NCBI GenBank assembly: GCA_918797485.1
Contig: CAKKNE010000001.1
Location: 5,208,001-5,272,000 of the forward strand
Direction of reading: 5' to 3'
From: Pelagomonas calceolata
Taxonomy: Eukaryota > Sar > Pelagophyceae > Pelagomonadales > Pelagomonadaceae
DNA: 64,000 nucleotides
Shown: in pieces, positions 1-64,000 of the stretch
How the letters are laid out: each line of letters starts with the position of its first letter
Position numbering within the stretch: the first letter of the stretch is position 1
Translations under genes and position numbers: made by a program
The notes under the pieces: model-generated
The model's database searches: none
Told to the model about the DNA's origin: nothing
Seen by the model: only the letters and a program-made list of their open reading frames with translations

Positions 1-369
1 TGGACCTCGCCTAAACCTCGTCTTAGCGCGTCGGCGATGGCCGCGCGGACGGTTGCATGTAAAGGGTGCTCCGACGGCACGCCTCGTAACGGTGCGAGCG
101 CCGCTCGTATGGTAGCTTGGAGGCCCTCCTCCTCGACACTCTTTAGGAGTGAAGCGAGGCAGCCACCTGTTCCAGCGACGCCTGCTCTCGAAGAGCTCTT
201 GACCTGGCGCATCATCAATGAGGACACGAAGGCGCAGGCGTCCGCCGATGTAGGCCCGCGGCCGTCGCCACCACTCAAGGCCTTGGCGACGGGCGACGTC
301 CGCTTCGCGAATTCGGTGGTTGAATTCTTCGAGGACATCATCTGGATCTTCGGGAAGCTGCCCAGTCTT
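1..369 (-). CDS. Partial protein-coding exon, product unknown
   Basis: On the minus strand one frame stays open from about position 369 to the left edge and reads like a protein (acidic start LPEDPDDVLEEF, later LEWWRRP and GQELFESRRRW), with mostly G/C third positions. It has no ATG, and a TAG lies just before it, so it is probably an internal exon entered through an AG acceptor near 366-372 and continuing outside the window. I do not recognise the family. A 118-codon ORF on the plus strand covers the same bases and could be the real one; the minus frame looks more natural in composition. Confidence 0.35.
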
Positions 370-558
370 CTAGGCGGGCTCGCACCGTCATGAGGCTTCT
401 TCTCCTCATCCGCTCTATTCTGCGTCGCCGCGAAGCGCTCGCGCGTCGCGCGCGCGCACCGGACGTGGGCCGCCAATGCGCTTCCCGCAGCTTGGCCGCA
501 GTGCACTCTCACCAGAGTGTCCTCGTCACTTAAATGGCGCGCGGCCGTCTCTACCAAC

Positions 559-620
559 CTGCGTGGAAACCACATCTCAGGCGCCCCACGCCATCGACGC
601 GACGTTGTCCCGGTGATAAT
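559..620 (+). repeat. Possible introner relic
   Basis: The segment starts CTGCGTGGAAACCA, close to the CTGTGTGGAAATCA end of the introners in this window, and then contains CCACGCCATCGACGCGACG, the shared introner core. No matching right end or 8-bp duplication is visible. It lies just beyond the stop of the minus-strand gene at 626, so it would be a decayed copy in 3' sequence. This call rests only on similarity by eye. Confidence 0.3.
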
Positions 621-625
621 CTGAC

Positions 626-1588
626 TCACACTGCGACCGACGCGTCGAGCAGGTGCAGCGCTGCGTCCACCGTCGACCGCGCCCTCTTCACAGGATCATC
701 AGGAACAGGTTCCTTCTCTCCTTGTTTCTTCGGGGGCGCCGGCGCCGGCGCCGGGGCGGTTTTGGACGTTTCTGCGGCGTCCGCTACTACACTAGCCAGG
801 TTCGCCACGGCCCTATCTGAAGCCTCGGCCGCCCTTTGTGAGACGTCCCGCAGTGACGCCGCGGCGGCCTTGCGACATGATGAATCGTCCGAGCCCTTCA
901 AGACCTTGGCGAGCGCACTCACGCAGTCCTTGCCGGAACACACGAGGGCCTGCTTGTGCTGCTGCGTCTGCACGGGCCGCGGCGCGACGCCCGTGACGCC
1001 CTCGTCGGGCGACGCGAGGACGACGCGGCCCAGTGCCCGGGCCGCTGCGGCTTTGGTGGACTGGTCGTTCTTCGCGAGTTTCGCGAGGCGCTGGCGCGCC
1101 TCGCCCAGCGCGCCGGGCCCGAGCCGCCGCGGGTACGTTGCACACAAAGCGCCGAGCACGACGCACGCCGCAGCCCGCGCGCCGGGCTGGATGACGAGCT
1201 TCTGCTGCGATTGTAGGGACTGGGCGATGGACGCGACGTCGCCGCAGCACTCGTGGAGGCCCCGCGCGGCCGCGTAGAGCTGCCCGCCGGCGTCGCCCCT
1301 TGCATACAACGCTTCGGCCGTGCACGCGAGCTCGTTCGCCAGCGACGCGGAGAAGACGAGTTTCGGGTGGCGCAGCACGGCCTCGACGGCGTCCCAGGCT
1401 TTCGCTTGCGACGCGTTCTCGCGGAGCGCCTCGACCGTCGAGATGTCGGCCGTGGCTTCTCTTAATAAAGCGAGGTTCGTGGCGACCGATGCGCTGCTCG
1501 CTAGGCGCGCGTCGTCGTTGCCGGCCGCGTCGCAGGTTTTTATTGCTGCTTGTAAGGCTGTGGAGGCATCTTGTAAGGCTTGGGCCAT
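626..1588 (-). CDS. Alpha-solenoid (HEAT/ARM-like) protein, function unknown
   Basis: 320 residues from the ATG at 1588 (MAQALQDAS); a longer frame reaches 1633 but the internal ATG is the more natural start. The sequence is Ala/Leu-rich with repeated amphipathic helices of about 40 residues (for example LANELACTAEALYARG, ACVVLGALCATYP, AAAARALGRVVLASP), as in HEAT or armadillo stacks that serve as scaffolds. Residues 250-300 hold a low-complexity Ala-Pro stretch followed by PKKQGEKEPVPDD. No signal peptide or membrane segment is seen. It is divergent to the F-box-like gene at 1938. The HEAT/ARM assignment is from helix pattern only; no specific family is recognised. Confidence 0.6.
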   Translation of the reverse strand: MAQALQDASTALQAAIKTCDAAGNDDARLASSASVATNLALLREATADISTVEALRENASQAKAWDAVEAVLRHPKLVFSASLANELACTAEALYARGDAGGQLYAAARGLHECCGDVASIAQSLQSQQKLVIQPGARAAACVVLGALCATYPRRLGPGALGEARQRLAKLAKNDQSTKAAAARALGRVVLASPDEGVTGVAPRPVQTQQHKQALVCSGKDCVSALAKVLKGSDDSSCRKAAAASLRDVSQRAAEASDRAVANLASVVADAAETSKTAPAPAPAPPKKQGEKEPVPDDPVKRARSTVDAALHLLDASVAV

Positions 1589-1937
1589 CGTCGGCGGCGC
1601 GTGCGACGACGCCGACCCGCTCGAGTGCCGCAAGTGTATTGGACGTGGCTCTGCTGATCGCAGCGCTCGACCACTTCTCAGGCAAGCTGTTATTTGTTAT
1701 CTCTGATAGCTACACCGCTGTCGCAGCAGCGACTTTGGCCGGCGCAAAGGTTGCTTGCTTGCTTAATGCTAGTGTCTTACGGCCGCTAGCTGAGGGTAGG
1801 TCGTTTTTTGGTTAAGACCGCTTACTTCACGGGACGCACTATTTGGCGTGCCGTTTTGCCACCAAACGGTACGGCTTTCGCCACCAAACGTTTCGCTCTG
1901 GCGCGAGATACAGCGGTCACAGATTTGGGTCATTTCA
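1589..1937. promoter_or_regulatory. Divergent intergenic region
   Basis: Shared upstream region of the genes starting at 1588 (minus) and 1938 (plus). It holds a copy of the recurrent CTAG motif at 1768-1790 and a direct repeat GCCACCAAACG (about 1857 and 1880, roughly 22 nt apart) close to the plus-strand start. No TATA box stands out. Confidence 0.4.
1768..1790 (+). repeat. CTAG motif copy 1
   Basis: GCTAGTGTCTTAC followed by GGCCGCTAGC, one base shorter in the middle than the best copies. It lies 148 nt upstream of the plus-strand start at 1938. Confidence 0.75.
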
Positions 1938-2831
1938 ATGGAGAGCTTGCCAGACGACCTCTGGCGCATAATTTTCGCGTTTGCCGGGCCCGCGGCCGGC
2001 GCCAGACATCTGGCGGCGCGAGCCCGGACGCTGGACGAATTCGTAGAGTACCGGCTCGCGAGCGAGCCCGACGTAGCGCACTACTACGACAGCACGACCG
2101 TAGAGAACGGCGTCGCCAATACGCGAGCGCACGTTAAACTGGTCCACGCGTTACGAACCGTCTCGACGCAGTGGCGCAACCTCATAACTTACGGCTCGAC
2201 GCGGCAGCTCGCGCTGAGGGCCGATGATTGTGTCGATCTGCCGCCCGACTTCGCCACGCGGTTCGACGGCTGCGAGGCCTTCACGATCGACGGCGACGGC
2301 GACGATTATACTAGACGGGCCGGCTCCGGTGCGCTGCCCGCAGCGCTAACGCATTTCAGAAAGCTCCGGTCGCTCTCGATGCGCTGCATGACTATCCAGT
2401 CTCTACCACAATGGTTTGGGGCGCTGCCTCTCGTGGAGCTTTATATTGATTATGGGATGTTCAAAGGCCCGACAGTATATAAACCTGGTCAAAAAATCCT
2501 GTCAATTGACGTCGTTCTCGATCTGAACTGGACGGGAATAGAGACGCTTCCCCTGTCGCTCCAGACGATGACGACCTTACGAATCCTCGACCTTTCAGCA
2601 ACAAGGTTGGGCGCGGACGTCGAAGGCGCCCCCATTCGCGCCGCGGACATCGCTCGCCGCGATGCGATTCTGCGCCCCCTCTCGCTGGCGATACCGGATC
2701 TTCGCTTCAGTTTGCATAGCTGTGAGGCCGGATTTACTTTCCAGCAGGGCGCGCGGATGCACTGGTGGCACGCGCGATGCGGTCATGACTGGTGGGAGGA
2801 CGTCTTCTTCTCGCCGCCGCCTGAGGATTGA
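1938..2831 (+). CDS. F-box/leucine-rich-repeat-like protein
   Basis: 297 residues from ATG 1938 (MESLPDDLWRIIFAFAG). The first 20 residues fit the start of an F-box (LPDDLWRIIFAF), which in known families binds Skp1 in SCF ubiquitin ligases. Residues 110-265 look like irregular leucine-rich repeats (FRKLRSLSMRCMTIQSLP, LPLVELYIDYG, IETLPLSLQTMTTLRILDLSATRL), a usual substrate-binding part. The C-terminus is His/Trp-rich (ARMHWWHARCGHDWWEDVFF). The frame is open 30 codons further upstream, but that part reads as 5' leader. The role in ubiquitin targeting is inferred from this layout; LRR count and F-box need a profile search. Confidence 0.6.
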   Translation: MESLPDDLWRIIFAFAGPAAGARHLAARARTLDEFVEYRLASEPDVAHYYDSTTVENGVANTRAHVKLVHALRTVSTQWRNLITYGSTRQLALRADDCVDLPPDFATRFDGCEAFTIDGDGDDYTRRAGSGALPAALTHFRKLRSLSMRCMTIQSLPQWFGALPLVELYIDYGMFKGPTVYKPGQKILSIDVVLDLNWTGIETLPLSLQTMTTLRILDLSATRLGADVEGAPIRAADIARRDAILRPLSLAIPDLRFSLHSCEAGFTFQQGARMHWWHARCGHDWWEDVFFSPPPED

Positions 2832-2912
2832 GTCGTGAATTCCGAGCACGCGCGCGTCTCTAAGTATATCCACAGAATACTTATCACATACAAAATTCTG
2901 GCGGGGATGCGT

Positions 2913-4709
2913 TCACGAGAACGTCGCCCGGCGTCGAGCCGCACCCACACCAGCCTCGCCGACCTTCCGCGGCAGGCCGTCGAGCGCGCCGAGGAGCTTC
3001 TTGCGCTCCTCGGCGCGGTCCTGGCGCTCCTTCCGCACCGCCGCCGAGAGCCGCGAGCCGAAGGCTTCGCGGCCCCGCGGCTTTGTCTCGAACGACGCCC
3101 GGCGCAGGGCGGCGTTCTGATCCGGCCGCACCTTTCGGGTGTCATCAAGGCTCTTGACGCGCCGCCGCGCGCTCGACCGCGAGTACTTGTCGAGGGGGCG
3201 GTCCTGGAGCTCGTGCTGGCCCGACTTCCGCCGCCGCTGTGCGACCGTCCCCGTGACCTCGGTGGCGGACTTCCAGTCCCGGTGCTTGTCCGCGTCGCGC
3301 TTGAGCGCCTTGGCGTCGCCCGAGTCCACGGCCCGCATGAAGCTGTGGAAGGCGTCCTCCTGCAGGTGGGCCTTGAGCAGGTCGTGGATGCGCATGGTGT
3401 GCCGGCCGACCTTCACGCGCTCGTTGGACCGCCGGTCCCACCACGCGCCGCCCATGATCCGCGCCCGCATCGTCGTCTGCATCGCGAAGGCCGGCATGAG
3501 CATCGCCGGGTGCGTCCGGCAGAACTCCGCGAAGGCCTCGACGTCGACCTCGTCGGTGTCGCGCCGCTTCGTCATCGCGTTGATGTGCCTCAGCAGATTG
3601 ACCGCCGTCGTGTTCTTCGAGTAGCGCTTGCCGTACAACTCTTTCAACATCGCATTGAACTCGTCGGAGTCTATGGCCCCTGACGAGTCGCGGTCGTACA
3701 GGTCGAAGGCGAACATGACGAGCTGCGGCCTTCCCAAGGTACAGTACTGCCACAGCGCGACCACGAACTCCTTGAAGTCGATCTGGTTGCTCCCGTCCGC
3801 GTCGAAGATGGCGAAGACGCGCTTCGCGAAGCGATTCCGTTGCAAGTCGAGGTAGTCGAGCAGCTCCCACAGTTCGATCGCGCCGCTCCCGTCCTTATCA
3901 ATAATAACAAACTGCTCGTGGAGTCTTGCCACATCATCTTCCTTCAGGCCCAGACTTTCAAAGGTCGACCGCAGCGGCCGCACCGCCGCGTTCTTGCTAT
4001 ATATAGACTTGAAGTAGCCGTAATGATACAAGTTGTTGCGGCACCAATTCCAAAACCGCGCGGGCCAGTCCATGACCGCCTCTTCGACCCTGGCGGCCTT
4101 GCGGCGCAGCCTCGCGTCTTTTTTTGCTTGCGCCGCGTCGACGGCCTCCTTGCGCTGCTCGACGCGCCGATCGTTTTCCCGCCGCGCGGCGATCTCCGCC
4201 AGCGTCGTCTGCGCGGCGAGCTCGTCCGCTTCCTGCTTGCGAGCCGCCGCAACGGCGCGTTCTTTTGCTTGGATCTCATCCGCTTCTCGCTTGCGAGCCG
4301 CGGCGGCGGCGCGCCGTCGAGCCTCGGCTTCCTGGACCTTTCTCCGCGCCTCAGCCAGCGGGTCCGCCTCCGCGGGGGGCTTCTCGGCGGGCGGCCGCTG
4401 CGGCGTTGGCCGTGGCGGTGGCTCAGGCTGCGTCGTGGACGGCGGCGTGGCGGGCGGCGGCGGCCGCGCCGGCTCCGGCTCCGTCGGCGGAGTCTTCGCG
4501 CGCGGCTGCGACGGCGCGGCGCCGGAGGTGAGATACGTGTGGGCCTCGTTGATCTGCTTGAAGCGCTCGGTCGCCTCTTCCACATTGTTGCTATTTCGGT
4601 CGGGGTGGTAGAGGAGCGCCAGCTTCTTGAACGCTTTTTTTATGGTTGCCTCGTCCGCTTTCTCGTCGAGGCCCAGCACTTTGAGGTGCTTCGTGCGGGC
4701 GGACGCCAT
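2913..4709 (-). CDS. J-domain protein fused to EF-hands
   Basis: 598 residues. Residues 6-62 are a DnaJ J-domain with the Hsp70-activating HPD at 35-37 (LALLYHPDRNS). Residues 65-112 are Pro-rich, and 113-210 form an Ala/Arg/Glu coiled coil. Three canonical 12-residue EF-hand loops follow at 271-282 (DKDGSGAIELWE), 303-314 (DADGSNQIDFKE) and 339-350 (DRDSSGAIDSDE), with a degenerate fourth near 384 (RRDTDEVDVEAF), in the arrangement of calcineurin-B/NCS-type proteins. The tail is basic. The visible parts predict a calcium-responsive Hsp70 co-chaperone in the cytosol or nucleus, with no targeting signal. It shares a 458-bp upstream region with the gene at 5168. Confidence 0.85.
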   Translation of the reverse strand: MASARTKHLKVLGLDEKADEATIKKAFKKLALLYHPDRNSNNVEEATERFKQINEAHTYLTSGAAPSQPRAKTPPTEPEPARPPPPATPPSTTQPEPPPRPTPQRPPAEKPPAEADPLAEARRKVQEAEARRRAAAAARKREADEIQAKERAVAAARKQEADELAAQTTLAEIAARRENDRRVEQRKEAVDAAQAKKDARLRRKAARVEEAVMDWPARFWNWCRNNLYHYGYFKSIYSKNAAVRPLRSTFESLGLKEDDVARLHEQFVIIDKDGSGAIELWELLDYLDLQRNRFAKRVFAIFDADGSNQIDFKEFVVALWQYCTLGRPQLVMFAFDLYDRDSSGAIDSDEFNAMLKELYGKRYSKNTTAVNLLRHINAMTKRRDTDEVDVEAFAEFCRTHPAMLMPAFAMQTTMRARIMGGAWWDRRSNERVKVGRHTMRIHDLLKAHLQEDAFHSFMRAVDSGDAKALKRDADKHRDWKSATEVTGTVAQRRRKSGQHELQDRPLDKYSRSSARRRVKSLDDTRKVRPDQNAALRRASFETKPRGREAFGSRLSAAVRKERQDRAEERKKLLGALDGLPRKVGEAGVGAARRRATFS

Positions 4710-5167
4710 CGCAGCTTCAGGGCAGCCCAGGGCAGCCCAGGGCTCGAAAGCTTGGATCGGTGGCTTGACAGAGAGGTTTACAGCACCCAGTCGAAAGCGG
4801 GGAGCTTCTTATACCACGAATCCACTCAGCGCTCTGCCTAACATTTTCAGAGAACGCGGGTTTTTACTCTCGCCCGCTTACCTTTTGCCGCATTGGTTCC
4901 CACGTCGTAGTGGGGGAGCGGATGAATGGGGCCGCCTGCGCGAGACTCCCGTGAAGTGGAAAAATAGGAACAGAATTTGCCAGTACAGAGCATTGTGGGA
5001 ATCCGTGTCGGGTGACAGTGGGGCGCTTGAGAGGTGACGCGCCTTCATTCCTGTCGCCCGCGAGCCAAAAAAAAATGCGCGCGCCGCGTTAGCACGCGAG
5101 AAAACGCCACTTTTGCAGGTCTGCCGCAGCAAAACACTAGACGTAGCACCTCACAGCTCGCGCAAAG
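4710..5167. promoter_or_regulatory. Divergent intergenic region
   Basis: Upstream of both the J-domain gene and the Met-Gly-Gln repeat gene. It contains a short tandem repeat GGGCAGCCCA (about 4730-4750) and an A9 run near 5069. No CTAG motif and no clear TATA box are seen. Confidence 0.35.
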
Positions 5168-5894
5168 ATGAGCCTCAACACCAACAAGAACTCCTACGGC
5201 GCTACGGACCTCGAGGCCGGAACGACGGGCTCTCACATCAAGGACGCGGCCGGCGTCGGCACGTCGAGGCCTGCGCAGAATCAATTTCACGCCATCGACG
5301 CGACAAAAGTCCTCACACAGGCCGCGCCGCTTCGCCGTCATTGCCACGGTCGGCGTATTCGGCCTGCTGGGCTTCGTAGCGGCCATGTCGAGTTCGCGCT
5401 CGTCCGCGACGGCGTCGCAGCCGTCGCTCTATAACAAGTGGGCTGAGCAGGGCATTGCCGCCGGAAATTATGGCCGGCAGATGGGCCAAAAGTACGGCCA
5501 GATTGGCCAGCAGATGGGCCAGCAGTACGGTCAGATGGGCCGCGACATGGGTCAGGTGGGCTACGACATGGGCATGGGGTATGCGCAGATGGGCCAGGCG
5601 ATCGGGCAACACTACCGCGACGAGTACTCGGGCGGCGGCGGCCACGGCCACGGCGGCAACACCGTGAGCTCCGGCGACACCGTGATCAACAACGGCAAGT
5701 ACCAGAAGAAGTGCAAGGTCAACGGGGGAAATTACCAAGACTCCGTGTCGTGGCAAGCGACGGTCAACGGCGAGATCATCAAGAGCTACTGCCCCTGGGT
5801 CTGGCAGAACGCGAACCGCAAAAAGCACTGCAAGCAGATGCAGAACAATGTGCTCGTCAGCACCGCGTGCCCGTGCGCCTGCGCCGGCTACTAG
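5168..5894 (+). CDS. Small single-pass membrane protein with Met-Gly-Gln repeats
   Basis: Two exons, 5168-5262 and 5321-5894, joined across a 58-nt intron, give 222 residues; without the splice the frame shifts and ends early. The N-terminus (MSLNTNKNSYG) is polar. Residues 35-53 are one hydrophobic segment (FAVIATVGVFGLLGFVAAM) created by the splice, suggesting a type II membrane protein. Next come 10-11 repeats of a Y/I-G-x-x-M-G-Q unit (QMGQKYGQIGQQMGQQYGQM), then a Gly/His run and a C-terminal Cys-rich domain (WQATVNGEIIKSYCPWVW, STACPCACAGY). No family is recognised. The repeats and cysteines facing outward suggest a surface or endomembrane structural protein, which is inference. Confidence 0.65.
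5263..5320 (+). mobile_element. Short intron, probably a decayed introner
   Basis: The 58-nt intron runs from GTCGAGGC to CACACAG and restores the frame (T|PRRFAVIATV). It starts its element part with CTGCGCAGAATCA (compare CTGTGTGGAAATCA), has CACGCCATCGA at 5288-5298 and ends CTCACACAG. The flanking octamers GTCGAGGC (5263-5270) and GCCGCGCC (5321-5328) agree at 5 of 8 bases, consistent with an old target duplication. Confidence 0.55.
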
Positions 5895-5955
5895 TCGCAC
5901 ACGTACCCCGCTCGGCACCAAGGCCTTGAGCGTCTAAGAAAACATCACAAATTAC

Positions 5956-7359
5956 TCAGGCCGTCTTGCCTTTACAAACGCCGCGGCGGAGCATCTCCTT
6001 CTCGCGCGCGACGAGCGCGTCGGCGAGGCGGCCGTGCGCGGTCGTCGCCTCGGGTAGGACCGGGTAGCCCTCCGCCTGCGCCGCCGTCGCCGCGGCGAGC
6101 GCTCGCGTCGCGCGGTCCGCGTGCGCGGCGCTCGCGGGGCTCAGGGCCGCGTCGGGCGCGCAGCGGAGGAGATATGTGGCGTCGGCCTTGTTGTCGGCGC
6201 CCGCCGCGAGGGCTATTGAATTCAGCGCGGCGTCGGGGACCGCGTGCGCCGCGCCGCCGGCCGTCGCCACCATGCGCAGGAGTGCGCCGCGCCAGCGCGG
6301 CGGCGCGTTCGGCGGCGCCGGCGCGCGGGGCACTTTCCTTGAATCGAGGAAGCGCGCGAGGAGGGCCGCGAGCGGCGTCGCCGGCAGCGCCACGTCGACG
6401 GTCGCGGTGTCGGCGCCCTCGCGGAGCGACGGCGGCGGCACGAAGCCGCTGTGGAGCAGGAAGTTCGCCGCCGACCGGTCGCCGTAGTCCATGCGCACCT
6501 CCTCGCCACCAGCGACGCCCGTCGTCATCAACACCAGGGAACCGTCCTCGGCCAGCCGCGACGCGCCCGCGTCCTCGCCGTGGTTGCACATGTCCCAGAG
6601 CGGCACGAGCGCCAGCGCCCCGCCTAGCGAGTTCTGCCGCGTCTGCACGGCGCCCAGCGCCCAGCGCCACCTCTCATAATCCAACGACAAAGCGGACGAG
6701 GCCTCCTCGCCGAGACTTCTAGAAACCAACACAAAGGACCGCGCGGCCGCACACCGCGACATGCAGGCCCGCCGAAAGCTCGCCGAGCCCCGCAACCTCG
6801 CCACGTCCTCCCACGCCCAGAACGTCGGCACGTCATATGTAGAAGGCAGGCAGCGGACGTAGTGAATCCAGAACGAGTCGTCGGCGACGGCCTCGGCGCA
6901 CAACCTCAACGCGAGCGCGAGCGTCGCGTCGAGGTTGTGGGTCCTCGCGAAGGCCGCGACGCCCATCGGGTCGTTGTCAGTCGCGCGCAGGTGCAAGGCC
7001 GCGGGCACTGAGATGACGACGTCGTTCTCTTTTATATTTGATGCGGCGACGACGCGCGTCTGGCCGTCCTCAAAACTCTCAAGCTTGATGTGCTCGCACG
7101 CGCAGCCGTTGTCCTTCGCCCAGGCGTAGAGCGCCGCGCGTGACTCGTCCGTGGGCCCGGGTATGGGTGGGGACGTCCGCGGCAGCTTCGCGACGGCGCG
7201 CTCGAGCGTTTCCAGGAGTTTCACGGCGACGGCGTCGTCTCTTGTGGCTACGAGCCAGGCGGGTGTCGTCGCGGCCGCGTGGACGGCGTCCAAAGGGTCC
7301 ACCGGGGGCGGTGGCGGCTTGCGGGCGTGGGTGGCTTTGCTCCTTGATTTTTTACCCAT
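5956..7359 (-). CDS. SETD3-like SET-domain methyltransferase
   Basis: 467 residues. The SET domain starts near residue 104 (RVVAASNIKENDVVISVPAA), has the S-adenosylmethionine-binding Asn-His at 259-260 (LWDMCNHGED) and the catalytic-site Tyr segment at 291-306 (DYGDRSAANFLLHSGF). The long insert between them is typical of the class that includes Rubisco large-subunit methyltransferase, SETD3 (actin histidine) and SETD6. A Rubisco-substrate-binding-like helical C-terminus follows (residues 310-460). The N-terminus is Lys/Arg-rich (MGKKSRSKATHARK), without a plastid signal peptide, so a cytosolic or nuclear protein substrate is likelier than Rubisco. Which substrate it uses cannot be told from sequence alone. 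Confidence 0.85.
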   Translation of the reverse strand: MGKKSRSKATHARKPPPPPVDPLDAVHAAATTPAWLVATRDDAVAVKLLETLERAVAKLPRTSPPIPGPTDESRAALYAWAKDNGCACEHIKLESFEDGQTRVVAASNIKENDVVISVPAALHLRATDNDPMGVAAFARTHNLDATLALALRLCAEAVADDSFWIHYVRCLPSTYDVPTFWAWEDVARLRGSASFRRACMSRCAAARSFVLVSRSLGEEASSALSLDYERWRWALGAVQTRQNSLGGALALVPLWDMCNHGEDAGASRLAEDGSLVLMTTGVAGGEEVRMDYGDRSAANFLLHSGFVPPPSLREGADTATVDVALPATPLAALLARFLDSRKVPRAPAPPNAPPRWRGALLRMVATAGGAAHAVPDAALNSIALAAGADNKADATYLLRCAPDAALSPASAAHADRATRALAAATAAQAEGYPVLPEATTAHGRLADALVAREKEMLRRGVCKGKTA

Positions 7360-7754
7360 GGCTGCGATTTATGCTTGCACGCGTCGCTTCCTTGACTAGG
7401 TGTAGGGCAAGAGAGAGGTGTTTGTGTGGCGCCAGCGGAGGATGCGATGTAGCGCTCGGGATCGAGCGGCAGCGCTGCAGCAATGCGGCGAAGATTAAAT
7501 GGTTGAATCCGTCGATCGCTAACTGCTGGCGATGGCCTCGTCCTCCCCTCCTCCCGCGATTAGGTTTTCGAGATAGCGTATCGACACACACTAGTCCGTC
7601 GTTTGGTCCTTGCAAACGTGCTTGCGCGGCGCCTAAGGCAGCTCCGTAAGCTCAGAGAGAAGCAGCAACTCATCATCGTACCGGAGGGGCAGCCCCGACG
7701 ACCTCGACGCGCGGTCGAACGCATCGTGCGGACATCCACGAGCAAGGGGTCACG
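7360..7754. promoter_or_regulatory. Divergent intergenic region
   Basis: Between the SETD3-like gene (minus) and the Tudor-like gene (plus). I see no CTAG motif, repeat or ncRNA signature in it. Confidence 0.35.
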
Positions 7755-9413
7755 ATGCCGTCAGTCGACAGCCCGGAGATGGACGACCTCCTCCTAAAGC
7801 TGGCCTTCGCACGCGGCGGCGGCCCCAAGAAGCAAGCGAAGCAAAAGCCGGCGTGGAACGACGCCGTCGAGGCCGTGAGGAGCGCATATGGCGGGAAGAA
7901 GAAACCAAAGCCGCCCAAGCAGGCCCCGTCGCGGTGGAAGCCAGCGCCGCGGCCCGGGCGGAAGCCGCTCGCGCCGAAGCGCAACGCCCGGCCGGCGAAG
8001 AAGCCGGCCAAACCTGAGAAAGTGCTGCCCGAGGTCCCGGGCGCCGAACCCATGCGGCCGGCCGTTCCCAAGCCGGCGGCGCCGCGGCCGCGCATGCCGG
8101 CGAAGCCCCAGGGCCCGCGGCGGCCCGCCGCGCCCGGCCGCCGCGTCGTCATCGACCCCGGCCCGCCCGGTATAAACCCGCGGCCGCCCGCCGGCTGCCC
8201 GCCGGCGCGGCCCGAGGCCACGCAGCCGCTCACGGAGGACGCCGCCGCGGCCTTCGTGCGGTTAAATGGCGGCGGCGAGATCCGGGGGCTCAAGCTCTTC
8301 GAGGACACGGTGAACATCCGCGTCGAGCTCGACCTCGGCGAACCGGCGGCCCGGGAGGAGGCAACCGCGGAGCCTCCGGAGGAAGCGACTGCCGAGCCCA
8401 CGTCCGCGCCTAGTACGCTGGAGCGACCGGAGTCTGGGCCCGTCGCAGACGCGCCTGAGGAGTCTCAGCCCGTTTCGGCGCCGACGGAGGCAGCTGAGCC
8501 CGTCGCGGCGCCGACGCCGTCGACAGACGAGCCTGAGGAACCCGAGCCCGGCGCCGCACCGACGCCGTCGACGGAAGCGCCCGAGCCCGTCGCCGCGCCG
8601 ACGCCGTCGGAGGCGAGCATGGACGGGTCGATCGTCATGGCCCTCGCGACGCCGCCGGACGCGCCCGAGGAGCCGGGACAAGCGCCCCGCTTCGCCGTCG
8701 GCGCGCGCGTCGAGGCGCGGTTCGAAGCGGGCGAGACGTGGTACGCCGGCGTGATCGAACGCGTAGACGGGGACGCTTACGACGTCGCCTATGACGACGG
8801 AGATCACGAGTCGAACGTCGCGGCGGCGCTCGTGCGAGAAGAGGTCGTGACGACGCGGTCGCTCGACGTGGGCCCTACGACCACTTCGCCGGAGCCGTCT
8901 GCGCCGGAGCCGACGCCCGAAACAGCAAAACGCCCGGAGCGGACGATCGACGTCGCCCCGCCGCGCCGGCCGCCGGCGGAGCCGCGCGAGAGCGCGGAGC
9001 TCCTGAACGTCGCGGACGCCGTCGCGCCCGAGGAGGACGCGTCGGACGGCGGCACGGCACTCCCTCCGGGCCCGACGGCGACGCAGACGACCGACGGCTA
9101 CGGCGACGACGACTTCGAGGACTTCACGGAAACAATAAAACCGGGCGCGCGGACCGTCGGCGCGGCGTCGAAGCTCCAGGACGCTGTGTTGGGGTGGCTC
9201 GAATACAAGCGCTGCGACGCCCCGCCCGAGAAGACGGAGTGGACTTTGAATGAGGTCCGGGCCTCGGTCTGCGTCGACGGCGAGGTCTCCTCAGCTTCCT
9301 TCGAGAAGCTCGGCTGGAAGGTCTGCCACCAGGCGTTGACCCGGTTGCAGGCGCCGAACCGGGGCCCGACGAAGGACCTCGCCGACCGCCTCGCTTCACT
9401 ACTAACAACTTAA
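7755..9413 (+). CDS. Proline-rich protein with a Tudor-like domain
   Basis: 552 residues from ATG 7755. Residues 30-170 are basic and Pro/Arg/Lys-rich. Residues 195-290 are acidic repeats of the type EPVAAPTPS (PVSAPTEAAEP, EPGAAPTPSTEAP). Residues 313-358 look like a Tudor/Agenet barrel (VGARVEARFEAGETWYAGVIERV, YDVAYDDGDHESNV), a fold that binds methylated Lys/Arg or DNA. The C-terminal 80 residues are a compact helical piece (LQDAVLGWLEYKRC, SFEKLGWKVCHQALTRL). A chromatin or RNA role is inferred from the Tudor-like part only. The frame upstream of 7755 is closed, supporting this start. Confidence 0.65.
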   Translation: MPSVDSPEMDDLLLKLAFARGGGPKKQAKQKPAWNDAVEAVRSAYGGKKKPKPPKQAPSRWKPAPRPGRKPLAPKRNARPAKKPAKPEKVLPEVPGAEPMRPAVPKPAAPRPRMPAKPQGPRRPAAPGRRVVIDPGPPGINPRPPAGCPPARPEATQPLTEDAAAAFVRLNGGGEIRGLKLFEDTVNIRVELDLGEPAAREEATAEPPEEATAEPTSAPSTLERPESGPVADAPEESQPVSAPTEAAEPVAAPTPSTDEPEEPEPGAAPTPSTEAPEPVAAPTPSEASMDGSIVMALATPPDAPEEPGQAPRFAVGARVEARFEAGETWYAGVIERVDGDAYDVAYDDGDHESNVAAALVREEVVTTRSLDVGPTTTSPEPSAPEPTPETAKRPERTIDVAPPRRPPAEPRESAELLNVADAVAPEEDASDGGTALPPGPTATQTTDGYGDDDFEDFTETIKPGARTVGAASKLQDAVLGWLEYKRCDAPPEKTEWTLNEVRASVCVDGEVSSASFEKLGWKVCHQALTRLQAPNRGPTKDLADRLASLLTT

Positions 9414-9418
9414 CATAA

Positions 9419-12400
9419 CTAGGCGATGCCGAACATGGACTGGGCGCTTTCCAGAGACGCCATCGTCTCGCCCGCGAGCGACGTTAGTAAGGCAGACGCG
9501 CTGTCACTGACAGACTTGTTGGCGTGCGCGTCCATCATGTCGAAGACCTCCTTGACCGGGACCGGCGGCTCCCGATACAACCTAATAATTTCCGCCGTGT
9601 CCTTGTGCTTCGCACGCACCGCGCAGTCGGCCGGGCGTAACGTATCCCCTATGGTCCTCGCATCTTTTGAGGCACCTGCCCTCAACAACAAAGCGGCCGT
9701 GTCGTTGGCGCCGGCGTGGCCCGCGAAGTGTAGGGGCGTCCAGCCGTTAGTTGCTGCCTTCGTGACCACCGCCCCATATTCTATCAAAAATTGACACCCG
9801 CGAGTAGCACCAGACAACGCGGCCATCATCAAAGGTGTTTCACCTTCCTCAGTGGCCAAATCAACAAGAGCACCCTTCGACAGGATCCACTTCATCTGCT
9901 TTACGTTCGAGTGCGCCGCGGCGTGGTGCAGCAGGCCCCATCCACTTCCATCGTGCTTCCGCGGGTCCTGCTGCGTGTTGATCGACGACCCGCGCTTCAC
10001 CAAGAACTCGCAGGTCTTCGCGAGCTTCTCGGCCTTCTTGTAGAGATCCAATGCAGATGCCTCGCGTAACGCGTCGGCCTTCATTTTTTCTTGCTTGCTC
10101 ATCTTCTTCTTCTTCTTCTGTAAGTGGGCCATGCCGGACTGGATGTTCGTGCCCTTCTTCGTTTCTCGTTTCATGCGCTTCTGCTCCTCCCGTTCTTTTT
10201 TCATGGCCTCCCTGTCCGCTATTCGTTTTTTGGCGTCATCTTCTTGTTGCACCTCCTCCAGTTCGCGCTTTTGCTGCTCTACGGGTAGGTAGAAGAGGTT
10301 CGGTGCGACGCGACCCTCCTTGGCCAAGCGGGCCATTTCTGTTTTGAGCGTGTGCTCGGTATGTAGTAAGCGCTCCATGCACATGAAGAGCATGGTCTTG
10401 CCATCTAATGAGGTCTCCTCTGCTGACATGGCCGAGTGCTTGTCCATGAAGATCAACCGCAACATATCTACATTACCTTCCAAGACAGCTGCGGTGAGGT
10501 CGTCGTAGTCGTACTGCGCCGCCCCACTGACAAAGTTCGACAGGGCCTTGTAGACGACCTTGAGACCGAAATAGATCTTCGCTAATCTAAGTCCAAACCA
10601 GGTTGCAATCGACTCACCGGTCTTCACGGACCACAACGCAAATTTAATCAAAGGTCGAGGTATGCCGCACTTACCATATAACCACTTCACCGTGCGATAC
10701 GGCACGAACAAATCATCAATCCGAGGATAGCGCATCCAGAAGAAGTACTTCTTCTTAAATTTATGTATTTTGTATCCGATACTTTTCTTCCACTTCTTGT
10801 CCTTGCGGTACTGCTGCTTCTCCTCGTACGACATGTCCGCCATGAGCTCCTCCTCCTGCTTCTTCTCCTCCTCCCGCCAGACCTGCTCGTCCTTGTCCAG
10901 GGCCACGAAGCAGCCGCAGAAGCGCCGCTCCCACCGCGCCAGATGTTTCTTTTTGTACCTCTCCTTTTCTTCGGTGATCGCGGCCTGGATGCGCTTTTCC
11001 TCTTCCGCCTCGGCGGTAGACACGTGGAGCTTCTTGACCATCTGGAGCTCCTTCATGCGCTTCTCCTCCTGCTTCTTGAGGCGCTCCTGCCGTCGCAATT
11101 CATCGATCGTGAGCTTCGTAGATATGGCCTTGTAGACCGCGTTCACGAACTCCTCTCCAATAAACTTGCCCGGCATGTCCGTCGGCGTCTCCTTCATGGC
11201 CGGATCGAGCAAGTGCGGCACGGTCACGTACTGGAACATCTTGTGGCCCGTTTTCTTGACAAAATTGATCACGTCTTCATTGTTCGCCGCCGCGTCCAAC
11301 AGATCGTAATCATTCACGGGACACAGCAAATCATCCCCCAGGAACAAGAAATACTGTTCGGCCAAGGGCTGGACCTCCTCCCGCAGGTCGCGAGGGACCT
11401 TCATCGGCTTTTCCCGCTTCTTCTTCTTTTGTGGCTCTTCCTCCTCTTTCACCGCGTCGGGATCGACCGGGACCACTACCCTTCTCCTAAGCTTCGTCTT
11501 GCCCGGTCGTTTACAGGGCGTCACGCCACTTCTCCGGTGGGGCTTGATCGGGGCGTCCTCATCCACAGGTGTACTCATCCGCATCGTCGCCTCGGCGGCC
11601 TCCTTCTCTTCCAGTTGCTCCACCGTGATGCCTTGTTCTGCGGCCCTCGCTAGTTTAGCTGCTCTTTCTTCTTTGACGAGATCGGGCGTCGGGGGCACGA
11701 AGGAACCCCGTTTGCTACGGAAGAACCACTTCTTTCTACCGCCTGGTGGTGGCGCCTTCGCTTCATGCACCTTATTGTACTTCTTTTGTATCTCTGTGAA
11801 CTTTTTGGCGGTTGATTCTATGGACACTTTGGCCGCTGCTATCTTCTTCTCCTTGTAGGGCCCGGGCGTCGGGAGTGCTTCCGCATCCCTCAAAGCTTGC
11901 TTTGATGCATCGACGGCTTCTTGAGCTTTATCGAGCTTCTTTTTCAACTTAATTTGTTTGTTGTGTGCACTTCTGGGGTAGTACCTTTGATAGAACGAGA
12001 GTTTCTGAGGTTCCTCCTCGATCGTTGGCGTGTCGTCCAGCGAAGGCATGCGACCACCGGCGGCGCGGCCCGTACGTCGTCGTTTCGGAGATAGCGCGTC
12101 CTCGACCGGCGCCGGCGCCGGAGCTTCACTCTCGGGTGAAAGGCCCTTGAGGCGTAGTCGACGGGCGCCCTTCGATTCTTTCTTAGGAGGACTTTCTTTG
12201 GCCAAACGCGCCTCCCGCTTCGCTATCCTAGGATCGATATAGTCGCAATTCACCTCGTGCCGAGCCGTCGCATCAAGTAACCCATAGAAGCCACAGTTGT
12301 TCTTGCACGCGCGTCTCGTCGGGTCCTTGACGAAGTCACACGATTTTTCATGCTTCTTCAGCTCCTTCGCGTCGCCGGACCACCCACAGCCCTTCGGACA

Positions 12401-13870
12401 CTTACACGCGCCGTCATCGTCGAAGTCCTTGTTTCTTTTAGATTTCTTCTTCTTCTTGCCCGGTGAGGTGGGTGCCGGCGCCGGCGCGCCAGCTTCGAAG
12501 ATATACGTGCAGGTCTTCTCGTGCTCGGCGACTTGTTCGTCACTACCGCAAAAGCCGCAGCCCTTGACGCAGATGCGCTCGATGGCGGGCGCCTCCTTGG
12601 CGTTCGAAAACCAGGAGGTGGGGTCGAACCTACCACCTGTTGCAGCAGCAGTCTTCTCGGCCATGGCGCTACCCGCGCGCGACGCCGCGGTCGAGGCCCG
12701 AGAAGCGGCCCCAAAGAACATGGTCTTGAAGCCACTGAGATGATCCTCTGCTGTTCCTGGTCTGGAAGTACCCGCGGTGGACGGCGGCGTCGCCGTGTAC
12801 TGCGAGTCGGCCGTGCCCGCTCGGCGCTTTTTGCCGAAGCACGGGCACAGGCCCTTCTTCATCTTCATCGGGATGATGCTCTTCTTCCGACTACCTTTGA
12901 ACTTGATGCCGTGGGGGTTCTCCTTCATGCGCTTTCGACGCTCTGACCTTAGTAATGCTCGTCTTTTTCTCTCGGCCGTGTCGACACTAATCCCTTCGGC
13001 CGCCTCCTCCTCGTGTTTTTTGACCGTAGAATTGAAGTAGTCGCGCATGCGCTGATAGCGTCGTTCTTTGAGCACCGCAGCGAGCGTGCCTTCCTCCTGC
13101 TCCCGGTCCGTTTCGCGCCGCGCCGCACTTTGTAGTTCAGTCTCGCGCTTAAACTCTTCGATGCGCTGCTGCAACCGGAAATGCGCCGGACCGTCGGGCT
13201 CGCGATAGTTCGCCGCCGTCGGGCAGGGGAAGGAGTCGTCGCCGGGATTCCATTCGACGAAGTCGTAATTGACCCTCGGTTTTATGCCCTTTTCTTTTAC
13301 TAAAACTTTTTCTTCTTCCTTCACGCCGGCGGCGATCATCTTCTCCTGCAACTCCAGGCGTTTCTGGGCTTTGACATCATCATCATCCTTCGAGCGATTT
13401 ATTCTGTCTAGTTCGAGCGCGAAGGCCCGCTTGCCCGCGGGACCAGCGATCTCCTTATTGGTTTCTTTCCATCTTTTCAGTTCGTTACGTTTCGCGATAT
13501 ACGACGACGAGTTATGCGCCCCGCTAAACCGGTTCTTCCTTAACATAACTTCTTTTTGCAGAGCTGTCCGAGGCTGCTCGGCCTCCTGAGCGATGCGATC
13601 GGCCACCGGTTCCACCTGCCCGACCAACTTCACGAAATTCGCCTTCGCGACGGCGAACGCCTCGCTATTGGAAAACATGGTCTGGTTCTTGTCCGGCCGG
13701 AACACGTGCTCGTCCTCCATTTCAGCGGTGAGCCCCGCCTGGAAGCCCCGCTTCACGTTCTTCTTCCCCGGCTCATTCACACTTAACCGTCTCACACTCG
13801 ACTTTCTTCGATCATCGCTTAGATCGGGGTTGGACAGGCGCCGTTCGTCCGAGAACTCTGCTGAAGCCAT
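9419..13870 (-). CDS. Large scaffold protein with TRAF-like zinc fingers and ankyrin repeats
   Basis: 1483 residues, Lys/Glu-rich with long coiled coils. Three Cys/His modules at about 430-455, 487-511 and 518-545 share C-x3-C-G-F/W-x(6-9)-H-E-x3-C (KGCGFCGSDEQVAEHEKTC, KGCGWSGDAKELKKHEKSC, NNCGFYGLLDATARHEVNC), like TRAF-type zinc fingers. Residues 1110-1165 (AAVLEGNVDMLRLIF) begin an ankyrin-like region, interrupted by a charged helix. Canonical ankyrin repeats follow at about 1305-1420 (GWGLLHHAAAHSN, GETPLMMAALSGATRG, GWTPLHFAGHAGAND). No signal peptide is seen. A cytoskeletal or flagellar scaffold is possible, but the sequence does not decide. The whole gene is one open frame with no intron needed. 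Confidence 0.75.
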   Translation of the reverse strand: MASAEFSDERRLSNPDLSDDRRKSSVRRLSVNEPGKKNVKRGFQAGLTAEMEDEHVFRPDKNQTMFSNSEAFAVAKANFVKLVGQVEPVADRIAQEAEQPRTALQKEVMLRKNRFSGAHNSSSYIAKRNELKRWKETNKEIAGPAGKRAFALELDRINRSKDDDDVKAQKRLELQEKMIAAGVKEEEKVLVKEKGIKPRVNYDFVEWNPGDDSFPCPTAANYREPDGPAHFRLQQRIEEFKRETELQSAARRETDREQEEGTLAAVLKERRYQRMRDYFNSTVKKHEEEAAEGISVDTAERKRRALLRSERRKRMKENPHGIKFKGSRKKSIIPMKMKKGLCPCFGKKRRAGTADSQYTATPPSTAGTSRPGTAEDHLSGFKTMFFGAASRASTAASRAGSAMAEKTAAATGGRFDPTSWFSNAKEAPAIERICVKGCGFCGSDEQVAEHEKTCTYIFEAGAPAPAPTSPGKKKKKSKRNKDFDDDGACKCPKGCGWSGDAKELKKHEKSCDFVKDPTRRACKNNCGFYGLLDATARHEVNCDYIDPRIAKREARLAKESPPKKESKGARRLRLKGLSPESEAPAPAPVEDALSPKRRRTGRAAGGRMPSLDDTPTIEEEPQKLSFYQRYYPRSAHNKQIKLKKKLDKAQEAVDASKQALRDAEALPTPGPYKEKKIAAAKVSIESTAKKFTEIQKKYNKVHEAKAPPPGGRKKWFFRSKRGSFVPPTPDLVKEERAAKLARAAEQGITVEQLEEKEAAEATMRMSTPVDEDAPIKPHRRSGVTPCKRPGKTKLRRRVVVPVDPDAVKEEEEPQKKKKREKPMKVPRDLREEVQPLAEQYFLFLGDDLLCPVNDYDLLDAAANNEDVINFVKKTGHKMFQYVTVPHLLDPAMKETPTDMPGKFIGEEFVNAVYKAISTKLTIDELRRQERLKKQEEKRMKELQMVKKLHVSTAEAEEEKRIQAAITEEKERYKKKHLARWERRFCGCFVALDKDEQVWREEEKKQEEELMADMSYEEKQQYRKDKKWKKSIGYKIHKFKKKYFFWMRYPRIDDLFVPYRTVKWLYGKCGIPRPLIKFALWSVKTGESIATWFGLRLAKIYFGLKVVYKALSNFVSGAAQYDYDDLTAAVLEGNVDMLRLIFMDKHSAMSAEETSLDGKTMLFMCMERLLHTEHTLKTEMARLAKEGRVAPNLFYLPVEQQKRELEEVQQEDDAKKRIADREAMKKEREEQKRMKRETKKGTNIQSGMAHLQKKKKKMSKQEKMKADALREASALDLYKKAEKLAKTCEFLVKRGSSINTQQDPRKHDGSGWGLLHHAAAHSNVKQMKWILSKGALVDLATEEGETPLMMAALSGATRGCQFLIEYGAVVTKAATNGWTPLHFAGHAGANDTAALLLRAGASKDARTIGDTLRPADCAVRAKHKDTAEIIRLYREPPVPVKEVFDMMDAHANKSVSDSASALLTSLAGETMASLESAQSMFGIA

Positions 13871-14323
13871 GGTGGCTGGGGCTGCCTATGGGGCAGCCCC
13901 TCGGCGCTGGCACGCTCCGAACGCTTGGGCGCTAGCCTGCTCTGCCAACAGTGGTCCTGTCCAAAACCTCTGCGGCGGTGGCCACGAGCGGCCAGGCTAA
14001 TGCGCGCAGTGCTCGCGGGCGCTACCAACAACAACACCTTCGCAGCCCCGACCGGAGCTGCACCCAGCCCCAGGCCTGCAGGGGCTTCCCGGCCGCCCCG
14101 CAGATGCCTCCTAGGGCTCCGTGGCCCGTGTTGCATTCCCGCCCCGCACGAAGCTCGAGAGGGGTCACAGACTCTGTGAGAGCGCGGCGAATTACGACGC
14201 GCAACGCGCATAAAAACACGAACAAGTGGTTGCGCTGCACTTGTGCGTACCACGCGACACGCCGCCGCAGCGACGCGCGAGCCGTGGGGCTGCACCTGAG
14301 CTCACACTCCAACACAGTGCATC
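13871..14323. promoter_or_regulatory. Divergent intergenic region
   Basis: Upstream of the scaffold gene (minus) and the small ORF at 14324 (plus). No recognisable motif beyond general GC richness. Confidence 0.3.
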
Positions 14324-14680
14324 ATGGCCTCGTCGTCCCGACGTTACTATTCGCCCGCCGTGGGTTATTTCGACCCGTCCGATCTCTGCTGTTACCCATT
14401 CGACCCCGACCTTACTCATGCCAAGCCGTGGGTGAAGCAATTCTGCACGGCCGCAGACGCCGACGACGATCCTTGGACAGCGCTCATCAAGCAACGAGTG
14501 CACGACCTAACAATACGCGAACGCGACGCCGCAGCGCGACGCCGCATGCCGTACATCGTCGCGCGCCAGCTAGCCCTCAAGAAGAACGAAAAAGGCCAGA
14601 CGCCGGAGCGGCGGCTCCTCACGCTCGAGGGCATCCCCGCGTCCGACGACCTCTTCCGCGTCGTCGTCTCGTTCCTGTGA
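14324..14680 (+). CDS. Small conserved-looking protein, unknown
   Basis: 118 residues from ATG 14324. It has an aromatic N-terminus (SSRRYYSPAVGYFDPSDLCCYPFDP), a charged helical middle (LIKQRVHDLTIRERDAAARRRM) and a hydrophobic end (ASDDLFRVVVSFL) that resembles the start of an F-box-like or degron helix. No targeting signal or membrane segment. It ends 31 nt before the convergent carrier gene. I do not recognise the family; coding-like composition is the main support. Confidence 0.55.
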   Translation: MASSSRRYYSPAVGYFDPSDLCCYPFDPDLTHAKPWVKQFCTAADADDDPWTALIKQRVHDLTIRERDAAARRRMPYIVARQLALKKNEKGQTPERRLLTLEGIPASDDLFRVVVSFL

Positions 14681-14711
14681 ACCCTACTACTGTGTAAAGC
14701 AACAACAAGAG

Positions 14712-16211
14712 TTAAGCTACAATTTCCCCCACGACCTTGGACACATGACCCAAAGGCCCCAAGCCGTCGAACTCGAAGACGCCGTCCAGGATCAGCAGAT
14801 CCCTCAAGCCCGTGTAGAACAGCGCCCGCAAAGGTAGGAACGCGGCCACCACCACCCCATTGTAGAGCACGCGGTACTCCGCGCCCTGGAATAGTGCCTG
14901 CGGCCCCTCCTTCTTCGATATGGTTGAGACCGTCTCCAGCACATCCCGGATGCCCCCGGGCGTGTCCCCCGCTAAAACACGTGTCCGAGCGACGTCCAGC
15001 GGCGTCGTCGCGAGCGCCGCGACGATGGCCACGCCCACGGTCCTCGCCGTGAGCGCGTCGACGCCACCGTCCAGCGGCGCGATGTTGTTGAGCAGAGCGA
15101 TCGTGCCGACCCGCAGCAACACGTAGGGTACTTCGGAGGCGATCTGGGCCGGCGCTCGTTGTATCCCAAACTCCAGGCCCTCTATCGATTCTTTCCGGAA
15201 CCACGGGAGTATGGAAGTGTCCGGCTGGGAGACCTGGGCGCGCGTTGCCAAAACATCAGCCGGCGCTCTTACCGCAATGGCGGCGGTCTCCGCGACACCA
15301 ACGGTAGCGATAAATTGCGTTAAATCGGTAGGTACTAAAGGTACGCCCGTCAGCCGTCTCGTAATCTCGCGCGCGCCGTAATACGTGACCGCGTACGGCA
15401 CAGAGGCGGCCAAAGCGGGCCCGACGCCCGCATATAAATTCTTCAGCTGCCTCGGATCGGTTGATTTACCGGCCTGGACGCGGTTCTTCAGTGTTAATAC
15501 TGGATGTAATACAGCGGCCCTAGCCACTTCAGTTAAACCACCGGCCACGCAGGCGGATAACGCCAGTTCCGCGTTGGGCACCTTCCTATAAAATTCTCGG
15601 GGTGGCCGTAGGGCCCGCGGCCACCAGGGCGGCAGCCGCAGTTCTCTTAACTCATCACCAGTTATGGGATCGACGACGAATTCCGTTAATAAGCTTTCCT
15701 GGCGCTTGACGACCATGTTGTTCTTGGACAGGGCCTCGGTGACGTTGGCCTTGGCGAGCTGGGGCTTCTTCTTCTTCTTTTTTGTATCTGCAGCTTTTTT
15801 GGGCTTCGCGGCGGTCGCGTTCGCCGCCCGCGCCGCGGTCGCATTCGCTGGCCGCGTCGCAGTGGCGTTGGCGGCGCGCGTCGCCGTGGCGTTGGCTGGC
15901 CGCGTCGCGGTCGCATTCGCTGGCCGCGTTGCCGTCGCATTGGCCGGCCTTGTCGCGGTGGCGTTGGCCGGCCTCGGCGCGGTCGCGTTGGCCACTCGCG
16001 TCGCGGTCGCGTTCGTTCGCGGCACAGCGGGTGTCGGCGGCGCCTCAACGGGCGTTGCCGTGACTGGTGCAGCCAGCGCTACGGCCGGCGGCGTCAATAT
16101 GACAGCTCCGATGCTCCGAAGCGCACTCCGCCGCGTGTGGACCGGTTTCTTCGGTGGAAACTCCAGCGCTGATGTCCTCAGCAGCAAGACGAGCCATGGT
16201 CTAGCCCTCAT
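14712..16211 (-). CDS. Mitochondrial-carrier-family (SLC25) protein with plastid-type leader
   Basis: 499 residues from ATG 16211. Residues 1-18 are a signal peptide (MRARPWLVLLLRTSALEF), followed by a Lys/Arg-rich transit-like stretch, the bipartite layout that targets complex plastids. Residues about 70-145 repeat ANATATRP-type units, giving about a dozen N-A-T sequons, then a K-rich run. From about 215 the carrier fold begins (ACVAGGLTEVARAAVLHPVLTLKNRVQ), with a second half carrying PLDVARTRV, the degenerate PxD/E-x-x-[KR] carrier signature. SLC25 proteins exchange metabolites or nucleotides across organelle membranes; the substrate cannot be assigned. A plastid envelope location is inferred from the leader. 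Confidence 0.75.
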   Translation of the reverse strand: MRARPWLVLLLRTSALEFPPKKPVHTRRSALRSIGAVILTPPAVALAAPVTATPVEAPPTPAVPRTNATATRVANATAPRPANATATRPANATATRPANATATRPANATATRAANATATRPANATAARAANATAAKPKKAADTKKKKKKPQLAKANVTEALSKNNMVVKRQESLLTEFVVDPITGDELRELRLPPWWPRALRPPREFYRKVPNAELALSACVAGGLTEVARAAVLHPVLTLKNRVQAGKSTDPRQLKNLYAGVGPALAASVPYAVTYYGAREITRRLTGVPLVPTDLTQFIATVGVAETAAIAVRAPADVLATRAQVSQPDTSILPWFRKESIEGLEFGIQRAPAQIASEVPYVLLRVGTIALLNNIAPLDGGVDALTARTVGVAIVAALATTPLDVARTRVLAGDTPGGIRDVLETVSTISKKEGPQALFQGAEYRVLYNGVVVAAFLPLRALFYTGLRDLLILDGVFEFDGLGPLGHVSKVVGEIVA

Positions 16212-16285
16212 GGCCAGCACCAGTGAACCAGGCCCTCAGTGCTTGATTTGAAGGTCACAAAAAAAGCCGTAAAAATGCGCGGTTT

Positions 16286-16306
16286 TCTAGTGTCTTACAC
16301 GCTAGC
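16286..16306 (+). repeat. CTAG motif copy 2 (shortened)
   Basis: TCTAGTGTCTTACA followed by CGCTAGC, lacking the central AGGC. It lies 75 nt upstream of the carrier gene start, but in the opposite orientation to that gene. Next to it is a direct repeat ACCGAGGGAGG at 16310 and 16341. Confidence 0.55.
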
Positions 16307-16373
16307 ATAACCGAGGGAGGAACTGTAACATCGACCGCGTACCGAGGGAGGAAGGAGACTCGCGGTGTCTCCC

Positions 16374-16403
16374 CTCCGCCCACTAGTCCTAGCACCGTAA
16401 CAA
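16374..16403 (-). repeat. 30-nt block shared with 23271-23300
   Basis: Read on the minus strand it begins TTGTTACGGTGC and ends GTGGGCGGAG, and it is identical over 30 nt to the plus-strand block at 23271-23300. Weaker similarity (GGGGAGAC-CCGCG-GTC) continues for about 20 nt. It lies 163 nt upstream of the carrier gene in the same reading direction. Confidence 0.75.
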
Positions 16404-16452
16404 AATGGTTTCACGAAATAATTACATTGCGCGACACTAGCGGGAAGCTGGA

Positions 16453-16491
16453 CTCGGCCGCGGCGCCCAAGGAAAGGCGCCGCGGCGTCAC
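16453..16491 (-). promoter_or_regulatory. SECIS-like selenocysteine insertion element
   Basis: On the minus strand, 21 nt past the stop at 16512, the RNA reads GUGAC, an 11-nt arm GCCGCGGCGCC, an 8-nt loop UUUCCUUG, the exact complementary arm GGCGCCGCGGC, then CGAG. This gives the tandem G-A/A-G quartet (UGAC opposite CGAG), an 11-bp helix II and an unpaired CC in the apical loop, a known variant of the usual AA. A weaker helix I can form between GCGGAGG and CTTCCCGC outside the quartet. It matches the family rules closely; a folding and SECIS-model search would confirm it. Confidence 0.7.
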
Positions 16492-16511
16492 GATCGCCTC
16501 CGCACCGCCGC

Positions 16512-16883
16512 CTAGCGCTCCATGCTCTCCGCCTTCGGCCCGCCCCCCGACTCCGAGGCCGCGACGGCGTGGTCGGCCGTCTTGTCGAGCGCGCTCTTGC
16601 AGAGCCGCTTGCTACAGCAGGCCGGGCAGAAGAAGTACAAGGGCAGGCACTCCTTTGCAGACTTCTTGCCGTCCACGGTGGAATAGACCATGAACGGCAG
16701 GCCGCACTTATGTTCGACGACGGCGCCGGGCAGCTTCTCGCGAATCGCGTCGGCGACGGGGTATCGGCCGCACTCCACCCAGCCGGCCGTGGGTCAGGTG
16801 TAGAGCTTCACCTGCTTCCCAGCACCCTCGGCGGCCACGGGCGCTCCGCCGTGGCACGACTGGCCTCCAGGGAGGAGGCCCAT
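16512..16883 (-). CDS. Candidate selenoprotein, SelW/Rdx-like thioredoxin fold
   Basis: 123 residues if the in-frame UGA at 16794-16796 is read as selenocysteine 30. The context KQVKLYT-U-PTAGW, then VADAIREKLPGAVVEHK and LPFMVYSTVDGKK, follows the strand-loop-helix-strand pattern of Rdx/SelW proteins, whose motif is CxxC or CxxU before G-W/Y. Here Sec would sit at the first Cys position and Ala at the second, which is unusual. The C-terminus adds a Cys cluster (FFCPACCSKRLCK). Without readthrough, the ORF would start only at a GTG after the UGA. A SECIS-like hairpin follows at once. Rdx proteins are thiol oxidoreductases. The start at 16883 is chosen because an earlier ATG (16898) is followed at once by another TGA. 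The alternative is a pseudogene. Confidence 0.65.
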
Positions 16884-17180
16884 GAGCCATCAGCACATGA
16901 TTGCGGAGGCGGGGGCAGCGCCTTTACCACGCCAACGAGGTCGTCTGCGTGGCTCGCGGCCCACTAATCGACGACCGGAAGGACCTCAGGCAAGTCCGTC
17001 GCGACGAGCGGTGCTCGGTATGGCTAGGTGTGACACGCTAGATTTTGCAAAAATTTAACAAAACGCAGCCCGAGGCAGCCCGGCATGGCCCGTCCAGCTC
17101 GAAAGCTGCTGCTGTGGGCCGCATAGATCGACACCAGACTTTACGCAATCGCTGCGGCGAAAAAAAAGCTCCACCCTAAA
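16884..17180. promoter_or_regulatory. Divergent intergenic region
   Basis: Between the candidate selenoprotein (minus) and the secreted protein at 17181 (plus). It holds a degenerate CTAG motif at 17023-17041. Nothing else is seen. Confidence 0.35.
17023..17041 (+). repeat. CTAG motif copy 3 (degenerate)
   Basis: GCTAGGTGTGACACGCTAG keeps the GCTAG...CGCTAG ends but not the CTTACAGG core. It lies 140 nt upstream of the plus-strand start at 17181. Confidence 0.35.
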
Positions 17181-18395
17181 ATGCAAGCAGTCCTGCTCCT
17201 CGCCGCGGCGGCGCACGCGACAAAAAGCACCTGGCAGCACACCAACGCCTTCGACCGCGACCTGCACGACCCCAAGACGCGAGCGCTGCTGGAACGGCGC
17301 GACCGCCGGGACCGCAACCGGGATTTCGTCGAGGCGGTCGCGCTGGTCCACACGCTGCGCAGCCGCACGCGCTACTTCACGCTGCTGGAGGTCGACGGCG
17401 ACGTCTGGCTGACCGCGCGCGGTGGTAACAGGGCGGACTCGTGCAAGAGCGCGCCCTGCGACCAGTTGTTGTGGCGCAATGGTAGTCACGACAGACTGAT
17501 CACATCCCTAAATCCGCATCGCTTCGTGAGCCGCGACGGCGTCGCGCACAACCTCGCCGTAGCTGTTGATGATGATCAGTTAGTGGCCGCGGGCGGGCTC
17601 TACCGCAGCAGGGACCCTTCTCTATATAGAAATGTGCAGCCCCTGCACGGCTCCGATCGGTACGAGGGCGTCGAGGTCTTTGATATTACCCGCGATTTGA
17701 CCTGGACGCGGACCGCGGTGATCGACGGGCGGCACCCGGGCTGCGTGGAACGACGAGACGGCTTCGGCGGGCTCTGCGAGTTCGACGGGCGCCTGAGCCT
17801 GGCGCCCTTGGGCAACGAATTACTATTGTACGCGCGGGCGAACACTAGAGAAGCTGGAGGCGGCCGCGGCGTGCAGGTGTCGCGGCGCGGTGCAAATGGA
17901 TGGTCGCCCTTCGAGCAAGTGTCGTTCGAGGGTTTACATGAGGACGACCAGGTCTACTTCGCGGCCATCAACAGGCACCCGGCCTTCGTGCTGCGCCACC
18001 GCGGGCACCAGTACGCCGCGGACGCGCTCGTCGCGCTCGCGCCCGTGTCGCGGGCGGACGGTTCGGCGTACGTCGGGCTTGCCGTGTCGTGCGACGGCGT
18101 CCACTTCTCGAACCTCGAGCCTCTCCTGAATTGCACCGGCGGCGCCTCGCTGGGCCGGGCCCCGGACCACCCGGTCGACGGTCTATTGAGGCGAGGCCCT
18201 TCGACCCACATCTACGTCCACCGCGACGTGCCGGGCATCGCGCTCCACAAGGCCGGGCGCCAGCCGCGGCCGCGCATCGTGCGCCTGGACGTCCCCTCGT
18301 GGAAGCTGTCCGACCTGGCGCGCGAGAAGTTCCGGACGTTAGAAGGATGCGACCGCGTGTGCCGCGACGCGCGGGGGCGCCCGGAGTACTGTTAA
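17181..18395 (+). CDS. Secreted protein, beta-propeller glycosidase-like
   Basis: 404 residues with a clear signal peptide (MQAVLLLAAAAHA). The mature part alternates short beta strands with polar loops (RTRYFTLLEVDGDVWLTARGG, ELLLYARANTREAGGGRGVQVSRRG, AYVGLAVSCDGVHFSNLEPLL), as in five-bladed propellers of GH32/43/sialidase-type proteins; the YARAN..GGRGVQVSRR segment resembles their substrate blade. Several Cys near the C-terminus (EGCDRVCRDARGRPEYC) could form disulfides, and N-x-S/T sequons are present (WRNGSH, LLNCTGG). Secretion is well supported. The glycosidase relation is tentative, and no catalytic triad is assigned. Confidence 0.65.
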   Translation: MQAVLLLAAAAHATKSTWQHTNAFDRDLHDPKTRALLERRDRRDRNRDFVEAVALVHTLRSRTRYFTLLEVDGDVWLTARGGNRADSCKSAPCDQLLWRNGSHDRLITSLNPHRFVSRDGVAHNLAVAVDDDQLVAAGGLYRSRDPSLYRNVQPLHGSDRYEGVEVFDITRDLTWTRTAVIDGRHPGCVERRDGFGGLCEFDGRLSLAPLGNELLLYARANTREAGGGRGVQVSRRGANGWSPFEQVSFEGLHEDDQVYFAAINRHPAFVLRHRGHQYAADALVALAPVSRADGSAYVGLAVSCDGVHFSNLEPLLNCTGGASLGRAPDHPVDGLLRRGPSTHIYVHRDVPGIALHKAGRQPRPRIVRLDVPSWKLSDLAREKFRTLEGCDRVCRDARGRPEYC

Positions 18396-18449
18396 TGTGG
18401 TGTTTTTCATATTTGGCACCGGCGTCGACGACGAGACGATCAAACATAC

Positions 18450-18992
18450 TTAGAACAGCGTGCTCTCGAGCCGCAGGTACTCGCCGACGTCCGCCTGGTG
18501 CAGGACCACCGACGCCGTCGGGTCGAGGTCCTTGCACGCGGCCGTCGGCTGCGCCAATATTCCAAACCCGAGCGGCACGTCCTGCAAGTTGAAGACGACG
18601 ACGCCGCCGTGCTGCGGCGCCGCGTCCGTGATGCGACCCAGCCCCTGCTTCGTGACGTGGTTGCCGTACAGGAACGAGTTCTCCGCGCTCGCCTTGAGCC
18701 ATACCTTGTGCAAAGCATGTTTGGCCAAATGATCGACGCAGGTAATTTGCAGGTGGATCTTGCCGCTGTGCGTGATCTTCGCGAAGCACGTGCCCATGGC
18801 TAGTAAATCGCTCCCCTTGAAGTTCGTCGCCATGCGCATGAGCTTCTCGCTCACGTAGTATATCCTCCCTTTGTGCACGCGAAAGCAGTGCGGCTCCTCG
18901 GCCTTGTGTAATAATAGCTCGACGTTCTTCCCGATGAACTTCATGAGCTTCTCGAGGAGGGCCCTTAACTCGTCGTCGGTGCAGGGACGCAT
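18450..18992 (-). CDS. NIP7: 60S ribosome biogenesis protein NIP7
   Basis: 180 residues, the usual NIP7 length. The start MRPCTDDELRALLEKLMKFIGKNVELLL, the RVHKGRIYYVSEKLMRMATNF segment and the C-terminal PUA domain (HALHKVWLKASAENSFLYGNHVTKQGLGRIT, then GVVVFNLQDVPLGFGILAQ) match NIP7 throughout. NIP7 binds RNA through PUA and is needed for 27S pre-rRNA processing and 60S assembly in the nucleolus. The gene needs no intron and is convergent with the secreted-protein gene, 55 nt away. Confidence 0.95.
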   Translation of the reverse strand: MRPCTDDELRALLEKLMKFIGKNVELLLHKAEEPHCFRVHKGRIYYVSEKLMRMATNFKGSDLLAMGTCFAKITHSGKIHLQITCVDHLAKHALHKVWLKASAENSFLYGNHVTKQGLGRITDAAPQHGGVVVFNLQDVPLGFGILAQPTAACKDLDPTASVVLHQADVGEYLRLESTLF

Positions 18993-19541
18993 GGTGGTCT
19001 ACGCCCGCGGCGGCGGCGTGTTGCGCCCTGCTCTAGCCCTTTTGCAGTGTGCAGTGTGCAGTGGCCACCGCAAGCGAGGAGCTGATCAACCAATGCTTGC
19101 CCGCACCCAGAATCGATGTTGGAGTTCTGAAAAACGATCTCTAAGTCGGTGCAGGTTACCCAGGAGCAAATGCAGGCTGCACTTGTCGCCGGCTTTGTGG
19201 CAGCCTAGTGCCTTACAGGACGCTAGCGCAATACGAACGAACACGTTTTACCCCAGACTCGGACGAGCTTGGGCCGGTGGCGAGTGGCCGTTGAGCCCTT
19301 CGCCGGTGTCGGCTTCTGTATCGCGGCGCCGCGGGCGCGATGGTAGGTAAAGGTCCACACACTCGCACCACCGAGTCCGCACGATCTACACGGACACCCC
19401 AGACGCCCCCAATAGGTTCGCGCCGGGCGAGAAGCGGAGAGGATTCTTGCAAACCCGCAGAGCTCCGAGGAAGCTTCCAAGATCGAAACAGACAGAGGCT
19501 GCCCCAAAAGCACTGCATACTAAAGACACACACGGAGAAAT
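18993..19541. promoter_or_regulatory. Divergent intergenic region
   Basis: Between NIP7 (minus) and the small ORF at 19542 (plus). It holds a good CTAG motif at 19204-19227. A tandem GTGCAGTGTGCAGTG lies near 19047. No other signal is seen. Confidence 0.35.
19204..19227 (+). repeat. CTAG motif copy 4
   Basis: CCTAGTGCCTTACAGGA followed by CGCTAGC. It lies 315 nt upstream of the ORF at 19542 and points the same way. Confidence 0.7.
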
Positions 19542-19814
19542 ATGGGCAACGTCGCTGCCCGACAGGCCTCGCGCTCCATCTACCACGATCCGTCGATCAG
19601 ACGAGCGCTCTAGCAGCGCCAGTTCGCGACGGCGCAGAAGAAACAGGCGCCAAACCCCCAGCTCCGCGTCGCGCTCCAGGCACGCTACGGCGAGCTCGCG
19701 CTCCAGAAGAAGCCCCAAGACAGCGGCAAGGTGCGCCAACTCGTCGCGAGCACCGGCGCCGCGTACCGCGCGCCGGCGTGCGACCCCTGGGCGCGCGGCC
19801 AGCTCTTCCGATGA
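19542..19814 (+). CDS. Small basic protein, possibly first cistron of a pair
   Basis: A strongly coding-like frame (third positions nearly all G/C) ends AAYRAPACDPWARGQLFR at 19814. Traced back to ATG 19542 it meets one in-frame TAG at 19611. A 63-nt intron from GTCGCT (19551) to CTCTAG (19613) removes it and keeps the frame, giving a 69-residue protein starting MGNQRQFATAQKK, a possible N-myristoylation start. Intron length fits the other short introns here (58-66 nt). Its TGA overlaps the ATG of the next gene as ATGA. Product unknown; the splice is a prediction. Confidence 0.45.
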
Positions 19815-20392
19815 TCCTCGCGCTTTGCACGTCTACCATAGCCTTCGCGCCGCCGCCGAGACGCGGTCCGCGTCTAGCGCCGCTCGCGTACGGCCGGCGC
19901 GGCGACGCGGATCACGACCGGTGGCGGTCGACCGCCGACGCCTTGACGGCGTGGCGCGGCGACGAGGCGACCGTAGCCAAGTTCTGGCGCATCGACTGCG
20001 ACGACGCCGGGTTCACGTGGGAGCGGCGCTGGCCGGGTCGCAAGTCCCAAATCGAGGACGTGACCTGGGATCGGATCACGCGCGTCTGCTGGGAGTGCGG
20101 CGAGTGGTTGATGATGGACAACTTTTATCTCATTGCTGACCATGAAGACAGGGAGTGGGCCGTGCCGTCGGGGGCGCTCAATTATCAGCGCCTGGTGGAC
20201 GCGCTCGATCGAAAGGGCATTTTCCCCACCAAGACGTACGTCGACTGCCAGGGCGTCGCCGACGGGGGGCGTTACGATCTGCGAGGCGAATGCCAACGCC
20301 AGGGCGCCGAGCGCGGACCTGTCGTACGTCGACGCGCAGAAGGGCCGCCTTCAAGAAGCGTGCCCAGGATAGACAAGCATAAGGAGGATTAA
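19811..20392 (+). CDS. Plastid-targeted protein, function unknown
   Basis: 193 residues from ATG 19811. MILALCTSTIAFAPPPRRGPR is a signal peptide with an ASAFAP-like cleavage motif (TIAFAP), the heterokont plastid import signature. The mature part has Trp-rich beta strands (FTWERRWPGRKSQIEDVTWDRITRVCWECGEWLMMDNFYLIADHEDREWAVP) resembling a small PH/GRAM-like or ligand-binding barrel. The C-terminal 40 residues look off-frame relative to a competing frame (SADLSYVDAQKGRLQEACPG), so a late splice or frameshift is possible. Its start codon overlaps the stop of the upstream ORF. Confidence 0.6.
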   Translation: MILALCTSTIAFAPPPRRGPRLAPLAYGRRGDADHDRWRSTADALTAWRGDEATVAKFWRIDCDDAGFTWERRWPGRKSQIEDVTWDRITRVCWECGEWLMMDNFYLIADHEDREWAVPSGALNYQRLVDALDRKGIFPTKTYVDCQGVADGGRYDLRGECQRQGAERGPVVRRRAEGPPSRSVPRIDKHKED

Positions 20393-20402
20393 ACTTACAC
20401 AA
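20366..20402 (+). repeat. 37-nt repeat, copy A
   Basis: Matches 20525-20561 at 33 of 37 bases (AGGATAGACA, GCATAAGGAG and TAAACTTA are shared). It spans the stop codon of the plastid-protein gene. Confidence 0.6.
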
Positions 20403-20524
20403 GCTACCTCGCCGCGTCGTGTTCCGTCGGACGTCGAAAGCATAGTATGTGTGCGACGCTCTCGATGCGCGGCGGACCGTCTTCACGCCATCGAGCAGGC
20501 ACCGGCGCCGAGCGAGGGCGCAGA

Positions 20525-20561
20525 AGGATAGACACGCATAAGGAGAAGTAAACTTAAACAA
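20525..20561 (+). repeat. 37-nt repeat, copy B
   Basis: Direct copy of 20366-20402, ending 2 nt from the stop of the convergent minus-strand gene. Between the copies, 20484-20500 carries the introner core CACGCCATCGAGCAGGC. Confidence 0.6.
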
Positions 20562-20563
20562 AA

Positions 20564-21322
20564 CTATGCATTATTGTGGTGCACCGTGAACGTCTCCGTG
20601 GCGCTGCACGTGATCGTGAACGGGTTTTCCGCGTTCTGCTCAATACATTTGTCGACGCAGGCGCGGCCGTCAGACCCCTCCTCGAAGAAGGACTTGAAGA
20701 GGGTAGGAGCTTCGATCATCGCGGCGGTGACCGGATCCGAGCACGTCGCCAGGTCCGGCCGCTGGTCCTTGACCATGGTCTCCACGCACGACTCGGCGCA
20801 CGCGATGTCGGGCCAGGGCATGGTCTCGGCGTTCTGCATCGCCGTGCAGGATACCGAAGGGTCGTAGAAGAACTGCTCCGCGAGGCACAAATCGGGATCC
20901 CTCATACAGTCGTTCAGCGCATCATCATACCCGTCCAGCATGTTCTGGATCCGTTTTGACAAAGGATCTTGTGTCCGATACAACTCCTCCGGGAACTGGC
21001 CCCGATCCAACAGCACGGCGCCCGCGGCCGGCGTCACCTCGGCCGCGTACCCCATGAGGTACTGGACCCACTCGATGAAGGTCGACCGCCCATCACTCAT
21101 GTTGCAGTCCTCGGTCATGCGGTCGTCCAACTCGTCCTCGCGGATGTGGAGCGCCGCCGCGGCATTTGATTCATTGACGACCGTTCCCCCTTGGTTCACG
21201 AGGGCCCGCGACACCATGAGGCCCGCGCCGGCGCAGACGGCGGCCCTTCGTAATCGCCGGCGCCAGTTTATTTGTTGCGGGATCTCTTGCTTGGGCACGG
21301 CGCCATAGGTCGGCAGGGCCAT
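20564..21322 (-). CDS. Cys-rich single-pass membrane or secreted protein, unknown
   Basis: 252 residues. A basic stretch (INWRRRLRRAAV) precedes a short hydrophobic segment (CAGAGLMVSRALV, residues 31-43), like a type II signal anchor. The rest is acidic and Cys-containing with spaced pairs (DDALNDCMRDPDLCLAEQFF, IACAESCVETM, RACVDKCIEQN), so a disulfide-stabilised lumenal domain is likely. One sequon (VNESN) lies just after the anchor. No family is recognised. It is convergent with the plastid-protein gene and divergent to phosphoserine aminotransferase. Confidence 0.6.
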   Translation of the reverse strand: MALPTYGAVPKQEIPQQINWRRRLRRAAVCAGAGLMVSRALVNQGGTVVNESNAAAALHIREDELDDRMTEDCNMSDGRSTFIEWVQYLMGYAAEVTPAAGAVLLDRGQFPEELYRTQDPLSKRIQNMLDGYDDALNDCMRDPDLCLAEQFFYDPSVSCTAMQNAETMPWPDIACAESCVETMVKDQRPDLATCSDPVTAAMIEAPTLFKSFFEEGSDGRACVDKCIEQNAENPFTITCSATETFTVHHNNA

Positions 21323-21984
21323 GGCTCTGTGTTTTGCTCGTGCGTCGAGCGCGCGGCTGCCCCGACGGTCGACGGGTGGCCTCGAGGTTTCGATGGGCTC
21401 GCCTGCTTGCGCGGCGGCGGCGTCGAGGCGGCCTGCGGGGCAGCGCCCTCGATCGATGCGCCCTGCCCTGAAAACAGGGAAACATAAGCCTGTGCGGGCG
21501 CGGACGCGCGGCAGCCCTCTCCTCCCGCGCGCACGCGTGGGAGCAGCCTTCGCTCGTGCGCCGGGGCTGCCAAGGAAACGCAGCGGTGGGCTGGTACCTT
21601 GCTCGCGGCGGCCGCGGCCGCCGCGCCCACAAACCCACCGAGCCTCAGCGTTCCCTGCGACGCTTCTGTTGCTTCGGCTGTCCCACGTTGGGTTTCACAC
21701 GCCGAGCGTGCGAGGAGCGTGCGTGGCGTCACTTTGATGTGCAGTAGGGGGGTCCTTCTTTTTGCTTTTTTGCTTAAGCAGCGACAACTTTGCACCTCGT
21801 AATCGTGCCGTGTTGCAAATCCAACCACGTGAGCTCGCCAGCGTGTGAAGCTATCACATATACGTCGCACGCGAACGTTTTTCGCAGCTCTTTTGGCGCG
21901 GTATCGCGATTGCTGCACTTTCTTCTTCGCCGCCTTGCAGCACGCGCACGGCACGGTTACGTTGATCGCGCAGGCCCAGAAAAG
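21323..21984. promoter_or_regulatory. Divergent intergenic region
   Basis: 662 bp between the Cys-rich membrane protein gene (minus) and the aminotransferase (plus). Long but low-quality ORFs cross it on both strands. No CTAG motif or repeat is seen. Confidence 0.3.
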
Positions 21985-23175
21985 ATGTTACTCCTCCGCC
22001 GCGCCTCGCGCCAGGCCCTCGCGCAGCGCCGCGCGCTCTCCGCCGCGCCGATCACGTCCGCCGAGCCCGCCGTGAAACCGGCGCGGCCCGAGTTCTCGAG
22101 CGGCCCCTGCGCGAAGCGGCCCGGCTGGTCGCCCGCGGTCTACGAGAGCGCCGCGACGGGCCGGAGCCACCGTTCGGCAATCGGCAAGGCCAAACTCAAG
22201 GAGGCGATCGAGACGACGCGCCAAGTGCTGAACATCCCCTCAGATTATAAAATAGCCGTCGTGCCGGCCTCGGACACGGGCGCCATCGAGATGGCCATGT
22301 GGTCTATGTTAGGGGAGCGGCCCGTCGACATGTGCCACTGGGAGAGCTTCGGCAAGGGTTGGTTGGGTGATGTTACTTCTCAGCTCAAGCTCGACAACGT
22401 CACGGAGATCACGGCGGGGTATGGGGAATTGCCCGACCTCTCACAGACGAACAAGGACCACGACGTCGTCTTCACGTTCAACGGCACTACCAGTGGTGTC
22501 CGCGTCCCTGATTTGAATTGGATCGCCGACGATAGAACGGGCTTAACCTTCAACGACGCGACGAGCGCCGTCTTCGCCATGGACATCGACTGGAGCAAGG
22601 TCGACGTCACGACCTACAGCTGGCAGAAGGTCATGGGCGGCGAAGGGGCCCACGGCATGCTCATTTTGTCGCCTCGAGCCGTCGAGCGCCTGGAATCGTT
22701 CACGCCAAGCAACAGACCCTTACCGAAGATTTTCAGGATGACGAAGAAGGGCAAGTTGGACGAGGCCCTCTTCACCGGCGCCACCATCAACACGCCGTCG
22801 ATGGTCTGCGTCGAAGATTACCTCGATGCGCTCCAGTGGGCCCAGGCCCAGGGCGGGTTGAATGGATTGATTAAGCGGTCCGAGGCGAACTTGGAGGCGG
22901 TCACGAAGTGGGTCAATAACACAGAATGGGCCCATTTTTTGGCCAAGGACGTCAGTACAAGGTCGTCGACGTCCGTCTGCCTGACGCTCGACACGGACCC
23001 GGCCAACGTCAAGGCCATGGTCAAGATGCTGGAAGAGGCCGACGTGGCCTACGACATCGGCGCTTATAGGGACGCGCCCGCGGGTCTGAGAATCTGGTGC
23101 GGCGCGACCGTCAACACCGAGGACCTCGAGGCGCTCTTCCCCTGGATCGAGCACGCCTTCGCGGAGTGCTCCTAG
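21985..23175 (+). CDS. SERC: Phosphoserine aminotransferase
   Basis: 396 residues from ATG 21985, chosen because it starts an organelle leader ([22 protein letters not shown]). The body starts [18 protein letters not shown] and contains [35 protein letters not shown] and the PLP-lysine region [15 protein letters not shown], ending [26 protein letters not shown]. This is the bacterial/plant-type phosphoserine aminotransferase of the phosphorylated serine pathway (3-phosphohydroxypyruvate to phosphoserine, using glutamate). A mitochondrial or plastid location is inferred from the leader. Confidence 0.93.
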
Positions 23176-23529
23176 GTCCGTCGACCAACCTACCCCATCG
23201 GCCCCATCGCATCGGCGACGTCAACCATTTCCTGCCCTAAGTCGTGTTCAAAGTTTTCGCCTTCTCTCTATTGTTACGGTGCTAGGACTAGTGGGCGGAG
23301 TCCCTGGGGGGAGACGCCGCGCGTCGCCGATTCATCGGCGGCGGGCGGGGCCTAGTGCCGGTTGCGCTAGTGTTTGGTCATGACCCGGCCGCATATGGCC
23401 GCGGGGTGAGGCAGGGCGGTCCGGACCTGCGCGCGCGGGGGGCGGCTGCCCAAGCGCGCGTCCGGGTGCCCCGGAGGAGGAACCAGCGGCACCGGGCGTT
23501 TACGCCTCGGAGCAGCCCCGCGCAAGCAA
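23176..23529. promoter_or_regulatory. Intergenic region upstream of the giant gene
   Basis: A tandem gap after the aminotransferase. It holds the 30-nt conserved block at 23271-23300, a hairpin-like CGCCGATTCATCGGCGGCG near 23326 and a degenerate CTAG motif (GCCTAGTGCCGG then GCGCTAGTG) at 23350-23372. Confidence 0.4.
23271..23300 (+). repeat. 30-nt block shared with 16374-16403
   Basis: Identical in 30 of 30 positions to the minus strand at 16374-16403. It lies 230 nt upstream of the giant gene and points the same way. Confidence 0.75.
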
Positions 23530-26500
23530 ATGGCGCGCCTTGCCTTGCTTTGGGCGGCCGTCATGCCGACAGTCGGTGGACACGCCACTGGACAGACGCC
23601 ACTGGCGAAGGGGCAGGCGCGGGCCAGGGGTTCGCGCCGCCTCGAAGGGTATTCAGCGCGCCGGCTCGCAGACGAGGACGAGGACGGCGACGAGGACGGC
23701 GACGACTACGATTACTGGGAAGCACTCTGCCCGGAATGCGGCGACGAGCACAACTGCGCGGCGGCGGCGGAATGCCATGGGTGGTGCTGTAGTACGTGGG
23801 GCGAGTGCTGCAGCGAGGACGAGGACGAGGACGGCGACGAGGACGGCGACGAGGACGACTGCACCCCGGGTTGGGGGGCGATTGAATGCCTCGACGACGG
23901 GACCCTTATGGCCTCGACTGCTGAGGGATGCAGCTCGTGCGACGACTGCGAAATGTACGACTTGACGGCCGCGACGGGCGGCCGATACACCTGCGAGCCG
24001 GGTACGAATACCTACTATGTCGACGAAGACCTCGACGGCAATGTCGACGTCGAGGGGCCGTTCGGCGAGTGCTGGTACGATGACTGCGACGACGACGACG
24101 ACGACGAGGACGACGACGGCGACGAGGACGAGGACGACGATGCCATGGCGGCGTGCCTCAGGTGCGTGAACGAAGAATGCGCGGGCAACGAGGCGCACTC
24201 GGAGATCTGCAGCGACTGTTTGGGGGAAGATTGCGACGAGTGCCGCGACGCCATCGGGGACAGCGAGCTCGCAGCGTTCGTGAGCGGCGGCTGCGACTTC
24301 GACGACGGCTCGGAGGTAGGTAACTGGTTCCGGGACGAGGCTTGCGGGTCCCTGCGCGGCTGCTGTCCGATCACGAGGGAATTTTGCACGAACGACCCCT
24401 ATCTCCCGGACAACTGCAATTGCGATTGGTGTGGTTACCCCGCTTGTGGTGATTGCGACTGCGATGTCTACGGCGACGACCACTGCTGCACGGGCAGCTT
24501 CGGCTACGAGGACGAGGACGGTGACGAGGACGACGAGGAATGCGACATCGAGACGTCCGGCGACCTCAATTCCTCTCCAAGCGGCACGACGAACCATGGC
24601 GCCGGGAAGGGGTGGTGCTACAGCGCTCTGGACGACCTCGTGGGCTGCACGGTGTCGCCGGGCGATTGCTGGGCGATGTGTGATTTTTTTTTCCCCCCGG
24701 ACGAGTACAACGACGGCGTGGTGGCCATCGACTGGAATAAGGGCGGGTGCTACTGCCAGAACGAGTGCCAGTGCATGGAGGACGTCGGCGACGACGAAGG
24801 CTACCTCATCACGCGCGATGGAACGGCGTTACCCCAGGAGTGCGAAGGCGACGAGGACGAGGACGGGGACGAAGACGAGGACGAGGACGGGGACGAAGAC
24901 GAGGACGCGGACGAAGACGAGGGCTGCACCCCGGGCTGGCACTCCGTGAAGTGCCTCGACGACGGGACGGTGATGCGCGGCGAGGGCTGCGCCTCGTGCG
25001 GCGACTGCGCGATGTACAACTACACGGCGGCCACTGGCGGCCGAGCCACCTGCGAGTTGCACGGCCCCAATGGTTCGTACTCGTACTCGTACAGCTATGA
25101 CCAGAGCCGCACGGCGACCTACTACTTCCTACACGGCCCCGATGGTTCGTACTCGTACTCGTACAGCTATGACCAGAGCCGCACGGCGACCTACTACTTC
25201 GACGGCGTCGAGCAGGCGGTGGAGGAATGTGGGTACGAAGACTGCCTGTTCGTCGAAAATATCGCGTGCGGTGAGACTAGATATGAGTCCACAGCCAATG
25301 CAGCGCACTGGCTCTCGGGCAACGACGCGCCCGACCACTTCTATTTGATCACGCCCTCCGAGACGGCCTACTACCACTTCTCGACGTGCGGCTCCGACTA
25401 CGACACCTATCTTTACCTCTACGACGTCGTCGACTACGAGGCGGACACCTGCCTCCGATCGCCCGCGCCGCACGCTGGCGAAGTGGAGCTCATCGGCGAG
25501 TGGGACGACGACGGCGAGAACGTTTGCCGTGCACTCGACGGTCGCGAGGAGCGCGAGGACGTCTGGACCTCCCAGCCGCTCCAGGCCGGCGAAACGTACG
25601 TGCTTCAGGTCACCGGCTACTCAGACAGGGAGGACTGTGACACCGACCACGCGCGCGACGCGGGCGCGGCGGGCAACTACGCGCTTGCCGTCGACTGCAG
25701 TCCGCATCCTCCTTGCCAGGATCTCATGTGCTCGGGTCAGAGATGCATCTGTGGCAGGTTCGGTTGTGACATGGACGAGTGTTGCCTCGAGGACGACGAC
25801 GGGAACAATCGCGGCTGCTGCAACCCGAGCTTCTGCGACGACGGCGGCGCGGACGTGCGCGGCCAGACGATCCAATGCAACGACGACCACAGCGGCTGGA
25901 CGACGTGCCGTGTACCCCAGGATTCCGGCGAGGCGTTTCCGGAGTACTTCGAGGACGAGGACGAGGACGAGGACGGCGACGAGGACGAGGACGGCGACGA
26001 GGACGGCGACGAGGACGAGGACGAGGACGACGACTGCCGCCCGGGGCACAGAATGTCCGAGTGCCCTCCCGACTGCAGCCCGGGCTGGCAGACGTACGAG
26101 TGCCGCGACGACGGGACCCTGATGCACGGGAACGGGTGCGCCTCGTGCGAGGATTGCGAAGCCTTCGACCATACGGCGGCGACAGGCGGCCGATTGACCT
26201 GTGAGCCAGGCACGTCGCCCATCGTCTATTATTACGACGAGGACCTCGACGGCACCCCCGAGGACATGGGGGAGGTCGGCGAATGCCAGCACACCGACTG
26301 CTCGGAGGCCGAGAACGAGGACGAGGACGAAATCTACGACGTCTCCTACTTGTTCTCGTACTCGTTCTCGTTCTCGTACTCGTTCGAGACGATGGACCGC
26401 TGCCTCGCGTGCGTGAACGCTGAGTGCCAAGGCGACGAGCCGTACTCGGAGATCTGCAGCGACTGTTTGGGGGAAGACTGCGACGAGTGCCGCGACGCCA

Positions 26501-29500
26501 TTGGGGAGAGCGAGCTCACAGCGTTCGTGAGCGGCGGCTGCGACTTCGACGACGGCTCGGACATCGGTCGCTGGTTCCGGGACGAGGGCTGCGGGTCCCT
26601 GCGCGGCTGCTGTCCGATCACGAGGGAATTTTGCATGAACGACCCCTATCTCCCGGACAATTGCAATTGTGGGGATTGTGGTTTTCCTGCTTGTGGTGAC
26701 TGCGACTGCGATGCCCACGGCGACGGCGAGTGCTGCAATCGCGAATATCTCGGCGACGAAGACGAGGATTGGGACGAGGACGAGGACGAAGACGAGCGCC
26801 GCTACGAGCCCTGCGACTCGAACGACGACTGCGAGGGCGAGTGCAAGTTCTGCTACGTCGATGAGGAGGGCGAGGGGCATTGCGAGCTGTGCTATTACCT
26901 CTGGCGGTGCAACATGATCTCCTGGCACGACGATTGCGACGAGTTCCACGAGGGCACGTGCGCCGATCATCTCGATCAGAATGAAGAGCTCGAGGCCCGG
27001 CAGAATTGCGAGGCCGTCTGCGAGACGGGGGGCGCGCAGACGTGCACGACGAGCTACTACCGCTCCGACGACGAGGTCGCCAGCAAGGAGGTCGCGCGCG
27101 AGTACTGCGGCGCCGACGGCCTCGCGCGCATCGACGCGGCCGAAGAGAACGTCAACGCGCTGAGCCAGTGCGACATGGCCATGTGCTGGCTCGACCTGCA
27201 GGAGGTCACGCACTGTGTGGAAATCAACCAGTGCGTCGGATGCAGTTCTTCACCAAGTCATTTCCCGGCGATGACGCGGCCGTCCTGGCTCGGTCGAGCG
27301 GTGAGGAACCGGCATCGCCACGCCATCGAGCAGGCGTCGCGTCGATGGCGTGGAGGTCGACGCGGCGATTCAGCAAGAACGTGCCGTAAAACTTTGATTT
27401 CCACACAGGTCACGCACGACGGGGCCTGGGTCTGGTCCGACGGCTCGGCGCCCAGTTACGAAAACTGGAACAACCAGTACGACCAGCCCGACGACGGTTA
27501 CGGCCCGGAGGCCGACGCGATCATGAATGCCGGCGACGTCGAGGTCTACGACGGGACCTGGTTCGACGCCCAAAACGGTGACTGGGCCCACGCGCTCTGC
27601 AACAACAACCAGGCGGACTGCGCCGACGACATCTACCTAGCGCCGTACATGACGGGCTGCCCGGAGGGCTACGATTTCCCGGCGACCGAGGGAGCCTGCC
27701 AACGAGCCGCGGACCTCAGCTCGGGCTACGAGTACGGCGGCGCCGAAGGGCCCTACGGCGGACCCGACGACCTCGCCGACAATCACCCGCCCTGCTTACA
27801 TCGAGAGAGCTGGGATGGAGATGAGGAAGAACTTTGCTGGACGCGGCCCGCGCGGGGCTACTGCCCCCAGGTTAGCGAGCAGTGGGGCGACCTCGGCGCC
27901 GTCTGCGTCCGCGTGGGCGGCTGTTTTGAGACGATGGGGTGCCAGGGCGGCACGCCGCGGCCCACCATCACGCCAGCCCCGACGCCCTCGCCGGCGTCGT
28001 GCACGGTGCGCGCCTACGAGTCCGTCGGCTGCGACTGCGACCCCAAGAGCACGTGCGAGGGAGGCATGCACGACGGCTCCGATGAAGCCTGCTGTGGCAC
28101 GAACGGTGGATACTGCGGCGTCGAGTGGCGCGGCACGGACGGCGCAGAGTGGATCGACATCCACGACGACGCCTGCAGCGGCACTGACTTCTTCCGCGTC
28201 TCGCCGGGCTGTGGCATCGAGGTGAAAACCGAGTGGGGCGAGGCTTATACGTACAACGAAGGGTCCGTGCTCGTTTGCGGCTACGAGTGCGAGTGTCGTG
28301 CCACGCCGGGCTGCGATACCGTGCGCTATCTGCGTATATTCGCAACCGGGCCTTCTTCCTATGACCAGGGCGACGAGGACGAGTGCGAGGGGGAATACGA
28401 CGACGACTGGCTGGACTGGGACGAGGACGAGGACGAGGAATGCGACATCGAGACGTCCGGCGACCGCAGCTCCTCGCCAAGCGGCACGACGAATCACGGC
28501 GCCGGGAATGGGTGGTGCTACAGCGACCTGGACGAACACGTGGGCTGCGCGGCGTCGCCAGGTGACTGCTGGGCGATGTGTGAGGACGAGTACGGCGACG
28601 GCGTGGTGGCCATCGACTGGGACGAGGAAGACGGCGGCAGCTGCTACTGCCAGAACGAGTGCGAGTGCATGGAGGACGTCGGCGACATCGGAAGCTACCT
28701 CATCACGCGCGACTCGAGGGTCGGCGCGCTGCCGCACGAGTGTGGCCCCGACGAGGGCGAGGATGGCGACGAGGACGAGGACGACGACGAGGACTGGATG
28801 TGGGACGGCGGCTGCCGCCCGGACTACTGCACATCCTGGGGTGAGGACTGCTGCGCCTCGATGGATTGGGGCGAACCGGCGACATGCGCGAACGGCTACA
28901 CTCCGATGCCGTCAAACCCGTCCGAGGACGACTGTGAATACACGTGCTGCCCGGTTGATATCGGCACCGTGACCCTCTACGAGGACAAGAGCCGCGGCGC
29001 GGGATGCGACGCGCTCGACTATAGCGGCAATGTCGTGGACGCGGACTCCGCGGACCACTGCTGCCAGGATGAGGACTATTGTTGCTTCTTCGGGGCGTGC
29101 GCGTCGGATTCGGACTATTGCGGCTACCGGTTTCACTGCCCGGAAGTCCTCGTTACCGGCGACCTCACCTTCGAAGGCATCACGTACGAAGCGGCGCAGG
29201 ACAACACCGACGTCTTTGTCGCCGCCGTCGCCGATCTCTGCGGCGTGGCCGCGTCCGCCGTGACCGTGGAAATCTCCAAGGCCCGCCGCCGTCGCCTTGC
29301 GGAGGGAATCGTGGTGACGTACACCGTGGGCGTCGCGACCGCGAACGAGGCTCAAACGGTCACGAGCGCGATTTCGAGCAGCTCGACAGCAGACGTCGAC
29401 GCCGCAATCAGCAAAGCCGCGACGGACGCGGGCGTCGACGACGATTTCGACGGCGTCACGACGACCAACGTGGGTACGCCCACGACTTGCGACCCTTCGT

Positions 29501-32500
29501 CATGGCCCGACTTGGACACGCACGTTTGCGGTGCGTGCAAGGCGCTCGTGAATTGGGAAACGTATGGTTCCACGTGCGGCGGCTACTGCTCCGGCATCGG
29601 CCTCACTTGCGTCGACGGTTGGGAGGAGGTTGATGAAACATGCGAAGTGGAAGAGCACCTCGGATGCAACGGAAGGGCTGACTCGAGCGACGCGATCTGT
29701 GAGTGCGCGCCGCTCGCGGCGTACAGCTACTCGTTCTCCTACGACGTGTCGACGGCCCAGCCGACGTCATCCCCAACACCTACGCCGATCATCGCCGTCG
29801 AGGTCACGAGCACAGTCGCGGGCGTCACGGCGGACGCGTTCCAGAACACCGTGTTCGTGGACGCGTTCAAGACGACGGTGGCCGCAGCGATTACCGGCGT
29901 GGACGCGGACATGGTCACGAACCTGAGAGTCGACGGCGTGCCCGTGAACCGCCGCCTGACGGACGGCGTCGAGGTGACGTACGAGATCGTCGTGCCCGCC
30001 GCGACAGCCGCGGCTAGCGGCTACGACGACGTAGATGCGCTCTCGTCGGGCGTGTCGACGTCGCTCGTGGCGGCGGCCGACACGTTCGTCGAGACCGTGC
30101 AGAACGAGGTCGAGGCCATCGCCGCGGCGGCGCCGGCCGGCTCCACGGAGGCGGCCGAGGCCGCGGCGGCCGCCACGCATGCGGAGGCCATCACGACGGT
30201 CTTGGCCCCGGTCGTCGTCGTAAGTCAGACGCTCGCGCCGACGCCGCGCCCGTCACCGGCCCCGTCTCCGGCTCCCACACCGGCGCCCACGACTTGCGAC
30301 CCTTCTTCATGGCCTGACTTCGACGACGAGGTTTGCGGTGCGTGCAAGGCGCTCGTGAATTGGGAAACGTATGGTTCCACGTGCGGCGGCTACTGCTCCG
30401 GCATCGGTCTCACTTGCGTCGACGGTTGGGAGGAGGAAGACGATGATTGTAACGTGAAAGAGCACCTCGGATGCGACGGAACGGTCAGCTCGAGCGACGC
30501 GATTTGTGAGTGCGCGACGACCAACGTGGGTACGCCCACGACTTGCGACCACGTCGCCGGCCAGCCGTTCGTCCTCGTGGCGTCTGAGCCCGATCCAGCC
30601 ACCCAGGCAATGTTGGGCCTGCCAGACGGGGAGTTCTCGGTGGGCTTGAATCATGCCGACAGACACTACATCGCCGACGAGACTCCAAACGTCCACAGCA
30701 ACACATTTGTCAGCACGCAAACGACGGAGGGCACGAAGATGCTTCATCGCAGCACGGACAACAACATAGTTTTCCCGGATATGCCGGACGAGTGGACGAC
30801 GGACGCGACGCGGCCGCCGTCCATCGACGAGGACTTCCTCATCAACGTCGGTCTGCACGTTCACTGCAACGACTACGCGCCGGGGGCCAAGGCGATAGCG
30901 CTCGGAAACTACCACGAGTCCGTCGGGAGCTGGGTCGTCAACGAAGACGGGACAATTTCGCCGCATGATGGCCCGCACCTCATTCTTGGCTGGGGCGACT
31001 TCACCACGGCTAGTGGGTCGTGTGGGGCTGACAACATGAACATGGACCCGCAACCGAACAACCTAGTCCTCATGGACTCCGCGATGGCGCTCGGTTGCGA
31101 GGCCGCGAGAGAGGCCGATCCCGCTCTTCCGTGCGCGCCGGTCTTCCGCGCGAGAGGCGTCGACTGCGATGACGGCGTGACCGGCGGATACGAGTACTCG
31201 TTCTCGTACGACATCATCTACGACGTCTCCTACTCGTACGACATCATCTACGACGTCTCCTACTTGTTCTCGTACTCGTTCTCGTACTCGTTCGAGACGA
31301 TGGCGCCGACGCCGGCGGCCGTCGCGGCGGTGTCGGTCAACATGGGCTACACGATGGCGCCGCTCAGCGCGAGCAAGTCGCCGGCGTGGGTCGACTTCTG
31401 GGCCAGCGAGACCTACTACGGCTACATGGGCGACGAGGAGGAGATGACCACGCACGCGCACACGATGGTGTCGGTCGCGTTCGGCGCAGACTCGGTCTTC
31501 GGCGAGGTGACCACCGACAGCGTGGGCGCGACCATCGTCATCGCCGAGGGTCACAACCCCTGCGTGCTCGGCACTAGTACCAGCCGAGAAGAATACGACG
31601 GGTGTCTCGAAGACAACGGCATCAGCGGCCGCCGCCTGGACGAGAGGGAGCGTGCGACGCCCGCTCGCGCGTCGCGGAGGCTCGTCGTCGCCAGCGACGA
31701 CGACATCGACGAAGTCTGCGGCCCGGCGTGCAACGTGGACGACGGCTCGGTCACCGACGACGCTTCGAAGCTGGTCGTCGGCATGGAGATCGAAACGGAC
31801 CTCGAGGCGGAAGAGATTTCCGCCGGCGTCGGCGCGGCGACGGATTCTGTCGTCGCGGCCGCCACGGCGGACTGTTCGTGCTCCGAAACCGACTGCAACG
31901 CGCTGGCGTGCGCGTTTTGCGACGCTTCGGGCGACGCCGCGTCCGAAGGTTGCGAGGAGGCTTTTGTCGTTTCAGACGTCGAGGTGGCGTACACGGTCGT
32001 GTTCAGTAACGACACCAACGTGACGACCTACGAGGTGATATCCGGCTCCGCCACGTTCTCGGGCATCTCGTACGACGAGGCGAACGATGCCTCGGCCAAG
32101 GCCGTCTTTCGGGACGCGATCGGTCGCCTTTCGGCCAATATCACCGAGAACCGCGTGACTCTCACGCACTTGGAGGCGTCAGCGCGCCGACGCCTCTCGG
32201 ACGGCGTCGTGGTCGACTTCGAGATTAGCGTGACGGCCGCCGAGAAGGCCGCCGTCGAGGACGACCTGCAAGCGGCCAGGGATGACCCGAGCCTCCTCGA
32301 TGCGGCCCTCACGGCGGCCGCCGCGGCTAGTGCTGATCCTACGATGGTGGACTTATTCGCCAACATCAAGACGGAGAGCTTCGACCCCGACATCGGCGCG
32401 GCGACGCCGGCGCCGACGACGCTGGGCTTCTTCAATCTGTTCTACCAGGCCTGTGTCACGGGCGGCGATACGTACCCGTTGGGGAGGCGCTTCTCGAACT

Positions 32501-32757
32501 TGTACTGCCAAGCCGTCGCGCCCGAGTTCGCGGCGCACGAAGAAGAGCACGGCCCTATGGGCACGCCGAACGCGCCGCGGCCGAGTCCCAGGCCGACGCC
32601 CGCGCCCGTCGTGCAGCCGCCGGGAGCGGGCGTCCCTACCTATATGCCGTCGTCGAGCCCGACCTTCGTCCCGACCAAGGTCCCCATTTCGGCGCCCACC
32701 TACGTACCGACTCCGGCGCCGATCACGCCGTCGTATAAACCGACGACAGCACGGTAA
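23530..32757 (+). CDS. Giant secreted modular protein with C-type lectin domain
   Basis: About 3007 residues after removal of the 204-nt introner at 27205-27408 (3075 if read through). An N-terminal signal peptide (MARLALLWAAVMPTVGGHA) is followed by Cys-rich modules separated by acidic linkers (runs of DEDEDGDEDG). Module families recur: CTPGW..CLDDGTLM..C..C..Y; CDECRDAIG...GCCPITREFC; ECDIETSGD..GTTNHGAG (24540 and 28440); CDPSSWPD..CGACKALVNWE (29490 and 30297). About residues 577-724 resemble a PPC domain. Residues 1168-1357 are a C-type lectin fold (WLDLQEVTH|DGAWVWSDGSAPSYENW). Three SEA-like domains, each with RRL before a beta strand, lie near 1875, 2090 and 2835. SYSYSYD and PTPxP linkers, ending PTYMPSSSPTFVPT, suggest a cell-wall or surface protein. 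No anchor is seen. Confidence 0.8.
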   Translation: MARLALLWAAVMPTVGGHATGQTPLAKGQARARGSRRLEGYSARRLADEDEDGDEDGDDYDYWEALCPECGDEHNCAAAAECHGWCCSTWGECCSEDEDEDGDEDGDEDDCTPGWGAIECLDDGTLMASTAEGCSSCDDCEMYDLTAATGGRYTCEPGTNTYYVDEDLDGNVDVEGPFGECWYDDCDDDDDDEDDDGDEDEDDDAMAACLRCVNEECAGNEAHSEICSDCLGEDCDECRDAIGDSELAAFVSGGCDFDDGSEVGNWFRDEACGSLRGCCPITREFCTNDPYLPDNCNCDWCGYPACGDCDCDVYGDDHCCTGSFGYEDEDGDEDDEECDIETSGDLNSSPSGTTNHGAGKGWCYSALDDLVGCTVSPGDCWAMCDFFFPPDEYNDGVVAIDWNKGGCYCQNECQCMEDVGDDEGYLITRDGTALPQECEGDEDEDGDEDEDEDGDEDEDADEDEGCTPGWHSVKCLDDGTVMRGEGCASCGDCAMYNYTAATGGRATCELHGPNGSYSYSYSYDQSRTATYYFLHGPDGSYSYSYSYDQSRTATYYFDGVEQAVEECGYEDCLFVENIACGETRYESTANAAHWLSGNDAPDHFYLITPSETAYYHFSTCGSDYDTYLYLYDVVDYEADTCLRSPAPHAGEVELIGEWDDDGENVCRALDGREEREDVWTSQPLQAGETYVLQVTGYSDREDCDTDHARDAGAAGNYALAVDCSPHPPCQDLMCSGQRCICGRFGCDMDECCLEDDDGNNRGCCNPSFCDDGGADVRGQTIQCNDDHSGWTTCRVPQDSGEAFPEYFEDEDEDEDGDEDEDGDEDGDEDEDEDDDCRPGHRMSECPPDCSPGWQTYECRDDGTLMHGNGCASCEDCEAFDHTAATGGRLTCEPGTSPIVYYYDEDLDGTPEDMGEVGECQHTDCSEAENEDEDEIYDVSYLFSYSFSFSYSFETMDRCLACVNAECQGDEPYSEICSDCLGEDCDECRDAIGESELTAFVSGGCDFDDGSDIGRWFRDEGCGSLRGCCPITREFCMNDPYLPDNCNCGDCGFPACGDCDCDAHGDGECCNREYLGDEDEDWDEDEDEDERRYEPCDSNDDCEGECKFCYVDEEGEGHCELCYYLWRCNMISWHDDCDEFHEGTCADHLDQNEELEARQNCEAVCETGGAQTCTTSYYRSDDEVASKEVAREYCGADGLARIDAAEENVNALSQCDMAMCWLDLQEVTHCVEINQCVGCSSSPSHFPAMTRPSWLGRAVRNRHRHAIEQASRRWRGGRRGDSARTCRKTLISTQVTHDGAWVWSDGSAPSYENWNNQYDQPDDGYGPEADAIMNAGDVEVYDGTWFDAQNGDWAHALCNNNQADCADDIYLAPYMTGCPEGYDFPATEGACQRAADLSSGYEYGGAEGPYGGPDDLADNHPPCLHRESWDGDEEELCWTRPARGYCPQVSEQWGDLGAVCVRVGGCFETMGCQGGTPRPTITPAPTPSPASCTVRAYESVGCDCDPKSTCEGGMHDGSDEACCGTNGGYCGVEWRGTDGAEWIDIHDDACSGTDFFRVSPGCGIEVKTEWGEAYTYNEGSVLVCGYECECRATPGCDTVRYLRIFATGPSSYDQGDEDECEGEYDDDWLDWDEDEDEECDIETSGDRSSSPSGTTNHGAGNGWCYSDLDEHVGCAASPGDCWAMCEDEYGDGVVAIDWDEEDGGSCYCQNECECMEDVGDIGSYLITRDSRVGALPHECGPDEGEDGDEDEDDDEDWMWDGGCRPDYCTSWGEDCCASMDWGEPATCANGYTPMPSNPSEDDCEYTCCPVDIGTVTLYEDKSRGAGCDALDYSGNVVDADSADHCCQDEDYCCFFGACASDSDYCGYRFHCPEVLVTGDLTFEGITYEAAQDNTDVFVAAVADLCGVAASAVTVEISKARRRRLAEGIVVTYTVGVATANEAQTVTSAISSSSTADVDAAISKAATDAGVDDDFDGVTTTNVGTPTTCDPSSWPDLDTHVCGACKALVNWETYGSTCGGYCSGIGLTCVDGWEEVDETCEVEEHLGCNGRADSSDAICECAPLAAYSYSFSYDVSTAQPTSSPTPTPIIAVEVTSTVAGVTADAFQNTVFVDAFKTTVAAAITGVDADMVTNLRVDGVPVNRRLTDGVEVTYEIVVPAATAAASGYDDVDALSSGVSTSLVAAADTFVETVQNEVEAIAAAAPAGSTEAAEAAAAATHAEAITTVLAPVVVVSQTLAPTPRPSPAPSPAPTPAPTTCDPSSWPDFDDEVCGACKALVNWETYGSTCGGYCSGIGLTCVDGWEEEDDDCNVKEHLGCDGTVSSSDAICECATTNVGTPTTCDHVAGQPFVLVASEPDPATQAMLGLPDGEFSVGLNHADRHYIADETPNVHSNTFVSTQTTEGTKMLHRSTDNNIVFPDMPDEWTTDATRPPSIDEDFLINVGLHVHCNDYAPGAKAIALGNYHESVGSWVVNEDGTISPHDGPHLILGWGDFTTASGSCGADNMNMDPQPNNLVLMDSAMALGCEAAREADPALPCAPVFRARGVDCDDGVTGGYEYSFSYDIIYDVSYSYDIIYDVSYLFSYSFSYSFETMAPTPAAVAAVSVNMGYTMAPLSASKSPAWVDFWASETYYGYMGDEEEMTTHAHTMVSVAFGADSVFGEVTTDSVGATIVIAEGHNPCVLGTSTSREEYDGCLEDNGISGRRLDERERATPARASRRLVVASDDDIDEVCGPACNVDDGSVTDDASKLVVGMEIETDLEAEEISAGVGAATDSVVAAATADCSCSETDCNALACAFCDASGDAASEGCEEAFVVSDVEVAYTVVFSNDTNVTTYEVISGSATFSGISYDEANDASAKAVFRDAIGRLSANITENRVTLTHLEASARRRLSDGVVVDFEISVTAAEKAAVEDDLQAARDDPSLLDAALTAAAAASADPTMVDLFANIKTESFDPDIGAATPAPTTLGFFNLFYQACVTGGDTYPLGRRFSNLYCQAVAPEFAAHEEEHGPMGTPNAPRPSPRPTPAPVVQPPGAGVPTYMPSSSPTFVPTKVPISAPTYVPTPAPITPSYKPTTAR
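25060..25203 (+). repeat. 72-bp tandem duplication in coding sequence
   Basis: Two nearly identical 72-bp units (starting 25060 and 25132) encode HGP(N/D)GSYSYSYSYDQ plus SRTATYYF twice. The near identity indicates a recent in-frame duplication. Confidence 0.85.
27205..27408 (+). mobile_element. Introner, intact, in the C-type lectin exon
   Basis: The element CTGTGTGGAAATCA...TGATTTCCACACAG (27213-27408) has 14-bp terminal inverted repeats. It is flanked by the exact octamer GTCACGCA at 27205-27212 and 27409-27416. Splicing from GT of the left octamer to the AG ending the element gives GAG|GTC ACG CAC GAC and restores the lectin motif LQEVTHDGAWVW. A hairpin CCACGCCATCGA/TCGATGGCGTGG (27318-27353) lies inside. 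The intron is 204 nt with no stop in frame, so reading through is also possible. Confidence 0.85.
31205..31264 (+). repeat. 30-bp tandem repeat in coding sequence
   Basis: Two copies of a unit encoding SYDIIYDVSY-type sequence. The adjacent DNA, encoding IYDVSYLFSYSFS, is also found at 26332-26398, so the linker has moved within the gene. Confidence 0.7.
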
Positions 32758-32840
32758 TCGGCGCCTCCCTCCTCCCTCCCCCTTCCTGTCCCCCCCCGCC
32801 CGCCCCGCCCGAACGCCCGACCTGCAATCTGACCTGCACA

Positions 32841-34280
32841 CTAATCACCTTTACTTTCCTCCGCCCCCTCCTCGGCGGCGAACAGCCCGTGGGCCGTCCA
32901 GTCGCGGCGCTGCGACGGCTCCTCGACGACGACGCCGAGGCGCTTGATGCACACGTCCAGCGCGGCCACGATCCCGCGCGCCTGCGCCGACTCGACGAGC
33001 AGCGGCGCCGCCTCGCGGAACCGCACCTCCACGCTGTCGCCCGTCGACGCCCACGACGCCACGTCGCCGACCGCGTAGCGGCAGTCGACGCCGAAGACGT
33101 CGTCGTCGTCGAGCAGCGCGAGGCCCCGCGAACCGACGGCCAGCCGATACGCGCCGGGCGCGTCGAGGCCGCCCACGACGTCGACCTCGAAGACGTGCGC
33201 GCCGTAGAGCGGCCGCGCGCGGCAGCGGTCGACGAACGCGCGGTGCAGCGCCCGCGCGTCCAGCTTTCTAAATGCCGCGACGTGCGGCGCCGCCAGCGAG
33301 GCCAATGTCAGGGGCTCCTCGCCCTCGTAGGCCGGCGGGTAGCACTCGCCGATCGACAGGTCCTCCGTCAGCGCCGCGAGGTCCTCGACCCTTATAGGCG
33401 TCGCGGCGCCCATCGTCGCTAAGAGCGACAGCGCCGCCAGGGCGCCGGCGTCCTTGCGCGGGATCGGCAGCCGGCCCTCATTTAGCACGTCGTCCTCGCA
33501 CTGCAGGAAGTTCAGCCGCTCAAATAACACGTCGTCCGAGCGGCTCGGCTCGTGGAGGAAGCGCAGGATGCGCTTGAACACGAAGGCGGACTCATGTACA
33601 TCGCCGACGAACTCGCTGCGGTGGAGCGGCCGCCCGTTGTCCGCGAAAAACAGGCCGAACGTCGACCGGCGCGCGTCCGTCAGCCGCAGCCGCGTCGTCA
33701 CCAGATGCCGCGCGACGGCGGCGCAGTCGACCCAGGGCGCCACGGGCAACGCCTCCACCAAGGACTCGCCGTCGACGAGCGTCACGCTCAGGACCGAGGG
33801 CGGCCTCATATCAAACGCGGCTATATTTTGTTCGGAGGGCGGGCTCGCGACGGCGCCGAGGACCTCGTGGACGAACAACGCGTAGCGCGTATAATCCGCG
33901 GACGCGCACGTGAGCGCGGCGTCGACTTTGCGTCTACATCCGTCCGTCGCCGGCGGGCACGTGAGCGCGACGACGCACAGCAGCGGCCACCCCCTTGACG
34001 GTGTGCGCCGCAGCGCCGTCAGGACGTGATCATAAACGTCGTCCCGCAGCTCCGGGACGTTCCGCGCGGCGCTCGCGACGGCGCGCGCGAGCGCGGGCCG
34101 GAACGACTGGGCCGCGACGTACGCGTCGACGGCCTCGGCGACGTGCTCCTTGCTGTCGAATTGGTCCTCTTTTGGTCGCGGCAGCGTCGCGGGCGCGTCC
34201 CGGTTCTCGGGGATGGAGCCCAAGCCGGGCTCCGGCGCCACACGGCCGGCGCGCGGCTTGGGGGCGAAGAAGTCGGCCAT
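32841..34280 (-). CDS. Stand-alone MyTH4-FERM protein
   Basis: 479 residues. Residues 50-165 fit a MyTH4 domain (SFRPALARAVASAARNVPELRDDVYDHVLTALRRTPSRGWPLLCVVALTCPP, in pieces of about 20). A FERM domain follows (SVLSVTLVDGESLVEALP, STFGLFFADNGRPL, VLFERLNFLQCEDDVLNEG, then the PH-like F3 lobe GAYRLAVGSRGLALLDDD). This pair is found in the tails of myosins VII/X/XV and plant KCBP kinesin, where it binds microtubules or membrane cargo. Here no motor domain is present in the ORF or in the flanking sequence, and the start has a clean ATG. Its role as a cytoskeletal adaptor is inferred. Confidence 0.75.
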   Translation of the reverse strand: MADFFAPKPRAGRVAPEPGLGSIPENRDAPATLPRPKEDQFDSKEHVAEAVDAYVAAQSFRPALARAVASAARNVPELRDDVYDHVLTALRRTPSRGWPLLCVVALTCPPATDGCRRKVDAALTCASADYTRYALFVHEVLGAVASPPSEQNIAAFDMRPPSVLSVTLVDGESLVEALPVAPWVDCAAVARHLVTTRLRLTDARRSTFGLFFADNGRPLHRSEFVGDVHESAFVFKRILRFLHEPSRSDDVLFERLNFLQCEDDVLNEGRLPIPRKDAGALAALSLLATMGAATPIRVEDLAALTEDLSIGECYPPAYEGEEPLTLASLAAPHVAAFRKLDARALHRAFVDRCRARPLYGAHVFEVDVVGGLDAPGAYRLAVGSRGLALLDDDDVFGVDCRYAVGDVASWASTGDSVEVRFREAAPLLVESAQARGIVAALDVCIKRLGVVVEEPSQRRDWTAHGLFAAEEGAEESKGD

Positions 34281-34379
34281 TAGTTGTTATTCATGGAGAC
34301 CATGCGTAGTGCTCGGCCGCGGGCCAGATGGCAGCAGTTGGGCTGCCTACGAGCAAAAAATGGCAGCAGCTTACGAATT

Positions 34380-34403
34380 GCTAGTGTCTTACAGGCCGCT
34401 AGC
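34380..34403 (+). repeat. CTAG motif copy 5 (consensus)
   Basis: GCTAGTGTCTTACAGG followed by CCGCTAGC, one of the two best copies. It lies 164 nt upstream of the ankyrin gene at 34567 and points the same way. Confidence 0.85.
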
Positions 34404-34566
34404 TAATTTTCAGCTTAGTCGCGAGGGACGGGCGTGTCGTCTCGACGTGCGGCGGCGACGACCACGGTCTGGCCGGCCTGGGCGGCGCTGTGTCCGCGAG
34501 AGCCGTCGGGGTCGACGCCTCGGGTACTACTTAGTACTAAAAGTAAGCCACCGCAAGACTAGAGAC

Positions 34567-35670
34567 ATGTTGCTGATTGGGGACATTACGTTCCCTCGCT
34601 GGAACGGAGACGCTCAATTTGATCCATACATAACCGAGAAGCAAATAGATGATGCACTCAACCACGGCAAATCGCTCGATGCAGCAGAGCGAACCGCTGG
34701 TGCCAACGAATTTCTGATTGGTAATAATAGTGACACCAAAGTTACCGGGGAGTTGCTTCTCAAAGCGGTGGATAAAAGGAGGGCCGACGTCGTGCGATTT
34801 ATGGTAGAGCGGGGGGCGGATCTGAACTTCCCAACTTACTTGCTACACGCAGCCGTGCGGCGTGGGCGGTACTCGGACGCGGCCTTCGTTCTAGATTTGG
34901 GAGCCGCCGTCGATGTCGACGTGCCACTCCAAGGCGACGATACGAGGGATCGCACACCGCTCATGCGGGCTGCTGACCGCGCATGCCTCCCATGTTCGGC
35001 AGAGGAAGAGGCGGCACGACTCGCTACGGTTAAGCTTCTCCTGCATCACGGCGCGAATCTCGAAGCCCGCGATAGATACGGCCACCGGGCCCACCAGATC
35101 GCCACTATGGGATCGTCCGCGCGTGCCATTCTAAACGACGTCCGCGCCGCGGGCGGATGGCGGCCGTACGCCCGACGGGGATTCCACGGCGATCGGCTTG
35201 AAATGCTCGTCCTGCGTGTCCTCTGCGAACGGGGGCGGGCGACGACGGACGACGCGCTCCTCTCCCGGCTCTTCCCGTCTGTCGAAGATGCGGCCGCGGC
35301 GATCGAACTCGTATGCGCGCAGGTGCGACGAGTCGGACTGTTTTGGAAGGTGCATTTCCTGCTCGCCCTGCTGCATGGCGACGTTCGAGGCCCAGGAAGA
35401 CAACACGTACGTCGCTTTGACGCCCGTCCGGCCCGCGAAGGTGCTCCCAGTCTTTCTCGGCGGCCGCCGCTTCCTGGCCAAGGACCGGGCGTTCTTCGCG
35501 TCCTTGGGCGCGGTGGAGGTGAATTTCGACGTCGACACGAACCCCCTGACCTGCTGCTGCGGCGACCAGCTGTGTGGAAATTAACCAGTGAGTTACGTTT
35601 TGCGTGGACCTTCGTCAACCTCCACGCCATCGAGCAGACGCAGCTACGGAGACAAGCGTGGGGCGGCTGA
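34567..35670 (+). CDS. Ankyrin-repeat protein, C-terminus replaced
   Basis: 367 residues from ATG 34567. Residues 60-185 hold about four ankyrin repeats (GELLLKAVDKRRADVVRFMVERGAD, LLHAAVRRGRYSDAAFVLDLGAAV, RTPLMRAADRA, ATVKLLLHHGANLEARDRYG). A conserved tail then starts (AAGGWRPYAR, LEMLVLRVLCERGRA, LLSRLFPS). Two paralogs (43578 and 59771) continue this tail to a box ending VFRHVLSFW or VFKLVISFW; here it stops after about 35310 and the frame runs on through sequence that belongs, in another frame, to an AIM24-like gene. The true end is therefore uncertain: a chimera, or an unseen splice. Confidence 0.65.
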   Translation: MLLIGDITFPRWNGDAQFDPYITEKQIDDALNHGKSLDAAERTAGANEFLIGNNSDTKVTGELLLKAVDKRRADVVRFMVERGADLNFPTYLLHAAVRRGRYSDAAFVLDLGAAVDVDVPLQGDDTRDRTPLMRAADRACLPCSAEEEAARLATVKLLLHHGANLEARDRYGHRAHQIATMGSSARAILNDVRAAGGWRPYARRGFHGDRLEMLVLRVLCERGRATTDDALLSRLFPSVEDAAAAIELVCAQVRRVGLFWKVHFLLALLHGDVRGPGRQHVRRFDARPAREGAPSLSRRPPLPGQGPGVLRVLGRGGGEFRRRHEPPDLLLRRPAVWKLTSELRFAWTFVNLHAIEQTQLRRQAWGG

Positions 35671-36152
35671 AATTTGATTTCAACACAGGCGGCCAGGGCC
35701 TGATCCGCCAGGTTATCAAGGGCGACGGTATGGCCTTTATTGGGGCCATGGGCGTCATCACGCACAAGACGCTCGCGCCCGGGGAGACGCTCCTCGTCGA
35801 CACGAACTCGCTCGTGTCCTGGGAGGACTCCGTCGAATTTGATGTGAGGACGACGGGCGGCTGCTGCACGTGCTGCTGCGCGGGCGAAGGGCTCTTCAAC
35901 ACGAAGCTGACGGGCCCCGGCGAGGTCTTCCTCCAGAGCTACAGCCACGGCAAGTTCAAGAACTACGCCATCGAGTGGTACCTGGGCAACCGCGCGTCGG
36001 CCGGCCTCGCGCGCTTCGCGTCTCGCGGCGGCGCCGCGGCCGACCCGTTCGGCGCGCCGCCCGCCGCCGACACTGAGGTCATCCAGCGCCGCGGGAACAA
36101 CGCGCCGGCGCCCGTTCCCGCCGCCGCGCCGATGGACCGCAAGGGCCGCTAG
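35375..36152 (+). CDS. AIM24-family protein, N-terminal half missing
   Basis: Exons 35375-35561 and 35689-36152 encode 216 residues. LTPVRPAKVLPVFLGG, AFFASLGAVEVNF, TCCCGGQGLIRQVIKGDGMAFIG, LAPGETLLVDTNSLV, EFDVRTTGGCCTCC and EGLFNTKLTGPGEVFLQSYS match the second half of AIM24 (DUF124) proteins, a beta-rich family linked to mitochondrial organisation in yeast. The first half is not present. The same frame stays open upstream to about 35320, where a CAG acceptor (GCGCGCAG|GTGCGAC) could join a distant exon, but the upstream DNA is ankyrin sequence. The ATG at 35375 is a minimal start. Confidence 0.65.
35562..35688 (+). mobile_element. Introner with GC-AG splice sites
   Basis: The element CTGTGTGGAAATTA...TTTGATTTCAACACAG (35570-35688, 119 bp) is flanked by GCGACCAG (35562-35569) and GCGGCCAG (35689-35696), which match at 7 of 8 bases. 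Splicing from GC of the left octamer to AG at the element end gives TGC GGC|GGC CAG GGC and restores CCCGGQGLIRQ; the two GT donors next to it shift the frame or alter the protein. The CCACGCCATCGAGCAG core lies at 35622-35637. Confidence 0.8.
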
Positions 36153-36177
36153 GAGCGACTGACTAACAAGAGGTCTC

Positions 36178-37854
36178 TTACCACCCCGAAAAGTCCCCGT
36201 ACGGCTTCGCTTTTTTTGGCTTTGGTCGCTCCGTCGCGACGGGCAGCCGGTCGTCCGCGGGGCGCTTCGGCGCCGGCGCCGGCGCGGAAGCGGGCAGCGC
36301 CCGCAAGCCCGCGGGCGCGGCGGCCGCGCGCGCGGCGATCTTCGCCCGCAATTCCCCCTCGAATTTCGCGTCGGCCTCGACGGTGGGATCCACAAAAACG
36401 TCCGTCCCGAGGATCTTGACGCCGTCCTTTAGGGGTCGATGGTCGTCCGCCGCGTCTACCTCAATTCGCTCGATCCGATCTAAAACGTCGTGCCCGCCGA
36501 CGACCCTCCCAAACACCGTGTGCTTGTTGTCCAGGTGGCCGCAGGACTTGAAAGTAACATAAAACTGCTGCTTGTTCCGATCCCTCCCGTCGTTCGCGTA
36601 CGCGAGCACGCCGCGCTCCGAGTGCGTCAACCTTGAATCGAACTCGTCGGCGAAGGGCGCGCCCCATAACGAATCGCCGCCCCGGCCGGTCCCCGTCGGG
36701 TCGCCGCCCTGCGCGACGAAGTGCCGCACGACGCGATGGAAGAGCGTCTCGTCGTATTTGCCGTCCCTGCATAAACCCAGAAAGTTCTCCGCCGCGCGCG
36801 GGACCATGTCACAATGGATCTCCACATTCAGATCACCTAATGAAGTTCGTATGCGAGCATAGCCCTTCTGGCCCAGCGATCTTAAAACTTTCCACCGCGC
36901 AGTTTTAAGTTCGTCGTCCGTCGCCGCCCTTAATGCCGCGGTCGTCGAGCGGTCCATGGCCGACGACGTGAAGGAGCCCGACGTGGCGCCCGACGTTAAT
37001 TTCGACCCCGGCGTCACTTCGTCGGTGGTTGCTCCCAGTTGCCTTACCCTTAAATACGCCTCCGTGAGGCCCCTGTTCTCGGGCCGGTCGGGCGCATTGA
37101 GAGCTTCCTGGCGCGCCTTTTCTTTGGCCAGGCCTGCGTGGAAAGCAACCGGTGACGCCATCGAGCAGATAGAGTTATGATTTCCACACACACACATACG
37201 TTGCGCCTCGCGCTCCTGGACGTTCCGCTTCGCCTCGGCCAGGACCTCCTTCTGGGCGTCTGTTTGTTTAAACGATCCTTTCGACCCCAACTCGGCGTCG
37301 CGCTTCTTCCTTTCCTCCTGCAGGTGCCAGAAGTTGGCCAAATCCCTACGAGATACAAGATCCTTGTCGTCAGGATCATGTAACGATATAACGTCCTCCT
37401 TCCGGAAGGGCGTCGCGTCCAGCAGGTCCTCCAAACAGTTCCGCTTGAAACAGAGCTCCTTGACCGCGTCCTTCGAGAAGACGTTGCCAGTAGTAGCGAT
37501 ACAGACGACCTTCGAGTGATTCGTAAACACCTTGCAGGTCACGGGGCAGTGCCACTGGTTGTCCTGATTTTTCGCCATTTTCAGCCGTAGAACGTCCTTC
37601 ACAGCCAATTTCTTACCGGTCGCCGGTGAGACCCCCTTCTCCTGCACGTACGGTAGTAGCTGCAACGCGTCGAATAAAATCCCATCTCTCGCGCACACTG
37701 GTGAATCGAAGGGTAGTAAAGATAGAGCGCAGCAGTCAAACGGTAACGCCCCGGTCAGTCCAATAGTCTTCTTCTTCTTGTAGCCCCCGTAGAGGCCGGC
37801 GTGCTCGGTGGCCGTTATAAACATCCTATCTTTCGAGTGCTGGTTCTTGCCCAT
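36178..37854 (-). CDS. PPIL2: U-box/cyclophilin protein PPIL2 (CYC4)
   Basis: 536 residues from ATG 37854 after removing the 66-nt intron at 37134-37199. MGKNQHSKDRMFITATEHAGLYGG and the following two-part U-box (CCALSLLPFDSPVCARDGILFDA and HCPVTCKVFTNHSKVVCIATTGNVFS) are diagnostic of PPIL2/CYC4. The cyclophilin domain follows (DLNVEIHCDMVPRAAENFLGLC, FHRVVRHFVAQGGDPTGTGRGG, QQFYVTFKSCGHLDNKHTVFGRVV). PPIL2 is a spliceosome-associated peptidyl-prolyl isomerase with E3-type U-box. The tail ends in a basic, Pro-rich stretch and KPYGDFSGW. It is head to head with PRP28. Confidence 0.93.
   Translation of the reverse strand: MGKNQHSKDRMFITATEHAGLYGGYKKKKTIGLTGALPFDCCALSLLPFDSPVCARDGILFDALQLLPYVQEKGVSPATGKKLAVKDVLRLKMAKNQDNQWHCPVTCKVFTNHSKVVCIATTGNVFSKDAVKELCFKRNCLEDLLDATPFRKEDVISLHDPDDKDLVSRRDLANFWHLQEERKKRDAELGSKGSFKQTDAQKEVLAEAKRNVQEREAQRMCVCGNHNSICSMASPVAFHAGLAKEKARQEALNAPDRPENRGLTEAYLRVRQLGATTDEVTPGSKLTSGATSGSFTSSAMDRSTTAALRAATDDELKTARWKVLRSLGQKGYARIRTSLGDLNVEIHCDMVPRAAENFLGLCRDGKYDETLFHRVVRHFVAQGGDPTGTGRGGDSLWGAPFADEFDSRLTHSERGVLAYANDGRDRNKQQFYVTFKSCGHLDNKHTVFGRVVGGHDVLDRIERIEVDAADDHRPLKDGVKILGTDVFVDPTVEADAKFEGELRAKIAARAAAAPAGLRALPASAPAPAPKRPADDRLPVATERPKPKKAKPYGDFSGW
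37134..37199 (-). mobile_element. Short introner-derived intron, inverted core
   Basis: On the minus strand it runs from GTATGT to CCACGCAG and joins EAQR|LAKEKA in frame (66 nt, so it is also open if retained). It has GTGTGGAAATCA at the left and TTGCTTTCCACGCAG at the right, i.e. imperfect introner ends. The shared core ACGCCATCGAGCAG (37155-37168) is on the strand opposite to transcription, unlike the other copies. No 8-bp duplication remains. Confidence 0.65.
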
Positions 37855-38326
37855 GGTTGCTATCAGTCTTTTGCGGCTGCTCCTGCGACGAATGACTTGC
37901 GCGGCGCGGCGTATTGCTTTCGCGGCGGCGGCGTACGGCTGTGAGATGTTGTGCTGTGTGACAGCTGTGGGAGCGCCGCCTCGCGGGTGAAGCAGCGGTC
38001 GCCGGCAGCGATGCGGTCTAGATGAGAAGCGCTCGGAGCGTCCAACAAGCTGTATGGACCACAGAGGCTCGGGCCCGAGACATCGACGCGTCGACTGTGT
38101 CGCGCTAGTGTGTAACAGGACGCTAGGTCGGTTATGCGCGCGGCCCAAAGCTTTTGCTCGTCGCGCAAGGTCATATCGTGGCCTGCTGCAGGCTAGAAGA
38201 CCTCAGGACTGCTGCAGTAAGAGAGCTGCGGACAGATCGACCGCGCCGACGACTTGGGGACACGAGGGCTCTGCAGCCCATAAAACAAGCAGCGAGACGC
38301 CGCCGCGCATAAAACGAGGCGCCACG
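37855..38326. promoter_or_regulatory. Divergent promoter of two spliceosomal genes
   Basis: 472 bp between PPIL2 (minus) and PRP28 (plus), containing a CTAG motif at 38104-38127 and two CATAAAAC stretches close to the PRP28 start (38279 and 38309). Confidence 0.4.
38104..38127 (+). repeat. CTAG motif copy 6
   Basis: GCTAGTGTGTAACAGGA followed by CGCTAGG; 200 nt upstream of PRP28 and in the same direction. Confidence 0.6.
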
Positions 38327-40675
38327 ATGGAGGTCGACGAAGCGACGATCGTAACCGCCTCAACAAAACGCGGCGCGAGCGAAGACCCGCAAGACGCCGC
38401 GAAGCGCCTGCGGACGGACGACGCCGACGCGATGGACGAGGCCGCGGCACGAACGCGCGCGGAGATGACGCCCGCGGAACGAGAAGAAGCGGAACGCCTG
38501 CATCGAACGGCCGTAAGAGCTGAGGCTTTAGCAGCCGCCCAAGCGGCGGCCAAGGAACGAGGAGTGGCATTGTCGGCGGCCGAGGTAGCAGCACTGAAAA
38601 AGGAACAGGAGGCCAAGCCCAAATTTGTGAGCAAGAAGGAACGGGAACGCTTAGCTCTGGAGCGACTCGAAGCGAAACGACGGGAACGCGAACAGAAACT
38701 CAGGAGCGGCCCCAAGTTCTCCGCACCGCTACCTAGGAAAGAGCCCTCGATCAAGAAGGCTATCGATGATTACGCGGTATTGAGGGAGAAAAAGCCCGTA
38801 GCAAAGAAGGATACTGATAAGGAACGAGAATTGGCGCAAATCCGCGAGAACTATCTGGGCAAAAAAGGCAAGAAAAAGCAACCTAAACCTTCCGAGAAGT
38901 TCGCGCGCGTCTTCCAGTTCGACTGGGACGCGAACGACGACACTAGTCAGGATCTGAATCCGTTGTATGCTCGACGGCATGCGATCCAGCCTATGCTAGG
39001 ACGAGGCTACTTAGCTGGCTTAGATATGCGGGAGCAACGAAGAGCTCATACTTTTAGTCAAGCATTGAACGATAAGCGAGCCTCAGAGGCGCGAGCCCAG
39101 GAAGAGGCGGAAGGCCTCGCTCGGGCCGAGAGGAAGAAACGAGAGGCCCAAAGAAAGAAGGAAAGAGATGCGTTAACACAAGCCTTAGCTGCGGAAGAGA
39201 AGAAGGTCGAGGCCACGGCCCTAGGCAAGAAATTGCTGCACTGGACGGAAAAACCTTTACAAGAAATGAACGCGCGCGACTGGCGCATTATGAAGGAGGA
39301 CTTCGACATTCGGATACGAGGTGGGAAAGCACCTCCGCCGTTGAGATTTTGGAACGAGATGGCCGTGCCGGAGGGGATCCACAAAGCCATCCAAGATGCC
39401 AAATATAGAGATCCTTCACCTATCCAAAGACAAGCTATACCTGTTGGGTTAGAATTAAGGGATCTGATCGGTGTCGCGGAAACTGGCTCAGGGAAGACCG
39501 CGGCGTTTGCCGTGCCGTTACTCGCTTACGTCGCGCAATTACCAGCACAGCGTATTGCGTCGTTGGCCGAAGACGGTCCATTAGCTGTGGTTCTAGCTCC
39601 TACCCGTGAATTAGCGCAACAAATCAACGACGAGATCGCCAAGCTCAGTACTTACTTGTCGTGCAAGACGACCACTATAGTAGGTGGTAGAAGTATAGAG
39701 GACCAGGGGTTTTTGTTGCGCGAGGGTGTGGAGATCATCGTCGGGACGCCTGGAAGAATAAATGACTGCCTCGAATCGCAATACTTAGTACTGAACCAGG
39801 CGAACTACGTCGTACTCGACGAGGCCGACCGCATGATCGACATGGGCTTTGAGCCGCAAGTACATACGATACTCGAGGCCATGGGGGGGCTGTTGATGAG
39901 CGAAGACGAGATGTTGTTGGAGCAGCAGCGCGCCGCGTTAAGTAGGGGCGAGGCGTGTTATCGTATTACTGCGATGTTTTCCGCCACCATGCCTCCTGGC
40001 GTCGAGAAACTGGCCAAGAAATTTCTGCGGCACCCTGCAATAGTATGTATTGGCGATGAGGACTCCGGCAAGAATAAGAGAATCAGGCAGCACGTGCTGT
40101 TCATTAGTGAGCAGCAGAAGAAGCAGACCCTGATAGACTTACTGAGGAGGAAACAACCTTCAGAGAAGTACCTCGTCTTCTGCAATGAGAAGCGCGGCTG
40201 CGACGCTCTGAAGAAGGTGGTAGAAAATGCGCAAATACGGTGTGGGGTCCTCCATGGCGGCAAGACCCAGGACCAGCGCGAAGCTGCCCTAGAAAACTAC
40301 AAGCGCGGCACGTTCCGGATTTTCATCGCGACGGACGTGGCCGGAAGAGGCCTGGATATTCCGGACGTGGCCCACGTTGTCAATTATGACATGCCACTGA
40401 AGATCGAGAACTATTCGCATCGCATCGGTCGTACCGGTAGGGCGGGCAAGGACGGCGTCGCGTCTACCCTTCTTACGGATAGCGACGAGGCCATGTTTTA
40501 TGAGTTGCGGGAGTATCTGGAACAGACGGACGCGGACATCCCGCAGAAACTCGAGAAGCATCCCGCGGCGCACGCGAAGCCCGGCGAGCGGAACGCGCGC
40601 GGTGAGTTGCTTACTGAGAGAGCTGGCATGCGGGGGACGCAGTTCCTCGACGCGCGGAAGTTCGAGCAGGGGTAA
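38327..40675 (+). CDS. PRP28: DEAD-box pre-mRNA splicing helicase PRP28 (DDX23)
   Basis: 782 residues from ATG 38327. The N-terminal 300 residues are charged and helical, with the PRP28-specific segment FQFDWDANDDTSQDLNPLY and the MNARDWRIMKEDFDI lead-in. The helicase core has the Q-motif (YRDPSPIQRQAIPVGL), Walker A AETGSGKT (384-391), PTRELAQQ, GTPGR, DEAD (498-501), SAT (552-554), VFCNEKRGC, ATDVAGRGLDIP and HRIGRTGR (698-705). PRP28 exchanges U1 for U6 at the 5' splice site in the U5 tri-snRNP. All catalytic motifs are intact and no intron is needed. It is divergent to PPIL2, another spliceosome protein. Confidence 0.95.
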   Translation: MEVDEATIVTASTKRGASEDPQDAAKRLRTDDADAMDEAAARTRAEMTPAEREEAERLHRTAVRAEALAAAQAAAKERGVALSAAEVAALKKEQEAKPKFVSKKERERLALERLEAKRREREQKLRSGPKFSAPLPRKEPSIKKAIDDYAVLREKKPVAKKDTDKERELAQIRENYLGKKGKKKQPKPSEKFARVFQFDWDANDDTSQDLNPLYARRHAIQPMLGRGYLAGLDMREQRRAHTFSQALNDKRASEARAQEEAEGLARAERKKREAQRKKERDALTQALAAEEKKVEATALGKKLLHWTEKPLQEMNARDWRIMKEDFDIRIRGGKAPPPLRFWNEMAVPEGIHKAIQDAKYRDPSPIQRQAIPVGLELRDLIGVAETGSGKTAAFAVPLLAYVAQLPAQRIASLAEDGPLAVVLAPTRELAQQINDEIAKLSTYLSCKTTTIVGGRSIEDQGFLLREGVEIIVGTPGRINDCLESQYLVLNQANYVVLDEADRMIDMGFEPQVHTILEAMGGLLMSEDEMLLEQQRAALSRGEACYRITAMFSATMPPGVEKLAKKFLRHPAIVCIGDEDSGKNKRIRQHVLFISEQQKKQTLIDLLRRKQPSEKYLVFCNEKRGCDALKKVVENAQIRCGVLHGGKTQDQREAALENYKRGTFRIFIATDVAGRGLDIPDVAHVVNYDMPLKIENYSHRIGRTGRAGKDGVASTLLTDSDEAMFYELREYLEQTDADIPQKLEKHPAAHAKPGERNARGELLTERAGMRGTQFLDARKFEQG

Positions 40676-40701
40676 GTTTGTTTCTAGTATAGTGTCGGTA
40701 C

Positions 40702-41283
40702 TTACGCACTCCTCGGCGGCGTTTCGCGGGCGCGGAGCGCGGCTCGCGCGTCTCGTAGATTCTCCTCAATTCCCGCTGTTAGCGGGTGCGTGCCACCCAT
40801 CACGCGCTGCGTGGTCCGCGCCGTCTCCACGAGCATCGTCACGGCCTCGCGGAGATCGTCGAGCGTGGCGGCGGGGTCCTCGCAGAGCGCCGCCGCGTAA
40901 ATGCGCCTCATCTTGAGCGTGAGTCTATGCCCTTCACCGAGGACGCGGCGGACCACGGGAATTGTTTTGCGTAAGAGTGATTTGGCTTCTTCTAAGCGCT
41001 CCATATCGAGAAGGGACGCCGCGTAGTTGTTGGCCGCTCGGAGGGTGTCCTCATGTGATTTTCCACTGAGCTTCAAACGCCCGGAGTATACATCTCGCTT
41101 CACGCACAGGGCCTCTTCGACGCGTCCTAGTCGTTCATACGACATCGCGATATTAGCTTGGACGGCGAGAATGCTTTCTTCTGATACGCCAAGGCGCCGC
41201 CGCAAAGACAACTCGGCTTCTTGCACGGACAACGCGTCCTCGTAGTGGCGTGAAGCGTATAAACCGTTGCCAACCTGTGACAT
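40702..41283 (-). CDS. TPR protein, kinesin-light-chain-like, probably 5'-truncated
   Basis: From the internal ATG at 41283 (MSQVGNGLYASRHYEDALSV) this gives 193 residues; the frame is open to 41544 but without an ATG. It contains three or more TPR units of the 42-residue kinesin-light-chain type (YEDALSVQEAELSLRRRLG, RVEEALCVKRDVYSGRLKL, RLEEAKSLLRKTIPVVRRVLG, each followed by H-x-x-T/L). Only about 40 bp separates the open frame from the next gene on the same strand, leaving little room for a promoter, although a TATATATA run lies near 41530. It may be a truncated duplicate. Protein binding is the likely role. Confidence 0.55.
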   Translation of the reverse strand: MSQVGNGLYASRHYEDALSVQEAELSLRRRLGVSEESILAVQANIAMSYERLGRVEEALCVKRDVYSGRLKLSGKSHEDTLRAANNYAASLLDMERLEEAKSLLRKTIPVVRRVLGEGHRLTLKMRRIYAAALCEDPAATLDDLREAVTMLVETARTTQRVMGGTHPLTAGIEENLRDARAALRARETPPRSA

Positions 41284-41553
41284 CGCCAATATCCGAAACT
41301 GGTCCGCCTCGGGTCGGCCCACGTACGTCTTCCATCGCTCGACGATCACCGTGAGGCCATAACGACGCTCGAGGACGTGGAACGGACCGCGCGGCGCGTG
41401 CTCGGCGGCGCGCACCCGGAAGTAGTGTTGTTGGAGCAGGATTTGCGACGGTCGCGAGCGGAGCTCCGCGCCCGCGAAACGCCATCGCCGCCGGGGAGCG
41501 CCTAAGACATGGAACACCGCGAAATGACTATATATATCATTACACGAAGACGG

Positions 41554-42918
41554 CTAGGACCACGTCACCGTGATCTTCGCATCTAATGAAGAACGCAGGC
41601 CCTCGAGCTTCTTCTCGAAGGCCTGGATGGGTACCTTCTCGGGCGCCGTCACGACGCCCTCGAGCAGGAAGAAGGGTCTCGTTTTGCCATCTTTCCCAGA
41701 TACTCTTATAGTATCTGTGGTCAACTCATCAATGTTGAAACCCGCCGAAGCCAAGACTTCGGTCACTTGATACACGATGCCCGGTCGATCGTAGCCCGTG
41801 CACCGCACGCGAGCTTCGCGCATACTACCAGGATGAGAACTCGGCTTGATCTCGCGCGCCGTCACGTGCAAGCCGCTCAAGTCCTTGGTCGCGCCCTCGC
41901 CCAGCAACAAGTCCGCCCGCAAATGCGACGCCGACGTCTTGTCCTTGGATATAACGTGCATCACGACCGTAAAATCATCATTCATCCGAAGCATCTTGCT
42001 ACCGGTTATGCTACCGCCCCGATCGTAGATCCACTTCGACAATTGCGTCACGAGACCGACCCGATCTCTACCCGACGCCGTCACGCATAAGTGGGCCAGA
42101 CCTTGGGTCTGGACGGGCTTGGGTTCCTGCTGCTCGGCGGGCGTCACTCGCCGAGTCAACGACCGCACCACCGGAGACTTCTCCAAGTAATCATCAACAT
42201 TCGAAACCCTACGAGCCAGGCCCTGGGCAAACAACTCGGCCGCTCTCGCATCGACACCTCCAAAACCAAGCATCACTTCCCCGCCCCGCTCCTCGTCCTT
42301 CTCGTGCAAGACTTCCGCGTTCACTTCCGCCGCGGTCTCGTCGGACCCGCCCCGCATGGAAGACAGGATGCAAGTCCAGATCAGCGACGTCGAGGCGACG
42401 ACCGGAATCCGCATCCACATGGGAGAAAAGGCGAAGTTCATGGCCGTCGCCGGCACCCAGAGCTTCCAGAGCGCAAACAGGTCCGGCCAGAAGTTCTCGG
42501 ACCACCTCTCGTAGACCTTTGTCGGTGAGGCTTCCATACCAAGGCATACTACCTCCTTCGTCATGTAGAACGCCGGGAAGTACATGAACGGGTGGTGCAC
42601 GCACTGGTCGAGGAAGACTTGCGCGGCTAGAGCGGCCTGGCCCTTGAAGTCGGCGGCCTTTTCCCTCAGGGACTTGGCGGCAAATTTCTCCGCTTGCGGG
42701 AAGAGCCGTGAAAATACTGGGACGTATAACGAGTACTGCACGATACCTAGATACCCGAATCCAAACGACGCGAAGGCCGCGTTGCGCTTCCAATCAATAT
42801 TTTCTCGTCGCTCCACGAAGACTTGGACCACCAAATCGGAGACGGACGTCTTCGCGCAGCTAAAACCAACACCAAAGGCCATGGGGTTCGCCCGCGCGAA
42901 GGTGGCTATGATTGACAT
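41554..42918 (-). CDS. Mpv17/PMP22-type membrane protein fused to tandem ACT domains
   Basis: 454 residues. Residues 1-195 match Mpv17/PMP22 (FARANPMAFGVGFSCAKTSVSDLVVQ, WKRNAAFASFGFGYLGIVQYSLY, DQCVHHPFMYFPAFYMTKE, LWKLWVPATAMNFAFSPMWMRIPVVA), a four-helix channel-like family of mitochondria, peroxisomes and plastids. After a charged linker, two ACT domains follow: about 270-345 (LCVTASGRDRVGLVTQLSKWIYDRGGSI) and 365-450 (VRCTGYDRPGIVYQVTEVLASAGFNI). ACT domains bind amino acids and regulate enzymes or transport. The order suggests a ligand-gated membrane pore. I know of no described protein with this layout, but I could not search. Confidence 0.85.
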   Translation of the reverse strand: MSIIATFARANPMAFGVGFSCAKTSVSDLVVQVFVERRENIDWKRNAAFASFGFGYLGIVQYSLYVPVFSRLFPQAEKFAAKSLREKAADFKGQAALAAQVFLDQCVHHPFMYFPAFYMTKEVVCLGMEASPTKVYERWSENFWPDLFALWKLWVPATAMNFAFSPMWMRIPVVASTSLIWTCILSSMRGGSDETAAEVNAEVLHEKDEERGGEVMLGFGGVDARAAELFAQGLARRVSNVDDYLEKSPVVRSLTRRVTPAEQQEPKPVQTQGLAHLCVTASGRDRVGLVTQLSKWIYDRGGSITGSKMLRMNDDFTVVMHVISKDKTSASHLRADLLLGEGATKDLSGLHVTAREIKPSSHPGSMREARVRCTGYDRPGIVYQVTEVLASAGFNIDELTTDTIRVSGKDGKTRPFFLLEGVVTAPEKVPIQAFEKKLEGLRSSLDAKITVTWS

Positions 42919-43577
42919 CTTTCTGTGGTGTTGTTGTCGCTCTGGGTGGCTCCGCGTTTACAGCTCTACAGCGTGTGGATCTATGCAGAGCTGTTATTCG
43001 GCCTCAGGGGCACCACGAGCGACGCTGCGTGCAGCAGAGCCAGCTGTGCTATTGATGAGCCCTAGACGCCAGCCGTATATCAGTGTAACCCAGTTATGCG
43101 GCAACGCGAAGGCGCTGATCCTCGGGCTGCACGCACGATGACGCCCCCTGAATTCGGTTTTTGTGAACTGCGTTGATGTACCATTCATAATGGTCAGGGC
43201 ACTCCCTTCCGAGAGCTGCACGGGATGCCGGAGTCTGCGAAGCGGCAGTCGAGCGCGCGGGCGCGTACGGCCGCGTGTGCCGCAGAGCCGCTGCGACCAC
43301 GACTCTCCTCGCACTGACGTACCGCTGCGGTCATTAGCTCGCAAATAGACTGCGCGCGGGCGGCGACTGAGAGACTACCCCACGACGCTTACCCGCGGCG
43401 CGCGGTGGGGAGGGGTCGGCCCGCTCAGAGCTGCGTGTCGGCGTCCGGGTCGGCGGACGACGCGCGCTTCTTCTTCTTTTTCTTCTTCTTCTTCTCGGAG
43501 GAGAGGCCGGCGTCGGACGTGGCCCGCTTCTTCGACGGCTTCGTGTCGGCGGGCGGCGGCGGCGGCGGCGACGGACC
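42919..43577. other. Intergenic region with an orphan exon-like tail
   Basis: 659 bp upstream of the Mpv17-ACT gene and of the truncated ankyrin copy. A minus-strand ORF (42994-43344) crosses it but has poor codon composition. The right end holds the Lys-rich tail described separately. No CTAG motif is seen. Confidence 0.3.
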
Positions 43578-43601
43578 GATGGGACAACGCTGCACAAGGC
43601 C
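43425..43601 (-). pseudogene. Orphan last exon with Lys-rich tail
   Basis: On the minus strand, after a good 3' splice site (TTTACCTTCCCACAG), a frame reads GLVQRCPIGPSPPPPPPADT, KPSKKRATSDAGLSS, a run of nine Lys, and ends RASSADPDADTQL with a stop at 43425. It looks like a nuclear-protein C-terminus, but the sequence on its upstream side is the oppositely oriented ankyrin copy and then TMEM63, so no parent gene is present. Confidence 0.3.
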
Positions 43602-44141
43602 CTGTGGGAAGGTAAATACTGGAGGGCGAAGCTGTTACTAGACCTCGGAGCCGACATCGAGGCGAGGCTGAATCAAGTGAGTCCGCCGGATCGCACGCCG
43701 CTCATGCGGGGCGCCGACCGCGCGCGGAGTTGCCCCGCGGAACGAGTACCCGTGCAGCTGGCCTTGCTTCGTCTCCTCTTGAGCCGCGGCGCCGATCTGC
43801 GCGCGAAGGACCGGTACGGGCACACGGCTATCCAGATTGCCGGACTGGGAACGCCCGCGCGCGCCCTGCTCTCGGACGTCAAGGCCGCGGGCGGGTGGCG
43901 GTCCTACGTCCACCGCGATCGTCTACGCTTGCTCGTGCTCCGCGTGCTCTGCGAGAAGGGTCGCGCCTCGACGAGCGACGGCCCCCTCGCGCGCCTCTTT
44001 CCGCCACAGGCGCCCGACGACGACGCAACCGTCGAAGCCTCAGCGGCTCTGAACCGGGACGCGTTTCGCCACGTCCTTTCTTTCTGGCCGCCGCTTCCCG
44101 ACTTGCTCGGGGCTCCTCCCAAGCGCTTCCCATACACTTAA
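43578..44141 (+). pseudogene. Ankyrin-repeat gene copy, 5'-truncated
   Basis: The frame from about 43578 reads DGTTLHKALWEGKYWRAKLLLDLGADIEA and RTPLMRGADRARSCPAE, then RLLLSRGADLRAKDRYGHTAIQIAG, and the full family tail (DVKAAGGWRSYVHRDRL, LLVLRVLCEKGRA, LARLFPPQ) to RDAFRHVLSFWPPLPDLL at the stop. It is about 60% similar by eye to 34567 over the shared part. No ATG lies in frame at the start, and the sequence before 43578 is unrelated, so the N-terminal half is missing. It could be expressed by splicing to an outside exon, but none is seen. Confidence 0.6.
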
Positions 44142-44170
44142 GAAGATGTACACAAAATTATAAGGTTAGA

Positions 44171-46681
44171 TCAAACCGGCGACAGCGGCCGATCACCCTT
44201 CCGGTCGACCGGCGCGCGCGCGACCATTTCTGATTGAGGCGCGGCGTCGAACTCGACGGGCCCCGCCGCTAAAGCCGGCTGGATGTAGTAGTCCACGGCC
44301 AATAAATCGTCGTCCTTTTCGTCGGAAGAAGACTCTCCGACGGACCTCCTTCGACGCCGCGGCGTCGCGTGCCGGTTCGCTCTTCTGGTTTCATACAAGC
44401 CGAAGCGCACGGCGTTTTCCCGGTCTAGGTATCTAGCTGGGAGTTCAAAGGTCCTCCGCACATCCAAGCGAGACCGCAACGTGAACAGCACCAGAGGCGC
44501 CAAGGCCACCGCCTGGTGCGTCGCATCTAACAGTATGAGATGACCAATCAGCGTCAAGTGACCGACCACCAACGCCAGGAAGAAGAACCGCGCCAGCGTC
44601 GGCCCGGGGAACGCGCCGCCCGTCTCGTAGGCCCGCACATAAACGTATAAGAACTGGTGCGAGTAGACCTTAACCGCAACGGCGAAGTAAGCAAAACAAA
44701 CCAACGCGACGACGGGCGCGATCGGCGCAAAAATAGTACCGACCAATACCACTAAAACAAAGTCCGGCAGGTACGACCCGTAGTCAAACTCCGGCGGCCG
44801 CCGCAGTCGCCTTCGAACGCGCGCCGGTACCTTGAAATACTTTGACCTTGTCACACCTTGCCGCGCGACGACGCCGATCAACGCCGTCGGTCGAGCGAGC
44901 TCGAAGGCCAAAGAAAACAAGACCTTGGCGATGACTAACTGGAGGAAGTAGGACCCCATCCCCGGCAGCGCTTTCCCTAGCAAATCTAACAAGGTCTTGG
45001 GGTGGTCTAAGAATTGTCTAAGAACAGAGAGTAAAGAGCCGGACGCCACCGTGACGAAGATCTGCAGGAGTTGGAAGTACAAGTATCGCGATGACACATA
45101 AGCGTGCGCCGCCGACTTCGTTTTGACGCCCGCGTACGACACGGCGACCGCATCCAAAACAATGGGTAAGGCCCCCAGCAACGCGAGCATGATGTAGACT
45201 GGGAGAGAACCGCTCACCAAGATACGTAACGACTCGTACTTTTCTTCGCGAGCTAGAGGCTTGAGCGCGCTCCAGTAATGCGCCAGCACCTCCAGATTAC
45301 ATAAGGCTTGTACTGATGCAACTAATGGAGTCCAGAGCAACGCCAGAAAAAATAACCCGACGTTGGCCGCGCCGAGCCTTTCATCCACTTCGTCCTTGGG
45401 TATAGAAACGTTCGGCCACAACATGTCCGACGCCGGCGGTGCTAATGAGACGTGGACGTCGCCTCTACGAGCTGTTAGTACTAGTTGGGCCGCATCGGAA
45501 GCCACAGCTGGTGAGTAGAAAGTAACGACACCGGTACTCGATGCACCGTCCTCATTTGCATATCTCCTCGAGATCTCGTTCAGGCCAGCAACAGCTCCTA
45601 GAAAGGAAATGGCTTGTAACGAGGCGTCCCTCGCTTTCGACGCGGCCTGGTTGAAGCTAGGTTGCTGTTCTAATTTTGAGTCTGTAGGCGTCGTCGGTAG
45701 CAACGCGTGGGCCTCCAATACCTCAGCCGCGCGCGCTTCCTTCGCCTCCCGAATACTTTCTTGGCACTTCTGCACGGCCTGCTCCTTCTCCGATAGGATC
45801 GCGGCGAGGTCGGAGAGGCCTTCGTCAGACGTAATAGTCGCGTAGCCATACCCGCCCTCCTCCGACCGCCACGCGTAGGCGTCGGCCGCCGCGTCTCTCG
45901 CATCTAACAGCTTTTCTAAATGAGCACAGTCCACAAATGATACGGCAGAATGCACGTCCCGATGTCCAAACAACGCCGCAAAATACTGGTGCAGCGCCGC
46001 GTCGCTCCGCAAGCGAGGGGGTACCCTTTCGACCAGGACGGAGCATCTCGGTTGTGGACTTTCACCGGCGCCGTCGCCTCTTCGCAAGTATTCTCTTCTC
46101 AGTCGTAAATAGTGCCGCGCCTCTCGCGTCGCCAAGTATATAGCTGCTGCTGTGAACGCGTAGGTAAATACCACAGCGAGCCATAAGCGCCATCTATCCT
46201 CCAGCACGTGTTCGCAGTTCCCCAGCGTCAAACCGTAGAACCCTTCCAGATGCGACGCGCCATGCTTGTATGCTAAAATAAGGGTTATCGATACGATAGA
46301 CGTCCAGCCAAATAACCCCCGGCACATCATGAGAAACCGGATCGCACAGTACGCGTCCAGACCAATACAGTGCCTTAGCTGGTCATCTGACAAGGATGAG
46401 GAAGAAACGACCCACGCGAAGGGATGCCTCTTGGGCACGTCTTTTGGCTTCCGATCGGGCAGCGCGTGCTTCAATCTACAGAGGTAGACTGAGGTTTTTC
46501 TCCTTGCTAATTCGAAGAGGAGTAACAAACAAAAGCAAATCGCCGCGTCGAGCTTACACGTGATCCAGATCTCCTCCCAGCCGCCGCTCTCGACATATAA
46601 AGGCTGGACGCCCTGGTCCAAGACGTCGCTTATCTTGCCGAGGGCGTCGTCGTCCAGGATTTTGTCTGTGGTGTTGGTCAT
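44171..46681 (-). CDS. OSCA/TMEM63-type mechanosensitive cation channel
   Basis: 836 residues from ATG 46681. The N-terminal membrane segment (AAICFCLLLLFELA) is followed by the PKDVPKRHPFAWV strip and two more helices, a cytosolic RRM-like domain (CSVLVERVPPRL, ALHQYFAALFG, GYATITSDEG, then GVVTFYSPAVASDAAQLV), and WPNVSIPKDEVDER just before the seven-helix core (GLFFLALLWTPLVASVQALCNL, LPVYIMLALLGALPIVLDA, RYLYFQLLQIFVTVASGS, LVVLVGTIFAPIAPVVALVCF). This is the CSC1/OSCA/TMEM63 layout of osmotic and stretch-activated calcium-permeable channels. The C-terminus is cytosolic and phospho-site rich. Confidence 0.9.
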   Translation of the reverse strand: MTNTTDKILDDDALGKISDVLDQGVQPLYVESGGWEEIWITCKLDAAICFCLLLLFELARRKTSVYLCRLKHALPDRKPKDVPKRHPFAWVVSSSSLSDDQLRHCIGLDAYCAIRFLMMCRGLFGWTSIVSITLILAYKHGASHLEGFYGLTLGNCEHVLEDRWRLWLAVVFTYAFTAAAIYLATREARHYLRLRREYLRRGDGAGESPQPRCSVLVERVPPRLRSDAALHQYFAALFGHRDVHSAVSFVDCAHLEKLLDARDAAADAYAWRSEEGGYGYATITSDEGLSDLAAILSEKEQAVQKCQESIREAKEARAAEVLEAHALLPTTPTDSKLEQQPSFNQAASKARDASLQAISFLGAVAGLNEISRRYANEDGASSTGVVTFYSPAVASDAAQLVLTARRGDVHVSLAPPASDMLWPNVSIPKDEVDERLGAANVGLFFLALLWTPLVASVQALCNLEVLAHYWSALKPLAREEKYESLRILVSGSLPVYIMLALLGALPIVLDAVAVSYAGVKTKSAAHAYVSSRYLYFQLLQIFVTVASGSLLSVLRQFLDHPKTLLDLLGKALPGMGSYFLQLVIAKVLFSLAFELARPTALIGVVARQGVTRSKYFKVPARVRRRLRRPPEFDYGSYLPDFVLVVLVGTIFAPIAPVVALVCFAYFAVAVKVYSHQFLYVYVRAYETGGAFPGPTLARFFFLALVVGHLTLIGHLILLDATHQAVALAPLVLFTLRSRLDVRRTFELPARYLDRENAVRFGLYETRRANRHATPRRRRRSVGESSSDEKDDDLLAVDYYIQPALAAGPVEFDAAPQSEMVARAPVDRKGDRPLSPV

Positions 46682-47090
46682 GCTGCTTTCCGCCAATCGC
46701 TGTCAATGTATAGAGGCTGCTGTTGTAGCGCTACGGCTGCGTCGGCTGCGTAGATGGTTGTTCGCTTTGCGGCAGCAGCAATGCGGGTCCCTGCCGTAAA
46801 GCAGGGCCGCCCGGCGCCAATCGAATCCTCGCGAGTCGTGTCGATTTTCGACTATGTTTTCGAGCTAGCGGCCTGTAAGGCACTAGGAAGCCGGGTGCTG
46901 CCAAAATTTACGGCGGGTAAGGGGCGTGCGCGGTTAGGCGTGGTAATTGATATTCGGAATCGGACCTACACAGCGCGCCCGCTAACTGCATCGCTTCCGA
47001 GCTCGGCGGCGAATCGCCGGCGATCACTACCCTCCGGTTTAATAGTTAAAAATACTTAGGACTCGCACGCGACGACGGCGCTCCAATCTG
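46682..47090. promoter_or_regulatory. Divergent intergenic region
   Basis: Between the OSCA/TMEM63 gene (minus) and the tail-anchored protein gene (plus). It contains a CTAG motif at 46864-46887 and is otherwise featureless to me. Confidence 0.35.
46864..46887 (-). repeat. CTAG motif copy 7
   Basis: Reads on the minus strand CCTAGTGCCTTACAGG then CCGCTAGC; 183 nt upstream of the minus-strand channel gene. Confidence 0.8.
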
Positions 47091-47357
47091 ATGGGCCGTA
47101 ACAAGTATTACGGCTCGTATTCCAAAACGGAGAGGAAGCGATTGAAAGACGGAACGAGTTACGCTGAATATAAAAACGCGTGCGGTTTCGTCCCCACAGA
47201 GGTGATCCCCCGAGAGGGGTTAGACTCAGCTTTCACCGCGCGTGACAGTCTCGACACGCGCAGCCGTCGGCACCAGACCTCTGATAATTCCTGGGTCCAC
47301 GCGGTCCTCTTCGTCGTCCTACTCGTGATCGTAGTCTCGTGGGCGCTCGGCTACTAA
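47091..47357 (+). CDS. Small tail-anchored membrane protein, unknown
   Basis: 88 residues. The N-terminal 65 residues are polar and basic (MGRNKYYGSYSKTERKRLKDG), followed by one C-terminal hydrophobic helix (WVHAVLFVVLLVIVVSWALGY) ending at the stop, the layout of a tail-anchored protein of the ER or an organelle outer membrane. MGRN could be N-myristoylated only if Gly2 is exposed. Its stop (47355-47357) is 3 nt before the start codon of the sulfotransferase gene, which is exceptionally tight for a eukaryote. No family is recognised. Confidence 0.65.
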   Translation: MGRNKYYGSYSKTERKRLKDGTSYAEYKNACGFVPTEVIPREGLDSAFTARDSLDTRSRRHQTSDNSWVHAVLFVVLLVIVVSWALGY

Positions 47358-47360
47358 AAG

Positions 47361-48302
47361 ATGGCGAGACTCCTGCTGCTCGCCGCGACGGCCGCCGCCC
47401 TCTGCTGGCCCGCGGCCGACGAAGACGCGAAGCCGTTGTTCTGGCTCCACGCGCCGAAGACGGGCTCGAGCCTCCGCGAGTTTCTGGTCGACTACTCGTG
47501 CGGACCGCCGGCGCGACCCGAGAGTCCGCGATCCCGGGCGGCCGCGGACCTCGCGCTGACGCGGCGCCTCGAGCGCTGCGCCCGCAACGCGAGCGCACTG
47601 TACCGGTTTGACGAGAAGTCGTTCAAGTACCACAAGTCCTTCTTCCCGAAGTTCGAGGACGGCACCCGCCGGAAAAGGCGCAACGGCGCGCGCGGCGCCC
47701 AGGAATGGATGAGGGGAGGCGACGCGCCGTACGCCACTTCCAACAAATGCGCGCACGCGGGCGTCGCGATATTTAGGGAGCCGCGCTCCCGCCTCGCGTC
47801 GGCCTTCTTCATGAAGGGCCGAGACCAAAAATGCATGGGCTTCCAGACGCATGCGTCGTTACCAAAAAAGGTGACGACGGCGCTCTGCGAGCGGTTCCGG
47901 GCGCTGCCGGAGGCCGAGGCGCTGCGGGAGTATGCTAAACGACCGGAGGTCCGGAACGTGCAAACGAAGATGATTCTCGGCATTTATCGCTACGCCGACC
48001 GCGCGGACGCGAGCCTGGACGTGGGCGAGGCGATCCGGCGCCTCCGCGAGTGCTTCCCCTTCGTCGGCCTGCAGGAGCGGTGGGGCGAGTCCTTGTGGCT
48101 CTTCTCGCGGACGATGCGCGGCGCGGCCCCGTTCAGTGCCGAGCGCGCGGCTGTCAACACGCGCCCCGGCGCCTACGACCGCGAGACGGCCGTACGGCAT
48201 CTCGACGACTACGTTGACCGGGACACGGAGCTGTACGCCGCGGCGGTGCAGATCTACGAGGGGCGCCTCGCCGCCGCGCGACGCGGAGAAGCATGTATAT
48301 AA
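47361..48302 (+). CDS. Golgi-type sulfotransferase-like protein
   Basis: 313 residues. A signal peptide or anchor (MARLLLLAATAAALCWPA) precedes the PAPS 5'-phosphosulfate loop (FWLHAPKTGSSLREFLVDY). The 3'-phosphate motif appears as GVAIFREPRSRLASAFFMKG, the usual R-x-P-x-x-R-x-x-S form. His/Lys residues KYHKSFF may help catalysis. These marks fit heparan-type O-sulfotransferases and related algal enzymes that transfer sulfate from PAPS to glycans in the secretory pathway. The acceptor is unknown. The 3-nt distance from the preceding stop raises a dicistronic transcript. The C-terminus ends RRGEACI. Confidence 0.75.
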   Translation: MARLLLLAATAAALCWPAADEDAKPLFWLHAPKTGSSLREFLVDYSCGPPARPESPRSRAAADLALTRRLERCARNASALYRFDEKSFKYHKSFFPKFEDGTRRKRRNGARGAQEWMRGGDAPYATSNKCAHAGVAIFREPRSRLASAFFMKGRDQKCMGFQTHASLPKKVTTALCERFRALPEAEALREYAKRPEVRNVQTKMILGIYRYADRADASLDVGEAIRRLRECFPFVGLQERWGESLWLFSRTMRGAAPFSAERAAVNTRPGAYDRETAVRHLDDYVDRDTELYAAAVQIYEGRLAAARRGEACI

Positions 48303-48360
48303 ACTTGGAATTAACTACACGTCGCGTCGATGGCGTGTACCACGCAGCGACGCCGCCGCC
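48303..48360 (+). repeat. Possible introner relic in 3' sequence
   Basis: TTGGAATTAACTACAC and then GTCGCGTCGATGGCGTG (48321-48337) resemble the left end and the hairpin arm of the introner at 27205. No duplication or splice role is visible. Confidence 0.3.
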
Positions 48361-48396
48361 GCCGCGAGGCATTCCCGCGCGCAGGTCAAAAAAGTA

Positions 48397-49389
48397 CTAG
48401 ACGCCGTCGCTCAGCATGACGTAGCCGCCCGGCAGCTCGGAGTACATGCGGTGCACCGTGGCATCGTCGATGAATGCGAGCTTGATGTGGCCCGTCGCAG
48501 CAGTCCTTGAGGTCGATGAAATCGTCGAGCAGTCGCGCGCCTTCACGCAGAGCTGGATGGCGCGCTCCAAGAAATCGTGCTCGTGGACGCAGTCGTCCGT
48601 CGCCACGCGCACCTCCATCGCGACCCACTCGAGGGGCTGGAGCCACGCGTTGCCGAGCGCGTCCGTGGGGAAGGTCCGACGCTCGTGGCCGCGCGCCACC
48701 TGCCTGCACTCGAGGATCGTGCCCGTGCGCGGCACGGCGACGGCGTGCTCGCGCCCTTGGAGCTCCCGGGCGCCGGCCGCACGCAAGATTGCGTTCGCGT
48801 TGTCGTTCGTTTCGGCCACGAGCCACGACAGGGAGCAATCGTCCACGAGGACGCGCACTCTGTCCGCTGCGCCCGTATTCTGGACCACGACTCGCAGCGT
48901 CACGGTGCCATCGACGCAGCGGCAATCCGGCGTGTGTTGCACCAACACCCACGCGGAGCAGGCGCCCTGGCGCCCGCGCGCCACGACCTTGGCGTGACGC
49001 GGGGTGAGCCACGACCGCGGCGGCGCGTTCCGGCGGTGCAGCTCGCGGTAGGCCGCTGACCAGCTCGAGGCGCCGCACTGCTTCGGATGGACGCGCGGCT
49101 TCTTGCTAGACCGCCGGGCCCGTCGCAGACTGTCCAACACCTCGTTCGTCGCCGCTCTATAGTAATCCATCGGCACGTCGAGCCACCGCGGGTCGTGCCA
49201 GCGCGCGCGCACGCAGGCCTCCCAGGCCGCCTCGTTGGCGTAAAGCGAACCGCACGCCTTGGAGGCGGCACCGAGCCGCGCCAGCGTCTCGCCGCCGAGA
49301 AAGCTCGCGATGTAGAGGGCCAGGTCCTCGGGCACAGCGAGGACCGTGGCGGTCGCGTCACCGTCAGGCAGCACGTCACAGCTGGCCAT
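48397..49389 (-). CDS. F-box protein
   Basis: 330 residues from ATG 49389 (MASCDVLPDGDATATV). An F-box-like stretch at about 18-62 (LAVPEDLALYIASFLGGETLARLGAASKACGSLYANEAAWEACVRARW) is split here only for reading; the L-x-x-Y-I-x-S-F-L and L-x-x-L-x-x-x-S-x-x-x-x-x-L pattern is clear. The remaining 250 residues form a beta-rich region (GTVTLRVVVQNTGAADRVRV, CSLSWLVAETND, EWVAMEVRVATDDCV) like a substrate domain. It would act as an SCF ubiquitin-ligase adaptor. Near the C-terminus another frame (LLDDFIDLKDCC) also looks coding, so a small frameshift or splice there cannot be excluded. Confidence 0.65.
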   Translation of the reverse strand: MASCDVLPDGDATATVLAVPEDLALYIASFLGGETLARLGAASKACGSLYANEAAWEACVRARWHDPRWLDVPMDYYRAATNEVLDSLRRARRSSKKPRVHPKQCGASSWSAAYRELHRRNAPPRSWLTPRHAKVVARGRQGACSAWVLVQHTPDCRCVDGTVTLRVVVQNTGAADRVRVLVDDCSLSWLVAETNDNANAILRAAGARELQGREHAVAVPRTGTILECRQVARGHERRTFPTDALGNAWLQPLEWVAMEVRVATDDCVHEHDFLERAIQLCVKARDCSTISSTSRTAATGHIKLAFIDDATVHRMYSELPGGYVMLSDGV

Positions 49390-49640
49390 CTCGCGCAACT
49401 CTCCGGGCCACGCAGGCACCTCTCCGCACCACACAGGCACGCTCCGCCGCCGCGGATTCAAATAATTGGTGCCAGGGTGGCAATAAGGGATAGCTTGGTT
49501 CACGCCACCAGAGGGGATATGGCACTTCTGCTTCGCGGGGCAACGAGGTGTGCCGGCTGCAATGCACTTCCCCGACGAGCAAGTCCTGCCGCCTATTTGA
49601 CGGGCGCCGCGCCAGCTCTGAAGCGGCTGCCCAAATAATA

Positions 49641-49664
49641 GCTAGAGGCCTGTAAGACACTAGC
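49641..49664 (-). repeat. CTAG motif copy 8 (near-consensus)
   Basis: On the minus strand GCTAGTGTCTTACAGG then CCTCTAGC; 252 nt upstream of the F-box gene, in the same direction, in a tandem gap. Confidence 0.8.
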
Positions 49665-49688
49665 AAAATCTTGATCTTGTCTTACACA

Positions 49689-51725
49689 TCACACACACGT
49701 CTCGCCGCCACCACCGTTCGGCGTGACCGCCGAGAACTCCCGCGACGACGCGAGCTCCCTCCTATGTCTCTCGAGCTCGCCCTCCAACCTACTAATACGC
49801 TCCTGCTTGTCCCGGATCTGGTTCTTGTACGTCTGGACCAAGACCGAGTACTTCTCCTGGACGTTGCCCAGCGTCTTCTTCGTGTAGGTCTCGAGCTTCT
49901 CGCGATCCGACGTGAGCTTCGCGATCGTCGCGTCGCGCTCGGCCAATTCGGCCGCGGTCTGCTGCTGCGCTTCCGCGACGCGCTGGCGCAGGTCGCCCAG
50001 AGCATCTTCCACGGCGGGAGATGACGCATTGCGCGCGATGCGTTCTCTTAAATCAGCTATTATAGAATCCCGTTCCGCGATGCCCTCGGACGTGTTATTC
50101 GCGAGCCTCCTCCTCAAATCCGCGATCGTCGCGTCCTGCGCCGCGACGGCGTTCAGCGTGTTCGTCGACTCCTCGGCGAGGTGCCTTTGGAGATCTCCGA
50201 TGATCTGGTCGCGCTCCGTGGCGACCGAGGCCAGGCGCTTCTCCAAATCAATTATGGTAGCGTCCTGGGCCTCCCTGTCGCGGATCGCCGCTTTCGACGC
50301 CTCGTCGTACCTACGTTTCAACTCCTCGAGGTCCGTATTCGACTCAATCCTTTTCCTCAGATCGGCAATAGTGGCGTCTTTTAATGCTAAAGCATGCATG
50401 CGCTGCGTCGCGTCTAACGATGGAGACGGCGGCGGCGGCGGCGGGCGCTCCTGCAGCTGCGCCTTCTCAAATTCCAAATCGGCGATTCTATCTCGCAGTG
50501 ATCCAATTTCACTCGCATCCGAGTCTGCGCGAGCCTCGGCCTCGGCCTCCAGACGCGCGACGTTTCGCTGCGCGTCTCGCAAGCGATCTCGCAACTCCGA
50601 AGCGGACTCCTCGAAGACCGGAGCCATCTGCTCCGGCGACTGCGGCGCCGGTCGCGCCGACGCGAGTTCGTCCTCGAAGAAGCGGCGCTGCGCGTCGGAT
50701 TCTTCCTTCTGCAGCGTTAATCTTCGTAGCTCCTCGTCCTTATCTTCACAGGCTTTGTTTAAGTCAAACACGCGCTGGTCCAAAGCAGCTTTCTCGACCC
50801 GTAACTGATCCACATCGGCGTCGCGCTTCTCGCGACTGCTCAGGAGGACCTCCAGCCGCGTGATCTCCTGGACGTGCCTCGCATTGGCCTCATCCAGCTC
50901 CTGGAGCTCCCTTTGGGATGAGTTTACATCATCGAGCTTCTTCTTGAGTTTCAGTACTCTAGCCTCGGCGGCGTCGGCGTCCCGCGCTCGTGCCCTCGCG
51001 ACGTCGAGTTCGTCTGATAAAGTTTTGTGGGCGTCGCTCGACGATGATAATGATGCTTCTAGTCTTTCACATTTCTTCGTTAACTCGAGCTTTTCCCTTT
51101 GGCACCGCTCCTCCCTGAGCTCGCAGGCCCGCAGTGTACTCCGGACCTTCTCGAGTGTTTTTTCAGCTGCTGATTTAGCTTGTAGAGCTTCGTCTCTCGC
51201 TTGTAACGATAGCTCGGACTTGCGCCTTTCCTTTTCCAACGCTTCGTTATTCTTCTCATGTAATTGAGTTTTTTCATCCTTCAGGCGAGCGATCTCTTGC
51301 ATAGAAGCCCAGCGGTCCTCCTCATGCACATCATCCACGGAGCACGACGGCGCTTGAGCCGTCGTATTCATGATACTCTGGACTAAAATCATGAGCTCCG
51401 ATTGTACAGTGTCGTCCAGTCCCATAATAATGGTGATGTGGTGCTCTCGTTGTGACCCTTGCACGGCCGCGCCCAATACGAGTGACGCTTGCTTGACGAC
51501 GTCGTCGGAAGCCTCGTCTATTAATGAAGAGACGTCTCGCGACAGTTCTTGCGCGTACCACCTTTTCAGTCGCCTCAGTAAATTGTGGGGGGTGCACGGG
51601 GTCTCGCTAATAATTGAAAATGCCGTGGCGAGGTCCTTGCTTAATGAAGTGGTCGTGGCGTTTTCGCTGCCCTCGAAGGTGCGCGCCCAGGCCGCTAAGG
51701 CTTCCAGGGTTTGATGAGAGGCCAT
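49689..51725 (-). CDS. HOOK-like dynein adaptor with long coiled coil
   Basis: 678 residues from ATG 51725. Residues 1-130 resemble the HOOK calponin-homology domain: AWARTFEGS at the start, CTPHNLLRRLKRWYAQEL, and the diagnostic ASLVLGAAVQGSQREHHITIIMGLDDTVQSELM (read in two parts), matching the HOOK pattern of charged EHIQIIM followed by LEESVQ. The rest, from about 150 to 660, is almost unbroken heptad coiled coil, as in HOOK and Girdin proteins that link dynein to cargo. No C-terminal cargo domain is recognised. A Tctex1 dynein light chain is encoded at 62612. Confidence 0.75.
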   Translation of the reverse strand: MASHQTLEALAAWARTFEGSENATTTSLSKDLATAFSIISETPCTPHNLLRRLKRWYAQELSRDVSSLIDEASDDVVKQASLVLGAAVQGSQREHHITIIMGLDDTVQSELMILVQSIMNTTAQAPSCSVDDVHEEDRWASMQEIARLKDEKTQLHEKNNEALEKERRKSELSLQARDEALQAKSAAEKTLEKVRSTLRACELREERCQREKLELTKKCERLEASLSSSSDAHKTLSDELDVARARARDADAAEARVLKLKKKLDDVNSSQRELQELDEANARHVQEITRLEVLLSSREKRDADVDQLRVEKAALDQRVFDLNKACEDKDEELRRLTLQKEESDAQRRFFEDELASARPAPQSPEQMAPVFEESASELRDRLRDAQRNVARLEAEAEARADSDASEIGSLRDRIADLEFEKAQLQERPPPPPPSPSLDATQRMHALALKDATIADLRKRIESNTDLEELKRRYDEASKAAIRDREAQDATIIDLEKRLASVATERDQIIGDLQRHLAEESTNTLNAVAAQDATIADLRRRLANNTSEGIAERDSIIADLRERIARNASSPAVEDALGDLRQRVAEAQQQTAAELAERDATIAKLTSDREKLETYTKKTLGNVQEKYSVLVQTYKNQIRDKQERISRLEGELERHRRELASSREFSAVTPNGGGGETCV

Positions 51726-52220
51726 CGCGGCGCGCGCAATCGAGCTCTTTTTTGTACGAGGCTGGGGTCGCGTCGTCGGCGTTTGGCACTGCTTGTATCG
51801 TTGTGGCGCGAGGTTGGGAGTACGTAGCGTCAATCTGCACAAACAGCACAGGCTGAAAGGTATCGATGCGGCCAAATGCCGTGCCGCGGCCGCGCTTTTG
51901 CCATGCTAGTGTCTTACATGCCGCTAGCACCGGCCAGAAGCAAGGTCTGTTCCATTCATACGAAGGCATCCACGAACACGTCAATCGAAACGAGACAGCT
52001 CGTTCGAGCCGCCTGTTTAAGAGCTCGAACAGCGGCCCGGCGACGCGCGCGCTTTGGCCGCATACACAGCGCCTGGACGACGGCAGGCGACACGGATCGC
52101 TGTCAACATCATAAATATCACACAGCAGTCGACCAGCAAGTGAGCGCTACTGGAGATGGCTAGGTGGCGCCCTGAGTCTATTTGATCTCCCTGGCTCAAT
52201 GCCCCCGCGCGCGCGAAGCG
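51726..52220. promoter_or_regulatory. Divergent intergenic region
   Basis: Between the HOOK-like gene (minus) and the phosphatase gene (plus), with a CTAG motif at 51905-51928. No other recognisable element. Confidence 0.35.
51905..51928 (+). repeat. CTAG motif copy 9
   Basis: GCTAGTGTCTTACATG then CCGCTAGC; 293 nt upstream of the phosphatase start at 52221, in the same direction. Confidence 0.8.
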
Positions 52221-53523
52221 ATGGCCCCGGCGGCGCGCGCGCGCTCGGACGCGACAGAGCTGTCACGCGCGCCGCCGTTCGCCCGTCGCCGCGCCGAAAC
52301 TGACCCCTCGTCCCCCGCGCAGCGCCTACGGCGGCCCGACCAGTTCCCTAAACGGCAGCGGCCCCGTCGCCCACGAGACCGAGGCGCGGCAATTGAGAAG
52401 GAAGGCCGAGACGCTGTTGAGGGCCGGCGGCGCGACGCCCGAGAACGCCTTTTCATTAGCATTGGATTCCTTTTTCGCCGGTAGAGGCGCACCAGAGTCG
52501 GATAAAGCGCTGGTCAAGGCCTATGCGGTGGAATTACAACAACGAGAGTCCGTAGATGTCGCGTACACGGCGGCGTTGGACGCTTATTTAAATGGCGCCG
52601 CCGCGTTCCGCGCGCAACGAGGAGCCCCGGGCCCGCCCGGGACACCACCACCAAAAGTCGGGTCCATCGACGCGTCGTCGCTCATGACGCGCGCCGAGCG
52701 GCCGGCCATGAACTCGCCCATGGCGTCGAATCGAAGGCGGGCGCAGCCCGCTGATCAGGCAGAATTGCAGCAAGCCGCGCAGCCCGACGTGAGCATGGGC
52801 GAGGAGGTCGACGAGGACGAGGATGATGAAAGTGCCGGTGATTTCGACCCTTACTTATTTATGAAGCATCTCCCACCCAAGTCAGCGGCGTGCCGGGAAG
52901 GCTGGGACGCGGCGCACCCGCGGTTGCCTCCTAATCAAACGAGGAAGCCCGTCACACTCGTGCTGGATCTCGACGAGACGCTAGTGCATTCTCAGATGGA
53001 GCCGAGGACCGACGCGGACTTCGTCTTCGACGTCCAGCTGTGCGGCGTGACTAGCACGGTCTACGTGAAGGCGAGGCCGCGCATGGCCGAGTTCCTGGAT
53101 TATGCGTCGGAGCGCTTCGAGGTCGTGATATTTACGGCGTCGCACCGGGCCTATGCCGAGACTTTGCTGGATAAGATCGATCCTAGGAGGACGAGGATCC
53201 AACATAGACTATATAGGGACGCGTGCGCTACCGTAGATGGACTGTACCTGAAAGATCTAGACGTTCTTGGGAGAGACTTGTCGAAGGTCGCGATAGTGGA
53301 CAACACGCCGTACGTGTTCGGCTTCCAGCCGGACAACGCGATCCCCATCGAGTCGTGGTACGACGATCCTCAAGATAGGGAGTTGGACGACCTGCAGCCG
53401 CTGTTGGATCGGATGCGCGACGCGCGCGACGTGCGGCCTCTATTGGTCGAGGCGTTCGGCATGCGGCGGCGCATCGAGGACGCGGACGACTCCATGCTCC
53501 AGGAGGGCTGGGTCGCGTCCTGA
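52221..53523 (+). CDS. CTD small-phosphatase-like (FCP1/SCP) protein
   Basis: 413 residues from exons 52221-52261 and 52323-53523; a 61-nt intron (GTCACG..GCGCAG, with a pyrimidine-rich end and CTGAC branch-like site) is needed because the phosphatase frame has no ATG of its own. The N-terminus (MAPAARARSDATEL|AYGG) leads to a LisH-like helix (ATPENAFSLALDSFFAGRG). The HAD phosphatase starts at residue 229 with DLDETLVHS (nucleophile Asp), then VIFTASHRAYAETLLDKIDP, DLDVLGRDLSKVAIVDNTP and DDPQDRELDDLQPLL. This is the SCP/Dullard type, acting on phospho-Ser of the RNA polymerase II tail or on lipin and other targets. Catalytic residues are intact. Confidence 0.88.
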
Positions 53524-53659
53524 TTGTCTCGTTTCGTTCTCTCTCGGCATTCGTAGTTTATTTCGCGCGTGTAACTATGGGTCTCTTACTACCCGCTGGC
53601 GTGGACCCGAGTCCGAGTCGGACATCTGGCATGCTCGACAACGCCATCGTAGCGAGGAT

Positions 53660-53703
53660 GCCGCGGCGATGGCGTGCAGCGGGCGTAGACGCCATCGCCG
53701 CGG
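53660..53703. terminator. 15-bp perfect hairpin in a convergent gap
   Basis: CCGCGGCGATGGCGT (53660-53674) and its exact complement ACGCCATCGCCGCGG (53689-53703) are separated by 14 nt. It lies between the converging phosphatase and hydrolase genes. Its arms resemble the introner core (ACGCCATCG). It may mark 3' ends or be a relic element. Confidence 0.4.
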
Positions 53704-53783
53704 AGGCTGTCGCGGCGATGACGTACAGCGGCGTCGAAGTCGGATGTCGCGGGAGACGCTCGAGTTCTCACATTACTCTAGAA

Positions 53784-54623
53784 CTACCCGCGCTTCCTGA
53801 CGCGCTTGAGGAACGACACGAGGTGCCGCGCGACCTGGGCCTGCTGGTCCTCGAGGGAGATCGTCCGCTCGCCGTCGTACGCCTGGATGCCGTAGTCGCC
53901 GAAGCCGGCGTGGTTCCCGCCCTTGATGACCACGCGCCGCGTCGACTTGGGGAGCTTCTTGAACTGCTCCTCCACGAGCCCTCCCCCGTACCTCAGCACC
54001 GCGCCCTTCTTGGGGGAACAGATTTCATCCTCACTGGCGAGCACGTTCAGGACCAATAGGTCGCGCCGGGTCGACAGGTCCGTATCACGTCCCCAGGCCA
54101 TGGGGCTAGCTCCAAGCATCGCGAGGCCCCGGACCTCCTCTGGCGACGCCTCGTCGGCCACGAGCATAGCGCCGAGGGTCCCGCCGCCGTGCGAATGCCC
54201 GCCGACTGCCCAGGTCTTGATGCCAGGATGCCGTGCTGTCAGTTTACGAAAGCCGGCCGTCGTGATCGCGAATCGGAGAGGCGGACGCGCCAGTACTACA
54301 GTGGCCTTTGCCTCCTCGGCGACGCGCCGGCAGAGCGGAGCGTACGCGGCCGCCTCGACGGCCGCACCAGGGTAGAAAACAAGCCCGACGTCATCGCCTC
54401 CAATAAACTCGTACGGCGACCATCCGTAGCGCAGCGCCGGCAGGCCCACCCGCGCGGCGGGAGTCGCTGATTTGTATTTGGAACGAATCAACCCGGGAAT
54501 GAGAAAAGACTGCAGCCCGAAATAGGGCCACAAGTAGACGATACATTGCCCAAAGCCGACGATGTCAAAGTACGCGAGCAGAGCCGCGACGAGCGCGCCA
54601 GCGACGGCGTGGTTGTGGCGCAT
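53784..54623 (-). CDS. Alpha/beta hydrolase, membrane-anchored
   Basis: 279 residues from ATG 54623. One N-terminal hydrophobic helix (AVAGALVAALLAYFDIVGF) anchors it. The hydrolase core has DVGLVFYPGAAVEAAAYAPLCRRVAE, the nucleophile elbow GHSHGGG, and the C-terminal His loop VVIKGGNHAGFGDYG, matching the alpha/beta-hydrolase_5 (dienelactone-like) family; an Asp acid is likely near LVLNVLASEDEIC. Substrate unknown. The upstream frame extends only through a GTG, so ATG 54623 is used. Confidence 0.8.
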   Translation of the reverse strand: MRHNHAVAGALVAALLAYFDIVGFGQCIVYLWPYFGLQSFLIPGLIRSKYKSATPAARVGLPALRYGWSPYEFIGGDDVGLVFYPGAAVEAAAYAPLCRRVAEEAKATVVLARPPLRFAITTAGFRKLTARHPGIKTWAVGGHSHGGGTLGAMLVADEASPEEVRGLAMLGASPMAWGRDTDLSTRRDLLVLNVLASEDEICSPKKGAVLRYGGGLVEEQFKKLPKSTRRVVIKGGNHAGFGDYGIQAYDGERTISLEDQQAQVARHLVSFLKRVRKRG

Positions 54624-55014
54624 TGCTTCCCTCGTCGTCGTCGCCGTCTTCGCTTTCACCACTAAAAACTATGGAGTTGTTGACTGAACACGAGCGGGAC
54701 AGTTCCTATCGAGATGCGATCTGTTTAAATTTTGGTTCGAAAATCCAAGCGCGGGGGGATGAAACCCACAGCGGAACAAATGTTTTGATCCAGTGTTATG
54801 CGTCGTTAGGCTTTGATAGAGATCGCTTAGGCGAGCTCGCGCAGCGCAGCTCAAGCCAGATGAGCTCCTGCCGAAGCACAGTCACCTGCGCGCCGCAAGC
54901 AGCGTCCAGGGAGCTTTTGACCTGAGTTGTCAGATCGAGCTAGCGGCCTGTAAGGCACTAGGCATCCCTAGCAAACAGGAAGTTACGAAGACTAAAAAAA
55001 ACACATCAACTAAG
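54624..55014. promoter_or_regulatory. Tandem intergenic region
   Basis: Upstream of the hydrolase gene and downstream of the UBA coiled-coil gene. It contains a CTAG motif at 54939-54962. Confidence 0.35.
54939..54962 (-). repeat. CTAG motif copy 10
   Basis: On the minus strand CCTAGTGCCTTACAGG then CCGCTAGC; identical over 24 nt to copy 7. It lies 316 nt upstream of the hydrolase start, in the same direction. Confidence 0.8.
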
Positions 55015-58000
55015 TTACGATTTGGACTCCTCCTTGGCCTCGGCCACGCCGACGGCCTTGGACGAGAACCCCGCGCCCGCGCGGACCGACCCCGCCCGTA
55101 ACACGGGAGGCACGCGCTTCGGCCCTTGCTCCTTCTTCGCCTCGGGCGACTTCGGGCCCGACGAGAAGCCCATGCCTCTCCCAAACTTCCGCGCGGGCAC
55201 GGCGTCCGCGCCCGTCGACGGCGAGAAGGCCAATGAAGGGCCAGGTGCCATTGATGGCGCCGGGCGCGCCACGAACTCCCTTCTCCTGTTCGCGTCTAAT
55301 TTTCTAGCCATGGACGACGAGTCCCTCGCGGCTTCGATCTGGGCCACGACGTCCGTCAACGGCGACATTATCCCATTGGCTTGTCGCTGACCTTGTCGCG
55401 ATTGCGAGCGCCGTCGCGCCAGGCGCCTCTCTATAGACTCCTTGTGTCTTCTAGCGTCGTCGACCCGTCTTTCCCGACGACTTTCCGACGCGCGTTCTTC
55501 GTTCCTCTGTAGCGTCGCGAAGAGCGCGCGGTAGTCCTCGGAGCGCCTTCTCTCACTCTGTGAGACGACCTGCTCGTCGTCGGACGAGTCCTGGCTCTTC
55601 GTCTCATCCACCGTACCCTTCGACTCCACGACAATCAGCGTGCCCTTCTGGGCCACGCATTCTAGTACTTTCGAGCGCCTAGCGGCCACGAACTCGTGCA
55701 TCTTCTGGCGCCGTTCGGCTTCTAGGTCGGCGTCGAGCTGCACGAGCTCGCCCTCGACATCTCCTTTGCGTTCAGCTAACCGACGCAACAAGTCACCTCT
55801 TCTACGGGCTCGATCGTCATGCAAGCGCGCCGCCAACGCCCTCAGACATTCGTCGTGGTCCCTCACGAGGTCCGCGACGGCACTCATATCCGCGGAACCA
55901 CCCGCTCGAGCACAAATACCGACCGCTTCGCCACAAAAAGAAGCATGATGAGCAGCACAAGCCTTCACCTCCCGCCGGTCGACCTCCTTCTCTAATTCCG
56001 ACCACTCGTCGAGCTCATCAGTCGCGACGTCTTTGGACCGCATCAGGCGCTCCCTAACTCTTCGTCTCAAAGCCTCCTGCTGCTTCAAGCGCGCGTCCGC
56101 CAGCATGTCGTCCACCCTCTCGTGCTCCGCCGCGTGGCGCTCTATGAGTTTTAAAGCCTGCTTCCGCAGGTCGTCTCCTTGTAGGTCGGTGACGGCCTTC
56201 GCCAGTCCATCCCCGATGCGCTGCGCCGCGGGCAGGACTTGCAGGACGTTGTTCGCATCGACTCTAGCTAGTAGTAACCGGCCTCGCAAGGCGTCGACAT
56301 GCCTATCTGATAGCGCATCCAAAGCTTGCCGTCTTTCATCACACAATTTCTCATCCAACGCTTCCAAGGCGGCGTCACTCACATCTCGATCGGCCGTCCG
56401 CACCTTCTCGATGCAGCGCATGCGCTTCTCCGCGTGCCGCCGCGCCAGGCGATCGGAAAGTTGCTTGCGTTGGTCGTGGTGGTCCCTCGTGAGTCTCGTA
56501 ATATCGACGGGATCGACGGGCGCGTTCAGGAACTTGAGCTCGCCGTAGACGTCACCACACAACTTGGCCTCGTCCAGCCTTCTTTCCCTCAGATCGTTCT
56601 GATCATCGTCTCGACAGAGCTCGGCCCACTCGCGAAACTCGATTTCAGCATTCGATGTTCTCATTGAAAGTCGTTCCAGCAGCCTCCGTCGCGCTTTGAC
56701 GCGATCCGAAGCTCTTTCATCAGCGCGCCGTCGTCTCCCGCGCGCGTCGCGGGCCGCGACGTCGGCCACGACCATCGCCAGGTGCTCCGCCGAGACGCTC
56801 TCCTCTAGCGATGCGGCCTGGTGCGCTTGTAATGCGTTATCTTGCCGCTTGAGCTGCGCCTCGACGTCATTAATGTCTCCAGCAGCCATGCGCTGTGAGA
56901 AGCGCTTCTCGAGCTGCGCGCGTAACCGCGCCCTCGCTGCGATTCTATTTTTTAATGATCGAGCCGCCGCCTCCTCCAAGCCACGCGATGCGCACTCAGC
57001 GAAGCGCTCCAAAGCCTCGCGCGCGTCCTCAATAGCTTGGTGGCCCTCCTTGTCGACCCTTTGTAATTTCTCCGCGTCGGCTCCGACCTTGTCGCGCTTC
57101 TTCTTGAACCGGTCACGCACGTCATCAAGGCCTTTCGCTACCGCTTCACTCGCGTCCTCTTCGATCACTCGCAGGTCTATTTGAGCCTTGGCCAGGATCG
57201 CGTCGTGCCACCGGTCCCGCGCGGCCTCCTCTGCATTATTCCGTTCCATCAGACAAACCTCGATGGCCTCGAGTTGCGCGTCGTGGTCTGCGAACGTCAG
57301 CATCGACACGTCGAGCTCCGAGCCGGGTGGTGTCGAGGCCTCCTTCGCGTCGCGCAACTTCTGCTCTAGGGTCGACCGCGTCGCAGTGTCGTCGTCGCGA
57401 CGCGGCGAGCGCGCCGCAGCCTCGGGCTCGGGCTCGGGCCAGCCGCCGCGGCCGTCGCTCTCGTCGTCGGACTCCGGGGGAATGTGGGGCTTGGACTCCT
57501 CCGCTTCCACACGAGTATCGGGCTTGCTGGCGGCCAGTAACACGGCTTCCACCGGTGCCAGCGCCAGCTCGTCGTCGCTCTCATCCACATCGTCCGCGGG
57601 GTCATCGACGAAGACGCCCTTGACGAGATTTTTTAACAAGAGTTCGTCCTCCTCGAGCAGGATGAGCTGCAGCACTTTGGGGACTAGTTCCGCACCAGCT
57701 TGTTCATCCACACCGTGGGGCCCGAAGACCTCGGCCTTCACGTCCGCGGCTTCCAGAGGTTCCTTGTTGTGGACCTTGTCCTTGAGGTACAGGTAGACTC
57801 TCTCCAAAGTTTCCTTGCCGACACCCGAATCTTCGCTGAAGGCCATGACTTCACTTCTACGACTTTCGGCCTCGGCGTGGGCCGCGGCACTCCTTCGCAG
57901 TAACGCGTCGCATCGAGCTGCTTTCCGTTCCGCCTCGTCGGCGTCGGCTCCTGACAAACGTGCTCTCCTCCTCAGTTCGTCGACCTCGGACTTGTGCGCC

Positions 58001-58638
58001 GCGGCTGATAGCAATTCTCTCTCTAACTCGCGGATCTTCGACACCAGTCGCGTGGCCGACGCGTCCGTCCTCCTCAAATCATCGACCTCATTCAAGGCCG
58101 TGACCCAGTCCGCCCGCATACCCCTGACAGCATTTCTATCGATGGCGTTTCTCTCCCTTTTAAGGGCCTCGCGCAGCTCCCCGAACCTTTTTTCATCGAA
58201 CCTAGCACCATTTCGTCTCGCTTCATGCAATTCGGCGACCTCCGTGGCCCACGGTACTAAACGTTTTTCGTCAGTTGTCAAGTCATTATCGCGCGACTTT
58301 TGCAATATAGACTCCGCGATCGCGTAGTGCAACAACGCCTCCTCGTCCCTGACGTCGGCGTCGGTCTCGTCGCCCCCACCGGCGTCGGGATGGTCCAGCA
58401 ACCACTGCGTCGCGTCCTCCATGCTTTCTAAACCTAATGATAAAGCCATGGCCACGGCGTCTGGACTAAACCCCATCTGCGTCAGCTGCGCGTGGCTCGG
58501 CTGCGTTTGGGCTGGTCGCTGCGCCGTATTTAAGTTGTTTTCAGCGATATACGCGTCGATCTCCTCCTGCGTCGCGCCGCCGGCCCTCGCTTCTGCTAAT
58601 AATTGGGACTGCTCGCTCGCGCTGGCGCCGGCTCCCAT
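55015..58638 (-). CDS. Large UBA-domain coiled-coil protein, possibly myristoylated
   Basis: 1207 residues. MGAGASASEQ is a good N-myristoylation start. Residues 48-90 are a UBA domain (LTQMGFSPDAVAMALSLGLESMEDATQWLLDHP), which binds ubiquitin. The rest is highly charged and helical: Arg/Asp/Glu-rich heptads from about 100 to 290, an acidic patch near 345-420 (DDPADDVDESDDELAL), then repeated LRDRH-type units of about 90-100 residues (LLARVDANNVLQVLPAAQRIGD; each with R-D/H-D-D-x-R) up to about 1050, and a basic Gly/Ser-rich tail. It may tether ubiquitinated cargo to membranes, which is inference. No enzyme domain is seen. Confidence 0.7.
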   Translation of the reverse strand: MGAGASASEQSQLLAEARAGGATQEEIDAYIAENNLNTAQRPAQTQPSHAQLTQMGFSPDAVAMALSLGLESMEDATQWLLDHPDAGGGDETDADVRDEEALLHYAIAESILQKSRDNDLTTDEKRLVPWATEVAELHEARRNGARFDEKRFGELREALKRERNAIDRNAVRGMRADWVTALNEVDDLRRTDASATRLVSKIRELERELLSAAAHKSEVDELRRRARLSGADADEAERKAARCDALLRRSAAAHAEAESRRSEVMAFSEDSGVGKETLERVYLYLKDKVHNKEPLEAADVKAEVFGPHGVDEQAGAELVPKVLQLILLEEDELLLKNLVKGVFVDDPADDVDESDDELALAPVEAVLLAASKPDTRVEAEESKPHIPPESDDESDGRGGWPEPEPEAAARSPRRDDDTATRSTLEQKLRDAKEASTPPGSELDVSMLTFADHDAQLEAIEVCLMERNNAEEAARDRWHDAILAKAQIDLRVIEEDASEAVAKGLDDVRDRFKKKRDKVGADAEKLQRVDKEGHQAIEDAREALERFAECASRGLEEAAARSLKNRIAARARLRAQLEKRFSQRMAAGDINDVEAQLKRQDNALQAHQAASLEESVSAEHLAMVVADVAARDARGRRRRADERASDRVKARRRLLERLSMRTSNAEIEFREWAELCRDDDQNDLRERRLDEAKLCGDVYGELKFLNAPVDPVDITRLTRDHHDQRKQLSDRLARRHAEKRMRCIEKVRTADRDVSDAALEALDEKLCDERRQALDALSDRHVDALRGRLLLARVDANNVLQVLPAAQRIGDGLAKAVTDLQGDDLRKQALKLIERHAAEHERVDDMLADARLKQQEALRRRVRERLMRSKDVATDELDEWSELEKEVDRREVKACAAHHASFCGEAVGICARAGGSADMSAVADLVRDHDECLRALAARLHDDRARRRGDLLRRLAERKGDVEGELVQLDADLEAERRQKMHEFVAARRSKVLECVAQKGTLIVVESKGTVDETKSQDSSDDEQVVSQSERRRSEDYRALFATLQRNEERASESRRERRVDDARRHKESIERRLARRRSQSRQGQRQANGIMSPLTDVVAQIEAARDSSSMARKLDANRRREFVARPAPSMAPGPSLAFSPSTGADAVPARKFGRGMGFSSGPKSPEAKKEQGPKRVPPVLRAGSVRAGAGFSSKAVGVAEAKEESKS

Positions 58639-59149
58639 GTTTCAGCCTCTTGTCTGGGGCTTGTCTGGCAGCCTCTTGTCCTTGCGTTTGTCTGCGCGCG
58701 TTGCCCTTTTGCAGTCCTTTGATTGTTTGCGCTGCCTGCGCGTCGTGCGGCTGCCCCACAGCGCGCGCGCGACCAGGCGCGAGGCACAGCGCGCGCGGCC
58801 TTGCAGCGCTTCCAGCGGTCGGCCTCGGCGCGGTCGAAGGCCTCGCGTCGGTAGCCGAAGGTTTCGGAAGAGTCGCGAGAGTTGGCTCAAGAGCTGTCGC
58901 GTGCGCTGTAAAACCCGTTTTGCACGGCGATGATCGTGAGCTCTGTGCACACACACGGCTTGGCTTACGACTGCGTAGACGGCGCATTGCTCGTCAGCAC
59001 ACGCCTACGCATCACTGCACTACGTGGGCACCGCTTTGCGCCAGTCGTTTGCTCCCGCCACCCGATAGCAGGCTTGTAATTGCTGCTGCTGCCACTTGCA
59101 CAGAGTGTGCAACGCGACGCCGCGTGCGCCAAACAGTTCCAGCGTAACG
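58639..59149. promoter_or_regulatory. Divergent intergenic region
   Basis: Between the UBA protein gene (minus) and FCF1 (plus). It starts with a direct repeat of CTTGTCTGG/CTTGTCC-type sequence near 58650-58680. No CTAG motif is seen. Confidence 0.3.
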
Positions 59150-59734
59150 ATGGGCAAGGCCAAGAAGTTCCGCGCTGCCAAAGTCCGCGCCATCAAGCGC
59201 ACCGTGAACCCGAAGCACGACCCGCGCCTCAAGGACAAGCAGGACCGCGTCAAAAAAAAAGAGGAGAAAAAGAAGAAGCAGGCGGACCGCCACGTCGACC
59301 AGACGCCGGCCTCCATGTTCTTCGCGCACAACACGGGCCTGGGGCCGCCCTTCCACGTGATCGTGGACACGAACTTCATCAACTTTTCGATCAAAAATAA
59401 GATCGATCTGGTCAAGGGCATGACCGACTGTTTGCTGGCGAAATGTGTTCCTGTCATACTAGATAGCGTCATGGCGGAGCTCGAGAAGCTGGGCACGAAG
59501 TACCGATTGGCTTTAAGGCTCGCGAAGGACCCGCGCTTCCTCAGGATGCCTTCGTATTTGAAACGAGGCACGTATGCCGATGATGATATCGTGGAGCACT
59601 GTCGGGTCCATAGATGTTTCATCGTGGCGACGTGCGACAAGGATTTGAAGAAGCGGCTGCGGAAGATCCCGGGCGTGCCGATCATGTATATTCAAGCTCG
59701 CAAGTACGTCGTGGAGCGATTACCAGACCAGTAA
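59150..59734 (+). CDS. FCF1: rRNA-processing PIN-domain protein FCF1 (UTP24)
   Basis: 194 residues from ATG 59150. A basic Lys-rich N-terminus (MGKAKKFRAAKVRAIKRTV) leads to the PIN domain: FHVIVDTNFINFSIKNKIDL, VPVILDSVMAELEKLG, TYADDDIVEHC and FIVATCDKDLKKRLRKIPG, with the acidic metal-binding residues (D in VDTN, E in MAELE, D in ADDD, D in CDKD) all present. FCF1/UTP24 cuts pre-rRNA at sites A1 and A2 in the 90S pre-ribosome. Length and sequence fit the family closely. Confidence 0.95.
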   Translation: MGKAKKFRAAKVRAIKRTVNPKHDPRLKDKQDRVKKKEEKKKKQADRHVDQTPASMFFAHNTGLGPPFHVIVDTNFINFSIKNKIDLVKGMTDCLLAKCVPVILDSVMAELEKLGTKYRLALRLAKDPRFLRMPSYLKRGTYADDDIVEHCRVHRCFIVATCDKDLKKRLRKIPGVPIMYIQARKYVVERLPDQ

Positions 59735-59770
59735 GATTAGTGTGTTACTCGGGGGAGGAAGGGGGACTGC

Positions 59771-60832
59771 CTAGCCAATCCAGCGAGAGTTGTACTTGCA
59801 GAAGGAACCATAACCGCCGTTCCACCAAACCTCACGACTGGGAGCCCAGAACGAGATCACCAGCTTGAAGACGTCGCGCGGGAGCGGGCTCTGCGACGCG
59901 GTGGCGTGGACTTGCGCGGAACGCGTCCGGCGGCGCGCGTCCGTCCGGTGCGCCGGCGCCCAGGCGAAGACGCGGACGAGGAGGTCGTGCTCCTCGCGAT
60001 CGACAATGCGCGGAAAGGCCATGCGCTCGCCGATCTGCCCGAGCCGCGGCGACGCGCGACCCTGTTCGCACAGGATTCGCAGCATGCACAGGTCCGCGCG
60101 GGGCGCCCAGAAAAATTTCTTCACGGTCCCGCCGGCCGCCCGGAAGTCGCCCAAGAACTTGATCATCGGCGCCCGCCGGTATCGCTCAATCTGAACATCA
60201 TACCCGGCCTGTGTCTCGATGATTAAGCGGCACCAATCTTCGAGCGTCTGCTCGTCCACCTCCCGGCGAGTTGCGGCGCGACCGACTCCATGGAGCCGAC
60301 ATTGACTAAGGGCGCGGGCCCGCCGAGTTTCGATACCGGCGTCGAGCCTCGCGCCGCGGCTTAGCAAGAACTTGAGCACGTCTATGTCATTTTCGACGAT
60401 CGCTTGCATGATTGCGGTGAAGCCTTCCGCGGCCCCGACTCCCGGGTCTGCATTGACGTCCGCGCCGGCGTCGATGAGCAGAGCCATGGGCTCGACACCA
60501 TTGCATCCATACTCAGCACACGTGGCTGCGGCAATGACGAGCGGACGATGCCACGTCCCGCTGGGATCTTGAAAATCGACGGAGGCGCCTTGGGAAAGCA
60601 GGAACGAAACCGCCTCGCACTTGATGGCGTACTCCTCTGTCGTCTGGACCGGGTATCCCGGTGGAGAGATCACCGCGTGACGCAAACTTCCCGCGCACAC
60701 GCCGTCGAGGAGCGTCCGGCCGTTTCGCTCTAGCGTGTCGTTCGGGTCGCGGTCGCCCGAGGCGAAGTACTCGCGCAGTACATTCAAGTCGCCATTGACC
60801 GCGGCCGAGTAAACGTGTTCGGGGACTACCAT
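59771..60832 (-). CDS. Ankyrin-repeat protein with conserved C-terminal box
   Basis: 353 residues from ATG 60832. Ankyrin repeats occupy residues 5-160 (VYSAAVNGDLNVLREYFASG, RTLLDGVCAGSLRHAV, EAVSFLLSQGASVDFQD, ADVNADPGVGAAEGFTAIMQAIVEND, VLKFLLSRGARLDAG). The family tail follows: DFRAAGGTVKKFF, LCMLRILCEQGRA, and LPRDVFKLVISFWAPS, an F-box-like or SOCS-like helix, then WNGGYGSFCKYNSRWIG. This is the only full-length member of the three in the window; the others are at 34567 and 43578. A substrate adaptor role is inferred. Confidence 0.75.
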   Translation of the reverse strand: MVVPEHVYSAAVNGDLNVLREYFASGDRDPNDTLERNGRTLLDGVCAGSLRHAVISPPGYPVQTTEEYAIKCEAVSFLLSQGASVDFQDPSGTWHRPLVIAAATCAEYGCNGVEPMALLIDAGADVNADPGVGAAEGFTAIMQAIVENDIDVLKFLLSRGARLDAGIETRRARALSQCRLHGVGRAATRREVDEQTLEDWCRLIIETQAGYDVQIERYRRAPMIKFLGDFRAAGGTVKKFFWAPRADLCMLRILCEQGRASPRLGQIGERMAFPRIVDREEHDLLVRVFAWAPAHRTDARRRTRSAQVHATASQSPLPRDVFKLVISFWAPSREVWWNGGYGSFCKYNSRWIG

Positions 60833-61137
60833 CTTGCGCGCGGCGCGAGTTCCTGTCAAAGGAGGTGAGTAACCGTGAGTTTCAAATTTGTGGCCAGTCC
60901 TGGGCCACCGCGGCGCGGCGTTCGTCACGGCGGTCGCTTCTAAGGTATTCCGGCGACGTCCAGACGCCACGAAATGAGCCGGTCCAGTCGTGATCTCGTT
61001 GCGCGGGCCCTAGGTCATTAGCTAGCGCCAGTAAGACACTAGAAAGAGGCAATCTTGGTAGCTTTTTTGCCCACAACTCTACCTAAACGAGATCATTCGT
61101 GCGGCCGTGCAAGGAGAGCAACTTTTCGATCGATACC
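60833..61137. promoter_or_regulatory. Divergent intergenic region
   Basis: Between the ankyrin gene (minus) and the secreted protein gene (plus), with a CTAG motif at 61021-61043. Confidence 0.35.
61021..61043 (-). repeat. CTAG motif copy 11
   Basis: On the minus strand TCTAGTGTCTTACTGG then CGCTAGC; 189 nt upstream of the ankyrin gene, in the same direction. Confidence 0.7.
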
Positions 61138-61671
61138 ATGGCTCGGCGCAACGCATTCCTGCTGCTGGCGCTCGCACAAGCAACTGCGCTCAAGGTCTTT
61201 GGCACCCCAGGGCGCGGACCAGCCATCCAGCGCGTCTATCCGAGCGACAACTCCGTAAAAGTTGAGTACTGGCTCGGCGCCGGCCAGCTCACGAGCTGCA
61301 CCGTCGACGACGTCCGCGGCCTCCAGAAATGCGTCAAGGTCGTCTCGGCGGCCGTCTACACGGACGAGGAGGACTTCGAGACCGGCCGCTTCGGCACGGC
61401 CGCCGAGTCGGTCTGCGGCGTTGACGTCTGGGTGCCGTTCCGCGTCATGGGCGAGGCCTCGAGCCTCGACGAGGTCGCGGCCTGCTTCGAGACGGCGGCG
61501 GCAGGCGACTATTTTGTGGGAACGAAGAAGCCGCGGAGTAGTGGCGGCGCGGCAAAAAAACCTGGAGCCGAGTCGGGCGCCGTCGCCGAGGGGCTCCGCG
61601 GCGCGTTCAACGTGCTCGGCAAGGCCCAGAAGAACCTCGGCATCTTCGGCCTCTCGGACGATAAGGACTAA
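61138..61671 (+). CDS. Small secreted or plastid protein, unknown
   Basis: 177 residues from ATG 61138. MARRNAFLLLALAQATALKVFG is a signal peptide, and the following TPGRGPAIQRVYPS could be transit-like. The mature part has Cys at regular places (LTSCTVDD, LQKCVKV, SVCGVDV, AACFETA) and an alternating pattern. The end is Lys/Gly-rich, with an amphipathic helix LRGAFNVLGKAQKNLGIFGL. No family is recognised. It is convergent with the gene at 61684, only 12 nt away. Confidence 0.55.
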   Translation: MARRNAFLLLALAQATALKVFGTPGRGPAIQRVYPSDNSVKVEYWLGAGQLTSCTVDDVRGLQKCVKVVSAAVYTDEEDFETGRFGTAAESVCGVDVWVPFRVMGEASSLDEVAACFETAAAGDYFVGTKKPRSSGGAAKKPGAESGAVAEGLRGAFNVLGKAQKNLGIFGLSDDKD

Positions 61672-61683
61672 TACAACATGTGC

Positions 61684-62208
61684 TTATTTATACCCTTTGA
61701 AACGATACGCGTAGAGCGCGCGCCACGCCGCCAGATACAAAACGACGTTGACGATGCCGATCGCGACGTCGACAACGTCCGTCGGCGTCTGCAGGAGGTA
61801 TATCCGCCCGAGCTCGTAGAGCACTCGCAGCTGCGCCGCGTTTACCGCCGCGTCGAGGGCGCGCGCCGGCGCGTCGGCGCTAACCGCGTCGTCGTAGACG
61901 CCACGGTAGAACGCCGGGCCGAGCCAGCACAGGAGCCAAACGGCGCTCGAAAAGAATAGCGCGGGCAACGCATCGAGGTCAGATGCGGTCACGGGAGAGA
62001 GGATTGAGTCGCCTGCTGCAAATGACTCGACGAGTTTCTGCGTCGCGCCGGCGGCGACGATCATGCCAGCGTCGCCCACGAACAGGCGCTTGTCGTCGCG
62101 CATCATACGCCTTCGCGTTGCTGGCTCGCATCGATGGCGTGGCTGCTGGAAGCCGCAGACGAGCGCAATGGCACAGATAAAGCACCGTTGCAGCCTGAGA
62201 GTAAGCAT
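61684..62208 (-). CDS. Plastid-targeted membrane protein, unknown
   Basis: 174 residues. MLTLRLQRCFICAIALVCGFQQPRHR is a signal peptide with a Phe after the cleavage site (CGF), the heterokont plastid import hallmark, then a basic transit stretch. Three hydrophobic segments follow: MIVAAGATQKLVESFAAG (weak), ALFFSSAVWLLCWLGPAFY, and VVDVAIGIVNVVLYLAAWRALYAY, ending in the basic tail FKGYK. The arrangement suggests a small plastid membrane protein. The bases 62131-62142 (TCGATGGCGTGG) within it equal an introner core arm, probably by chance. No family is recognised. Confidence 0.65.
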   Translation of the reverse strand: MLTLRLQRCFICAIALVCGFQQPRHRCEPATRRRMMRDDKRLFVGDAGMIVAAGATQKLVESFAAGDSILSPVTASDLDALPALFFSSAVWLLCWLGPAFYRGVYDDAVSADAPARALDAAVNAAQLRVLYELGRIYLLQTPTDVVDVAIGIVNVVLYLAAWRALYAYRFKGYK

Positions 62209-62611
62209 GGTGACTCTCTGGCTGTTCCGGGCCTATTATAAGGAGCCCTACGGCTAGCTTTCCGCTTTTGGCAGGATTAGTTAGCGGTAGTAAGGCACTT
62301 AGCTTTCGTACAGCGGCCGCGGCCACGATTTGCTAGGGCTGCCCCACGCCCGCAGAAGGCAGACCAATCTCCATTTCTGCGTCGCCGAACCCTCCAGCGG
62401 CTCACCGCGGACTCGTCGCGTCTCCCCTCGGGCTTCGAGCGTGGGCAGCCAACTCCCTCGCGGCTCGTCTCGCTCGGCGGCGTTCGAGCTGCGAGGAACA
62501 AGCCTACGGCGCGTCGTAGCACCTGACGCCGTCGCAGCGGCGGACCGACAAGGCAGCCCCAGTCTCCAGCGCGCGCCACGCGAGTCGCGAGCCGCGCCCG
62601 GAGCCAACAAT
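62209..62611. promoter_or_regulatory. Divergent intergenic region
   Basis: Between the plastid membrane protein gene (minus) and the Tctex1 gene (plus), with a weak CTAG motif at 62280-62303. Confidence 0.35.
62280..62303 (-). repeat. CTAG motif copy 12 (weak)
   Basis: On the minus strand GCTAAGTGCCTTACTA then CCGCTAAC; 72 nt upstream of the plastid membrane protein gene. Confidence 0.55.
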
Positions 62612-62947
62612 ATGGCCGCCTGGGGCCAGCGCGCCTCGACGGCGAAGATGAAGGAGTGCATCGGCGAAGTCTTGAATGAGATGTTGAAAGACCATACCTA
62701 CAAGCAGGACGAGGCGCCTGAATTAACAAAGCAGATCGCCGACCGAGTGAAGAACCGCCTCAAACTCCTGGAACTGCCGCGCTACAAGTACATGGTCCAG
62801 GTCGTCGTCGGCGAGCAGCGGGGCGAGGGCGTCCGGATGGGCTGCCGCACGTTCTGGGATAGAGATACCGACGCGTACGCGTCGGAGACGTTCACCAACG
62901 ACTCCATCTTCTGCGTCGCGACGGCTTATGCGGTCTACCTGAACTAA
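62612..62947 (+). CDS. Tctex1-family dynein light chain
   Basis: 111 residues from ATG 62612, the usual length. The pattern KMKECIGEVLNEMLKDHTY, ELTKQIADRVKNRLKLLELPRYKYMVQVVVGEQRGEGVRMG (in parts), FWDRDTDAYASETFTNDSIFCVATAYAVYLN is the full Tctex1/DYNLT fold, including the RYK-Y-V strand and the WD..D-Y/A motif. These light chains dimerise on dynein intermediate chains; TCTEX1D-type members serve cilia and retrograde IFT. Whether this one is cytoplasmic or ciliary cannot be told. Confidence 0.9.
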   Translation: MAAWGQRASTAKMKECIGEVLNEMLKDHTYKQDEAPELTKQIADRVKNRLKLLELPRYKYMVQVVVGEQRGEGVRMGCRTFWDRDTDAYASETFTNDSIFCVATAYAVYLN

Positions 62948-62983
62948 GTTCTTACTTCTTATCTATTTCTCCTTTCCAGTCCG

Positions 62984-64000
62984 TCACTCCTCGCGCCCGT
63001 CTCGAGAGCTCGGCGAAGCACTTTTGTTCCACGCAATTGCGCGGTCCCACAGCACGGAAGAGCGCCACTGCTCCGCTTCTAATGCCGCGATGGACTTTGC
63101 TAGAGTACTTGCGTCCATGGCTAGCTCACAAAGGTCCCCAATGCCGCCGTGGTCCGACCGTCGCGTCGTCTTCGGGAGGAGCTCTGTCAACGCATCTTCC
63201 GAGGGCGGGCCGTCGTCGGGGATGGCGAAGCGTTCTCGCAGTGAGTTCCACTTTGACTGCACTTCCGTAAATTCTTTCGCACACGTCTCATAGGTCAGAT
63301 CTGGACCGTCAGATACGCGCGAGCAGCCCTTGCACATCAGATAAGTCAGTAAGGGATAGTGCCAGTCCACGTTTCTCGTCTTGATGTCTTCCGCATCTAG
63401 TAGATCAGGCGGTAATCCGAGCTTGTCGTGGGCCTGGTTCGTCACCCAGGAAGCGAGGTCCTTCGGTCGGGCTAATCTACTTCTCACACCGGAAGCATAC
63501 GATAGCAAGTCCCGATCCTTCAAGCGGTGGCGGTGCAAACGAGGCCCCATGCCCGCGATAGATAGCGGCAAAGTGTCCTCGGTCTCGACACCACATAAAG
63601 CGCGACACTCCAGGCAAGCCTCCATCTCCGCGAAGATAATCCGAGCCAGCTGCCGCCCGTCGACGAAGGCCGCGCGCCAGTCCTCGAAGGGCACGTAGGA
63701 CGGCAAGCAGTCGACGGCGCTCTTCGGCGCGCCACCCAAGCCCGCTCGTTTGGAGGCGGCGTTCGCCCACTGCATTAGTATTTTTTCAGGTAAGTTCTTT
63801 GACGGTTCACTACCAAGGGCCTCTATCTCATTAGGAGAGATGAAGGTCGGCGCGATGTAGCGCGGCGCGCCGGCAGGCTCACCATCTGCAGGATAAGAGC
63901 GACCCTTGAACAAGGCTCGTTCCCCAGACCCAAGCAAAGCGTCCATGTCCAGAGCCTGGACGCCCACCAACGCCAGCAACCCGTTCTCGGCCTTCTCGGC
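62984..64000 (-). CDS. CH-domain-like protein, cut by the window edge
   Basis: The minus-strand frame is open to position 64000 (the sequence before the first displayed residues reads AEKAENGLLALVGVQALDMD), so the 5' end lies outside. The segment EKILMQWANAASKRAGLGG, followed by VPFEDWRAAFVDGRQLARIIFAEM, has the W-A-N and D-G-x-x-L-x-x-I marks of a calponin homology domain, as in fimbrins and spectrins that bind actin. A second helical domain follows, with WHYPLLTYLMCKG, which may be a degenerate CH. It ends KSASPSSRDGREE. The 3' end is complete. Confidence 0.6.
   Translation of the reverse strand, partial: AEKAENGLLALVGVQALDMDALLGSGERALFKGRSYPADGEPAGAPRYIAPTFISPNEIEALGSEPSKNLPEKILMQWANAASKRAGLGGAPKSAVDCLPSYVPFEDWRAAFVDGRQLARIIFAEMEACLECRALCGVETEDTLPLSIAGMGPRLHRHRLKDRDLLSYASGVRSRLARPKDLASWVTNQAHDKLGLPPDLLDAEDIKTRNVDWHYPLLTYLMCKGCSRVSDGPDLTYETCAKEFTEVQSKWNSLRERFAIPDDGPPSEDALTELLPKTTRRSDHGGIGDLCELAMDASTLAKSIAALEAEQWRSSVLWDRAIAWNKSASPSSRDGREE

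Follow-up and report, generated by a model that had tools for sequence, protein, structure and literature searches.

Coding Frame and 3′ Hairpin

The window, a 64-kb stretch of the Pelagomonas calceolata genome to which all unlabelled positions refer, contains on its minus strand a predicted coding sequence of 123 residues with a single in-frame UGA (16515–16883). From an ATG at 16883, the predicted Met1, the frame comprises 29 codons, the UGA (codon 30, 16796–16794, context VKLYT-U-PTAGW), 93 sense codons, and a TAG stop (16514–16512), which bears out the earlier claim, made from the sequence alone, that one UGA is followed by more than 90 coding-like residues. Codon 30 is designated a candidate Sec codon from the reading frame and from 33 homologous ORFs that begin downstream of it. 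Met1 is the sole in-frame ATG between the preceding in-frame stop and the UGA, and is the candidate start. Downstream of the UGA, the codon score of the frame is equalled by 3.4% of random stretches; that of residues 1–29 is modest, 26% of random stretches scoring as high. A conserved family domain, delimited in alignments A1, A7, and A9, covers residues 36–105, 3′ of the UGA (16569–16778, minus strand). Searches of the genome (32,445,274 bases in 8 contigs) found one copy of the gene.

Directly after the stop lies a SECIS-like hairpin. Its core (16451–16494, minus strand) is composed of GUGAC, an 11-bp helix II, the loop UUUCCUUG, and CGAG, and is identified by a covariance model and by two pattern searches, one strict and one genome-wide. 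GTGAC occupies 16491–16487, the two strands of the perfect 11-bp stem 16486–16476 and 16467–16457, the hairpin loop (TTTCCTTG) 16475–16468, and CGAG 16456–16453; the tandem G-A quartet (NTGA…GA, here GTGA/CGAG) and the stem are thus where the sequence-only reading had placed them. Minimum free energy folds add a helix I and an internal loop below the quartet, giving approximate limits of 16440–16503. RNA folding, which had been proposed as a check, yields −52.5 kcal/mol for the region, more stable than its shuffles (z −2.4; 2/200 as good).

On the same strand, a gene at 14715–16220 encodes a protein of the mitochondrial-carrier family (PF00153); its N terminus has an Ala-Asn-Ala-Thr-Ala-Thr-Arg-like repeat, the 24-bp repeat units of which lie at 15811–16013. 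The GC fraction of the window drops to 0.53–0.59 between 10001 and 14000; it is 0.69 immediately before this interval and 0.63 immediately after it.

UGA Decoding in the P. calceolata Genome

Pelagomonas is a relative of Aureococcus. The published genome of P. calceolata RCC100 comprises six nuclear contigs of 32.4 Mb, one plastid contig, and one mitochondrial contig, with a GC content of 63.6% (PMC9481584). The genome contains two tRNA-Sec genes with a TCA anticodon in a tandem cluster, a selD gene, and no fewer than 11 genes from known selenoprotein families with an in-frame UGA; the host decodes UGA as Sec. The two tRNA-Sec genes (G000:C5:5024950–5025614) have identical scores and belong to a tandem duplication that includes tRNA-Trp, in the order Trp-SeC-Val-Trp-SeC. 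The selD locus (G000:C1:5546014–5546931) lies within an 884-residue open frame and may be fused to another domain.

An in-frame TGA at the active site is present in two of the three Rdx matches of the genome (SelW and SelT) and in four of the five GPx matches. In five of nine PF13911 loci (L018–L021, L024) a TGA occurs 5′ of the HMM match, where the active site usually lies; because the match begins after the TGA, the family search listed these loci without internal stops. From the PF13911 matches together with characteristic motifs, we take the five to be four SelU-like proteins and one peroxiredoxin-like protein. Two glutaredoxin and two thioredoxin matches (L049, L059, G000:C3:1466408–1466602, and G000:C3:5063448–5063579) contain one in-frame TGA each and are possible further selenoproteins, judged by these codons.

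Ten of the 11 known-family genes have, 3′ of the TGA-bearing coding match, a hairpin of the form RTGAC/stem/loop/CGA with a stem of approximately 10–13 pairs, imperfect in L013, L019, L020, and L021. The same script found no such hairpin in any of six relatives without the TGA (L010, L017, L022, L023, L025, L026). After the stop of the GPx gene L015 there is a SECIS-shaped fold that contains a 3-nt bulge and in which AUGAU/GGAU replaces RUGAC/CGA; we regard it as a deviant SECIS.

The candidate element closely resembles the SECISs of the GPx genes L013 and L014, which share the form CGTGAC-GCCGC…GCGGC-CGA, a helix II of 10–12 bp, and a CC in the loop, and which lie 24 and 31 nt past a TAG stop, compared with 23 nt for the candidate. 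Measured from the first base of the stop to the quartet, the distance in nine known genes (L011–L014, L016, L018–L020, L024) is 20–53 nt. The candidate differs from the GPx pair in having UUU ahead of the CC, which places the CC 15 nt from the quartet. In SECISearch practice an AA or CC is sought 10–13 nt past NTGA (PMC2375036); the unpaired CC of the candidate falls outside this range, and another CC, at 10 nt, is paired. The description of the element as a textbook SECIS therefore holds for the GTGA/CGAG quartet and is slightly overstated for the loop. Among ten known SECISs of this genome, six have AA or CC at 10–13 nt and four do not (L013 at 14, L012 at 17, L019 at 9, and L018 with none between 9 and 17). 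A G preceding the quartet, the rule in Ostreococcus SECISs (PMC2375036), is found in the candidate and in four of the same ten.

Pattern and Covariance-Model Searches

A strict SECIS pattern (RTGAN, 10–13 unbroken pairs with G-U allowed, AA or CC in the first six loop bases, NGA) matched one site on both strands of the window, the candidate hairpin, and one site in total in 60 first-order Markov copies of the window. Allowing one mismatch and loops of at least 4 bases gave two window sites, the candidate and one at 7140 on the plus strand. On the control genes, a near-identical strict rule had a sensitivity of 6/11 and the one-mismatch rule 7/11, each with no false match among the six relatives. 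Four sites given by a relaxed script in 18 loci (L001 2145, L014 1754, L020 1571, L021 1640) were rejected, none reading RTGAC…CGA. Across the genome, the pattern TGACGCCGCN{8,34}GCGGCCGA matched 10 sites, and its backward control none; by eye, three of the 10 are hairpins of this design, those of GPx L014, GPx L013, and the candidate.

A SECIS covariance model had also been suggested as a check. MAFFT alignments of the SECIS cores misplaced the stems, and the GPx pair alone was usable; the model, R1, was accordingly built from these two P. calceolata elements with the candidate held out. In the window, R1 scored the candidate at 47.1 bits (nominal E 9.6e-9), a lead of 25 bits over the next match (22.1). 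Sixteen other window sites and the antisense of the candidate hairpin also had E <1, where approximately one was expected, and with these 17 matches the E-values of R1 must be read as optimistic. Among nine held-out known genes, R1 gave 17.7–28.1 bits for six (L012, L016, L018, L020, L021, L024) and 12.6 for L015, and did not list L011 or L019; loci without a known Sec gene scored up to 20.4, overlapping real SECISs. R1 does not part all real SECISs from background, and the candidate stands out by its unusually close likeness to the two GPx elements, whether by shared origin or convergence. The Rfam model SECIS_1 had no match in the window; genome-wide, where 132 of 249 candidates were scored, it found no known SECIS either, so its silence on the candidate is uninformative.

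A Protein Family Beyond the UGA

Three protein searches among 5.8 billion proteins returned 13, 23, and 33 clusters, with a union of 33; the worst E-value in the third was 4.8e-10. That search scored the 8000 candidates sharing most words. The search method takes proteins of limited length, so that any Cys form embedded in a longer protein would go undetected. The relatives are 45–129 residues long and range in identity to the window protein from 98% (a fragment) down to 31%. The sequence-only reading had proposed a search of homologs for a Cys or Sec at the UGA position. Homologs of the part after the UGA are plentiful, but none of the 33 reaches the UGA column, each beginning at or after column 32, and neither residue was seen there (start columns were read in alignments A1, A7, and A9 for 32 homologs and separately for P0011). 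Such truncation is expected if gene callers stop at the UGA. Residues 1–29 had no homolog among the 33 clusters.

Within alignment A9, Pro63 and Gly72 are invariant (21/21 rows) and Cys60 is present in 17/21; other cysteines, for example Cys79 and Cys95, are also common in the family. No Pfam family was matched at its cut-off by 16 members of A7, the precomputed Pfam column was empty for all 33 clusters, and four proteins had no NCBIfam match at cut-off. A Pfam match to Zn_ribbon_Elf1 (E 0.02–0.04) fell below the cut-off of that model and was set aside. Solved structures gave no credible match (best E 0.25 and 0.51), and no relatives were confirmed in viral contigs or GTDB genomes.

Alternative Readings of the UGA

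The same family bears on whether translation begins upstream of the UGA. The protein could instead begin 3′ of it, from Met65 or from a codon other than AUG around residue 36, so that the UGA would lie in a 5′ untranslated region or would close a short ORF upstream. All 33 homologous ORFs begin after the UGA, and in many distant members a Met near column 36–38 (A9) is possibly a true start. However, the first in-frame ATG of the window frame past the UGA is that of Met65, although residues 36–64 are as conserved as the rest, and these residues must therefore be translated from upstream or from a non-AUG codon. The alignment of P0020 starts at column 36, where it has no Met, and P0022 retains AGWV straight after the UGA position. 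Close members have their M at 36 or 43; ORF tables that accept GTG yield such starts after any stop, and the same rule applied to the window produces an 88-residue ORF beginning with GTG right after the UGA, of the same length as P0001–P0003. A downstream start would also leave the SECIS unexplained, and we consider it improbable.

Still less probable is an intron containing the UGA, or a sequencing error that created it, the real protein having no Sec. P. calceolata genes average 0.45 introns (PMC9481584). A mistake in one assembly could not shorten 33 independent database clusters at about the same point, and in either case the SECIS would be useless. A pseudogene or chance frame decaying beside a GC-rich hairpin, conceivable in a GC-rich genome with many hairpins and weaker R1 matches throughout, is the least credible reading of all, given a protein conserved down to its most distant aligned member and a hairpin so far above every other window match, with a single strict site in 60 Markov windows.

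Possible Relationship to the Rdx Fold

The sequence-only reading likened the protein to Rdx/SelW, with Sec at the first Cys position of the active site and Ala at the second. The Pfam Rdx model (PF10262) does not recognize the candidate, and the CxxC/CxxU motif of Rdx is absent, with U-P-T-A in its place. A profile comparison with three Rdx proteins of the genome aligned Sec30 to the first Cys, at P 0.06. A second set, which left out SelT and combined two Rdx proteins of the genome with two human sequences, scored 24.3–25.9 (P 0.0006–0.001) in the same register; 200 column-shuffled decoys reached at most 22.0 against the score of 24.3. Control profiles scored 15.2 (reversed Rdx), 13.3 (SelU), and 14.1 (GPx). 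For the part after residue 35 alone, the Rdx profile scored 24.1 against a decoy maximum of 20.1, with the register within one residue. The signal derives mainly from the human pair (23.4 alone), since the two Rdx proteins of the genome by themselves give 15.8.

By eye, Y-T-x-P-x-x-G-W in the candidate recalls a glutaredoxin motif, and the invariant Pro63 recalls a cis-Pro. In contrast to this impression, the glutaredoxin and thioredoxin profiles scored 15.4 and 16.2, equalled by 1–3 of 100 shuffled decoys, and the glutaredoxin alignment bypasses the Sec region; both were rejected as relatives, and the candidate is in this respect unlike glutaredoxin and thioredoxin selenoproteins.

An AlphaFold model of low confidence (pLDDT 46, pTM 0.34) contains a helix at 40–50, strands at 56–61 and 65–70, and helices at 88–94 and 96–111. 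This order, helix-strand-strand-helices, would fit the β-α-β-β-β-α order of Rdx, but at this confidence is no evidence alone. The profile alignment with the Rdx family (SelW, SelT, SelH, MIEN1/Rdx12), over 50 columns, would match Sec30 to the first Cys of CxxU and, after it, Gly-aromatic, helix, strand, and strand. The candidate departs from Rdx in having U-x-x-A for C-x-x-U and an additional common Cys in the C-terminal part. Rdx was the best of the five families compared, and with the first set and the Pfam model against it, the case for an Rdx-like fold is about evenly balanced.

Discussion

The gene very probably encodes a small selenoprotein of approximately 123 residues in which UGA codon 30 would be read as Sec. 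This assignment is strongly supported by the hold-out covariance model, the species-matched controls, and a family whose conservation continues past the UGA. In the mRNA, the predicted SECIS immediately 3′ of the TAG stop would direct Sec insertion at codon 30, in which tRNA-Sec would take part. Further factors of Sec insertion are SBP2, EFSec, and SPS.

Its product is probably an oxidoreductase of thioredoxin-like type, related to Rdx/SelW. Sec30, at the end of the predicted first strand, would occupy the first Cys position of the CxxU motif of Rdx, with Ala33 at the second. It would then act as a lone redox nucleophile without the usual neighboring thiol and, because Ala occupies the usual partner position, might be resolved by glutathione or by a distal Cys such as Cys60, Cys79, or Cys95. 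We more tentatively propose a Sec-only selenoprotein family, widespread in marine plankton relatives of Pelagomonas, with an Rdx-like domain in which the catalytic pair is turned round and a distal Cys or glutathione does the resolving; taken as a whole, this fuller picture is possible rather than probable.

A survey of algae counted 42 selenoprotein families and lists a family designated “Hypo” (PMC7539508). Its members and the candidate, compared by description only, are both hypothetical algal selenoproteins. The word stem “selen” does not occur in the main text of the P. calceolata genome paper (PMC9481584). The candidate family may already stand unnamed in a supplement. The Gobler 2013 algal survey, with its Aureococcus set, reportedly contains unnamed hypothetical selenoproteins.

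The family matched no Pfam or NCBIfam family at cut-off and is likely a selenium protein of a new kind, in a phytoplankton group that is abundant worldwide. As a family for which no Cys form was found, it would be a notable addition to those counted in that algal survey. Gene callers easily miss it and, as every database copy found starts after the UGA, its abundance in the ocean is hidden. The SECIS of the candidate gives a concrete signature with which the remaining selenoproteins of Pelagomonas can be sought, and the protein offers a testable case in which Sec would have no thiol beside it.
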